Below, piece by piece: positions 1 to 33,597 of a DNA stretch of 33,597 bases (positions are counted from its first letter, which is position 1; every line of letters starts with the position of its first letter). The notes below the pieces were generated by a model that was given only the letters and a program-made list of their open reading frames with translations, had not been told where the DNA came from and made no database searches. Made by a program: the position numbers and the translations under genes. The stretch lies in NCBI GenBank assembly GCA_016182525.1, contig JACPGL010000001.1:1-33597 (forward strand). Reading direction: 5' to 3'. The DNA is from Candidatus Kerfeldbacteria bacterium (GTDB lineage: Bacteria; Patescibacteriota; Patescibacteriia; JACPL01).

Positions 1-104
1 GAGGCACTCTCCACATTCTCGAACGCTACGTTCGAAACCAAGGCCAGCAGCCCGATGAGGCTCAACTCCGACTCCTGTAGAGCTTCAGGAGTCATGTCCT
101 TCAT
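1..104 (-). CDS. Partial unknown protein, N-terminus only (GC-rich island 1)
   Basis: On the minus strand an ATG opens a frame reading MKDMTPEALQESELSLIGLL and runs off the window. Third codon positions are almost all G or C, like the other island genes and unlike the AT-rich neighbours. A strong hairpin lies 5 nt before the ATG, resembling the leader hairpins of the other island genes; an AGGG that could serve as ribosome site is locked in its stem. No function is recognised. The alternative is a plus-strand C-terminus ending at the TAG at 78-80, but its codon use is less biased, so the minus reading is preferred with low confidence. Confidence 0.35.
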   Translation of the reverse strand, partial: MKDMTPEALQESELSLIGLLALVSNVAFENVESA

Positions 105-109
105 CTGAT

Positions 110-132
110 ACCCTGCGCTCTTGGCGCAGGGT
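110..132. terminator. 9-bp hairpin at island 1 boundary
   Basis: ACCCTGCGC and GCGCAGGGT pair around a 5-nt loop. It sits between the truncated arginase fragment and the GC-rich segment. It could be a leader hairpin for the minus-strand partial gene or a terminator for a plus-strand one. A second hairpin (GACTCCTG/CAGGAGTC) lies at about 70-93. Confidence 0.6.
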
Positions 133-135
133 CAT

Positions 136-360
136 TCATTTATTTTCTACTGCTTGTTTTATCGTTTCAGAAAGTGCAAGATAGATTTTCCCCATCCTCT
201 CTATTTTTGTATCAGCATCATTGAGTTCAATTTCTCTGAATTCTGGAACATCAACGATATGCCAATTATCAGAAATCAGTGACTTCAAGCGAAATAAACC
301 ATCTCTACGCTGTCCCATTAAAAACGGAGTTATGATTTTTTGATATTTGTTTACAGCCAT
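136..360 (-). pseudogene. Truncated arginase-family protein, N-terminal fragment
   Basis: The 74 residues resemble the N-terminus of a bacterial arginase/agmatinase subgroup: a beta strand ending in PFLMGQRRDG, a charged stretch, then an RMGKIYLAL helix that normally leads into the SIAGDC metal-site region. The frame stops just there, so every metal ligand and catalytic residue is missing (full family length is about 270-320 aa). The truncation point coincides with the change from AT-rich to GC-rich sequence. The start overlaps the end of the sulfotransferase gene by 10 nt (ATGGCTGTAA), which suggests the intact gene was translationally coupled to it. The family assignment is from memory of the pattern; an unrelated small protein is possible. 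Confidence 0.6.
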
Positions 361-1592
361 GTTTTTGGATCCATTGTGTAACCCAGCAAACCCATTATTT
401 CCTTAACTTCTTTTCTTTCCCCAAGAGCAAGTATTTCTCCTTCTCTTTTTTGCCAACGATAGGGTTTTGGTTTTTCAATTGCCATAACCAGAGGTAAATC
501 ATTCGGTGTTTCCATATTTTTCAAACCTAAGTATTCTAGGATTATTTTTGTGATCTGCGATGGATTGGAAATAAAATCTTCAAAATGTACCCGTAGACAA
601 GATATTTTACTGTCGAGAATTGTTTTGTGTGCCGAAATCCACTGATTAGCACACACATCAACTAAATTTGTCCCTGTAAAATTTCTCCAGTTGGGAGGGA
701 GATCAAATTTCCACCATTTTTTTCCAAACTCTAAAAAATCAGAATATCCCTTAATTGCAAGAGTTATTTTTGCTTTTTCCATATCATGAGCAAAAAATCC
801 TATTGGAGACAACCACCCGTCTATAAGTCCATTCACTGTTTGAGCGTATCCTCGCGTTAGATGTATGTATTTTATTTCTGCATTTGGAAAAAGTTGCTCA
901 TACATTCCTATACGATAACAATCTTGTGGTGTCTTAAAAATTAAAACTTTATTGTTTGCATCCTCAACAGTAAATGTCCTTTTATACAAAGACGGCGATA
1001 CAAATGGAGGTTCTTCAATCTTGGATAATTCATTAAAAGGCGGAGTACAGGATGCACTCGAATAATTATCGTAATAATTAATTCGCCAAGGTTCGTCTTT
1101 AAAAACATTGTTGAGAATAATTTTATGGATTTCCGCTTCTTCTTTAATGCTTTCATCTGTAATTCTCAACAATGATTTGTCTAGGAATCGAAGTAGCTTC
1201 TGATAATTTTGGTCGTCAGAAAATAAATTTGGGAAATGGATCAAAAATCTTTTTCTCCAGCGAGTTTTTATTGTATTTACATCACATAACTGTGACGAGG
1301 GCACACCCAAGTCATCAAAAATATTGTCGAGAAGAATATCTTTATTGACCAGTTCGGTCAGAGCATCACTGTCTGATCCAAAGGCAAATCCATTTTGGGA
1401 TAAAGTAAGAAAGGGCTCTGTCTCACTACTCAAGGATGCAACATCGGAATGTTGCTCAAGAATTTTTTTGATAAGACTTGAACCGGAACGAGAGCTTGTC
1501 AGTACGACAGCAACATATTTAACATTACGACTTAATTCTATGTCGCTTTTTTGAATGTCTCGTTTTGCATTAATTTGTGGTAATAAATCCAT
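351..1592 (-). CDS. Sulfotransferase family protein
   Basis: About 413 aa. Near the N-terminus TSSRSGSSLIKKIL matches the 5'-phosphosulfate-binding loop of PAPS-dependent sulfotransferases, followed by an HSDVASLSSETEPF segment typical of the family. YIHLTRGYAQTVNGLIDGW in the middle fits the 3'-phosphate-binding strand and helix. The family moves a sulfuryl group from PAPS to a hydroxyl or amine; the substrate cannot be told. The start is the ATG at 1592; a TTG at 1610 is in frame. The gene is clearly AT-rich relative to the rest of the window, which suggests recent acquisition. The truncated arginase-like gene follows with a 10-nt overlap. No PAPS-synthesis genes are visible nearby. Confidence 0.75.
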   Translation of the reverse strand: MDLLPQINAKRDIQKSDIELSRNVKYVAVVLTSSRSGSSLIKKILEQHSDVASLSSETEPFLTLSQNGFAFGSDSDALTELVNKDILLDNIFDDLGVPSSQLCDVNTIKTRWRKRFLIHFPNLFSDDQNYQKLLRFLDKSLLRITDESIKEEAEIHKIILNNVFKDEPWRINYYDNYSSASCTPPFNELSKIEEPPFVSPSLYKRTFTVEDANNKVLIFKTPQDCYRIGMYEQLFPNAEIKYIHLTRGYAQTVNGLIDGWLSPIGFFAHDMEKAKITLAIKGYSDFLEFGKKWWKFDLPPNWRNFTGTNLVDVCANQWISAHKTILDSKISCLRVHFEDFISNPSQITKIILEYLGLKNMETPNDLPLVMAIEKPKPYRWQKREGEILALGERKEVKEIMGLLGYTMDPKTWL

Positions 1593-1807
1593 AGAGTAAG
1601 GGCGAATCAACTCTTTCTGTCATTTTATCATTTTTCTGATCTCTTTTGAAGCCCTTCGCCGAAAAAAATCCGAAAGTGAAGCCCGCGCAAATCAGAAAAG
1701 CAAGGAACATTTTTCTTTCGGGGTTGCCGAGCGGAGCGAGGCAGTGGCGGGGCTTTCGTTCATCACGAATTTTTGATAAAGTAAGTTCGAGCGCAGTCGT
1801 AAAGACA

Positions 1808-1858
1808 CTCCAAGACAAGATCCGCTCTTGTGAACCGAGAACGGATCTTGTCTTGGAG
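1808..1858 (-). terminator. 17-bp perfect hairpin after tRNA-Thr
   Basis: CTCCAAGACAAGATCCG pairs perfectly with its complement across a 17-nt loop. On the minus strand the 5' arm begins inside the tRNA 3' end and includes the encoded CCA. There is no T-run, so it could equally be a processing signal. The arm carries the AGATCCG motif that recurs with GTTCTC at 23.68 and 26.11-26.18 kb. The rest of 1593-1807 holds no gene; it contains a small GC-rich imperfect repeat near 1660-1770. Confidence 0.65.
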
Positions 1859-1929
1859 CCAATAGTCGGATTCGAACCGACGACCTTTCCCTTACGAAGG
1901 GACTGCTCTACCAGCTGAGCTATATTGGC
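1854..1929 (-). tRNA. tRNA-Thr (anticodon CGT)
   Basis: The minus strand folds as a full cloverleaf: acceptor GCCAATA/TATTGGC, D-arm GCTC...GAGC, anticodon loop TTCGTAA (CGT, reading ACG), T-arm GTCGG TTCGAAT CCGAC. Discriminator T is followed by a genome-encoded CCA, unlike the other two tRNAs in this window. A G-A mismatch closes the anticodon stem. Confidence 0.93.
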
Positions 1930-2011
1930 GTTCTTGACATTGAAGAGAAAAAGAGGTACACCAAAAGAGTCAGACGCCGCTCTAGAATATCGTTTTTGTG
2001 AGATTTCGTCA

Positions 2012-2800
2012 ATGATTCACGAAGAGCCACAGGACATCACAGAGAATGCAAAACCCTTTTTGCTTAAAGGCACGAACGGAAAGGGAGTGTTGCTGACCCA
2101 CGGATTTACCGGCAGCCCGGCGGATCTGCGAGAATTTGGTGAATACCTCAACGCGAAAGGGTACACGGTGAAGGGCGTGCGCTTACCAGGTCACGGAACA
2201 ACGCCTGAACACCTTGCGAATGTCCGCTACGATGACTGGAAAAAAGCGATGAACGACGCGCTTGATGAATTACTCGGGCACACCTCGACGGTCTACGCGC
2301 TTGGCAATTCATTTGGCGGCAACTTAACGTATCATCTTGCGCGCGAACGGCCGGGCGCCATCCAACGCATCATCACCATCGGCTCACCGGTCTGGATCAG
2401 TCGTCATCATGTGAATTTGGTGCTCTTGCCGTTTGTCAAACGGTTCAGACGATTTGTGAAGAAACGTTGGGTCAGCCTGACGCAACAAACGAAGGATCAA
2501 CTTATTGAAAGCGGCACGTATCTCACGATTCCGCTTCCTGCCTTGCATGAGATGCTTAAGTTCATTACCACATTTACGCGGCGGGAATTGCCGAGCGTGA
2601 CCACTCCTGCCCTTGTGATGCACTCAAACCGCGATATTGTGGTTGCGAAACGAAGCGCAAATTTTATTTTCAATCGACTCGGCAGCACGATGAAAGAATT
2701 GCGCTGGATTCCGAACTCCTACCACAATCCATTCGTCGATGCGGCGGATGAGTCCTTTTTTGCCCAACTTGAGCGCTTCTTTCGAAAAGACGTGTACTAG
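2012..2800 (+). CDS. Alpha/beta hydrolase, carboxylesterase/lysophospholipase-like
   Basis: 262 aa from the ATG at 2012; the longer ORF runs back into the tRNA. GVLLTHGFTGSP is the strand plus oxyanion-hole turn, GNSFGGN the nucleophile elbow (Ser), SNRDIV carries the acid Asp and NSYHNPF the catalytic His, so the triad is complete. Length and the LPGHGTTPEHL segment fit small bacterial esterases of the Est30/monoacylglycerol lipase type. There is no signal peptide, so it is probably cytoplasmic. A TAGAAT box lies about 25 nt upstream. The receiver gene follows after 38 nt but has its own promoter. Substrate unknown. Confidence 0.85.
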   Translation: MIHEEPQDITENAKPFLLKGTNGKGVLLTHGFTGSPADLREFGEYLNAKGYTVKGVRLPGHGTTPEHLANVRYDDWKKAMNDALDELLGHTSTVYALGNSFGGNLTYHLARERPGAIQRIITIGSPVWISRHHVNLVLLPFVKRFRRFVKKRWVSLTQQTKDQLIESGTYLTIPLPALHEMLKFITTFTRRELPSVTTPALVMHSNRDIVVAKRSANFIFNRLGSTMKELRWIPNSYHNPFVDAADESFFAQLERFFRKDVY

Positions 2801-2825
2801 GATTGCGTTCTCCCTCCTCTTCGGA

Positions 2826-2831
2826 TATACT
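2826..2831 (+). promoter_or_regulatory. -10 box TATACT, 7 nt before receiver ATG
   Basis: TATACT ends 7 nt before the ATG at 2839, so transcription would start at or next to the start codon. It is one of a recurrent set of leaderless-type promoters in the backbone. Confidence 0.5.
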
Positions 2832-2838
2832 GGGAAGG

Positions 2839-3267
2839 ATGGAAAAAGCGTCCACACCAACCTCCGCATCCCCCCACGTCATTCTTCTTGTCGAAGATGA
2901 GCGGATTCTGTTGAATTTGTATACCACAACGCTTGAACGCGCCGGCTATACCGTACGCACTGCCGAGAATGTTGCGCAAGCATTGGAGGCGGTGAAAGAC
3001 GCGACTCCTGACTTGATTCTTCTCGATCTTTTAATCCCCAACAAAACGATCGACCCGCTTGATTTTCATAAACGAGGCGGATTTTTGTTCTTTCGTAAGA
3101 TTCGGGGCGACAAGCGTTTTGACGATACTCCTATTATTGTGTTCACGAATCTGGATAGTCCGGATGATCGGAAGCAAGCAAAAGAATTCAGAGCTCGCGA
3201 TTTTATTGTGAAGGCGAATTACTCTCCGAAAGATATTATCGCGATTGTTGAAAAAGAATTGCAGTAA
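2839..3267 (+). CDS. Stand-alone response regulator receiver protein
   Basis: 142 aa. After a short Thr/Pro/Ser-rich N-terminus comes one receiver domain: the acidic pair in LLVEDE, phospho-acceptor Asp in LILLDLL, Thr in IVFTN and Lys in FIVKA. There is no output domain, so it acts by protein-protein contact. An insert after the Asp (IPNKTIDPLDFHKRGG) lengthens the beta3-alpha3 loop relative to CheY. The start is the ATG at 2839, preceded at 7 nt by a -10 box. No kinase is adjacent; the only kinase in the window is at 28.5 kb. Confidence 0.88.
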   Translation: MEKASTPTSASPHVILLVEDERILLNLYTTTLERAGYTVRTAENVAQALEAVKDATPDLILLDLLIPNKTIDPLDFHKRGGFLFFRKIRGDKRFDDTPIIVFTNLDSPDDRKQAKEFRARDFIVKANYSPKDIIAIVEKELQ

Positions 3268-3302
3268 GAGAAGGTGAGGGGATCAGCGTAAGCTGTTTTT
3301 TT

Positions 3303-3374
3303 GCGGGCGTCGTATAATGGTTATTATACGTGCTTCCCAAGCATGAGACGGCGGTTCGATTCCGCTCGCCCGCT
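3303..3374 (+). tRNA. tRNA-Gly (anticodon CCC)
   Basis: Cloverleaf: acceptor GCGGGCG/CGCCCGC, anticodon loop TTCCCAA (CCC, reading GGG), T-arm GGCGG TTCGATT CCGCT. The discriminator is T and no CCA is encoded. A strong hairpin follows 6 nt later. Confidence 0.95.
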
Positions 3375-3380
3375 CAATTG

Positions 3381-3419
3381 TCGGAGGAGGAAACCCTATG
3401 GAGGGGTTTCCTCCTCCGA
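3381..3419 (+). terminator. 16-bp perfect hairpin after tRNA-Gly
   Basis: TCGGAGGAGGAAACCC pairs perfectly with its complement around a 7-nt loop. It most likely ends tRNA-Gly transcription, although no T-run follows. Confidence 0.75.
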
Positions 3420-3445
3420 TGACCTCTTCCTTCCAATGTGGCTTC

Positions 3446-3513
3446 GGGCACAGGCAAAGCCTGATGCCCTCGGCAATACAATGGCTCGGGACGCAGGCGA
3501 AGCCTGACGTCCC
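3446..3513 (+). repeat. Two tandem, covarying hairpins
   Basis: Two ~26-nt hairpins follow each other: outer stem, inner stem CAGGC/GCCTG, a bulged A on the 3' side and a 3-nt loop (AAA or GAA). The outer stem is GGGCA/TGCCC in the first and GGGACG/CGTCCC in the second, so both arms changed together. They lie in the leader region of the RlpA-like gene. Confidence 0.7.
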
Positions 3514-3540
3514 TCGCAAGAAGATAACAAATTTTAGTCT

Positions 3541-4683
3541 ATGAAATATCGACTTATCTTTGTAATCATGATTGGCGTACTCCTTCCTGTTGTGAATCCG
3601 GCGAGGGCGCAAGAGAAAACGATTGTTGCCCTGACAGGTGAAAATCTGGAATCAGGAGTGACTGCCACGACTGACGATGGAACATTCTCGGTTCGTTTTT
3701 CACCGAAGGTGATTCAAAAAGCGGGGAGTATTTCTCTCCGACGTCTCACGGAGGTGCAGTTCCCTGACAAGCCGGGAGCGACACGTGTGGGCGACTATTA
3801 CCACTATTCAGTGAACGTCGAAGGAGTCGGGATGTTGAAGCGTCCACTCTTTATCACCACAACATTTGAAGGAAATCCCTATAATCTTGTCCGCTTGCAC
3901 TATTACAATAAAACGCTTCAGGAGTGGAAACCGCTGCCATCCCGAGTGAATCTCGAAGAGCATACAGTAGTGTCAACATCTCCGTTTCCGACCGTCACAC
4001 TTGCGGCGTTTGAAGAGTCGGCGCTCCGGATTGATTTTTCAAAACAGGATTTTACGAAGGATGTGTCCCTTGAGAGCCCGGATGGGAACTTTGCGCTTGG
4101 GTTTCCGGCAGGCGCGCTGGACACGAGCGCGCGAGTGGTGTTGAAGCGGTTTGATCTTCTCGATGATGACACGACGATTCCGAAAAATGCGAAAATGGTC
4201 AGCCCTGCAATCTATGAATTTGGTCTTCGGTCGGACGAACCCCTTACGCTGAACGGTTTGTTGCCTGTGCGATTGTCGGTTGAGTCGACAAGCGCCTCTT
4301 CGAAGTCGATGTATGTTTTGGATAAGCGTTCAGACACATGGCGAAAAATCACTTCAAAGTATGATGCGAATACAGGAGTTGTTACTGCGCACGTCCCGTT
4401 TCTCTATGCGCCGCTTGCTGTTTTTGAAGAGCAGACAAGCTTTGAAGGTACGGCATCGTGGTATCGCGGAAATGCACAGGATGATGCAGCGACGAATCTT
4501 TTTCCTCTTGGCACAAAAGTGAAAGTGACGAATCTTGATACAGGTGCATCAACAATCGTCAATATCGTTTCCACATGGGCTGGCACCTCTCGCCACATTA
4601 TTGATTTGACGTTTTCCGCCTTTTCCACAATCGCAAGTCCGTGGAAAGGTGTTGCTCGCGTGCGCGTCGAGCACATTGAGTGA
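3541..4683 (+). CDS. Secreted protein with C-terminal RlpA-like double-psi beta-barrel
   Basis: 380 aa. Residues 1-23 are a signal peptide ending NPARAQ. The middle (about 30-300) is beta-rich with two similar halves, each containing a DGTFSVRFSP- or DGNFALGFPAGAL-like strand (ZU5-like in appearance). The last ~80 residues (GTASWYRG...FPLGTKVKVTNL...HIIDLTFSAF) match the RlpA/DPBB fold. In peptidoglycan-cleaving RlpA the loop is NDRGP; here it is IVSTWAG, so the catalytic Asp is missing and the domain is probably structural or binding. Acts outside the cytoplasmic membrane. The FtsEX genes follow, which suits a cell-wall or division role (inference). Confidence 0.75.
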   Translation: MKYRLIFVIMIGVLLPVVNPARAQEKTIVALTGENLESGVTATTDDGTFSVRFSPKVIQKAGSISLRRLTEVQFPDKPGATRVGDYYHYSVNVEGVGMLKRPLFITTTFEGNPYNLVRLHYYNKTLQEWKPLPSRVNLEEHTVVSTSPFPTVTLAAFEESALRIDFSKQDFTKDVSLESPDGNFALGFPAGALDTSARVVLKRFDLLDDDTTIPKNAKMVSPAIYEFGLRSDEPLTLNGLLPVRLSVESTSASSKSMYVLDKRSDTWRKITSKYDANTGVVTAHVPFLYAPLAVFEEQTSFEGTASWYRGNAQDDAATNLFPLGTKVKVTNLDTGASTIVNIVSTWAGTSRHIIDLTFSAFSTIASPWKGVARVRVEHIE

Positions 4684-4714
4684 GCGTGATCGAGCAGAGC
4701 GGGGGATTTTGTGA

Positions 4715-4720
4715 TATAAT
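4715..4720 (+). promoter_or_regulatory. -10 box TATAAT upstream of ftsE
   Basis: GTGATATAAT lies 50 nt before the ftsE ATG. The predicted leader contains the palindromic repeat at 4738-4764. Confidence 0.5.
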
Positions 4721-4737
4721 CAAGGTTGTAGAAATTC

Positions 4738-4764
4738 GTCATTGCGAGCGAAGCGAAGCAATCT
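4738..4764. repeat. Interspersed palindromic repeat (CATTGCGAGCGAAGC type)
   Basis: The sequence runs CATTGCGAGCGAAGCGAAGC then AATCT. A related, longer copy lies at 12581-12618. This family is scattered in many bacterial genomes. It explains the spurious minus-strand peptide IDCFASLAMTN in the ORF track. Confidence 0.75.
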
Positions 4765-4770
4765 ATCCGC

Positions 4771-5451
4771 ATGATTAAGTTAAAAAATGTTTGGAAAACG
4801 TATTCAGGAAATGTCCACGCCCTCAAACGGGTAACGCTTCATATTAAACCCGGTGAATTTGTCTCGCTTGTCGGCCAAAGCGGCACGGGCAAGACGACGC
4901 TCGCGAAAATCATTATAGCGGAAGAGCGAGCGACGCAAGGCCGAGTGATTATCGGCGGATGGGATATCACTGACATTAAACGAGGCGATATTCCCGTGCT
5001 GCGGCGCCAGATTGGCGTCATTTTTCAGGATTTTAAGCTCTTGCCGCGCAAAACCGTTTTTGAAAATGTCGCGTTTGCGCTTGCCGTTGCCGGAGCGGAA
5101 CAAAAGAAAATCACAACGATTGTGCCGCAAGTGTTGCGTATTGTCGGCTTAGAGAAAAAATCTGCGCGCTATCCAGACGAGTTATCTGGTGGTGAGCAAC
5201 AGCGCGTCTCCATTGCGCGTTCCCTTGTTCATCGCCCAAAGATTCTCATTGCCGACGAACCGACCGGGAACCTCGATGCCATCAACGTGCAAGGCATTAC
5301 CGAGCTTCTGCTCAAAATCAATTCCTTTGGAACAACCATTGTGCTTGTGACACATAATCCTGATGTCGTGAATGGACTCAAAAAGCGCGTGGTGACGCTT
5401 GACCACGGCGAAGTGGTTTCTGATCAACAGATAGGCCGCTACATGATATGA
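4771..5451 (+). CDS. ftsE: Cell division ATP-binding protein FtsE
   Basis: 226 aa ABC ATPase. Walker A GQSGTGKTT, Q-loop in GVIFQDFKLLP, signature LSGGEQQRVSIAR, Walker B ILIADEPTGNLD, H-loop VLVTHN. The first residues (MIKLKNVWKTY) and size are those of FtsE. FtsE drives FtsX at the membrane to activate peptidoglycan hydrolases at the septum. Its end overlaps ftsX as ATGA, so the two are translationally coupled. Full length, nothing missing. Confidence 0.95.
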   Translation: MIKLKNVWKTYSGNVHALKRVTLHIKPGEFVSLVGQSGTGKTTLAKIIIAEERATQGRVIIGGWDITDIKRGDIPVLRRQIGVIFQDFKLLPRKTVFENVAFALAVAGAEQKKITTIVPQVLRIVGLEKKSARYPDELSGGEQQRVSIARSLVHRPKILIADEPTGNLDAINVQGITELLLKINSFGTTIVLVTHNPDVVNGLKKRVVTLDHGEVVSDQQIGRYMI

Positions 5452-6365
5452 TTTTTGTCTCCTTCTATCGCGCGTCAACATTTGCACTACAAAATTTTTG
5501 GAGAAACTTGTGGTTGTCGCTTGTGACGATTCTCATCCTCACGCTCACGCTGTACTCCATCAGTATTGTGTTAACGCTGAACTACGTCACCGATCAGGCG
5601 ATTCGCATTGTCAAAGAAAAGGTGGATGTGGATATCTTTTTTGATCTTGGCGTGCCTGAAAAACAGATTATCGAGGCGCAAACGTTTTTGAAGAACATGA
5701 GCGAAGTGAAAGAGGTGCAGTATATTTCGGCCGATCAAGCACTTGAAAATTTTCGCACCGAGCATGCGGATGATGCCGATATTCAAGCTGCGCTTGCCGA
5801 GCTCGATGAGAATCCATTGCAAGATTCATTGATTGTCAAAGCGCATCAAGTCGAAAGTTATACCACGATCCTTTCACGGCTCGATCAATCCGAATTTGCC
5901 GAGATCATCGAAAGCAAAGATTTTGACGATAGCCAAGAAGTGATTGATACCATTTCGAGTGCATCGAACACCATTACGCGTGCAGGGTATGTTCTCTCTG
6001 GTATTTTCATTTTCATTGCTGTTGTGGTGGTGTTTAACACGGTGCGCCTCGCGATTTATGCGCAGAGCAAGGAAATTGGCATTATGCGACTGGTCGGCGC
6101 GACAAATTGGTTTATCCGCTCACCGTTTTTGCTTGAAGCGATTTTGTATGGCTGTATTGCCGCGCTTATTGTTCTTGGGCTGCTTTTCTTTTCGGTGCAA
6201 ACGGCCGCACCCTATCTCAACAATTTTTTCGCGGGGTACGAGTTTGATCTCATGGCATTTTTCCGGGCGCAATATCTTACCGTGTTCCTTGCTGAACTTG
6301 CCATCGCGGTATTGTTGAGCATTGTTTCCTCAATGATCGCGATCGGCCGGTACCTCCGCGCATAG
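5448..6365 (+). CDS. ftsX: Cell division protein FtsX
   Basis: 305 aa. Topology is that of FtsX: a short N-terminal cytoplasmic part, TM1 around residues 20-45 (SLVTILILTLTLYSI), an extracytoplasmic domain of ~110 residues, then three TM segments (GYVLSGIFIFIAVVVVF; AILYGCIAALIVLGLLFF; FLAELAIAVLLSIVSSMIAI). The extracytoplasmic domain has the typical VDVDIFFDLGVPEKQI start. EIGIMRLVGATNWFIRSPFLLEA is the FtsX-type coupling region. Overlaps ftsE by 4 nt. No clear terminator follows. In other bacteria it activates a NlpC/P60 or other hydrolase, not found in this window. Confidence 0.95.
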   Translation: MIFVSFYRASTFALQNFWRNLWLSLVTILILTLTLYSISIVLTLNYVTDQAIRIVKEKVDVDIFFDLGVPEKQIIEAQTFLKNMSEVKEVQYISADQALENFRTEHADDADIQAALAELDENPLQDSLIVKAHQVESYTTILSRLDQSEFAEIIESKDFDDSQEVIDTISSASNTITRAGYVLSGIFIFIAVVVVFNTVRLAIYAQSKEIGIMRLVGATNWFIRSPFLLEAILYGCIAALIVLGLLFFSVQTAAPYLNNFFAGYEFDLMAFFRAQYLTVFLAELAIAVLLSIVSSMIAIGRYLRA

Positions 6366-6452
6366 TACCAACATGATTTTTCCCGGAGGCTGTTTTTTGT
6401 TTTCCAGAAGCCATAAAAATAGCTAATATAAGCGGCTTGTGGATATCTCCTC

Positions 6453-6480
6453 TTGACGATTTCCGGCTTCATGATATGAT
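6453..6480 (+). promoter_or_regulatory. Sigma-70-type promoter for ATP-grasp gene
   Basis: TTGACG and TATGAT are separated by 16 nt. The predicted leader is ~55 nt, one of the few long leaders in the backbone, and ends in a terminator-like hairpin touching the ATG. Confidence 0.6.
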
Positions 6481-6516
6481 CTTGATCAACCCTATGTAAT
6501 CAAACCTCACAAACTT

Positions 6517-6542
6517 TAAGCTTCTCATCAAGCTTATTTTTT
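6517..6542 (+). promoter_or_regulatory. Terminator-like hairpin plus T6 abutting the start codon
   Basis: TAAGCTT, loop CTCATC, AAGCTTA, then TTTTTT directly followed by the ATG at 6543. By form this is a short intrinsic terminator inside a leader, so it could attenuate transcription or hinder initiation. No Shine-Dalgarno is visible between it and the ATG. Confidence 0.5.
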
Positions 6543-7877
6543 ATGGCTCAATCCACTGTTTTTTCACCAGTTGAAAAAAGACCGTTAGAGAAAAAATACC
6601 TTCTCCCATCCGATCACGTCGAACCGTTGAGTTTGTCGAGATATCTTCCTTCGGATACGGCATACTTCTATGGATTTCCGTCAGGAGAAGATTCAAATTT
6701 CTTTAATGCCGTTCCCGCGTGGATTGAGGAGCTTGTCGCTGGGCGTATTTTGACGTGTGCAGGTCCGTCAGTCCGAGCAGTCGAATTTGCCGCATCGATG
6801 TTTCCGGAGATTTGGAACTTTTTGAAAAATGAACTTGGTGTGTCGGTTATTCCGCGTGAACACACCCTGACTTTTCCAGAAGAGATCAATGCGGATCTTT
6901 CTGGAAGTAAGCGGAACACTGCAATTCGAAGTGCACTGCAAAAGATGCTCGAAACTCGATCGCTTGTCATGGCGCAACCATACCTTGAGCCAGAGACCGA
7001 GAATCTGTATCACATCCCTCCACAACTCACGAACTATTTGAATGACAAGATGAATCTTGCGAGTTATATTCCAACACAATATCTCCCAAAGATCGAACGT
7101 ACGTACGCGAACGGGCTAGAATTTTCTCAAGATGTTTATGCGTTTGCATTGCCTTGTGTCGTCAAAGTGTCATCTTCAAGCTCGGGTGATGGAGTCCGAA
7201 TTTGCCAAACACAACAGGATCTTCAAGATGCGAAAAGAGATTTTCAATGTATCCACGGTCGGATTCTCATTGAGGAGTTCATCCCAGCCCCTTTGAATAT
7301 CTGTGTTCAATTTGGAATTCCATGGGATGCACATATGTCAATCGAGGTGATTGGTTATCACCAGCAGTTGACATCGACGAAAGGTGAATTTCTCGGTGGG
7401 ATCGTTCGTCCATCACTTCCTGCACCGTCATTCGATCAGATTTCATCTCTGTTACTGAACACGATTCTTCCTCGTGTCCGAGAGATGGGGTGGTATGGTG
7501 TCGGTGGACTTGATGTCCTCATTGCTCGCGATGGGAGGTTTTACTTCATTGACCCGAACTTTCGGATGAATGCGACAACGGCCTATCTTTTTCATGTCAA
7601 GAACGGAAAAATTCGAACTCCTGTGCTCAGCTTCATTGGCTTGTACAAGGGAACGTTTGACGAATTTCGAAAAGTGATCGCGCCGATTGCAACAGAAGGG
7701 AGTGCGCAGCAGCGAATCTCCATTGTTTCCCTTACAAAAAATGGCGTGTTTCGATTTCACGCCGGGCTTCTCTTCAACGGGGAAAACGAGCAAGACCTCT
7801 CGGAGAGTGCGAAGCATCTCTTGGATTTGGGTATCTCCTCGCGCGCCTTAGAGAAAGTCTGCGATGAGAGCGTGTAG
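6543..7877 (+). CDS. ATP-grasp family ligase
   Basis: 444 aa. The N-terminal ~160 residues look like a pre-ATP-grasp domain. The ATP-grasp core follows: PCVVKVSSSSSGDGV (ATP-binding Lys and Gly/Ser loop), RILIEEFIPA (strand with the adenine-contacting Glu), and FYFIDPNFRMNATT, where Asp and Asn are the metal ligands. The C-terminal ~90 residues (SIVSLTKNGVFRFHAGLLF) form a small extra domain. ATP-grasp enzymes join a carboxylate to an amine or thiol through an acyl-phosphate; substrates here are unknown. It ends 6 nt from the end of a second, convergent ATP-grasp gene. There is no signal peptide, so it acts in the cytoplasm. Confidence 0.78.
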   Translation: MAQSTVFSPVEKRPLEKKYLLPSDHVEPLSLSRYLPSDTAYFYGFPSGEDSNFFNAVPAWIEELVAGRILTCAGPSVRAVEFAASMFPEIWNFLKNELGVSVIPREHTLTFPEEINADLSGSKRNTAIRSALQKMLETRSLVMAQPYLEPETENLYHIPPQLTNYLNDKMNLASYIPTQYLPKIERTYANGLEFSQDVYAFALPCVVKVSSSSSGDGVRICQTQQDLQDAKRDFQCIHGRILIEEFIPAPLNICVQFGIPWDAHMSIEVIGYHQQLTSTKGEFLGGIVRPSLPAPSFDQISSLLLNTILPRVREMGWYGVGGLDVLIARDGRFYFIDPNFRMNATTAYLFHVKNGKIRTPVLSFIGLYKGTFDEFRKVIAPIATEGSAQQRISIVSLTKNGVFRFHAGLLFNGENEQDLSESAKHLLDLGISSRALEKVCDESV

Positions 7878-7883
7878 AATTCT

Positions 7884-8915
7884 CTAACGGATCTTAAACG
7901 TGAATTTGAGGATCTCTAGAGCGGCATCTCGGCCTTTTCCTTTTGCGGGAAAAATATGAAAACCAACCCCGGCAGAACTGTTCGTTTCCAGAATGATACA
8001 ATTCTTTCGTGAAATATCGGGGGAAGTCCACTCTTTGCATTGAAGGTCGACGCCTGCTACCGTAACCTGAATGAGCTGCGCTGCCTTTATAGCAAGTTTT
8101 TTGATATTCGGGTGAACTTCGTCCGTAATATCAGTCGTTTGCCCTCCTGTACTCACATTTGAATTCCAACGTAACGTGATCTTTTTGCCTTTCTTGGGGA
8201 TAGAGGATAATTGCAGGTTTTGGCTGCGCACGCAACGACGAAGCTCTCTGTCAATGGGTATAGGGCATAAGGGAAGGTCATACTTTTCATATGACGAATC
8301 CCATTCGTTGTTGTATCGTTGGATGAGTTGTTGGATCGTCGAGCGGCCATCACCAATCACATAGGCGGGTTCACGATAGATGACAGATACAACTTTTTCC
8401 CCAATGACGAGTAATCGAATGTCTTTCCGGTTTTCAATGAATTCCTCAACAAGGACACGAGGGAAAGAGTGCTTCTTCTTTATGAGATACTCAAAGGCCT
8501 TTTTGACAGCCTTCTGGAACTCGTCCCATGTTCGGATGTTCATTGTTGCACCATTCCCATGGGATGCGTTAAAAGGTTTGACGGCGAGGGGAAAATGAAG
8601 ACGAGACGTTTGAATCCTTTTCCATTCAGAGGGATTGAAGAGAACAATCGTGCGGGGAACAGGGATCCCATGTCTTTCAGCATACCCTCGAACAGCATAT
8701 TTATCATCGGCAAGCTGACCTGCGACAAAGTCATAGCAGGGGAGATCGCTGCCCCGAAAAAAGAGTTCCTTTTTCCCATGTTTGATTTTTACGAAGCGAT
8801 CCGGTAGAAAGGTAATACTCATCCCGAGTCGCTTTGCTGCTCGACAGAGAAGAGAACCGGTCATGCTTAAATCTCGAACTCGATAGCGCTCAACTGATTC
8901 TCGCGTGAGCTTCAT
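7884..8915 (-). CDS. ATP-grasp ligase, cyanophycin synthetase/GshAB-like
   Basis: 343 aa, essentially a lone ATP-grasp domain. KYAVRGYAERHGIPVPRT leads into the fold; FPLAVKPFNASHGNGATMNI is the ATP-binding Lys and glycine loop; RLLVIGEKVVSVIYREPAYVIGDGRSTIQQLI is the block shared by cyanophycin synthetase and the C-terminal half of GshAB; NVSTGGQTTDITDEVHP and ILETNSSAGV supply the metal-binding end. The Mur-ligase half of cyanophycin synthetase is absent, so it cannot be that enzyme. A -10-like TATTAT ends 8 nt before the ATG (minus strand), suggesting a leaderless start. With the convergent ATP-grasp gene it may make a small peptide-like product (inference). Confidence 0.8.
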   Translation of the reverse strand: MKLTRESVERYRVRDLSMTGSLLCRAAKRLGMSITFLPDRFVKIKHGKKELFFRGSDLPCYDFVAGQLADDKYAVRGYAERHGIPVPRTIVLFNPSEWKRIQTSRLHFPLAVKPFNASHGNGATMNIRTWDEFQKAVKKAFEYLIKKKHSFPRVLVEEFIENRKDIRLLVIGEKVVSVIYREPAYVIGDGRSTIQQLIQRYNNEWDSSYEKYDLPLCPIPIDRELRRCVRSQNLQLSSIPKKGKKITLRWNSNVSTGGQTTDITDEVHPNIKKLAIKAAQLIQVTVAGVDLQCKEWTSPDISRKNCIILETNSSAGVGFHIFPAKGKGRDAALEILKFTFKIR

Positions 8916-8951
8916 AGGGAGAAATAATATTCAAGAGTCTTCTTAATTAGC

Positions 8952-9021
8952 TGGGGCGGTAGGATTCGAACCTACGAATGACGGTGCCAAAGACCGTTGC
9001 CTTACCGCTTGGCTACGCCCC
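8952..9021 (-). tRNA. tRNA-Gln (anticodon TTG)
   Basis: Minus-strand cloverleaf: acceptor GGGGCG/CGCCCC, anticodon stem ACGGT/ACCGT with loop CTTTGGC (TTG, reading CAA), T-arm GTAGG TTCGAAT CCTAC. Discriminator A, no encoded CCA. Lies between fur and the ATP-grasp gene on the same strand. Confidence 0.93.
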
Positions 9022-9076
9022 AAAGTTCTTTCCGGCGCGACGCGCGTGGAAAGTCTATCGAAAATTTTGGTTCTGG

Positions 9077-9505
9077 TCAAGCCTTGCGCGCGCACGTTTT
9101 GCAAATTCCGTAGAATTCCAAGGCATGCGTGGTGATGGTCGCAAACTCCTTGCTTTTGCGCAACAGATCCGTCTTGAACGCTTCATCCCCATGCCCGTCT
9201 ACATCCTCCACCTTGCCGCATGACGTGCAAATGATATGGTGGTGATCGTCCTCATCGGTGAGTTCGTAATGGGCATGCTCGTGTTGCAAGTCCACACGGC
9301 GCAAGACTCCTGCGGCGATAAACGCTTCGACAATCCGATAGACGGTTGCTTGGTTGACGGAACCGCGTTTCGTTTTTTCAAGTACGCCATGAATCGAGAG
9401 CGGTTTGTGCGTGGCGAGAAAAATTTCAAGCACAAGACGCCGCGTGTCCGTCACCTTGAATCCCGCATTTTTCAAAAGTGATTCTGGTGTCGTCGTGCGT
9501 TTCAT
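9077..9505 (-). CDS. fur: Fur-family metal- or peroxide-responsive repressor
   Basis: 142 aa from the ATG at 9505; the longer ORF is a frame extension through the overlapping gene. The winged helix has FKVTDTRRLVLEIF and the recognition part GSVNQATVYRIVEAF. The metal-binding half has HEHAHYELTDEDDHHHIICTSCGKVED and a C-terminal CKTC, giving two CxxC pairs for structural zinc and the His-rich regulatory site. Whether it senses iron, zinc or peroxide cannot be told. It overlaps the upstream membrane-protein gene by 4 nt (ATGA), so they are translated together. Confidence 0.88.
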   Translation of the reverse strand: MKRTTTPESLLKNAGFKVTDTRRLVLEIFLATHKPLSIHGVLEKTKRGSVNQATVYRIVEAFIAAGVLRRVDLQHEHAHYELTDEDDHHHIICTSCGKVEDVDGHGDEAFKTDLLRKSKEFATITTHALEFYGICKTCARKA

Positions 9506-9903
9506 GTATACACTCGGATAAGTTGCGTGAGGATGGTAAAGAATGCGAATACCAAAAAGACATATCCAAGATGGACTTGCACAGTGCGAGCATGGAGGCG
9601 AGTGATCATGGCATAGCGAATAAATGGTAGGGCGAAGAGCAGCCATGTGGTGAATCCAAAAACATACGGCCGCCAAATCCCCGTTTTCGTAAAGAGGTAA
9701 TCAAATCCAAGTCCGAAGATGTACAAGAGAAGGAACGCCCTGAATTCCGGATGAAAGAGAATGGCCGCTTTTCCTCTGCGGCGTTCCGACGGGCGTTTGG
9801 CGATTTCGCGTTCTCCAAACGCCGGGAACCAGATTTTGCCGAGAAGATAGGATGCAATCGCTCCATACAGAGCGTGAACGGCGATATAGTTCAAAAAATC
9901 CAT
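9502..9903 (-). CDS. Small four-helix membrane protein (DUF1761-like appearance)
   Basis: 133 aa. Four hydrophobic segments are seen: about residues 2-25 (FLNYIAVHALYGAIASYLLG), 53-70 (FRAFLLLYIFGLGFDYLF), 78-97 (YVFGFTTWLLFALPF) and 108-130 (VHLGYVFLVFAFFTILTQLI). The first helix ending in GKIWF and the overall layout recall DUF1761, but this is tentative. It is coupled to fur (ATGA overlap). It starts 14 nt after the uppS terminator hairpin, so it probably has its own promoter. Confidence 0.6.
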   Translation of the reverse strand: MDFLNYIAVHALYGAIASYLLGKIWFPAFGEREIAKRPSERRRGKAAILFHPEFRAFLLLYIFGLGFDYLFTKTGIWRPYVFGFTTWLLFALPFIRYAMITRLHARTVQVHLGYVFLVFAFFTILTQLIRVYT

Positions 9904-9916
9904 GAGAGGTGCATAA

Positions 9917-9937
9917 ACAATAAGGTATCCTTATTGT
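9917..9937 (-). terminator. uppS terminator containing the stop codon
   Basis: On the minus strand ACAATAAGG and CCTTATTGT pair over a 3-nt loop and are followed by TT. The uppS stop codon TAA lies inside the 5' arm. Confidence 0.7.
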
Positions 9938-10644
9938 ACCGGATTTTTGGAATCATTGCCACCGAATCGACGATTGCGGCGCGCAAATTCTTTGAGCGCT
10001 TCATCAAGATCGTGTTCGCTGAACGCCGGCCACATGCGCTTCGGGAAAAGATATTCAGCGTACGTTGCTTGCCAAAGCAAAAATCCAGACGTGCGCAATT
10101 CGCCGGATGTGCGCACCACAAAATCCACATCAGGCAAGTCAGGCGAATAGATGTATTTTTGCAAAAGATCTTTCGTCACCATGCGAACTTGCGGCCGAAT
10201 CTCAAGAATTTTTTTCACCATGTCGACCATTTCTTCTTGTCCACCGTAGTTAAAGACAAGATTCAGAATCCCGCGCGCGTTGTTGGCCGTTCGTGCGAGA
10301 GCGTGTTCGAACAGCTCTTTGATATCGCGGTCAACGTTGTCGAGCCGACCGGTCACTCGGAGCTGAATGCCTTTTTTCATAAGCTCGTCAACCTCCTTCA
10401 TCAAAAGCCGCCGCACCATATTCATGAGATAGCGCACTTCGGTTTTCGAGCGCTTCCAGTTCTCCGTAGAAAAAATCCAAAACGACGCCACCGGGATCTC
10501 GCGCGCAAAAACCCAATCCGCCACATCTTTCATGCGCTCATATCCCCGTTTATGGCCTTGAAAAGTCGTCAAACCGCGTTCACGCGCCCAGCGGCGATTG
10601 CCGTCAACGATAAAGCCAATATGGTGGGGAAGAGTTGGTTTCAT
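9931..10644 (-). CDS. uppS: Isoprenyl transferase (undecaprenyl diphosphate synthase)
   Basis: 237 aa from the ATG at 10644. HIGFIVDGNRRWARERG holds the catalytic Asp and phosphate-binding Arg; GHKRGYERM, FSTENWKRS and DVDFVVRTSGELRTSGFLLWQATYAEYLF are the other conserved blocks. It condenses isopentenyl diphosphate onto farnesyl diphosphate to make the lipid carrier for wall synthesis. The start was chosen because a promoter (TGGACA, 17 nt, TATGAT) ends 7 nt upstream, giving a leaderless mRNA. It is divergent from the gene at 10702. Confidence 0.95.
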   Translation of the reverse strand: MKPTLPHHIGFIVDGNRRWARERGLTTFQGHKRGYERMKDVADWVFAREIPVASFWIFSTENWKRSKTEVRYLMNMVRRLLMKEVDELMKKGIQLRVTGRLDNVDRDIKELFEHALARTANNARGILNLVFNYGGQEEMVDMVKKILEIRPQVRMVTKDLLQKYIYSPDLPDVDFVVRTSGELRTSGFLLWQATYAEYLFPKRMWPAFSEHDLDEALKEFARRNRRFGGNDSKNPVQ

Positions 10645-10651
10645 CGGGCTC

Positions 10652-10695
10652 ATCATACTATGCTTCGTGACCCCTGTCCACATTTTTGGTATAAT
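10652..10695. promoter_or_regulatory. Divergent promoters of uppS and the 10702 gene
   Basis: Minus: TGGACA, 17 nt, TATGAT (10657-10652), 7 nt before the uppS ATG. Plus: extended -10 TTGGTATAAT (TATAAT at 10690-10695), 6 nt before the ATG at 10702. The -35 regions overlap. Both predict leaderless or nearly leaderless transcripts. Confidence 0.7.
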
Positions 10696-10701
10696 TCTCG
10701 C

Positions 10702-11967
10702 ATGGCAAAAAAATCATTCATCCCCCCAAGCGTCTTTCTCGTCATTCTTGGAATTGTCGTCCTGACGTCTTTTGCCGTTCGTTTGTTACTGCCTGATGAG
10801 GAGGCGTCGCTTTCGCTACCCAAAGCCGAAGACTATCAGGCGCTTTTGAACAATCTCAACGCCGCTGATATTTTTGGCAATGTGAATGTGAACAGCGCTG
10901 TGCAAGAATCAGAATCGGTTCTTCTTTCAGTTTCGGTTGCTGATCGGCCGCTGTATTTTGTTTCGGAGACTGAGGATGCGGGAATCGATAATTTTGAAAC
11001 AACGCTTGCGTCGAAGGATACGATATGGGGAACCATGGCAGATAACACTGTATTTGCAACTCCCTATGCTTTTGGATTGAACGGCGTCATCTATCCGAAA
11101 TCTCTTACGGATGAGAATGGCACCGTTATTGCAAGTGCGCTTCAAGAATTTGACGTGCGTTCCAAAACCACGCGGGAGCTGACGCGAATTGACCACGCGA
11201 CGTATACAGAAGAAGGCTATGCTGATCGTATAGACGCGGTGAGTTACGATGCTGAGTCAAAATCCGTTGCTTTCCTTGTGAATCGCGCTGTTGGGAGCGA
11301 CAAAGCTCACCCGATTATAGATCAGACGGCGCAAGAAGTGTATCTCTATCTCTCAAGGAGTGATGGCCGCGAGCCGTCGACTGTTGAACAAATCGATGTG
11401 GCTGATCAGGTCGGAACAGGATGGATCGAAGGAATTGAGTATACACTTGGAACGGTGTTTCTGTTGGTGCGTGATGCGGCCGGGCCTGACCCGTCTGTGA
11501 TGATTCTGTATTCCGGTGGCACATTTTCACGCGTGGTTCTTCCTGAACCCGGTCGACTTGTTCCTTCATCATCCAGTTCGTCCGCTTTTGTGCAGGGAGC
11601 GAATCGTGACGCTCTCTATGAAGTCAAGCCACTGAGCGCAGAGGTGATTGCGCACACGGATCTCACGCCGAATGATCAATGGAAATTCACACCTCTCATG
11701 AGCGATGATGGTACGTCAGTGTATATTGCCAAAGAGAAGAGTGATGGATCAGGTGTTGACGGTATCGAGCGCGTTGTGCTCGCCGATCGAACGCGCGAAG
11801 ATGTTGTGAGTGGCGCGTATCTCCCGCGCGCTGTTCTTGCAAGGGATCATCTCTTGATCGAAAATGCCGGAAGTGAGTCTGGGCGGTTTTCGGTGTATGA
11901 TCTTGAAGATGACATTCGTACGCCAGTGAATGAGTTGGGAACAATACGATTTTTTGGCCCACGATGA
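10702..11967 (+). CDS. Membrane-anchored extracytoplasmic protein, unknown
   Basis: 421 aa. The track's 738-aa ORF extends this frame back across uppS; the real start is the ATG at 10702, six bases after TATAAT. One N-terminal TM helix (SVFLVILGIVVLTSFAVRLLL) anchors a ~385-residue outside domain rich in beta strands and in D/S/T, with repeated blocks such as DRPLYFVSE, YIAKEKSDGSGVD and RFSVYDLEDD. These could be propeller blades of a TolB/WD-like fold, but this is a guess. It overlaps the next gene as ATGA, so the two probably work together at the cell surface. Confidence 0.7.
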   Translation: MAKKSFIPPSVFLVILGIVVLTSFAVRLLLPDEEASLSLPKAEDYQALLNNLNAADIFGNVNVNSAVQESESVLLSVSVADRPLYFVSETEDAGIDNFETTLASKDTIWGTMADNTVFATPYAFGLNGVIYPKSLTDENGTVIASALQEFDVRSKTTRELTRIDHATYTEEGYADRIDAVSYDAESKSVAFLVNRAVGSDKAHPIIDQTAQEVYLYLSRSDGREPSTVEQIDVADQVGTGWIEGIEYTLGTVFLLVRDAAGPDPSVMILYSGGTFSRVVLPEPGRLVPSSSSSSAFVQGANRDALYEVKPLSAEVIAHTDLTPNDQWKFTPLMSDDGTSVYIAKEKSDGSGVDGIERVVLADRTREDVVSGAYLPRAVLARDHLLIENAGSESGRFSVYDLEDDIRTPVNELGTIRFFGPR

Positions 11968-12563
11968 ATACAACAGGAAAACTGATCATTGTGCTTTTCG
12001 GGTCGGTGCTTTTGGCCACGCCGCTCATTTTGCTTGCAATGCGCGTAAGTGAAGAAAAGGTAACGTCGGAGGAGGTTCTGACGGTGAATAGACTGATAGC
12101 GACAGAAATGAATTCTTCCATCAATTCTTCTATAGAAAACGACTCCTCTGTCGGCTCCAAAACGCCTTCTCTCGCTCCGAGCCAGAACGGGCCTTCTCGC
12201 TCCGAGCCAGAACTTTCGTCGGTTCGAACGTCAAAGATCTTGCCGGTTGGCGCGACGTCGGCCGACATTGTGTTTGCCTTTGAGGACGCGGATCAAGATA
12301 TCACGGACATTCTGTTTGAGACTACCGAATTTTTTTACAAGACGGGCAAGACGGATGTGTATAACTCGGATTTTCGCGCGCTCGGTGACATTCCGACACT
12401 TGCCTGTGATGATGGCGAACACGGGGAGTGCACCGTGACCGCAACATTTGTTGGCACACTTGGTTGGCGAGATGTGTTCAGCGGCCGTCTGCAACTCCGA
12501 GATTCGAAAGGCCAAACATCAAAAGCGGTGCCATTCAATATCACCATCGGCACACAAAATTAA
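11964..12563 (+). CDS. Membrane-anchored protein with Ser-rich linker and Ig-like domain
   Basis: 199 aa. TM helix at about residues 6-26 (LIIVLFGSVLLATPLILLAM), a low-complexity Ser/Asn/Pro linker (about 48-90), then a beta-rich domain (ADIVFAFEDADQDITDILF to the end) of Ig/cadherin-like look. Two Cys (LACDDGEHGEC) could form a disulfide outside. The linker DNA holds a ~24-bp imperfect tandem duplication (CTTCTCGCTCCGAGCCAGAA, about 12165-12212), a sign of slippage. Start overlaps the previous stop (ATGA). Function unknown. Confidence 0.7.
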   Translation: MNTTGKLIIVLFGSVLLATPLILLAMRVSEEKVTSEEVLTVNRLIATEMNSSINSSIENDSSVGSKTPSLAPSQNGPSRSEPELSSVRTSKILPVGATSADIVFAFEDADQDITDILFETTEFFYKTGKTDVYNSDFRALGDIPTLACDDGEHGECTVTATFVGTLGWRDVFSGRLQLRDSKGQTSKAVPFNITIGTQN

Positions 12564-12580
12564 TTTCGCACGGCGTTCCG

Positions 12581-12618
12581 GTCATTGCGAGCGAGCGACA
12601 GCTCGCGAAGCAATCCCT
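12581..12618. repeat. Interspersed palindromic repeat, second copy
   Basis: GTCATTGCGAGCGAGCG through CTCGCGAAGCAATCCC; same family as 4738-4764 with an extra GCGAGC unit giving a better hairpin. It lies just outside the left edge of island 2. Confidence 0.7.
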
Positions 12619-12633
12619 CTTAAACAAAAGGGA

Positions 12634-12671
12634 ACCCCAGGGTGCACGCGCTGTCGCAAGCACCCTGGGTT
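12634..12671 (-). terminator. Terminator of island 2 lipoprotein-like gene
   Basis: CCCAGGGTGC and GCACCCTGGG pair over a 14-nt loop; on the minus strand GGTTCCCTTTTGTTT follows, giving a weak T-rich tail. The 12564-12760 gap also holds smaller hairpins (GACGCTTCGCGTC) and no ORF. Confidence 0.65.
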
Positions 12672-12760
12672 GCTCTTCCTCGAGATGACGCGAAGCGTCA
12701 GTCCTCGTGGCCGGGTGCCCTGAAGGTAGCCGGTCGAAAGATCTCGCTATAGACGCCGCG

Positions 12761-13288
12761 TCACTCGATGACGAACATGTGGACATGAACGGTCTCTCCC
12801 TCGGTCTCTCCCTGGCTAGGGACACGCGCCCTGACGGTTGCTGGAAGCTCACCGGCCGTATCTGTCGCGATCATGGTCGCTGGGATCAGCAGGCTTGTCT
12901 CCTGGGTGACGAGCACCCATTCGACAAACGACCGAATGTGAAGCGCACCGTATTCCACACGCGCGGGGTACACCCAGCCGGTACTCGCGAGCGGGCGCAT
13001 CACCCATTGAGTGTGTGTTGGCGAAGCCAGGACGACGAGTTTCCCCATGCCCCGCAGCGGGTTGAGCCGCTGGGAAAGTTCCCCGAACAGCAGGATCGGC
13101 GAGTTGGCGAGCAACTCCCCAAGGATGCGATCGCCAAGCACCTCGTCCTCCACAACCTCGGCCGTGATCTCCTCGCCGACGGCTTTTTTGGTGAGCGGGG
13201 GTTCTTCGTACGACTTCGTCGGTGCGCGCGCCGAGCAGGCCGCGCATACCGCTGTCACGAGCGCGATGGCGAGGGTTGATCGCATCAT
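12761..13288 (-). CDS. Short secreted protein, possible lipoprotein (island 2)
   Basis: 175 aa. MMRSTLAIALVTAVCAACSARA is a signal peptide; a Cys is present but the lipobox (VCAAC) is poor, and ACSARA could be a signal peptidase I site. The mature part has a charged start (KSYEEPPLTKKAVGEEITAEVVED) and a beta-rich body with an ILLFGELSQRLNPLRGMGKLVVL segment. No family recognised. A good Shine-Dalgarno (GGAGGTG, 5 nt before ATG) and a 7-bp leader hairpin (CCGGGAG/CTCTCGG) precede it. Codon use is GC-rich. It is divergent from the dehydrogenase fusion gene. Confidence 0.72.
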   Translation of the reverse strand: MMRSTLAIALVTAVCAACSARAPTKSYEEPPLTKKAVGEEITAEVVEDEVLGDRILGELLANSPILLFGELSQRLNPLRGMGKLVVLASPTHTQWVMRPLASTGWVYPARVEYGALHIRSFVEWVLVTQETSLLIPATMIATDTAGELPATVRARVPSQGETEGETVHVHMFVIE

Positions 13289-13382
13289 CGCTTCACCTCC
13301 AGTTTGCCGAGAGCGAATTCTCCCGGGCGATTGCTTTTAGGGTGCAGGATTTTTCAGCTCTTGTCAAACGCTTTTTCCGAGT

Positions 13383-13440
13383 TTGACGAAACAAGCGGTT
13401 TTCGGGTAGAGTAGGGCCACTCTCTCGGGTGGTCCGAGAG
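13383..13440 (+). promoter_or_regulatory. Promoter and leader hairpin of the HADH-ECH gene
   Basis: TTGACG, 18 nt, TAGAGT (13407-13412). About 9 nt after the -10 box a perfect 7-bp hairpin begins (CTCTCGG GTGGT CCGAGAG, 13422-13440). The start codon is 26 nt later. Island 4 has the same TAGAGT box at 27506. The divergent gene has a leader hairpin with nearly the same arms. Confidence 0.65.
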
Positions 13441-13465
13441 CTGTCTCTTGAAAGGTTGGTTCACA

Positions 13466-15463
13466 ATGGCACGACTGCCATTCACACGGATCGGGATTGC
13501 CGGAGCCGGAGTCATCGGCTCGGGCAACTTGGCCGGACTGGGCGTGCGTCTTGCCGAACTCGGCGTCACTGCCGAGAGCGGCGGCCGCATCGTCCTATAC
13601 GACAAGTTCGATGCTGCGATCATTGCGGCGATGGGCAAGGCCCGGGATTCGATCGACTTCAGGATCACGAAGCGCCGGCTCAAGCCCGAGATTCGCGATG
13701 TGTTCGGCGACATGGTTCGCCAGACGACAACGCTTGCGGATCTCGCCGAGTGCGACTTGGTGCTCGAGTCGCTGCCGGAGGATCGCGATCTCAAGCGTCA
13801 GTTCTACAGCGCGCTTCGCACGCACACCAAGGCGCCCGCGCTCTCAACCACGAGCGCGATTCCGCCGGCACATATCGGCGCGGATGGGCTTGCCCATCCG
13901 TTCACGCCCTGCGACCGGCGGTGGTTCATCGAGTTCGCCGGGCCAGCGGCCGCGCGCCTCTGGTTCCAGCGGATGGGATGGACGTGCTACGACGTGAAAC
14001 CGGAAATCCCGGGCTTCGCAATCGACCCGCTCCTCTCGGCGCTCGTGGTCGAGGCGGTGTGTATGGTCGAAGAAGGTCTCGGCACCGTCGCCGAAGTGAA
14101 CGACTGGTTCGACCAGCTCTTCGGCGGCTCGGGTCCGTTCAATGTCATGGACATCACGAAGGGCAACCCGCTCGTCGTGAGTGTGCTCACCAGCATGTAT
14201 CAGCACCTGGAAGCCTGGGAGAATGCCTGGTTTGCGTCGCCGAAGAAGCTCATCGACCAGGGCACCACGCTTTGGCTCGATCCCAAGCGGCCAGCTGCGG
14301 CTCTGCCGTCTCCGGATGTCCTCATGGAGATCGAAGACCGCGTCCTCGCGACATTCGCGTGGGCACAGGAGCGGGTGGATCGGGAGGGCATTCTCCGCGG
14401 CGGTCTCGGAGCCTGGAACGATCTCACCAGGAGAGCGCTCGGGTTCAAGGCCGGTGTGGGAGATATCCTCAACACGCACGAGCCAGGTCGGATCCAGCGC
14501 GCAGCGAGGCGACACAGCGCTGAAGGCATGCACTTCCAACCCTCTCCTCCTGACCATCAGGGTTCGGATCCGTGTTCGTCTGTCGATCCTCGGCGCGCCG
14601 TGCTCACCCCGTTCAGGCACGATGTGTCGGTGCGGGAGGAGGGCGGGGTCGCGATCATCACGATCACGCGGCCCGAGCAGATGAACGCCATCCGGCGTCG
14701 CACGCTTCTCGAGCTCGCGGAGGTGGTGGCAGGTCTGTCACCTAACCTCGCCGGCGCTGTGTTCACCGGGGAAGGAGGGATCTTGGCTGGCGCCGACGTG
14801 GAGCTGTTTGCCAAGATGAAGGCCGAACAGCTGCTCGGGTACATCCTGCTCGGCCAGAGCGTGTTCGCAAGTATCCAGGGTCTGCCGATCCCGACGATCG
14901 CGGCCTATGACGGGTTCGCGCTCGGCGGAGGGGCAGAACTCGGCGCGGCCTGCGACGCGCGCATCATGACCCCGTGGTCTATGTTCGGCCAGCCGGAGGT
15001 GACCCTCGGGCTCATCCCCGGGTTCGGCGGAACAGTCCGCACGTTCGACTGGGTCAGCGCGGAGAAGGGGCGGTTCTTGCTCGAGACAGGCAAGAAGATC
15101 CTCGCCCCCTTGGCGCTCGAGATCGGGTGGGCGACCGTGCTCACTGATGACGACGTGGTGGCCGAGGCCTGCCGCATGCTCCGAGAGCAGCGGGTGCCGA
15201 AGACGTCGCTCGCGCCCGACGTCCTCACGTCCGAGGTCGATGACTCCGAGGCGCCGGTCGCCGCCGAACGACCCGAGCTGGGGCTCTCGAGGGCGATCCT
15301 GGGGATTCTCTCGCGACACCTCGAGGTGATCAACGGAGTAGGGCGGGAGGATGCCCTTCGCCGCGAACCGTTCGCGGTGATGAAGTGCTATCGGACGAAC
15401 GACTTCCAGGAGGGCATCCGTGCCTTCCTGGAGAAGCGCAAGCCCGTGTGGCAACACCGGTAG
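13466..15463 (+). CDS. Bifunctional 3-hydroxyacyl-CoA dehydrogenase / enoyl-CoA hydratase
   Basis: 665 aa. Residues ~1-360: 3-hydroxyacyl-CoA dehydrogenase, with NAD Rossmann motif GIAGAGVIGSGN, LAECDLVLESLPED, TTSAIPP, catalytic His in GLAHPFTP with Glu in FIEF, and the C-terminal domain from IPGFAIDPLL; the usual Asn of DTPGFxxNR is Asp here. Residues ~385-665: crotonase fold, with GGILAGADVELF as the oxyanion/CoA region and both catalytic Glu positions kept (GGGAELGAACD and GQPEVTLGLIPGFGG). The order is dehydrogenase then hydratase, as in archaeal fusions such as Msed_0399 of Metallosphaera and opposite to FadB/FadJ. It would interconvert enoyl-, 3-hydroxy- and 3-oxoacyl-CoA in the cytoplasm. 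No thiolase, acyl-CoA dehydrogenase or ligase is nearby. Strong GC-rich codon bias; CPR usually lack this pathway. Confidence 0.85.
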   Translation: MARLPFTRIGIAGAGVIGSGNLAGLGVRLAELGVTAESGGRIVLYDKFDAAIIAAMGKARDSIDFRITKRRLKPEIRDVFGDMVRQTTTLADLAECDLVLESLPEDRDLKRQFYSALRTHTKAPALSTTSAIPPAHIGADGLAHPFTPCDRRWFIEFAGPAAARLWFQRMGWTCYDVKPEIPGFAIDPLLSALVVEAVCMVEEGLGTVAEVNDWFDQLFGGSGPFNVMDITKGNPLVVSVLTSMYQHLEAWENAWFASPKKLIDQGTTLWLDPKRPAAALPSPDVLMEIEDRVLATFAWAQERVDREGILRGGLGAWNDLTRRALGFKAGVGDILNTHEPGRIQRAARRHSAEGMHFQPSPPDHQGSDPCSSVDPRRAVLTPFRHDVSVREEGGVAIITITRPEQMNAIRRRTLLELAEVVAGLSPNLAGAVFTGEGGILAGADVELFAKMKAEQLLGYILLGQSVFASIQGLPIPTIAAYDGFALGGGAELGAACDARIMTPWSMFGQPEVTLGLIPGFGGTVRTFDWVSAEKGRFLLETGKKILAPLALEIGWATVLTDDDVVAEACRMLREQRVPKTSLAPDVLTSEVDDSEAPVAAERPELGLSRAILGILSRHLEVINGVGREDALRREPFAVMKCYRTNDFQEGIRAFLEKRKPVWQHR

Positions 15464-15484
15464 GAGGACCGGTTGGAGGGAACC

Positions 15485-15509
15485 GGCGTGCCGCATCATG
15501 CGGCACGCC
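15485..15509 (+). terminator. 10-bp perfect hairpin ending island 2
   Basis: GGCGTGCCGC ATCAT GCGGCACGCC, 21 nt after the fusion gene's stop. A smaller ACCGG/ACCGG-type repeat precedes it. Base composition changes right after it. Confidence 0.8.
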
Positions 15510-15548
15510 GGGATCCTATTTCTCGCGTTTCCGAGAACGCAAGAATAT

Positions 15549-15556
15549 GGTATCAT
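15549..15556 (+). promoter_or_regulatory. Extended -10 TGGTATCAT of the reductase gene
   Basis: TATCAT at 15551-15556 with upstream TGG. Predicted leader ~22 nt before the ATG at 15585; no Shine-Dalgarno seen in the T-rich leader. Confidence 0.5.
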
Positions 15557-15584
15557 TGCATTGTTGAACTGTTTTCTTTTTTCT

Positions 15585-16511
15585 ATGTTTGATCTCATTA
15601 TCGTTGGAGGGTCGGCAGCAGGAGCATCGGCGGCGGTGTATGCTGCGCGCGCGCTCATGAATTTTAAAGTTGTCGCCACAGACTTGGGCGGGGAAGTGGC
15701 TCTTTCTGGGGAAATTGGCAACTATCCGGGTTTTAACGAAACAAACGGCATTGAACTTTCGCAAAAATTTGCCGATCAGATGAAGTTTAACAAAGTCGAT
15801 ATTGACGAAGGAGTCACCGTGTATGCAATCACCAGAGAGGGGAATGCTTTTCGTATTGTTGGCAAAGATTATTCTGAAAACGAAAAGGTGTACCAAGCCA
15901 AAGCTGTACTCTTAACAACCGGCGTGCATCCACGCCACTTGAAAGTTCCGGGCGAAAAAGAGTTGTATCAAAAAGGAGTGTCGTATTGCACAACGTGCGA
16001 TGGGCCACTCTTTCGCGGGCGCGTCGTTGCCACAATAGGCGGCGGCAATTCGGCATTGGAATCCATACTCATGATGTCGAATCTTGCCAAGAAAGTGTAC
16101 GCGATCAATATTGATGCAGAATTTCACGGCGAACGCGTATACATAGAGAAATTGAAAACGCTGAAAAACGTGGAAGTGATTTCGAGCGCCGAAACAACGC
16201 GCATCCTCGGCGAGGGCAAAGTGACAGGAGTAGAATACAAAGAGAAGGGGAGCGGCGAGAAAAAAAAGATTGAAACCGATGGCGTGTTTGTGCATATCGG
16301 CATGATTCCAAACTCGACCATAGTGAAGGATCTTGGCATCTGCGATGAACTTGGATTTGTTGAAGTGGACAAACTCATGCAAACCAAAATCCCCGGATTG
16401 TTTGCCGCAGGCGATGTTGCGAACATTCCCTATCAACAGATTTCGATTGCGGCTGGCCAAGGAGTGACGGCATTTCTTACAGCTCAGAATTATTTGAATC
16501 AGAGGCAATAG
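15585..16511 (+). CDS. Thioredoxin reductase-like FAD/NAD(P)H disulfide reductase
   Basis: 308 aa. FAD site FDLIIVGGSAAGASAAVYAAR, redox-active CTTC in SYCTTCDGPLF, NADPH site ATIGGGNSALE and the second FAD motif GLFAAGDVANIPYQQ. Size and domain order match TrxB. It passes electrons from NAD(P)H to a thioredoxin-type partner in the cytoplasm. The first FAD motif is GGSAAGASAA rather than GxGPAG, which is common in AhpF/TrxB relatives. The longer ORF is rejected because its N-terminal part crosses the island 2 terminator and the promoter. No thioredoxin is adjacent. Confidence 0.88.
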   Translation: MFDLIIVGGSAAGASAAVYAARALMNFKVVATDLGGEVALSGEIGNYPGFNETNGIELSQKFADQMKFNKVDIDEGVTVYAITREGNAFRIVGKDYSENEKVYQAKAVLLTTGVHPRHLKVPGEKELYQKGVSYCTTCDGPLFRGRVVATIGGGNSALESILMMSNLAKKVYAINIDAEFHGERVYIEKLKTLKNVEVISSAETTRILGEGKVTGVEYKEKGSGEKKKIETDGVFVHIGMIPNSTIVKDLGICDELGFVEVDKLMQTKIPGLFAAGDVANIPYQQISIAAGQGVTAFLTAQNYLNQRQ

Positions 16512-16514
16512 CGA

Positions 16515-16677
16515 CAAGAAGAGGAAAAGATTTCTTTCACGCGTCACCAGAATCGCTCTCCTCCGGCGGGCGAGCGTTCTTCTCCCTCGGCGGTTTCACC
16601 TCGGCCTATCGGCCTCGGACCAAGCTGAAACCGCCTGCGGGACGTGCCGCTTAGAAAGAAATCTTCTCCTCTTACTT
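16515..16677. repeat. Long inverted repeat with nested hairpins (~160 bp)
   Basis: Arms 16519-16538 and 16654-16673 pair over 20 bp with one mismatch (AGATTTCTTTC core) and continue outward with one bulge (CAAG/CTTG). Inside, GGCGGTTTCA pairs with TGAAACCGCC (10 bp) and encloses CCTCGG/CGGCC-type pairs. It contains no ORF. It may be a MITE-like element, a structured RNA or a bidirectional terminator between the reductase and mutY genes. Confidence 0.7.
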
Positions 16678-16694
16678 GCGATGCTCCAAGGATC

Positions 16695-17639
16695 ATGAAA
16701 ACGCATCATTCTCGACAAAAGAAAATTCGGAGTTTCTGCCGAAAACTCCTTCAGTGGTATAGTGATCATAAACGAGATCTCCCGTGGCGAAAGACGGGTG
16801 ATCCGTACAGGATTTTGGTGTCGGAGGTGATGCTGCAGCAGACGCAGGTAGATCGTGTCATCCCGAAGTATCAGGAATTTTTGCGTCGGTTCCCGAGCTT
16901 CACGGCGCTTACAGCCGCATCCCCGCGTGAGGTGATTTTGGCATGGGCTGGGCTTGGGTATAACCGGCGCGCGTTGAACTTGCACGCCGCAGCGCAAGAT
17001 GTGGTGAAACGCTTCGGAGGTAAACTCCCGAGCACGCGAGAGGAGTTGCTCTCGCTCAAAGGCGTCGGCTCGTATACGGTCGGCGCGATTTTAGCATTTG
17101 CGTTTCATAAAGATGAGACTGCGCTGGATACGAACATCCGCCGCGTGATCCATCGCGTGTTTTTTGGGTCAGAATTTCCGGCTTGGAAAAAGAATGACAA
17201 GGAACTCGAATCATTAGCGAAGAAACTCATTCCTCCTGGCCGTGGATATGATTGGAATCATGCACTTATGGATTTTGGCGCGTTGCAGTGCACAGCTCGG
17301 AGGCCACTGTGTGAAACGTGTCCTTTGAAAAAGATCTGCAACGCATATCCCAAGATTCTTGAAGACGTGAAACATGGGCGGGTAAAGACCGCGTACGTTG
17401 AACCTGGGCCTGCTTCATCTCCAAACATTCCGAACCGCATTTTCCGCGGCCGCGTTGTTGAAGCACTTCGCGTTGCCCCTCGTCACACACTCTCTTTCGA
17501 TACTCTCGCTCATCAAATCAAAGAAGATTACACCGAAGACGATGAACCCTGGCTCGCAAACCTCCTCACCACTCTTGAAAAAGAAGGCTTTGTTTGTATA
17601 AAGAAAGCCAAGGAAGATATTCTCGTCTCTCTTGTCTAA
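16695..17639 (+). CDS. mutY: A/G-specific adenine DNA glycosylase
   Basis: 314 aa from the ATG at 16695. Catalytic Glu in VSEVMLQQTQVDRV, helix-hairpin-helix LKGVGSYTVGAILAFAF, catalytic Asp in ALDTNIRRV, and a [4Fe-4S] loop C-x6-C-x2-C-x5-C (CTARRPLCETCPLKKIC). It removes adenine opposite 8-oxoguanine. The normal C-terminal NUDIX-like 8-oxoG recognition domain is not evident; a ~70-residue winged-helix-like tail (RIFRGRVVEALRVAPRHTLSFDTLAHQI) takes its place, so specificity could be altered. The upstream ORF part lies in the long inverted repeat and is excluded. Confidence 0.88.
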   Translation: MKTHHSRQKKIRSFCRKLLQWYSDHKRDLPWRKTGDPYRILVSEVMLQQTQVDRVIPKYQEFLRRFPSFTALTAASPREVILAWAGLGYNRRALNLHAAAQDVVKRFGGKLPSTREELLSLKGVGSYTVGAILAFAFHKDETALDTNIRRVIHRVFFGSEFPAWKKNDKELESLAKKLIPPGRGYDWNHALMDFGALQCTARRPLCETCPLKKICNAYPKILEDVKHGRVKTAYVEPGPASSPNIPNRIFRGRVVEALRVAPRHTLSFDTLAHQIKEDYTEDDEPWLANLLTTLEKEGFVCIKKAKEDILVSLV

Positions 17640-17663
17640 ATATGAGCAAAAGAAATTTCTGCG

Positions 17664-17975
17664 CTACATCACCGACTCCTCAATCCATGTGAGGAAATCT
17701 TCGTTCCCATCAATGGGGTTGAGCGCAATGATCGGGCATTCGTCGCTGTGCAATGCTCTCACCTGGTTAATGATTGCTTCTTTGTGTTTCATGAGCGAGA
17801 ACGCGCCAATGTTCCAATACACTTTCTCCACAATCTCTCCCTTCCACCAATAATGGCTCTTGCCGCTGTAGATCATGGTTCCGGCAACGAGTTTTTTTTC
17901 AACAAGAGTTCGGGAGATGCTATTCGCTTCCGCCTCCGATGGTGCGCTGATTCGCACTCTGCAATAGTCGGGCAT
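17664..17975 (-). CDS. cutA: CutA-family divalent-cation tolerance protein
   Basis: 103 aa, the usual CutA1 length. RVRISAPSEAEANSISRTLVEKKLVA is the first beta-alpha unit; the signature SHYWWKGEIVEK follows, then ALHSDECPIIALNPIDGNEDFLTWI. CutA1 forms very stable ferredoxin-like trimers; its molecular role is unsettled. The Cys often seen in the N-terminal half is not conserved here. It is convergent with mutY and divergent from the cysteine desulfurase gene. Confidence 0.88.
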   Translation of the reverse strand: MPDYCRVRISAPSEAEANSISRTLVEKKLVAGTMIYSGKSHYWWKGEIVEKVYWNIGAFSLMKHKEAIINQVRALHSDECPIIALNPIDGNEDFLTWIEESVM

Positions 17976-18043
17976 ATGGATACTCTTAAGGTCAAGATTA
18001 TTCTATGGTATCAAGAATGAAATAAAGATGCAAAGTAAGGAGC

Positions 18044-18072
18044 TTGACAGTCGCCTGTGAAAAACGTAGGCT
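18044..18072 (+). promoter_or_regulatory. Promoter of cysteine desulfurase gene
   Basis: TTGACA, 17 nt, TAGGCT (18067-18072), 8 nt before the ATG at 18081. Again near-leaderless. Confidence 0.6.
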
Positions 18073-18080
18073 TCTTTTGT

Positions 18081-19250
18081 ATGACGAAATCCATTTATCT
18101 TGATCACGCCGCAGCGACGCCTCTCGACAAGGATGTACTCAAGGCAATGATGCCGTATCTCGCGCGCGAGTTCGCCAATCCGTCGTCGCTCTACGAAATT
18201 GCTCGGAACAATAAAGATGTTTTGACACGGGCCCGTCAAACAATCGCCGACGTGTTGCAATGCAATGCGCCTGAAATTGTGTTTACGGCGAGCGGAACTG
18301 AAGCGAATAATCTCGCTCTTTTTGGTATGGCACGCAAACGCGGCAAAGGGCATATTTTGGTTTTGGCGATAGAACATGAGTCGGTGATCAAACCTGCCCG
18401 CCAACTCGAGCGCGAAGGATTTCGCGTGACGTATCTGCCTGTTCAAAAAAATGGGATTGTGGATGTGCGTGATGTCGAGTGCGCGATCACACCGGACACC
18501 ATTCTCATTTCCGTGATGATGGCGAATAACGAAATCGGCACGCTCCAGCCCGTGCAAAAAATCGGCGGAATCGTCAAAAGCATCAATCGAAACCGCGCCC
18601 TCACCAACAAACTCCTCCTGCACACTGATGCTTGTCAAGCGATTGGATCAGTGCTGACACACGTCAACAAACTCGGCGTTGACCTCCTCACGCTCAACGG
18701 AAGCAAGGTGTATGGGCCAAAGGGTGTTGGGGCGCTGTATGTCCGAAAAGGCATCCAACTCGAACCGGTGATGTATGGCGGCGGGCAAGAACGGGGATTG
18801 CGCTCGGGTACCGAAAACGTGGCGGCGATTGCAGGGCTTGCTGCAGCAGTGAAAAAAGCCAATGCGAAACGCGACACTGAATCGAAACGCTTAGCCAAAC
18901 TTCGTGACGCCACCATGAAGCGACTCGAAAAAATGGAAGGAGTGCGGATCACCGGCGATCGCATCAATCATCTCCCAAACAACATTCATATCACGGTCGA
19001 GAACATAGAAGGCGAAGAGGCGGTTTTATATCTGGACAAATATGGTATTCAGGCGTCAACAGGATCGGCGTGCACAACGACATCTCTTGAACCATCGCAT
19101 GTGCTCACCGCTATCGGCATGACCGCAAGCGAGGCCGCCGGCAGCCTCCGCTTCACCATGGGCCGTGGAACCACAAAGAAAGATCTCGACGCTCTTTTGA
19201 GAGTTCTTCCACGAGTTATTACACAATGTCGTCGATCTACACTGCTTTAA
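18081..19250 (+). CDS. Cysteine desulfurase (NifS/IscS family)
   Basis: 389 aa. IYLDHAAATPLD start, EHESV, TDACQAIG (Asp and Gln at PLP), PLP Lys in NGSKVYGPKGVGALYV and active-site Cys in GSACTTTSLEPSHVL. It takes sulfur from cysteine to a persulfide for Fe-S clusters and tRNA thiolation. In the PLP block Ser-Gly-His-Lys is replaced by Asn-Gly-Ser-Lys, so the usual His is Ser. The stop codon lies inside a large palindrome. No iscU-type scaffold is adjacent. The Fe-S enzymes MutY and KorAB are coded nearby. Confidence 0.92.
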   Translation: MTKSIYLDHAAATPLDKDVLKAMMPYLAREFANPSSLYEIARNNKDVLTRARQTIADVLQCNAPEIVFTASGTEANNLALFGMARKRGKGHILVLAIEHESVIKPARQLEREGFRVTYLPVQKNGIVDVRDVECAITPDTILISVMMANNEIGTLQPVQKIGGIVKSINRNRALTNKLLLHTDACQAIGSVLTHVNKLGVDLLTLNGSKVYGPKGVGALYVRKGIQLEPVMYGGGQERGLRSGTENVAAIAGLAAAVKKANAKRDTESKRLAKLRDATMKRLEKMEGVRITGDRINHLPNNIHITVENIEGEEAVLYLDKYGIQASTGSACTTTSLEPSHVLTAIGMTASEAAGSLRFTMGRGTTKKDLDALLRVLPRVITQCRRSTLL

Positions 19251-19352
19251 GCCTGGATCCAGCGGGTGGCAGATGGGAAAGCTGTCACTTTTCGACCACC
19301 GGGAGAAGAGTGACAGGGGCCCATCTGACAGGCCCCGCTGGGAGCCAGGCTT
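19249..19352 (+). terminator. 104-bp rod-like palindrome containing the nifS-type gene stop
   Basis: Four successive stems on one axis: AAGCCTGG/CCAGGCTT, CCAGCGGG/CCCGCTGG, CAGATGGG/CCCATCTG and TGTCACT/AGTGACA, separated by small internal loops; 31 paired bases in total. It begins inside the TAA of the desulfurase gene and ends at the -35 box of korA. A strong transcription barrier is the simplest reading. Confidence 0.75.
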
Positions 19353-19379
19353 GAGGCTGTAGGATCCTTGTGGTACAAT
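19351..19379 (+). promoter_or_regulatory. Promoter of korA
   Basis: TTGAGG, 17 nt, TACAAT with an extended -10 (GTGGTACAAT), 9 nt before the ATG at 19389. The -35 box touches the upstream palindrome. Confidence 0.65.
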
Positions 19380-19388
19380 ACAACAAAT

Positions 19389-21137
19389 ATGAAAACGACG
19401 TTTACGTGGAAAATTGGTGGAGAAGCAGGCTTCGGGATCAAGGTCTCGTGCATGATGTTCGTGCGGCTCTGCGTTCGCATGGGCCTGCACATTTTTGATT
19501 ACTCCGAATACCCCTCGCTCATTCGCGGCGGCCACAACACCTATCAAGTCACCGTCTCGCCCGACGAAGTTTTTGCCGAGCTCCACGAAGTTGATTACCT
19601 CGTTGCGTTGAATGAAGAGACGGTTCGTTTGCACCTCGGCGAACTCACGAAAGGTGCGAGCATCATCTATGATCCTGACGTCGTGCATCTTGACGCGGCT
19701 GAATTTCAGCAAAAAGAAATTTCACTTATTGGCGTTCCCCTGAAAAAAATTGTGAAGGAAGTCGGCGGTCCAGACATTATGCGCAACATGGTTGCCATTG
19801 GTGCAACCATTGCGCTCTTGTGCGCGGAGCTTACGGAATTTGAAGAGCTGATCGCCGAGCAATTTGCCAAAAAGGGCGAGACGATCATCGGTCAAAATGT
19901 GGATGTGGTTCGGCGCGGCTATGCGTATGTGCAAGAGAAGCACAAGCGAGAATGTACTCATGTCTTGACGAAACAAGAGGTGAAGTCCAAGCGCATGGCG
20001 CTCACAGTCAATGATGCTATTTCGCTAGGAGCGGTCGCTGCTGGATGCAAGTTCTATGCCGCGTACCCGATGACGCCCGCATCCTCGGTTCTCGAAACAC
20101 TTGCTCGCTGGGATACGAAGGCTGGGATTGTGGTGAAGCATGCTGAAGATGAAATTTCGGTGATCAACATGGCGCTTGGCGCGTCGTTTGCCGGTGTGCG
20201 TTCGATGATTGGCACATCTGGCGGCGGTTTTTCGCTCATGGTTGAGACGCTTGGACTTGCCGGCATCACCGAAACGCCGCTTGTTGTTCTCAATTCCCAG
20301 CGGCCTGGCCCAGCGACCGGTTTGCCGACATGGAGCGGGCAGGGTGATCTTCGATTTGTGATGCACGCAGCGCAAGATGATTTTCCGCGTATTGTTTTGG
20401 CGCCCGGCGATGTTGATGAAGCGTTTGCGCTGACGCGCGACGCGTTCCGTTTGGCAGAGAAGTATCACGTGCCGGTGATTATCTTGAGCGACAAATTTTT
20501 GAGCGAGAGTCAAAAGTCCACCGAACCGTTTGATCTCGGGGATGAGAACATCGCGCGCGAGAGTATGCTGACGCAGGAGCAGATTGGCGCGCTCACCGAG
20601 AAATATAAACGGTATGCGTTGACCGAATCAGGTGTGTCGCCGCGTACGATACCCGGCATGCCCGGCGGAGTGCATCTTGCCAATAGTGATGAACATGATG
20701 AGTATGGCTTTACTGATGAAACGTCGGAGATGCGAACGGCCCAGCATGCAAAGCGCATGAAAAAGCTTGAGGCGATCGCGAAAGAAATCCCTGCGCAAAA
20801 AATGTATGGGCCAGAGTCGGCCGATCTCACGCTTATCGCGTGGGGTTCAACGAAGGGCACCGTTCGTGAGGCCATGCGCATTTTGGAACGCGAAAATATC
20901 CATATCAATTTCTTACATCTCTCGCACCTGTTTCCATTCCCCGTTGACCAAGTGAAACGCGTGATGCAGAATGCAAAACGAACGCTTCTCTTAGAAGGTA
21001 ACGCTGCGGCGCAGCTTGGTGGGCTTATCCAGCAGTTCACGCTGACTGTTCCTGACGAAACGTTCCTGAAATACGATGGCCGCCCGTTTTTCCCGCGCGA
21101 AGTTGTTGCAAAAGTGAAAGAGATCATGTCATCCTGA
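19389..21137 (+). CDS. korA: 2-oxoacid:ferredoxin oxidoreductase, fused gamma-alpha subunit
   Basis: 582 aa from the ATG at 19389. Residues ~1-180 are the gamma domain (KIGGEAGFGIKVSC, YPSLIRGGHNTYQVTV); ~200-400 the alpha pyrimidine-binding domain with the substrate motif YPMTPASSVLE and GGGFSLMVETLGLAGITETPLV; the rest is the transketolase C-terminal-like domain. With the beta subunit it oxidatively decarboxylates a 2-oxoacid (2-oxoglutarate or pyruvate) to acyl-CoA and reduced ferredoxin, or the reverse. The last two codons and the stop lie inside a palindromic repeat. The beta gene follows after 102 nt. Substrate cannot be fixed from sequence. Confidence 0.9.
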   Translation: MKTTFTWKIGGEAGFGIKVSCMMFVRLCVRMGLHIFDYSEYPSLIRGGHNTYQVTVSPDEVFAELHEVDYLVALNEETVRLHLGELTKGASIIYDPDVVHLDAAEFQQKEISLIGVPLKKIVKEVGGPDIMRNMVAIGATIALLCAELTEFEELIAEQFAKKGETIIGQNVDVVRRGYAYVQEKHKRECTHVLTKQEVKSKRMALTVNDAISLGAVAAGCKFYAAYPMTPASSVLETLARWDTKAGIVVKHAEDEISVINMALGASFAGVRSMIGTSGGGFSLMVETLGLAGITETPLVVLNSQRPGPATGLPTWSGQGDLRFVMHAAQDDFPRIVLAPGDVDEAFALTRDAFRLAEKYHVPVIILSDKFLSESQKSTEPFDLGDENIARESMLTQEQIGALTEKYKRYALTESGVSPRTIPGMPGGVHLANSDEHDEYGFTDETSEMRTAQHAKRMKKLEAIAKEIPAQKMYGPESADLTLIAWGSTKGTVREAMRILERENIHINFLHLSHLFPFPVDQVKRVMQNAKRTLLLEGNAAAQLGGLIQQFTLTVPDETFLKYDGRPFFPREVVAKVKEIMSS

Positions 21138-21211
21138 GCGAGGTCGCCAAAGGCGACCGAGTCGAAGGATCTCGAGATCCTTCGGTCGCGTTCTCGCGAC
21201 CTCAGGATGAC
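21128..21211. repeat. Four-way-junction palindromic repeat between korA and korB
   Basis: Outer stem GTCATCCTGAG/CTCAGGATGAC encloses three hairpins: GGTCGCC AAA GGCGACC, AAGGATCT CG AGATCCTT and GTCGCG TTCT CGCGAC. It belongs to the GTCATCCTGAGCG interspersed family. It encodes the C-terminal Ser-Ser-stop of KorA. Confidence 0.8.
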
Positions 21212-21239
21212 AAGACCGTTTAGAATGACAATAACATCT

Positions 21240-22115
21240 ATGTCCGAACCAGAACAACCAAAACATCGAGCGTCAGATTTTAACACCAGCACCTTTCCAA
21301 CGTGGTGCCCGGGCTGTGGCGACTTCGGAATTTGGGCGGCGTTGAAAAATGCGTTGGTCGAGCTTGGTCGCGAGCCGCACGATACCGTGGTGGTGTATGG
21401 CATTGGATGTTCGGGCAACATGGCGAACAACGTGAACACATACGCCTTTCACGGGTTGCACGGTCGGCCAGTGCCGGTAGCAGAGGGAATCAAGATGGCC
21501 AATCACGGGTTGACAGTGATTGTGATTGCCGGAGATGGAGACGGATATGGCGAGGGACTTGGCCACTTCCTCCATGCTGTTCGCGGAAACGCCGACATCA
21601 CATACATCGTGCACAACAATCAGGTGTATGGATTAACCACCGGCCAGACTTCTCCGACTTCGGACAAAGGATACAAAAGCAAATCCACGCCGCATGGAGT
21701 GATCGAAGAGCCGATCAATCCGATCTCGCTCGCGCTTGGCGCTAGTGGAACATTTGTCGCGCGCGGATACGCCGGCGACATTAAGCATCTCACCTCGCTT
21801 ATTGTCCAAGGCGTGCAGCATAAAGGATTCTCGCTCATTGACGTGTTCCAGCCGTGTGTCACATTTAACAAAATCAACACACACTTGTGGTTTCAAAAGA
21901 TGACGGTGAAGCTCGAAGAGATGGGGCATGATCCATCCAACCGCGAAGCCGCGATTCAACAAGCGTTCCGCCGCGATCAGTTGCCGATCGGATTGTATTA
22001 CAAAGAGGATCGCCCAGCCTATCACGAGCAGCTTTCACAAATCGCCGAAACTCCTCTTGTTGAACATCCGCTTGAGCCTCTCACCTTCGACGAGCTCCAA
22101 AAGGAGTTCATGTAA
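21240..22115 (+). CDS. korB: 2-oxoacid:ferredoxin oxidoreductase, beta subunit
   Basis: 291 aa from the ATG at 21240, chosen because a TAGAAT box ends 13 nt upstream; in-frame starts lie at 21207 and 21225. WCPGCGDFGIW, YGIGCSGN and DVFQPCVTFNK supply the Cys ligands of the [4Fe-4S] cluster. GDGDGYGEGLGHFLHAVRGNADITYIVHNN is the thiamine-diphosphate/Mg motif and GLTTGQTSPTS is the usual next block. C-terminal half complete. Works with KorA. No separate ferredoxin gene is seen here. Confidence 0.93.
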   Translation: MSEPEQPKHRASDFNTSTFPTWCPGCGDFGIWAALKNALVELGREPHDTVVVYGIGCSGNMANNVNTYAFHGLHGRPVPVAEGIKMANHGLTVIVIAGDGDGYGEGLGHFLHAVRGNADITYIVHNNQVYGLTTGQTSPTSDKGYKSKSTPHGVIEEPINPISLALGASGTFVARGYAGDIKHLTSLIVQGVQHKGFSLIDVFQPCVTFNKINTHLWFQKMTVKLEEMGHDPSNREAAIQQAFRRDQLPIGLYYKEDRPAYHEQLSQIAETPLVEHPLEPLTFDELQKEFM

Positions 22116-22121
22116 GGTGTC

Positions 22122-22137
22122 CAAAGCTTAGCTTTTG
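22122..22137 (+). terminator. Short hairpin after korB
   Basis: CAAAGC TTA GCTTTTG, 6-bp stem with a short T tract in the 3' arm, just before the next ATG at 22145. Weak. Confidence 0.4.
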
Positions 22138-22144
22138 CCAAAGT

Positions 22145-23590
22145 ATGCAGCTATCGCGTATTCGATCAATCCCGTGGCTGAAACAAAAAGAGCGGGATTT
22201 TGACATTGCTCTTGAGTCAATTTATATTCAAGGGTTTCGTCGAAAATATTTTCAGAAGTACGGTTTTGATTTTTCGCTGGATACGATTGCAAAAAGTGAT
22301 GGCAAGATTTATTTTGATGCTCGAGATATGGAGGCAGCGCGGTCTCTCTTTTTGAAGAAAGGCAAAGGCCTTGCTGCATACGCGAATAAACTCACGCAGC
22401 GGTTTTTGAAGAGTGCGAAAGATTACGAAACATTTCTTGCAAAGCATGCAGATTTTCCGTATAACCGCCTGCTGCGTCGCGATCTCCGCAAAGTGTACAA
22501 TGACGACATGGAGCATCTGTATCGCCTCATCCCATACTCCTTTCTTATTTCTGTAACGCTTGAAGATGTTGCGTGTGAAATTATCCCACAGTATCTTTCG
22601 AAAGTAGGATCGAAAGCCGTTGCGTTGTACATGCAGCTCATGGTCGCACCAAAGCTCAATCGAACCGCAGAGGAGTATCGTGCTCGTCTTCGGCTGGCGC
22701 AGATGTTTCAGAAAACCGGCTCCTCGCCACAATTCAAACGCGCGATTCAAAACCATCGCGCGCACTATGATTGGATGGTGTGTTATGCGCCGTTCGATGC
22801 TCTTCTCACCGAAGAAGCGCTTGTTGAAGATATCCGTAAGCTCGCAGTGAAAAATCCAAAGCGTACGCTTCGATTGATTGAACAGACTCGAAACGATTCT
22901 TTGCACGAAGCAAAAAGAATTTTTCGTGAAGCTCATCTTCCTGCACACATTGGTGCGCTTGTTCGAGTGATGCAACAGAATGTGTGGGTTCGGACGTACC
23001 GACGCGAACTTATGAGTTACGGTTTTGCGAAAATGCGCCCGATGTATCAGGCGATTGCTGGCGCACTTCAGATGAATCTTCAAGATTTTCCGCATACTGA
23101 GAGTGTCGAGATTGCCGAGATGCTTGTGACTGGCAAACGTCTTTCTGCGGCAACGATTCGCACACGATCAAAGGATTTTGCCTTTGTACAACTGAATGAC
23201 ACGCATGTGCTGCTCGCTGGTGTTCGAGCAAAGCGATTGACGGTGAAGGGAGCCACGCTCGATGCCACAGACGAACTCCATGGCAGGTGTGCGTTTCCGG
23301 GCAGTGTTCAGGGGAGCGTTACTGTCATTCGGAAAGCAGAGGAGCTTCACCACTTTCGGAAAGGAGATATTCTTGTCGCCTTCGGTGTGAATACATGGAT
23401 GATGCCAATTATTCAAAAGTGTTCAGCGATCGTGACGGAGGAAGGAGGGGTGTTAACACATATTGCCAATATCGCGCGCGAGTATCGAAAACCGTGTATT
23501 GTTGGAGTGAAAGGCGCGACATCGGTCTTGCGGACAGGGGATTCTATAGAGGTTAATGCCGATGTCGGAACGGTGAAAAAGCTCCAATGA
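22145..23590 (+). CDS. PEP-utilizing swivelling-domain protein (PEP synthase-like C-part)
   Basis: 481 aa. The N-terminal ~370 residues are helix-rich and charged with no recognised family. The C-terminal ~100 residues are a phosphohistidine swivelling domain: GRCAFPGSVQGSVTVI, DILVAFGVNTWMMPIIQKCSAIVTEEGGVLTHIANIAREYRKPCIVGV, with the phospho-His in GGVLTHIA. The ATP-binding and PEP-binding domains of PEP synthase are both missing, so it is not an active PpsA alone; it may carry phosphate between partners or join a separate nucleotide-binding subunit (inference). Such stand-alone proteins are common in CPR. It follows korB by 29 nt. Confidence 0.72.
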   Translation: MQLSRIRSIPWLKQKERDFDIALESIYIQGFRRKYFQKYGFDFSLDTIAKSDGKIYFDARDMEAARSLFLKKGKGLAAYANKLTQRFLKSAKDYETFLAKHADFPYNRLLRRDLRKVYNDDMEHLYRLIPYSFLISVTLEDVACEIIPQYLSKVGSKAVALYMQLMVAPKLNRTAEEYRARLRLAQMFQKTGSSPQFKRAIQNHRAHYDWMVCYAPFDALLTEEALVEDIRKLAVKNPKRTLRLIEQTRNDSLHEAKRIFREAHLPAHIGALVRVMQQNVWVRTYRRELMSYGFAKMRPMYQAIAGALQMNLQDFPHTESVEIAEMLVTGKRLSAATIRTRSKDFAFVQLNDTHVLLAGVRAKRLTVKGATLDATDELHGRCAFPGSVQGSVTVIRKAEELHHFRKGDILVAFGVNTWMMPIIQKCSAIVTEEGGVLTHIANIAREYRKPCIVGVKGATSVLRTGDSIEVNADVGTVKKLQ

Positions 23591-23613
23591 CTCATCTGTA
23601 ACGCCCCTCGACT

Positions 23614-23638
23614 ACACTCATCAGCACGGGTGTTTTTT
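23614..23638 (+). terminator. Intrinsic terminator of the PEP-swivel gene
   Basis: ACACTC ATCAGCAC GGGTGT followed by TTTTT; 6-bp stem including one G-T pair. It lies 24 nt after the stop codon. Confidence 0.7.
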
Positions 23639-23650
23639 GAATTTGGCTCT

Positions 23651-23705
23651 TGTGGATGCCGGGCTCCCTAATCCTCGAAAAACGCGATCCGTTCTCGTTT
23701 TTTTA
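23651..23705. repeat. Solitary 3' half-terminator plus junction sequence (left copy)
   Basis: TGTGGATGCCGGGCTCC followed by TCCTCGAAAAACG and CGATCCGTTCTCG, then a T-run. The same order occurs at 26073-26120 after the complete hairpin. Here the left hairpin arm is missing. 23706-23832 holds no gene; a possible promoter (TTGGAA, 17 nt, TACAAG) lies near 23733-23761. Confidence 0.6.
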
Positions 23706-23832
23706 TTGAACGTTAGCCAAGATTTGAGTGCTTCCCTTGGAATGTAGCGAGAAGTGTGGTACAAGAGCGGGTTATTGTTCTGGGTTTTTGTGAGCAAGAT
23801 TCGTTGCGGATGGGCGAATTTCGATCGCAAAA

Positions 23833-23903
23833 GCACGGAATGTTCCTTTCACCACAACAACTGACCCTCCGTTTTTCCGTGCACGGTTGGTCTTGGAGAA
23901 GCT
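23833..23903 (+). promoter_or_regulatory. Conserved structured leader of beta-helix gene 1
   Basis: Starts GCACGGAATGTTCCTTTCAC and ends TTGGAGAAGCT before the ATG. GCACGGAA can pair with TTCCGTGC (23875-23882), or CCGT (23869-23872) with ACGG (23883-23886); the two folds exclude each other. A near-identical leader precedes beta-helix gene 2. GGAG is the ribosome site. Confidence 0.6.
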
Positions 23904-24629
23904 ATGCTGCTTCGACACTGGCTCGTTTCGCTCCTCGCAGGTTTCATAGCTGCGTTGTTCGCGACCCCCGCTCCGGCCCGCACGATCGACGTGCCGGGCG
24001 ACTGCGGCTCGATCCAGGTCGCCATCGACATCGCGGTCGACGGCGACACGGTCTTTGTCCACATCTCGGACGATCCGTACGCCGAGGATCTGGAGATTAA
24101 CGGCAAGTCGATTACCCTCCGGGGCGAGTCGCAGCTCGAAGTCGCGGTCGATGGGACTCTGAATGTCGACGTCAGCATGTGGCAGGAGGTGAGCGTCGAG
24201 GAGATGCAGATCTTCGGTGGCATCTCGGCAACCGGAAGCCGCGGCGGCGCGGTTCTGCGCCATCTCCACATCCTCGATCACTTCGAGGCGTCCGTGGGCG
24301 GCGGGTATGTCACCCTCCTCGATGTGTGCTCACTCTCGCTCGACTCCGGCGAGCATGCCGAGGTCGGACCGCTCACCAACGTGACGGCCAACGGACTGCT
24401 CGTTCTCGGCCGCACCGATCCTCCGCGATTCGCATTCCGGAATCGGGGCGGTTCGCTCACGTTCACGGGGAGCTCCCTCTCCGGGTTCCAGATCGGCGTC
24501 GTGAATGTCGAGGGAGGAGTCACAACCTTCGACGCAACGACGACCTTCAGCGACATCGCGGCGCCGCTCCTCAATCTCTGCGGCTCCGGCGACATCGCCG
24601 GCGTCTCATGGTTCAACTGTATGCCCTAG
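23904..24629 (+). CDS. Secreted right-handed beta-helix-type protein 1 (island 3)
   Basis: 241 aa. Signal peptide MLLRHWLVSLLAGFIAALFATPAPA. The mature start TIDVPGDCGSIQVAIDIAVDGDTVFV matches the entry motif of secreted parallel beta-helix proteins (PTIQAAIDAAxDGDTVxV), followed by NGKSITLRGES and many short strands. It is shorter than usual and lacks the NC-rich ladder repeats seen in gene 2, so it may be a partial or divergent copy. It ends in FNCMP without a sorting domain. GC-rich codons, Shine-Dalgarno GGAG. Terminator and a second related gene follow. Ligand unknown. Confidence 0.72.
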   Translation: MLLRHWLVSLLAGFIAALFATPAPARTIDVPGDCGSIQVAIDIAVDGDTVFVHISDDPYAEDLEINGKSITLRGESQLEVAVDGTLNVDVSMWQEVSVEEMQIFGGISATGSRGGAVLRHLHILDHFEASVGGGYVTLLDVCSLSLDSGEHAEVGPLTNVTANGLLVLGRTDPPRFAFRNRGGSLTFTGSSLSGFQIGVVNVEGGVTTFDATTTFSDIAAPLLNLCGSGDIAGVSWFNCMP

Positions 24630-24650
24630 CGATCTGCTAGGTGCGGGAGG

Positions 24651-24689
24651 GATCCACGGGTGGTCGCATCACACGCGACCACCCGGATC
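24651..24689 (+). terminator. Strong hairpin between the two beta-helix genes
   Basis: GATCC acg GGTGGTCGC, 7-nt loop, GCGACCACC c GGATC: 14 bp with small internal loops. Then come CTTTCC/GGAAAG and AAGAGGAA/TTCCTCTT hairpins (24699-24740). Confidence 0.75.
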
Positions 24690-24743
24690 TCACATCACTT
24701 TCCGTTCTTATGGAAAGAGGAAATGTTCTTCCTCTTGCCATCA

Positions 24744-24812
24744 GCACGGAAGTTCCTTTCACTACAGACGTGATCAACCGTTTCCGTGCACGGTTGTTTA
24801 CTGGAGTTCGGC
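24744..24812 (+). promoter_or_regulatory. Conserved structured leader of beta-helix gene 2
   Basis: GCACGGAAGTTCCTTTCACTAC through TTTCCGTGCACGGTTG and CTGGAG. Alignable with 23833-23903 over its length. GCACGGAA/TTCCGTGC competes with AACCGT/ACGGTT. Confidence 0.6.
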
Positions 24813-25967
24813 ATGAACGAAAAGCAGGTGGACCGGTTCTTGGCGGCCGTTGTGGTCGCTGTGTTCTCCACTCCCGCCTTCGCCCGCACGATCGACGTGC
24901 CGGGAGACTACCCACTGATCCAGTCCGCGATCGACGTGGCCGCGGACGGCGACACCGTCCTCGCTGCGCCAGGGACATATACCGAGGACAATATCTCGTT
25001 CCTCGGCAAGTCGATCGTGGTTCGCAGCGAAGCGCCTACCGACTCTTCGATCGTCAAGCTCACGACCGTCCAGGGCACGGGCAACGACTCGCTGTTTGTG
25101 TTTGACTCGGGAGAGCACTGGAAGAGCGTTCTCGACGGCTTCACCGTGATCAACGGGAGAGTGGGAATCTCTCTGAACAACGCATCACCGATCATTCGGA
25201 ACTGTCGGATCGTTCGCAACGGTTCCCCGGGGGACTACTGGTCCAGTGGGGTCCGGGCATCGTATACAGCCTTGCAGCTCGAGAGCTGCCTCATCGGCTG
25301 GAATGGAGGAATGGAAGGCGCAGGTCTGAACTTCTTCAACTCGTCACCAGTGGTTCTGAACTGCCAGATCGTCACCAACGAGTGCACAAGCAGCGGAGCC
25401 GGTATCTATGCCGGATATGGACACCTGACGGTGACCAACTGTCGGATCAGTGGGAATACGGGCGCACAGTGGGGATCCGCTCTGTACATGGGGAGCGGCA
25501 TTCTGACTATGGAGAATTGTCTGCTTCTGGACAATGTGACGACCGATTCAGGTGCGCTGTTGCTCTCGAGCGACAGTCAGGGGTTCCTGCAGAACTGCAC
25601 TGTCGCGGGGAATTCGGGAGGAGGACTCTACGTCTCCTACTCACAGATGGAGGTGGTGAACACCATCCTCTGGGGGAACGGCGTGGAGATCATGTGGGGT
25701 TATGGAGGAGGCGTCGGTGTGTCCTACTCCGACATCGACGGCTGGTGGCCGGGGATGGGGAACATCGACGCCGATCCGCTCTTCACGAGCGCGAGAGGCT
25801 TCGACTACCTTCTCGGTGTCAACTCGCCGGCGATCGACGCCGGGGATCCGTCCATCCCGGACGGCATCTCCGACTCGCACCCGCGCTGGCCCGCGTGGTA
25901 CCCCAACGGCGCCCGCTCGGACATGGGCGCCTACGGCGGGCCGAACAACGACGATTGGCTTCGCTAA
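24813..25967 (+). CDS. Secreted right-handed beta-helix protein 2 (island 3)
   Basis: 384 aa from the ATG at 24813. Signal peptide about 1-24 (FLAAVVVAVFSTPAFA). TIDVPGDYPLIQSAIDVAADGDTVLAAPGTYTEDNISFLGKSIVV is the classic entry to the helix. A ladder of short repeats follows (SPIIRNCRIV, SPVVLNCQIV, HLTVTNCRIS, ILTMENCLLL, SQGFLQNCTV, QMEVVNTILW), each one coil, with stacked Asn-Cys. DADPLFTSARGFDYLLGVNSPAIDAGDPS and SDMGAYGGPNNDDW form the typical C-terminal cap. Family members bind or cleave polysaccharide; no catalytic residues can be assigned. There is no PNPFNP sorting domain. Three hairpins follow. Confidence 0.82.
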   Translation: MNEKQVDRFLAAVVVAVFSTPAFARTIDVPGDYPLIQSAIDVAADGDTVLAAPGTYTEDNISFLGKSIVVRSEAPTDSSIVKLTTVQGTGNDSLFVFDSGEHWKSVLDGFTVINGRVGISLNNASPIIRNCRIVRNGSPGDYWSSGVRASYTALQLESCLIGWNGGMEGAGLNFFNSSPVVLNCQIVTNECTSSGAGIYAGYGHLTVTNCRISGNTGAQWGSALYMGSGILTMENCLLLDNVTTDSGALLLSSDSQGFLQNCTVAGNSGGGLYVSYSQMEVVNTILWGNGVEIMWGYGGGVGVSYSDIDGWWPGMGNIDADPLFTSARGFDYLLGVNSPAIDAGDPSIPDGISDSHPRWPAWYPNGARSDMGAYGGPNNDDWLR

Positions 25968-25973
25968 TCGGGT

Positions 25974-26014
25974 ATGTGGGGAGTGAATCCCCACATCCCC
26001 TGAAGGAGCAGGGG
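25974..26014 (+). terminator. Two adjacent hairpins after beta-helix gene 2
   Basis: ATGTGGGGA GTGAA TCCCCACAT (9 bp) then CCCCT...AGGGG (5 bp), starting 6 nt after the stop codon. Confidence 0.75.
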
Positions 26015-26044
26015 AAACTCCGATAGGGAGAAGAGAGGGGCAAA

Positions 26045-26089
26045 GAGCCCGGCTGAAGCACACGAAAGACGTGTGTGGACGCCGGGCTC
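26045..26089. terminator. Two-stem hairpin at the right end of island 3
   Basis: GAGCCCGGC, CACAC, 7-nt loop, GTGTG, GCCGGGCTC. Its right arm plus ~40 bp of following sequence reappears at 23651-23705 without the left arm. Confidence 0.75.
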
Positions 26090-26105
26090 CTCAAATTCCT
26101 GAAAA

Positions 26106-26195
26106 GCGAGATCCGTTCTCATTCAAACTGTGGATAACTGGATCCACTCTCACCCGAACTGTGGATAACGAGAACGGATCTGGTTATCCACAGTT
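26106..26195. repeat. Three perfect DnaA boxes in nested inverted repeats
   Basis: AACTGTGGATAAC occurs at 26126-26138 and 26157-26169 and inverted at 26183-26195; each contains the consensus DnaA box TTATCCACA. The last two form a 13-bp perfect hairpin with GAGAACGGATCTG in its loop. That loop can pair instead with AGATCCGTTCTC at about 26110. The third box overlaps the NDH-2 stop codon. Confidence 0.75.
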
Positions 26196-27453
26196 AGTCG
26201 TTCTTTGCATACTCGCGGGCGCCACGGAACCATAACCCTATGGCTTTGCGCACCGGGAGAATCGTCAAAAAATATCGCAAGTCCACAATTTTTTTCACCG
26301 TCCATCCGACAAATCCGGTCAGAACAATCTTGCCCACTTGTGCCACTGCATATTTGCCTCCAAGCGGCACCACCACTCCTGACACGCGAGGCGAAAACGG
26401 CCGAAGCAGCTTGCCGTAGAAATGCTGCGCAAGATTATACGCCGCACGCTCGCCCTCTTTATGCGCAAGTTGCGCGAGCATCGGCACCGGTTTTTTCGCC
26501 TCCGGATCCATCATGCACGCGTTATCGCCAATCGCAAAAATCTGCTCGTGTCCATTAACTTGCAAAAATTCATTCACCATCATTCGCTTTTTTGTATCCA
26601 TCTTGCACGTTCCCATAATCTCCTCCACTTCGGAACACAGCACGCCGCCGGTCCAGATAAAAAGATCGCAGGGAATCGTCTGCTGACCATCAATTAAAAT
26701 GTGATCGACTTTCACATCCGTGATTCGATGATTCATCTTGAGCTGAATGCCAAGACGTGCCAGCCGGACTCGTGCGGCGTTCGTAGCGCGCAGGCTCAGC
26801 CCGGGCAGAATCGCATTTGCCGCCTCAACAATCAGGAGTTGGAGAGCCCCGGGCGGAAGCTTTTTCTCACGGAGAAGTTTCTGCGTTTGTCCGTACAACT
26901 CCGTCGCCAGTTCAACGCCAGTGTATCCTCCTCCGCCGACAATAATCGTTTTCTTTCCCCTGGCGTCGGTTATCGATTCAACCAGCTCTACCACTTTTCG
27001 CCGAATGCGAAGCGCATCCCGCATGGTTTTAAGTTTCAGCGCATACGTTTTTACACCGGGAATGCCAAAATCGAACGACTGCGATCCGAGCGCGAGTATG
27101 GCATAGTCAAACGATTTTTCACCCTCGACTTTTAAGTGAACGAGCCGACCCGCACAATCCACATGTTCGATCGTGTCTCGAATGAAATGAATTTTCTTTC
27201 CTGCAAGAATTTTTCGAATAGCCGCTTCTGACCCATGTTCAAGCGCGCGCTCCCACGCTTTCGTGTCGTGCTTGGCGTATCCTGTGCAAATTTCGTAGAG
27301 AAGAGGAGTATATAAATGATACGGCTCGCGGTCAACGAGCGTGATCGAAACAGAGGGATCAGAGCGCAGACGGCGTTCCAATGCAAGAGCGGCAGCAAGC
27401 CCGCCAAAACCAGCACCTAAAATAAATATGGAGGTTTGTGTCTTCTCTTCCAT
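26194..27453 (-). CDS. ndh: Type II NADH dehydrogenase (NDH-2)
   Basis: 419 aa from the ATG at 27453. FAD site IFILGAGFGGLAAALALE, YHLYTPLLYEICTG, second dinucleotide site TIIVGGGGYTGVELATEL, and the FAD/quinone block IFAIGDNACMM...PMLAQLAHKEGERAAYNL. The C-terminal ~60 residues (LRPFSPRVSGVVVPLGGKYAVAQVGKIVLTGFVGWTVKKIVDLRYFL) contain an amphipathic membrane-binding region. It passes electrons from NADH to quinone without pumping protons. The CxxC seen in sulfide:quinone reductases is absent. A -10 box TATACT ends 6 nt before the ATG on the minus strand (leaderless). No quinone-synthesis gene in the window. Confidence 0.88.
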   Translation of the reverse strand: MEEKTQTSIFILGAGFGGLAAALALERRLRSDPSVSITLVDREPYHLYTPLLYEICTGYAKHDTKAWERALEHGSEAAIRKILAGKKIHFIRDTIEHVDCAGRLVHLKVEGEKSFDYAILALGSQSFDFGIPGVKTYALKLKTMRDALRIRRKVVELVESITDARGKKTIIVGGGGYTGVELATELYGQTQKLLREKKLPPGALQLLIVEAANAILPGLSLRATNAARVRLARLGIQLKMNHRITDVKVDHILIDGQQTIPCDLFIWTGGVLCSEVEEIMGTCKMDTKKRMMVNEFLQVNGHEQIFAIGDNACMMDPEAKKPVPMLAQLAHKEGERAAYNLAQHFYGKLLRPFSPRVSGVVVPLGGKYAVAQVGKIVLTGFVGWTVKKIVDLRYFLTILPVRKAIGLWFRGAREYAKND

Positions 27454-27459
27454 ACGCAA

Positions 27460-27465
27460 AGTATA
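27460..27465 (-). promoter_or_regulatory. -10 box TATACT of ndh, 6 nt before ATG
   Basis: Minus strand TATACT, TTGCGT, ATG. It supports the ATG at 27453 over the TTG start in the ORF track. Confidence 0.55.
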
Positions 27466-27482
27466 TCAAAATTTACTTGACC

Positions 27483-27511
27483 TTGACAGAGAGAAGATGT
27501 TTTTGTAGAGT
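27483..27511 (+). promoter_or_regulatory. Promoter of island 4 gene
   Basis: TTGACA, 17 nt, TAGAGT. Same -10 box as the HADH-ECH gene of island 2. The leader (~60 nt) carries GCTGC AACGAAA GCAGC about 17 nt before the ATG at 27579. Confidence 0.6.
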
Positions 27512-27578
27512 GAGTATTGCTTTGGCTGGAGCTTTATGCGGAAAGCTGCAACGAAAGCAGCGCCATCAGGTACGCCGT

Positions 27579-28280
27579 ATGTCCACCAAACGTGTGGATA
27601 AGCGGTATGCCGAAACGTGGAGTGGAACAATGAGAGGACGAGTCGTTCGTGTGACTGATTGGCCTCTGAAGAGCCAGATCCTTTCGGTAGCGGGGACGAT
27701 CTTCGAGATTCTGAAGGTGATCGTCTACGGAGTCCGGGTCCAGGGAGGATCGGACTATAACGTCCGACGCATCCTCAAGGACCAGGTCCTGGCCGATAGG
27801 GTGGCCGCGGCCTTCATGCAAGATACGATGTACGATGTGGCCGTCGATTTGAGCCTTTCCTTCGAGGAGGCGATCCGATTCTGTGGCTTTGCCGGACGCG
27901 ATCCCGAAGTCACGGCCGAGCGCTTCCATCACCGTGACGGGTCAACGAACACCATCGAGCTCGGCCTCATGCTGATCGAGACCAACAGTGGCTCGGAGGC
28001 AGAAGAGATCATGCGAAAGCGGTCTCTCCGTGCGTCCGATTCCGCCTCGCTCTTCGCACTCGCCATGTACAATAAGGTCAGAGACGAGATCTCGAGCGCG
28101 TTCCTGCCTCTCGTCGCCTTGGAAAGCACGTGGGAGGGAGTCCTGCCCGACCGCGGTGAGGGACGCTGGGCCCTCGCGATCCTCAAGGACTGGAAACTCG
28201 GCCTGTACAAGGTCGGGGATTCGAAGCCTGGCTCGCAAGTGACCTTCCTCGCTCGCTACCGTAACTACGCCGCCGAGTAG
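27579..28280 (+). CDS. Unknown cytosolic protein (island 4)
   Basis: 233 aa from the ATG at 27579; the track's longer ORF extends back through the promoter. There is no signal peptide or clear TM helix; one hydrophobic stretch (ILSVAGTIFEILKVIVYGV) sits near residue 35. Composition is rich in charged helices with SEAEEIMRKRSLRASDSASLFALAMYNKVRDEI and a C-terminal WALAILKDWKLGLYKVGDSKPGS strand region. No family recognised. Codon use is strongly GC-biased, unlike the flanking ndh and kinase genes. Only a weak AGG ribosome site is present. A hairpin follows 17 nt after the stop. Confidence 0.65.
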   Translation: MSTKRVDKRYAETWSGTMRGRVVRVTDWPLKSQILSVAGTIFEILKVIVYGVRVQGGSDYNVRRILKDQVLADRVAAAFMQDTMYDVAVDLSLSFEEAIRFCGFAGRDPEVTAERFHHRDGSTNTIELGLMLIETNSGSEAEEIMRKRSLRASDSASLFALAMYNKVRDEISSAFLPLVALESTWEGVLPDRGEGRWALAILKDWKLGLYKVGDSKPGSQVTFLARYRNYAAE

Positions 28281-28297
28281 AAGTCACGCGAGAGGGC

Positions 28298-28336
28298 CTC
28301 GTGAATCCGTGAACTCACGGTAAGCAGATTCACGAG
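28298..28336 (+). terminator. Terminator of island 4 gene
   Basis: CTCGTGAATC and GATTCACGAG (10 bp) enclose a smaller CCGTGAACTCACGG hairpin. A second, imperfect GGGGGAAGG/CCCTCCCCC hairpin lies at 28386-28410. Confidence 0.75.
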
Positions 28337-28416
28337 CGAAGCTCACCACTCGCCGGATCTCCCGACGAGCAATACTCCAAAACCCGGGGGAAGGCACCGC
28401 ACCCTCCCCCATAACC

Positions 28417-28438
28417 CCTTTGCTGCAAAGGTCTTTTT
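28417..28438 (+). terminator. Short intrinsic terminator before the kinase promoter
   Basis: CCTTTG CTG CAAAGG followed by TCTTTTT. Backbone-like composition; probably marks the right edge of island 4. Confidence 0.65.
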
Positions 28439-28453
28439 GTATTTTGCGGTTGT

Positions 28454-28461
28454 GGTATACT
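28454..28461 (+). promoter_or_regulatory. Extended -10 TGGTATACT of the kinase gene
   Basis: TATACT at 28456-28461, 6 nt before the ATG at 28468, with an upstream TG. Leaderless-type. Confidence 0.6.
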
Positions 28462-28467
28462 ATCTCC

Positions 28468-29619
28468 ATGTTCAAAACATTTCGGCGACGAACGCACGCG
28501 GATATTGATGATGCTATTCTGTCGTCTCTTGGGGAGGCTGTTGTTGCGTTTGATACGAACAAAAAATGCATCGTCTTTAATCGCGAAGCCGAACGCTTGC
28601 TTGTGCGAAAACAAAAAGAGGCGATCGGTCATCCCGCTCGCTTGGTTTTGCCACTGTTTACGGAAAAGCGAAAACCACTTTCAGATTCACAATTTCCCAT
28701 TATTCGTGTTCTTGCATCCGGCCATACGTATCGTTCAAAAACTCCTCCGAATATTTTTGTCAAAAGCACTCAGGGACATATTTTTCCGATCGATCTTACT
28801 GTCACTCCCATGAAAAGTGGAACGCGACTTCTCGGCGCGGTCGCCGTTTTTCAAGATAGAACCGTCCATACCGAAATGGATCAAATGAAATCAGATTTTG
28901 TGTCGCTTGTGTCGCACCAACTCCGCACTCCGCTCTCATCGATTCGATGGTTTTTGGAAATTCTCGCTCGAGAAGTGAAAGGGCAGCTGAATGAAGAGCA
29001 AGAACGTTTCGTCGCATCGGCGCGCGACGGGGTGGCACGAATGAACACTCTTATCAACACTCTTCTCAATATCACAAGACTCGAATCCGGCAGAATGAAA
29101 GTCAGTCCGCGGGCCACACGCTTAAGCTCGTTCCTTCAATCGCTTGTCAAGGAAATGGACATGGTTGCTCGCGCGCGAAATGTGAAGCTCACATTTACAA
29201 AGAAAATCACCGGCAGGGACACGCTCAACCTTGATCGTTCGTTGCTTACAGAAGTGGTGAGTAATCTTCTCTCGAACGCGATGATGTACGCTGATCCAAA
29301 AAAGAAAGAGAAAATTGTGGACGTCGCTCTTCATGTCAGCAAAGGAAAAGTTTCCATCTCCATTCGAGATAACGGGATTGGAATCCCTGACAAAGATCAA
29401 TTCCATCTGTTTGAGAAATTTCACCGAGCCGAAAATGCGCAAGCACTCATGACATCCGGCAATGGCCTCGGTCTCTATATGGTGAAAAAAATCTTGGACG
29501 ACACGAGTGGACACATTCTGTTTGAATCGGAAGAAGGCAAGGGGACGGCCTTTACGATCATCTTGCCGCGCGCGGGGATGAAAAAACGAGCCGGCACAAG
29601 CACACTCGCACTAAAGTGA
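28468..29619 (+). CDS. Soluble PAS-domain sensor histidine kinase
   Basis: 383 aa from the ATG at 28468. A PAS domain (about 10-120: ILSSLGEAVVAFDTNKKCIVFNREAERLL ... PIDLTVTPMKSGTRLLGAVAVFQDRT), HisKA with phospho-His in FVSLVSHQLRTPLSSIRWFLEIL, HATPase with N-box VVSNLLSNAMMYA, G1 DNGIGIP and G2 GNGLGLYMVKKIL. There are no TM helices, so it senses something in the cytoplasm, directly through PAS. It lies 23 nt before a receiver gene with its own -10 box, which is the probable partner. Confidence 0.92.
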   Translation: MFKTFRRRTHADIDDAILSSLGEAVVAFDTNKKCIVFNREAERLLVRKQKEAIGHPARLVLPLFTEKRKPLSDSQFPIIRVLASGHTYRSKTPPNIFVKSTQGHIFPIDLTVTPMKSGTRLLGAVAVFQDRTVHTEMDQMKSDFVSLVSHQLRTPLSSIRWFLEILAREVKGQLNEEQERFVASARDGVARMNTLINTLLNITRLESGRMKVSPRATRLSSFLQSLVKEMDMVARARNVKLTFTKKITGRDTLNLDRSLLTEVVSNLLSNAMMYADPKKKEKIVDVALHVSKGKVSISIRDNGIGIPDKDQFHLFEKFHRAENAQALMTSGNGLGLYMVKKILDDTSGHILFESEEGKGTAFTIILPRAGMKKRAGTSTLALK

Positions 29620-29626
29620 GATTTTT

Positions 29627-29634
29627 GGTATAAT
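29627..29634 (+). promoter_or_regulatory. Extended -10 TGGTATAAT of the receiver gene
   Basis: TATAAT at 29629-29634, 8 nt before the ATG at 29643. Confidence 0.6.
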
Positions 29635-29642
29635 AAACGCCT

Positions 29643-30026
29643 ATGGCTCAAACAAAACGATCCATCCTTGTTGTTGAAGATGAATTGAGCTTGTTACAGG
29701 CGATCGAAGCCATGCTCGAAAACGAAGGCTTTGACGTGATCATTGCGGCGCATGCCGAAGAAGCCAATTCAAAGATTTTTCTCAGAAAAGAAAAGCCGAG
29801 CTGTATTTGGCTCGATTTGAATTTGCCGCACATGAACGGTATTGAGTTTTTGGAAGAAATCCGAAGCGACCCTGAATTGAAGGGAATTCCGGTGGTTGTG
29901 GTTTCGAATTCAGGCGATGAGCGCACAATCGAACGCGTCAAGAAACTCGGCGTCAAGAAGTATTTTGTCAAAGCCGATACGGATCTTGAGCATATCGTAA
30001 AACAAATCGCAAAGATCATTAAATAA
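29643..30026 (+). CDS. Single-domain response regulator
   Basis: 127 aa receiver only. Acidic pair in LVVEDE, phospho-acceptor Asp in IWLDLNLP, Ser in VVVSNSG, Lys in YFVKAD. No DNA-binding output. It probably receives phosphate from the adjacent PAS kinase. Downstream after 18 nt comes a small membrane protein coupled to a membrane-anchored ClpC-like ATPase, so those may be its targets or co-regulated partners (inference). Confidence 0.9.
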   Translation: MAQTKRSILVVEDELSLLQAIEAMLENEGFDVIIAAHAEEANSKIFLRKEKPSCIWLDLNLPHMNGIEFLEEIRSDPELKGIPVVVVSNSGDERTIERVKKLGVKKYFVKADTDLEHIVKQIAKIIK

Positions 30027-30044
30027 TCTGACAACGGCGCATGT

Positions 30045-30440
30045 ATGGAGCTGTTTTGGAGTTCTCTTCGATTCATCAGCGTTGATATTCTCCTCCGCGC
30101 GGTGTATTTTCCGTTGTGGTGGTACACAAAAGGATTCATGAACATCCTTCTTTTTGTGTGGCGCCAGATTCAGTCGCTGGCTGCATCGCTATCTCTATCG
30201 GTGCTTACGCGGAATCTGTTTCAGCCGATGTATGGGCTGCGCGATCGAACGAGCCGCGCGATTAGTTTTTTTGTTCGTCTTGCGCATCTTGCCATATTGT
30301 TTTTTGTAGAATGTCTGTGGACGATTCTCGTGGCGGCGCTTGCGGTGCTGTGGTTGGTTTTTCCTCTTGTCGTTCTTGTGAATCTTCTCTATCAGTTTGG
30401 AATCACGGACGAGAATCTTCTTCTCACACTTTTCGTATGA
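30045..30440 (+). CDS. Small membrane protein coupled to ClpC-like ATPase
   Basis: 131 aa. Hydrophobic stretches at about 8-30, 33-50 and a long pair at 85-120 (AHLAILFFVECLWTILVAALAVLWLVFPLVVLVNLLYQFG). Basic residues between (LTRNLFQPMYGLRDRTSR) suggest a cytoplasmic loop. No known family recognised. Its stop overlaps the ATPase start as ATGA, so the two are made together, and it may be the membrane partner of that ATPase. Confidence 0.65.
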   Translation: MELFWSSLRFISVDILLRAVYFPLWWYTKGFMNILLFVWRQIQSLAASLSLSVLTRNLFQPMYGLRDRTSRAISFFVRLAHLAILFFVECLWTILVAALAVLWLVFPLVVLVNLLYQFGITDENLLLTLFV

Positions 30441-32509
30441 CGAACGCTGGCTCACACGAGAAAAATGTCGTGTTCGCATGTCCTGCATGCGGCGGGAGAG
30501 GTGCAGATACGAAATCTTCTGCAGAATGTCACGAGTGTAAAGGGCGAGGGCATTACGTTTTTTTCAACGGACGATTTTTGTATTGGGGGCTTCCGCTCTC
30601 GGACGCAGCGATCTACAGTGCGCGACTGCAGCGACTGCTTGCGATTTTGTTGAAGGGTATTTTAATATTCGTCGGCGTGCTTGGTTTAATATCGTTTTTG
30701 TTCGAACTGATTGTGCAAGTTCCCCGTGGCCTCTCGCTCACTGCGCTTTTGGAAACGCAGAATCCACGCATGCTCGTGTTTTGGATTTCAGTCGTGGTGG
30801 ACATGCTCATCTTGTATTATTTTGATCAAGAGCTTTCATCGCGGAGCGGAATTCGCGTTCGGTTGCCAAAAAAACTTCCACCCACCGGCGATCACCCTAC
30901 CTATCGCGACATCGAAAAGCTGCATGCAAAGTGGAAAGATGACATTTCCCGCCATTTTGCCGATGATGCTATTCGCTCGATTGAGCAATCCTGGTTTCTC
31001 GCACGCACATGGCAGCATGGTGAAGTCCAGCCGATTCATCTTTTGTATGGGCTTTTGAACTCCGAAGATGTGCAGATGATGCTGTTGCGTTCAGGGATCG
31101 CTCGCCGAACGGTTGAAGAAAAAATCAAAACGATTCTCTCTGAGATGGAGAAGTCCGACAAAAAATCGGTGCGACTTTCCGTCACCGTGCGCGCATTGTT
31201 TTTTGAAGCGTATACATTTGCGTACGGCGAACGAAAGAAAAAAGTAGGTGGGAGAGATATGCTGCGCGGGCTTGCTCGGCTTGCCGGGCCAGTGCGCGAC
31301 GTGCTTGAGGATGTGGATTTGAGTGTTGAGAAGGTGGATAACATTGCAGCGTGGATTACGGCCTCGGATCACTTGCGCCGCGAATACCGTGAATACCGGC
31401 AGAAGGCAGTGCTGAAGCCCAAGGGGATTATGAATCGCGCGCTCACGGCGCGTCCGACCCCGCTTCTCGATGCCGTTTCAATGGATTGGACGCTTGCCGC
31501 GCGCGCGAGTTCGTTTTTCCCGCTTGTCGATCGCGCTGATGAGATGATCGAACTTTTCCGCGGCTTAGAACAGCGTGGCGGAAATGTGCTGCTTGTCGGT
31601 GAGGTGGGAGTGGGGAAGCGAGCGATTGTCCGCGGGCTTGCTGATCGCATGGTCACCGAAGATGTTCCGGAATTTTTGCAAGACAAGCGTTTGGTTGCGT
31701 TGAACACGAGTGTGCTGCTCAGCATTGTCGGCAAAAATGTTGAAGCGAAGCTTCTCCAGATCGTGAGTGAAGTTTCCTCGGCCGGCAACATTGTTCTCTT
31801 TATTGAAGACATTGCCGAGCTCGTTGGTGCAGGCGGAACCGGTTCGCGAACGCTCGATGCGTCGGGCGTGCTTGCGCAAGCATTAACATCGCGCGGCGTG
31901 GACATCATCGCATCGGCTTCAACCGAAGACTTTGCCCATAACTTACAAGACAATCCATCCTTCTTGCGCCACTTTCATGTGATTCACGTGAACGAAGTGG
32001 AAACAAATGTTGCGATTCAAGTGTTGGAAGCGCAAAGTTTAATGATCGAAGCCGAACATCGCGTGATGTTTTCGTATGATGCGATTGAGTCAGCCGTGAA
32101 ACTCTCGGATCAATACATCCATGATGCGTTCTTGCCCGAAAAAGCGATTTCGATTGCCGAAGAGTCCGCCGCTCTTGCAAAAGAGAAACGCGGGTCGCCA
32201 GCGCTTGTGCTGAAAGCCGATGTCCAAGAGGTGATTTCGCGCCGAACCAACGTGCGCGTGACGGATGTTGCGCACGCTGAAGCGGATGTACTGCTCCATC
32301 TTGAAGAAAAAATTCATGAGCGCATTGTTGGGCAAGATGAAGCGGTGCGCGTGGTTGCGGAAGCGATTCGCCGTGCGCGCATGAAGATGCGAGATGAGAA
32401 CCGACCGATTGTGAACTTGATGTTTCTTGGGCCGACTCGGCAAAACCGAGCTCGCCAAAACCGTTGCCGACGTGTATTTTGGTGCCGAGACGAACATGAT
32501 TCGTATTGA
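30437..32509 (+). CDS. Membrane-anchored ClpC-like AAA+ ATPase, N-terminal part (frameshifted)
   Basis: From the ATG at 30437 to the frameshift, about 666 residues before the frame changes. Order: a DnaJ-like zinc knuckle (CPACGGRG...CHECKGRG, residues ~12-35), two TM helices (LAILLKGILIFVGVLGLISFLF; MLVFWISVVVDMLILYYF), a Clp-N-like helical region (~180-330), AAA+ D1, then the start of D2 (HERIVGQDEAVRVVAEAIRRAR, NLMFLGPT). D1 looks degenerate: GEVGVGKRA has Arg where Walker A needs Ser/Thr, and LFIEDIAEL has ED for DE. In D2 the frame breaks between GPT and GKTELAKT. It belongs to the Clp/Hsp100 unfoldase group, set at the membrane. The first 42 codons of the track's ORF precede the true start. 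Confidence 0.8.
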   Translation: MTNAGSHEKNVVFACPACGGRGADTKSSAECHECKGRGHYVFFNGRFLYWGLPLSDAAIYSARLQRLLAILLKGILIFVGVLGLISFLFELIVQVPRGLSLTALLETQNPRMLVFWISVVVDMLILYYFDQELSSRSGIRVRLPKKLPPTGDHPTYRDIEKLHAKWKDDISRHFADDAIRSIEQSWFLARTWQHGEVQPIHLLYGLLNSEDVQMMLLRSGIARRTVEEKIKTILSEMEKSDKKSVRLSVTVRALFFEAYTFAYGERKKKVGGRDMLRGLARLAGPVRDVLEDVDLSVEKVDNIAAWITASDHLRREYREYRQKAVLKPKGIMNRALTARPTPLLDAVSMDWTLAARASSFFPLVDRADEMIELFRGLEQRGGNVLLVGEVGVGKRAIVRGLADRMVTEDVPEFLQDKRLVALNTSVLLSIVGKNVEAKLLQIVSEVSSAGNIVLFIEDIAELVGAGGTGSRTLDASGVLAQALTSRGVDIIASASTEDFAHNLQDNPSFLRHFHVIHVNEVETNVAIQVLEAQSLMIEAEHRVMFSYDAIESAVKLSDQYIHDAFLPEKAISIAEESAALAKEKRGSPALVLKADVQEVISRRTNVRVTDVAHAEADVLLHLEEKIHERIVGQDEAVRVVAEAIRRARMKMRDENRPIVNLMFLGPTRQNRARQNRCRRVFWCRDEHDSY

Positions 32510-33185
32510 CATGTCGGAGTATCAAGAAAAACGCAGCCTCGATCGACTCATCGGTTCGGCGCATGAAAAAGGTTTGCTCACCGAAGCGGTGCGCAACGCG
32601 CCATTTTCTCTCGTGCTCTTTGACGAACTCGAAAAAGCGCATCCGGATATTTTGAATGTGTTTTTGCAGATGATGGATGATGGGCGATTGACGGATGGAA
32701 CTGGCCGCACCATTGATTTTACAAACGCAATTATTATTGCAACATCGAACGCTGGCACCGGATTTATTCAAGACGAGCTGCGGAAAGGTGTTTCGATGGA
32801 GGAGATTCGCACCACCCTCGTGAACGAAAAATTGCGCGATCAGTTCCGACCAGAATTTTTGAATCGTTTTGATTCGATTGTCGTGTTCTCGCCGCTTTCG
32901 CGAGAAGAAATTGTTGCCATCACCAAACTGGAAATTCAAAAAGCAGCTCGCCGACTTGAACAAAAGGGGATTCATCTTATTGCAAGTGAAGAAGCGGTGA
33001 ACGAGCTTGCCGAGCAAGGGTATGATCCCACGCTTGGCGCTCGCCCGATCCGACGCCTGATTCAAGATCATCTTGAGAGTTCGCTCGCGAGGTTTTTACT
33101 CTCGAATTCCATTGGCCGCCGAGATATCGCCATCTTGGAGCCGGGCGGCAAGATTCAAGTTGAACGAGCGCAAAAATTGGGATAG
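32427..33185 (+). CDS. ClpC-like ATPase, C-terminal part after frameshift (D2 domain)
   Basis: Continuation of the same gene in the next frame; it has no start of its own. GKTELAKTVAD completes Walker A, LVLFDELEKAHPD is Walker B, IIIATSNAG sensor 1, RPEFLNRFDSIVVF the arginine-finger region and GARPIRRLIQ sensor 2, so D2 would be fully active if read through. The usual GPTGVGKTE is shortened to GPT plus GKTE across the frame change, best explained by loss of 5 nt. No LGF/IGF-type ClpP-binding loop was noticed. It may be a sequencing error, a real pseudogene, or (less likely) recoding. Confidence 0.75.
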   Translation: MGRLGKTELAKTVADVYFGAETNMIRIDMSEYQEKRSLDRLIGSAHEKGLLTEAVRNAPFSLVLFDELEKAHPDILNVFLQMMDDGRLTDGTGRTIDFTNAIIIATSNAGTGFIQDELRKGVSMEEIRTTLVNEKLRDQFRPEFLNRFDSIVVFSPLSREEIVAITKLEIQKAARRLEQKGIHLIASEEAVNELAEQGYDPTLGARPIRRLIQDHLESSLARFLLSNSIGRRDIAILEPGGKIQVERAQKLG

Positions 33186-33200
33186 AAATTTTCACGAGAA

Positions 33201-33289
33201 AAGTGAAAGCCGGGCGCCCACGGAAACCTTGCGGTCTCGACGTGGACTCCCGGCTTGTCGTCACTTTCGAAGTGACCGCGCGGTCACTT
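33201..33289. terminator. Nested palindromes between ClpC gene and island 5
   Basis: AAGTGA, AAGCCGGG, CCACG ... CGTGG, CCCGGCTT, TCACTT form one rod (33201-33266). Next to it AAGTGACCGCGCGGTCACTT (33270-33289) is a perfect 20-bp palindrome that includes the stop codon of the minus-strand gene. It serves as a terminator for both converging genes. Confidence 0.75.
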
Positions 33290-33597
33290 GAGCATCACAG
33301 CCCTCCGCTGGATGCTTGTGCCCGCGCTTTCGAGCGAGACGGTGTACATGCCAGAGGCGCACGCACGTCCGCTCGCGTCAGTGCCGTCCCATGTCACCGT
33401 GTAGGTGCCAGTAGACAGCGTGCTCTCGAGGATCGTTTTCACCTTTCGTCCGGCGACGTCATAGACGTTCACCGTACAGAGGCCTTCCGTTTCCACCGTG
33501 AACGCGATTTGCGTCTCGGGGTTGAACGGGTTGGGGGAGAGGGAGAGCGCCAGTTCTTGTGGCAGAGACGAAGGAGTATCGTCATGAATTCCGACGC
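33284..33597 (-). CDS. C-terminus of a secreted protein with FlgD-like sorting domain (partial)
   Basis: The frame is open to the window edge, ~103 residues. LALSLSPNPFNPETQIAFTVE, then VNVYDVAGRKVKTIL, GTYTVTWDGTDASGRACASGMYTVSLES and final RRAVMLK are textbook features of the FlgD-Ig-like / T9SS-type C-terminal domain found at the end of secreted proteins in FCB bacteria, Eisenbacteria and related phyla. The ORF track starts at an internal Met (33496), which is wrong. The body of the protein lies outside the window. GC-rich codon use matches the other islands. Such domains are not expected in CPR. Confidence 0.85.
   Translation of the reverse strand, partial: VGIHDDTPSSLPQELALSLSPNPFNPETQIAFTVETEGLCTVNVYDVAGRKVKTILESTLSTGTYTVTWDGTDASGRACASGMYTVSLESAGTSIQRRAVMLK

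Follow-up and report, generated by a model that had tools for sequence, protein, structure and literature searches.

A dispersed REP family with a RAYT-like transposase gene and a probable local rearrangement at a GC-rich island in Candidatus Kerfeldbacteria

We analyzed a stretch of 33,597 nucleotides (contig JACPGL010000001.1, positions 1 to 33,597; referred to as the window) of a Candidatus Kerfeldbacteria assembly. A sequence is repeated at the two ends of a foreign-looking, two-gene island in this window (island 3). The findings are mainly two. One is a REP family accompanied by a RAYT-like gene, a combination of a type already known; the other is a probable local rearrangement of small extent at island 3. 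The repeated end is probably an ordinary REP copy joined to a fragment of the island's 3′ hairpin, brought there by local duplication or deletion.

Results

The ends of island 3 share a hairpin arm and a REP core

We compared the segments at 23651-23699 and 26074-26123, which lie in direct orientation. Their alignment (51 columns) scored 32, compared to 17 for the best of 2000 shuffles, and the two copies are similar without being identical. The left copy consists of TGTGGATGCCGGGCTCC, 18 nt, and GATCCGTTCTC; the right copy consists of TGTGGACGCCGGGCTCC, about 20 nt, and GATCCGTTCTC. As noted in an earlier sequence-only reading of this DNA, a full hairpin is present at the right end of the island (Table 1). 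Only the right copy has one, as the left arm is absent from 23651-23699 and DNA folding gave no fold there (z +0.4). That reading also saw the right arm and the trailing sequence repeated, without the left arm, before the island, which is correct for a similar copy but not for an identical one. At the right end, the repeat belongs to a longer REP array (to 26195) that reaches the next gene's stop codon.

Table 1. Features of the window discussed in the text
Feature	Position	Strand	Details
REP-1 core pair in hairpin by tRNA-Thr	1808..1858	.	Inverted repeat; core at 1837; tRNA 1854-1929
REP-2 copy, TGTCCAAAGCTTAGCTT	22118..22134	+	Second dispersed repeat
Lone right arm of hairpin, TGTGGATGCCGGGCTCC, without left arm	23651..23667	+	16/17 bases identical to 26074-26090
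Degenerate single REP-1 copy, AAAACGCGATCCGTTCTCG, without GTGG guide	23679..23697	+	Core 65 times in genome; outer conservation to 7 nt
Island 3 gene 1, 241 aa, start like gene 2	23904..24629	+	98-nt stretch 77% like gene 2
Island 3 gene 2, 384 aa, right-handed beta-helix protein	24813..25967	+	PF13229, E=6.7e-19
GC-rich hairpin 3′ of gene 2, GAGCCCGGC...GCCGGGCTC	26045..26089	+	DNA fold -18.4 kcal/mol, z -5.9
REP-1 mosaic array with GATCCGTTCTC and GATCCACTCTC cores, GAGAACGGATC cores in inverted orientation, and three TTATCCACA boxes	26101..26195	+	Fold z -6.1

The trailing part is not an insertion sequence specific to the island. Most of it (AAAANCGAGATCCGTTCTC) is a genome-wide repeat with nothing special to island 3, and its GATCCGTTCTC portion is a REP element with a linked RAYT-like gene. 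Private to the pair is only TGTGGAYGCCGGGCTCC, which lies outside the REP; the extra match of 17 bp was found with a REP core adjoining only at the two island ends. We infer from this restriction that the ends have a shared local ancestry. A genome-wide search for the arm GCCGGGCTCC with a core nearby, which the earlier reading had suggested as a check, returned island 3 only. When pairs of REP flanks were ranked by flank similarity, the island 3 pair came fifth (5/2850). The ends therefore share more than the dispersed repeat, and the sequence makes a left-over or duplicated 3′ end of island 3 plausible. This much of the proposed remnant of an excised cassette survives; excision or insertion of a cassette by the repeat is unlikely.

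The homology starts within the hairpin, and a break at that point would fit. The left copy may have arisen from the island's 3′ end (hairpin arm plus REP) by local duplication, slippage, or unequal recombination, or it could be what a deleted neighboring unit left behind, with one of the break points in the hairpin. The REPs did not necessarily import island 3; in this genome, a distance of 2.4 kb between two REPs calls for no special explanation.

As for the island genes, gene 1 gave zero matches in Pfam. The nearest relatives found for gene 2 are 40 to 45% identical and come from two loci of one Gemmatimonadetes MAG, too distant for us to name a donor. Besides the 98-nt stretch (77%), the two genes (window 23904-25967) have upstream hairpins that are alike; the sequences suggest an old tandem duplication. 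The island lies in the gap between a PEP-utilizing gene and a pyridine-nucleotide oxidoreductase gene. In a search for an empty site, the closest two homologues of the gene on the left of this gap (37% identity) had, within 1.5 kb, no neighbor resembling the gene on its right.

REP-1 copies are palindromic, found throughout the genome, and mostly intergenic

We show that GATCCGTTCTC forms the core of a REP family, here called REP-1, whose palindromic copies are dispersed and lie mostly between genes. The core occurs in 65 exact copies at 38 places in the 1.04-Mb assembly (reversed control, 0), and in 56 other genomes of the same class it is found 0 to 3 times each. Nearly all cores lie inside or at gene gaps. 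Often the copies are paired in inverted orientation or combined with TTATCCACA boxes into mosaic arrays, and about half of the 68 genome sites of TTATCCACA fall within REP-1 arrays by a tally of listed coordinates. Conservation beyond the core declines after 7 nt. Among the 30 intergenic gaps with REP-1, as counted with a crude ORF caller, divergent gene pairs were depleted (1/30, p=0.013) and convergent pairs were enriched (10/30, p=0.02).

GTGG was found at most 12 nt from the core in 17 of the 65 copies (2.3 expected), and GTGGATAAC directly precedes the core in 15/65. The stretch GTGGAT-AACGAGA-ACGGA-TCTCGTT contains a 7-bp hairpin 2 nt past GTGG (fold z -4.7). Under the GT[AG]G rule for REP hairpins (PMC6006769), the GTGGATAAC copies possibly carry a fitting guide, and most REP-1 copies would have none. 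The core occurs in at least four contexts (terminator-like sequences, TTATCCACA arrays, a GGAAATAAGG spacer, and GCCGGC stems), a greater variety than in a textbook REP family. A comparison of a REP-1 20-mer with viral contigs gave no match.

Several further observations concern the repeats. A subfamily of cores lies in GCCGGC-type stems that form near-perfect hairpins of about 48 nt (C25:20901-20932, 22971-23002, and 29568-29599; C10:3758-3789; C34:1321-1352; C49:3751-3782; C54:715-746). Two TTATCCACA boxes 12 bp apart stand outside all REP-1 arrays at C41:1209-1229, perhaps an origin region. A third dispersed repeat, of the GTCATTGCGAGG...CGAAGCAATC type, is seen near some REP-1 copies, at about C25:22910 and C28:2980.

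A Y1 transposase gene lies between inverted REP-1 arrays

The gene RAYT-1 (C61:3750-4436, minus strand) encodes a Y1 (HUH) transposase that matches PF01797 (Y1_Tnp) over the cut-off. It is flanked by two REP-1 arrays in opposite orientation (C61 3672-3761 and 4428-4529). Across 26 RAYT-1 homologues, H97-x-H99 (NH-x-H) and Y157 are invariant. Using a structure model with a mean pLDDT of 83, the best fold match in the PDB was 4er8, the REP-associated tyrosine transposase solved together with a REP hairpin (E=1.4e-6); a phmmer search of the PDB sequences gave zero relatives. The best and only NCBIfam match is NF047646, with 39.8 (RAYT-1) and 31.7 of 80 bits, below a RAYT cut-off that is a calibration rather than a defining trait. 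Because of this score and the weak guide signal, we use the label "RAYT-like." Taken together, the features of REP-1, the inverted arrays around the Y1 gene, and the fold match to 4er8 identify REP-1 and RAYT-1 as a REPtron-like system, of a kind already known.

A second RAYT-like gene, RAYT-2 (C21:6013-6738), is paired with a different palindromic repeat, REP-2, which has about 85 sites (at most 2 mismatches) and lies around the gene. One REP-2 copy is inside RAYT-2, with the reading frame intact. In the class, a RAYT homologue was found in 89 of the 381 genomes searched. Repeats of at least 13 nt were present on both sides of 19/29 homologous loci, compared to 0/29 control loci (p=4e-8). The repeat of one homologue, counted in its own genome, has 19 copies (reversed control, 0), including two pairs around the gene.

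The system resembles the REPtron (RAYT/TnpA-REP with REP/BIME; PMC2817692, PMC6006769, PMC8266576) in its Y1 HUH gene between inverted palindromic intergenic repeats, in its mosaic arrays, and in the presence, within a single genome, of two transposases that each have a different repeat; REP-2 copies inside REP-2's own transposase gene are a further likeness. However, in most of the repeats described here no clear GT[AG]G guide adjoins the stem, the protein is under the NCBIfam RAYT cut-off, there are 65 exact copies, and the host lineage differs. The fold is the same as in the IS200/IS605 transposases (IS608, ISDra2), but here a single-copy gene stands among many noncoding repeats instead of in a two-ended mobile unit. 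By analogy with other bacteria, the HUH transposase would nick and rejoin single-stranded REP hairpins, an activity that is putative for RAYT-1, and such action may have spread REP-1 into gaps 3′ of genes.

REP-1 and the edges of GC-rich segments

The repeat had also been proposed to mark the ends of GC-rich segments. A REP-1 copy stands within 250 bp of 12/62 GC-rich-segment edges, compared to 19/178 other gaps (Fisher p=0.12); the counts thus come close to a placement with no link to such segments. A neighbor of more than 58% GC was present at 37% of REP-1 sites and at 10.5% of random positions, whereas against other gene gaps the figures were 11/30 and 50/191 (p=0.27). Since the enrichment is not significant in the latter comparison, we claim no general link between REP-1 and GC-rich DNA. 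These counts come from a 507-kb sample selected to include every REP-1 site plus other stretches, so that it is no random sampling of half the genome.

One locus fits the proposal. At C28, a GC-rich gene (3089-3778) that matched no family in Pfam or NCBIfam stands between direct repeats of 119 bp (2813-2932 and 3961-4080; 1 mismatch), and these repeats contain a REP-1 array. They appear recent. By eye, part of a terminator-like sequence 5′ of the first array recurs after the array. C28 is the best support for a tie between REPs and foreign genes, and, although a single case, it leaves room for a real link.

Such a tie would be expected if GC-rich genes of foreign origin, together with a hairpin and a REP at the 3′ end, moved as units, through REP-REP recombination or RAYT action, with the left copy at island 3 as an excision scar. 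In addition to C28, the direct orientation of the matching island 3 ends speaks for this explanation, as do direct repeats scoring at least 35 at the ends of 4/29 GC-rich segments compared to 7/194 native gap-to-gap intervals (p=0.04). Conversely, REP-1 is present in only two (C3 and C28) of those four segments; the repeat at C43 reaches into predicted ORFs, and the one at C20 is about 20 bp. The edge enrichment is not significant, and about 38 places in 1.04 Mb yield REP-1 pairs this close by chance. We therefore regard movable REP-flanked cassettes as unlikely. The same low probability applies to the idea that, in this lineage of small genomes, REP arrays served by a RAYT are landing sites for foreign GC-rich genes (island 3 and C28), which would be flanked by direct REP repeats sharing half a hairpin and could be lost again by recombination of one repeat with the other.

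Two other GC-rich segments were observed. One, of 4.2 kb (C25:22997-27171), is bordered on the left by a REP-1 pair and on the right by a REP-2 copy. The other (window 12567-15512; 64% GC) encodes a protein combining 3HCDH_N and ECH domains, and neither REP-1 nor REP-2 was found at its edges.

Discussion

Local duplication or deletion involving an ordinary REP copy and a hairpin fragment remains our preferred explanation of the repeated end. Counting against this reading, the REP identity of the repeat included, are the scarcity of GTGG, the varied contexts of the core, the low NCBIfam score, the lack of PDB relatives in the phmmer search, and the C28 locus.

Two independent REP insertions, with the GCCGGGCTCC arm matching by chance, would be conceivable in a genome that has many REP-1 copies and 5 occurrences of GCCGGGCTCC by itself. 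Yet 16 of 17 bases match, the spacing to the core is nearly equal, and 0/2000 shuffles were as good; in the 507 kb read, the nearest match to the 16-mer of the arm beyond the island 3 pair has 2 mismatches and no adjoining REP. This makes independent insertion very improbable. We give slightly less credit still to the core serving natural transformation as a DNA uptake sequence, of the kind often paired as terminators. The 11-bp core does recur in different hairpins, several of them terminator-like, but it is present in only 65 copies per Mb, almost every one of them inside or adjoining a gap, whereas a high copy number including coding DNA would be expected, and inverted arrays link it to a RAYT-like gene. 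An integron-type cassette with an attC-like hairpin, which would share with island 3 a gene with a 3′ hairpin and direct repeats at its ends, can practically be dismissed, as the assembly (about 79% complete) has no integron integrase over the cut-off, its two tyrosine recombinases score far under it (111.5 and 93.8 of 265 bits), and most of the repeats are unrelated to cassettes.

The supposed excision scar is thereby replaced by a repeat-transposase pair that can be tested. In the open-access literature, we found no paper treating RAYTs in Patescibacteria or Parcubacteria; our searches document RAYT-like genes, mostly adjoining their own repeats, in about one-quarter of the genomes of the class searched. 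If the link between the repeats and the islands is real, it would give a hint of how reduced genomes acquire foreign genes.
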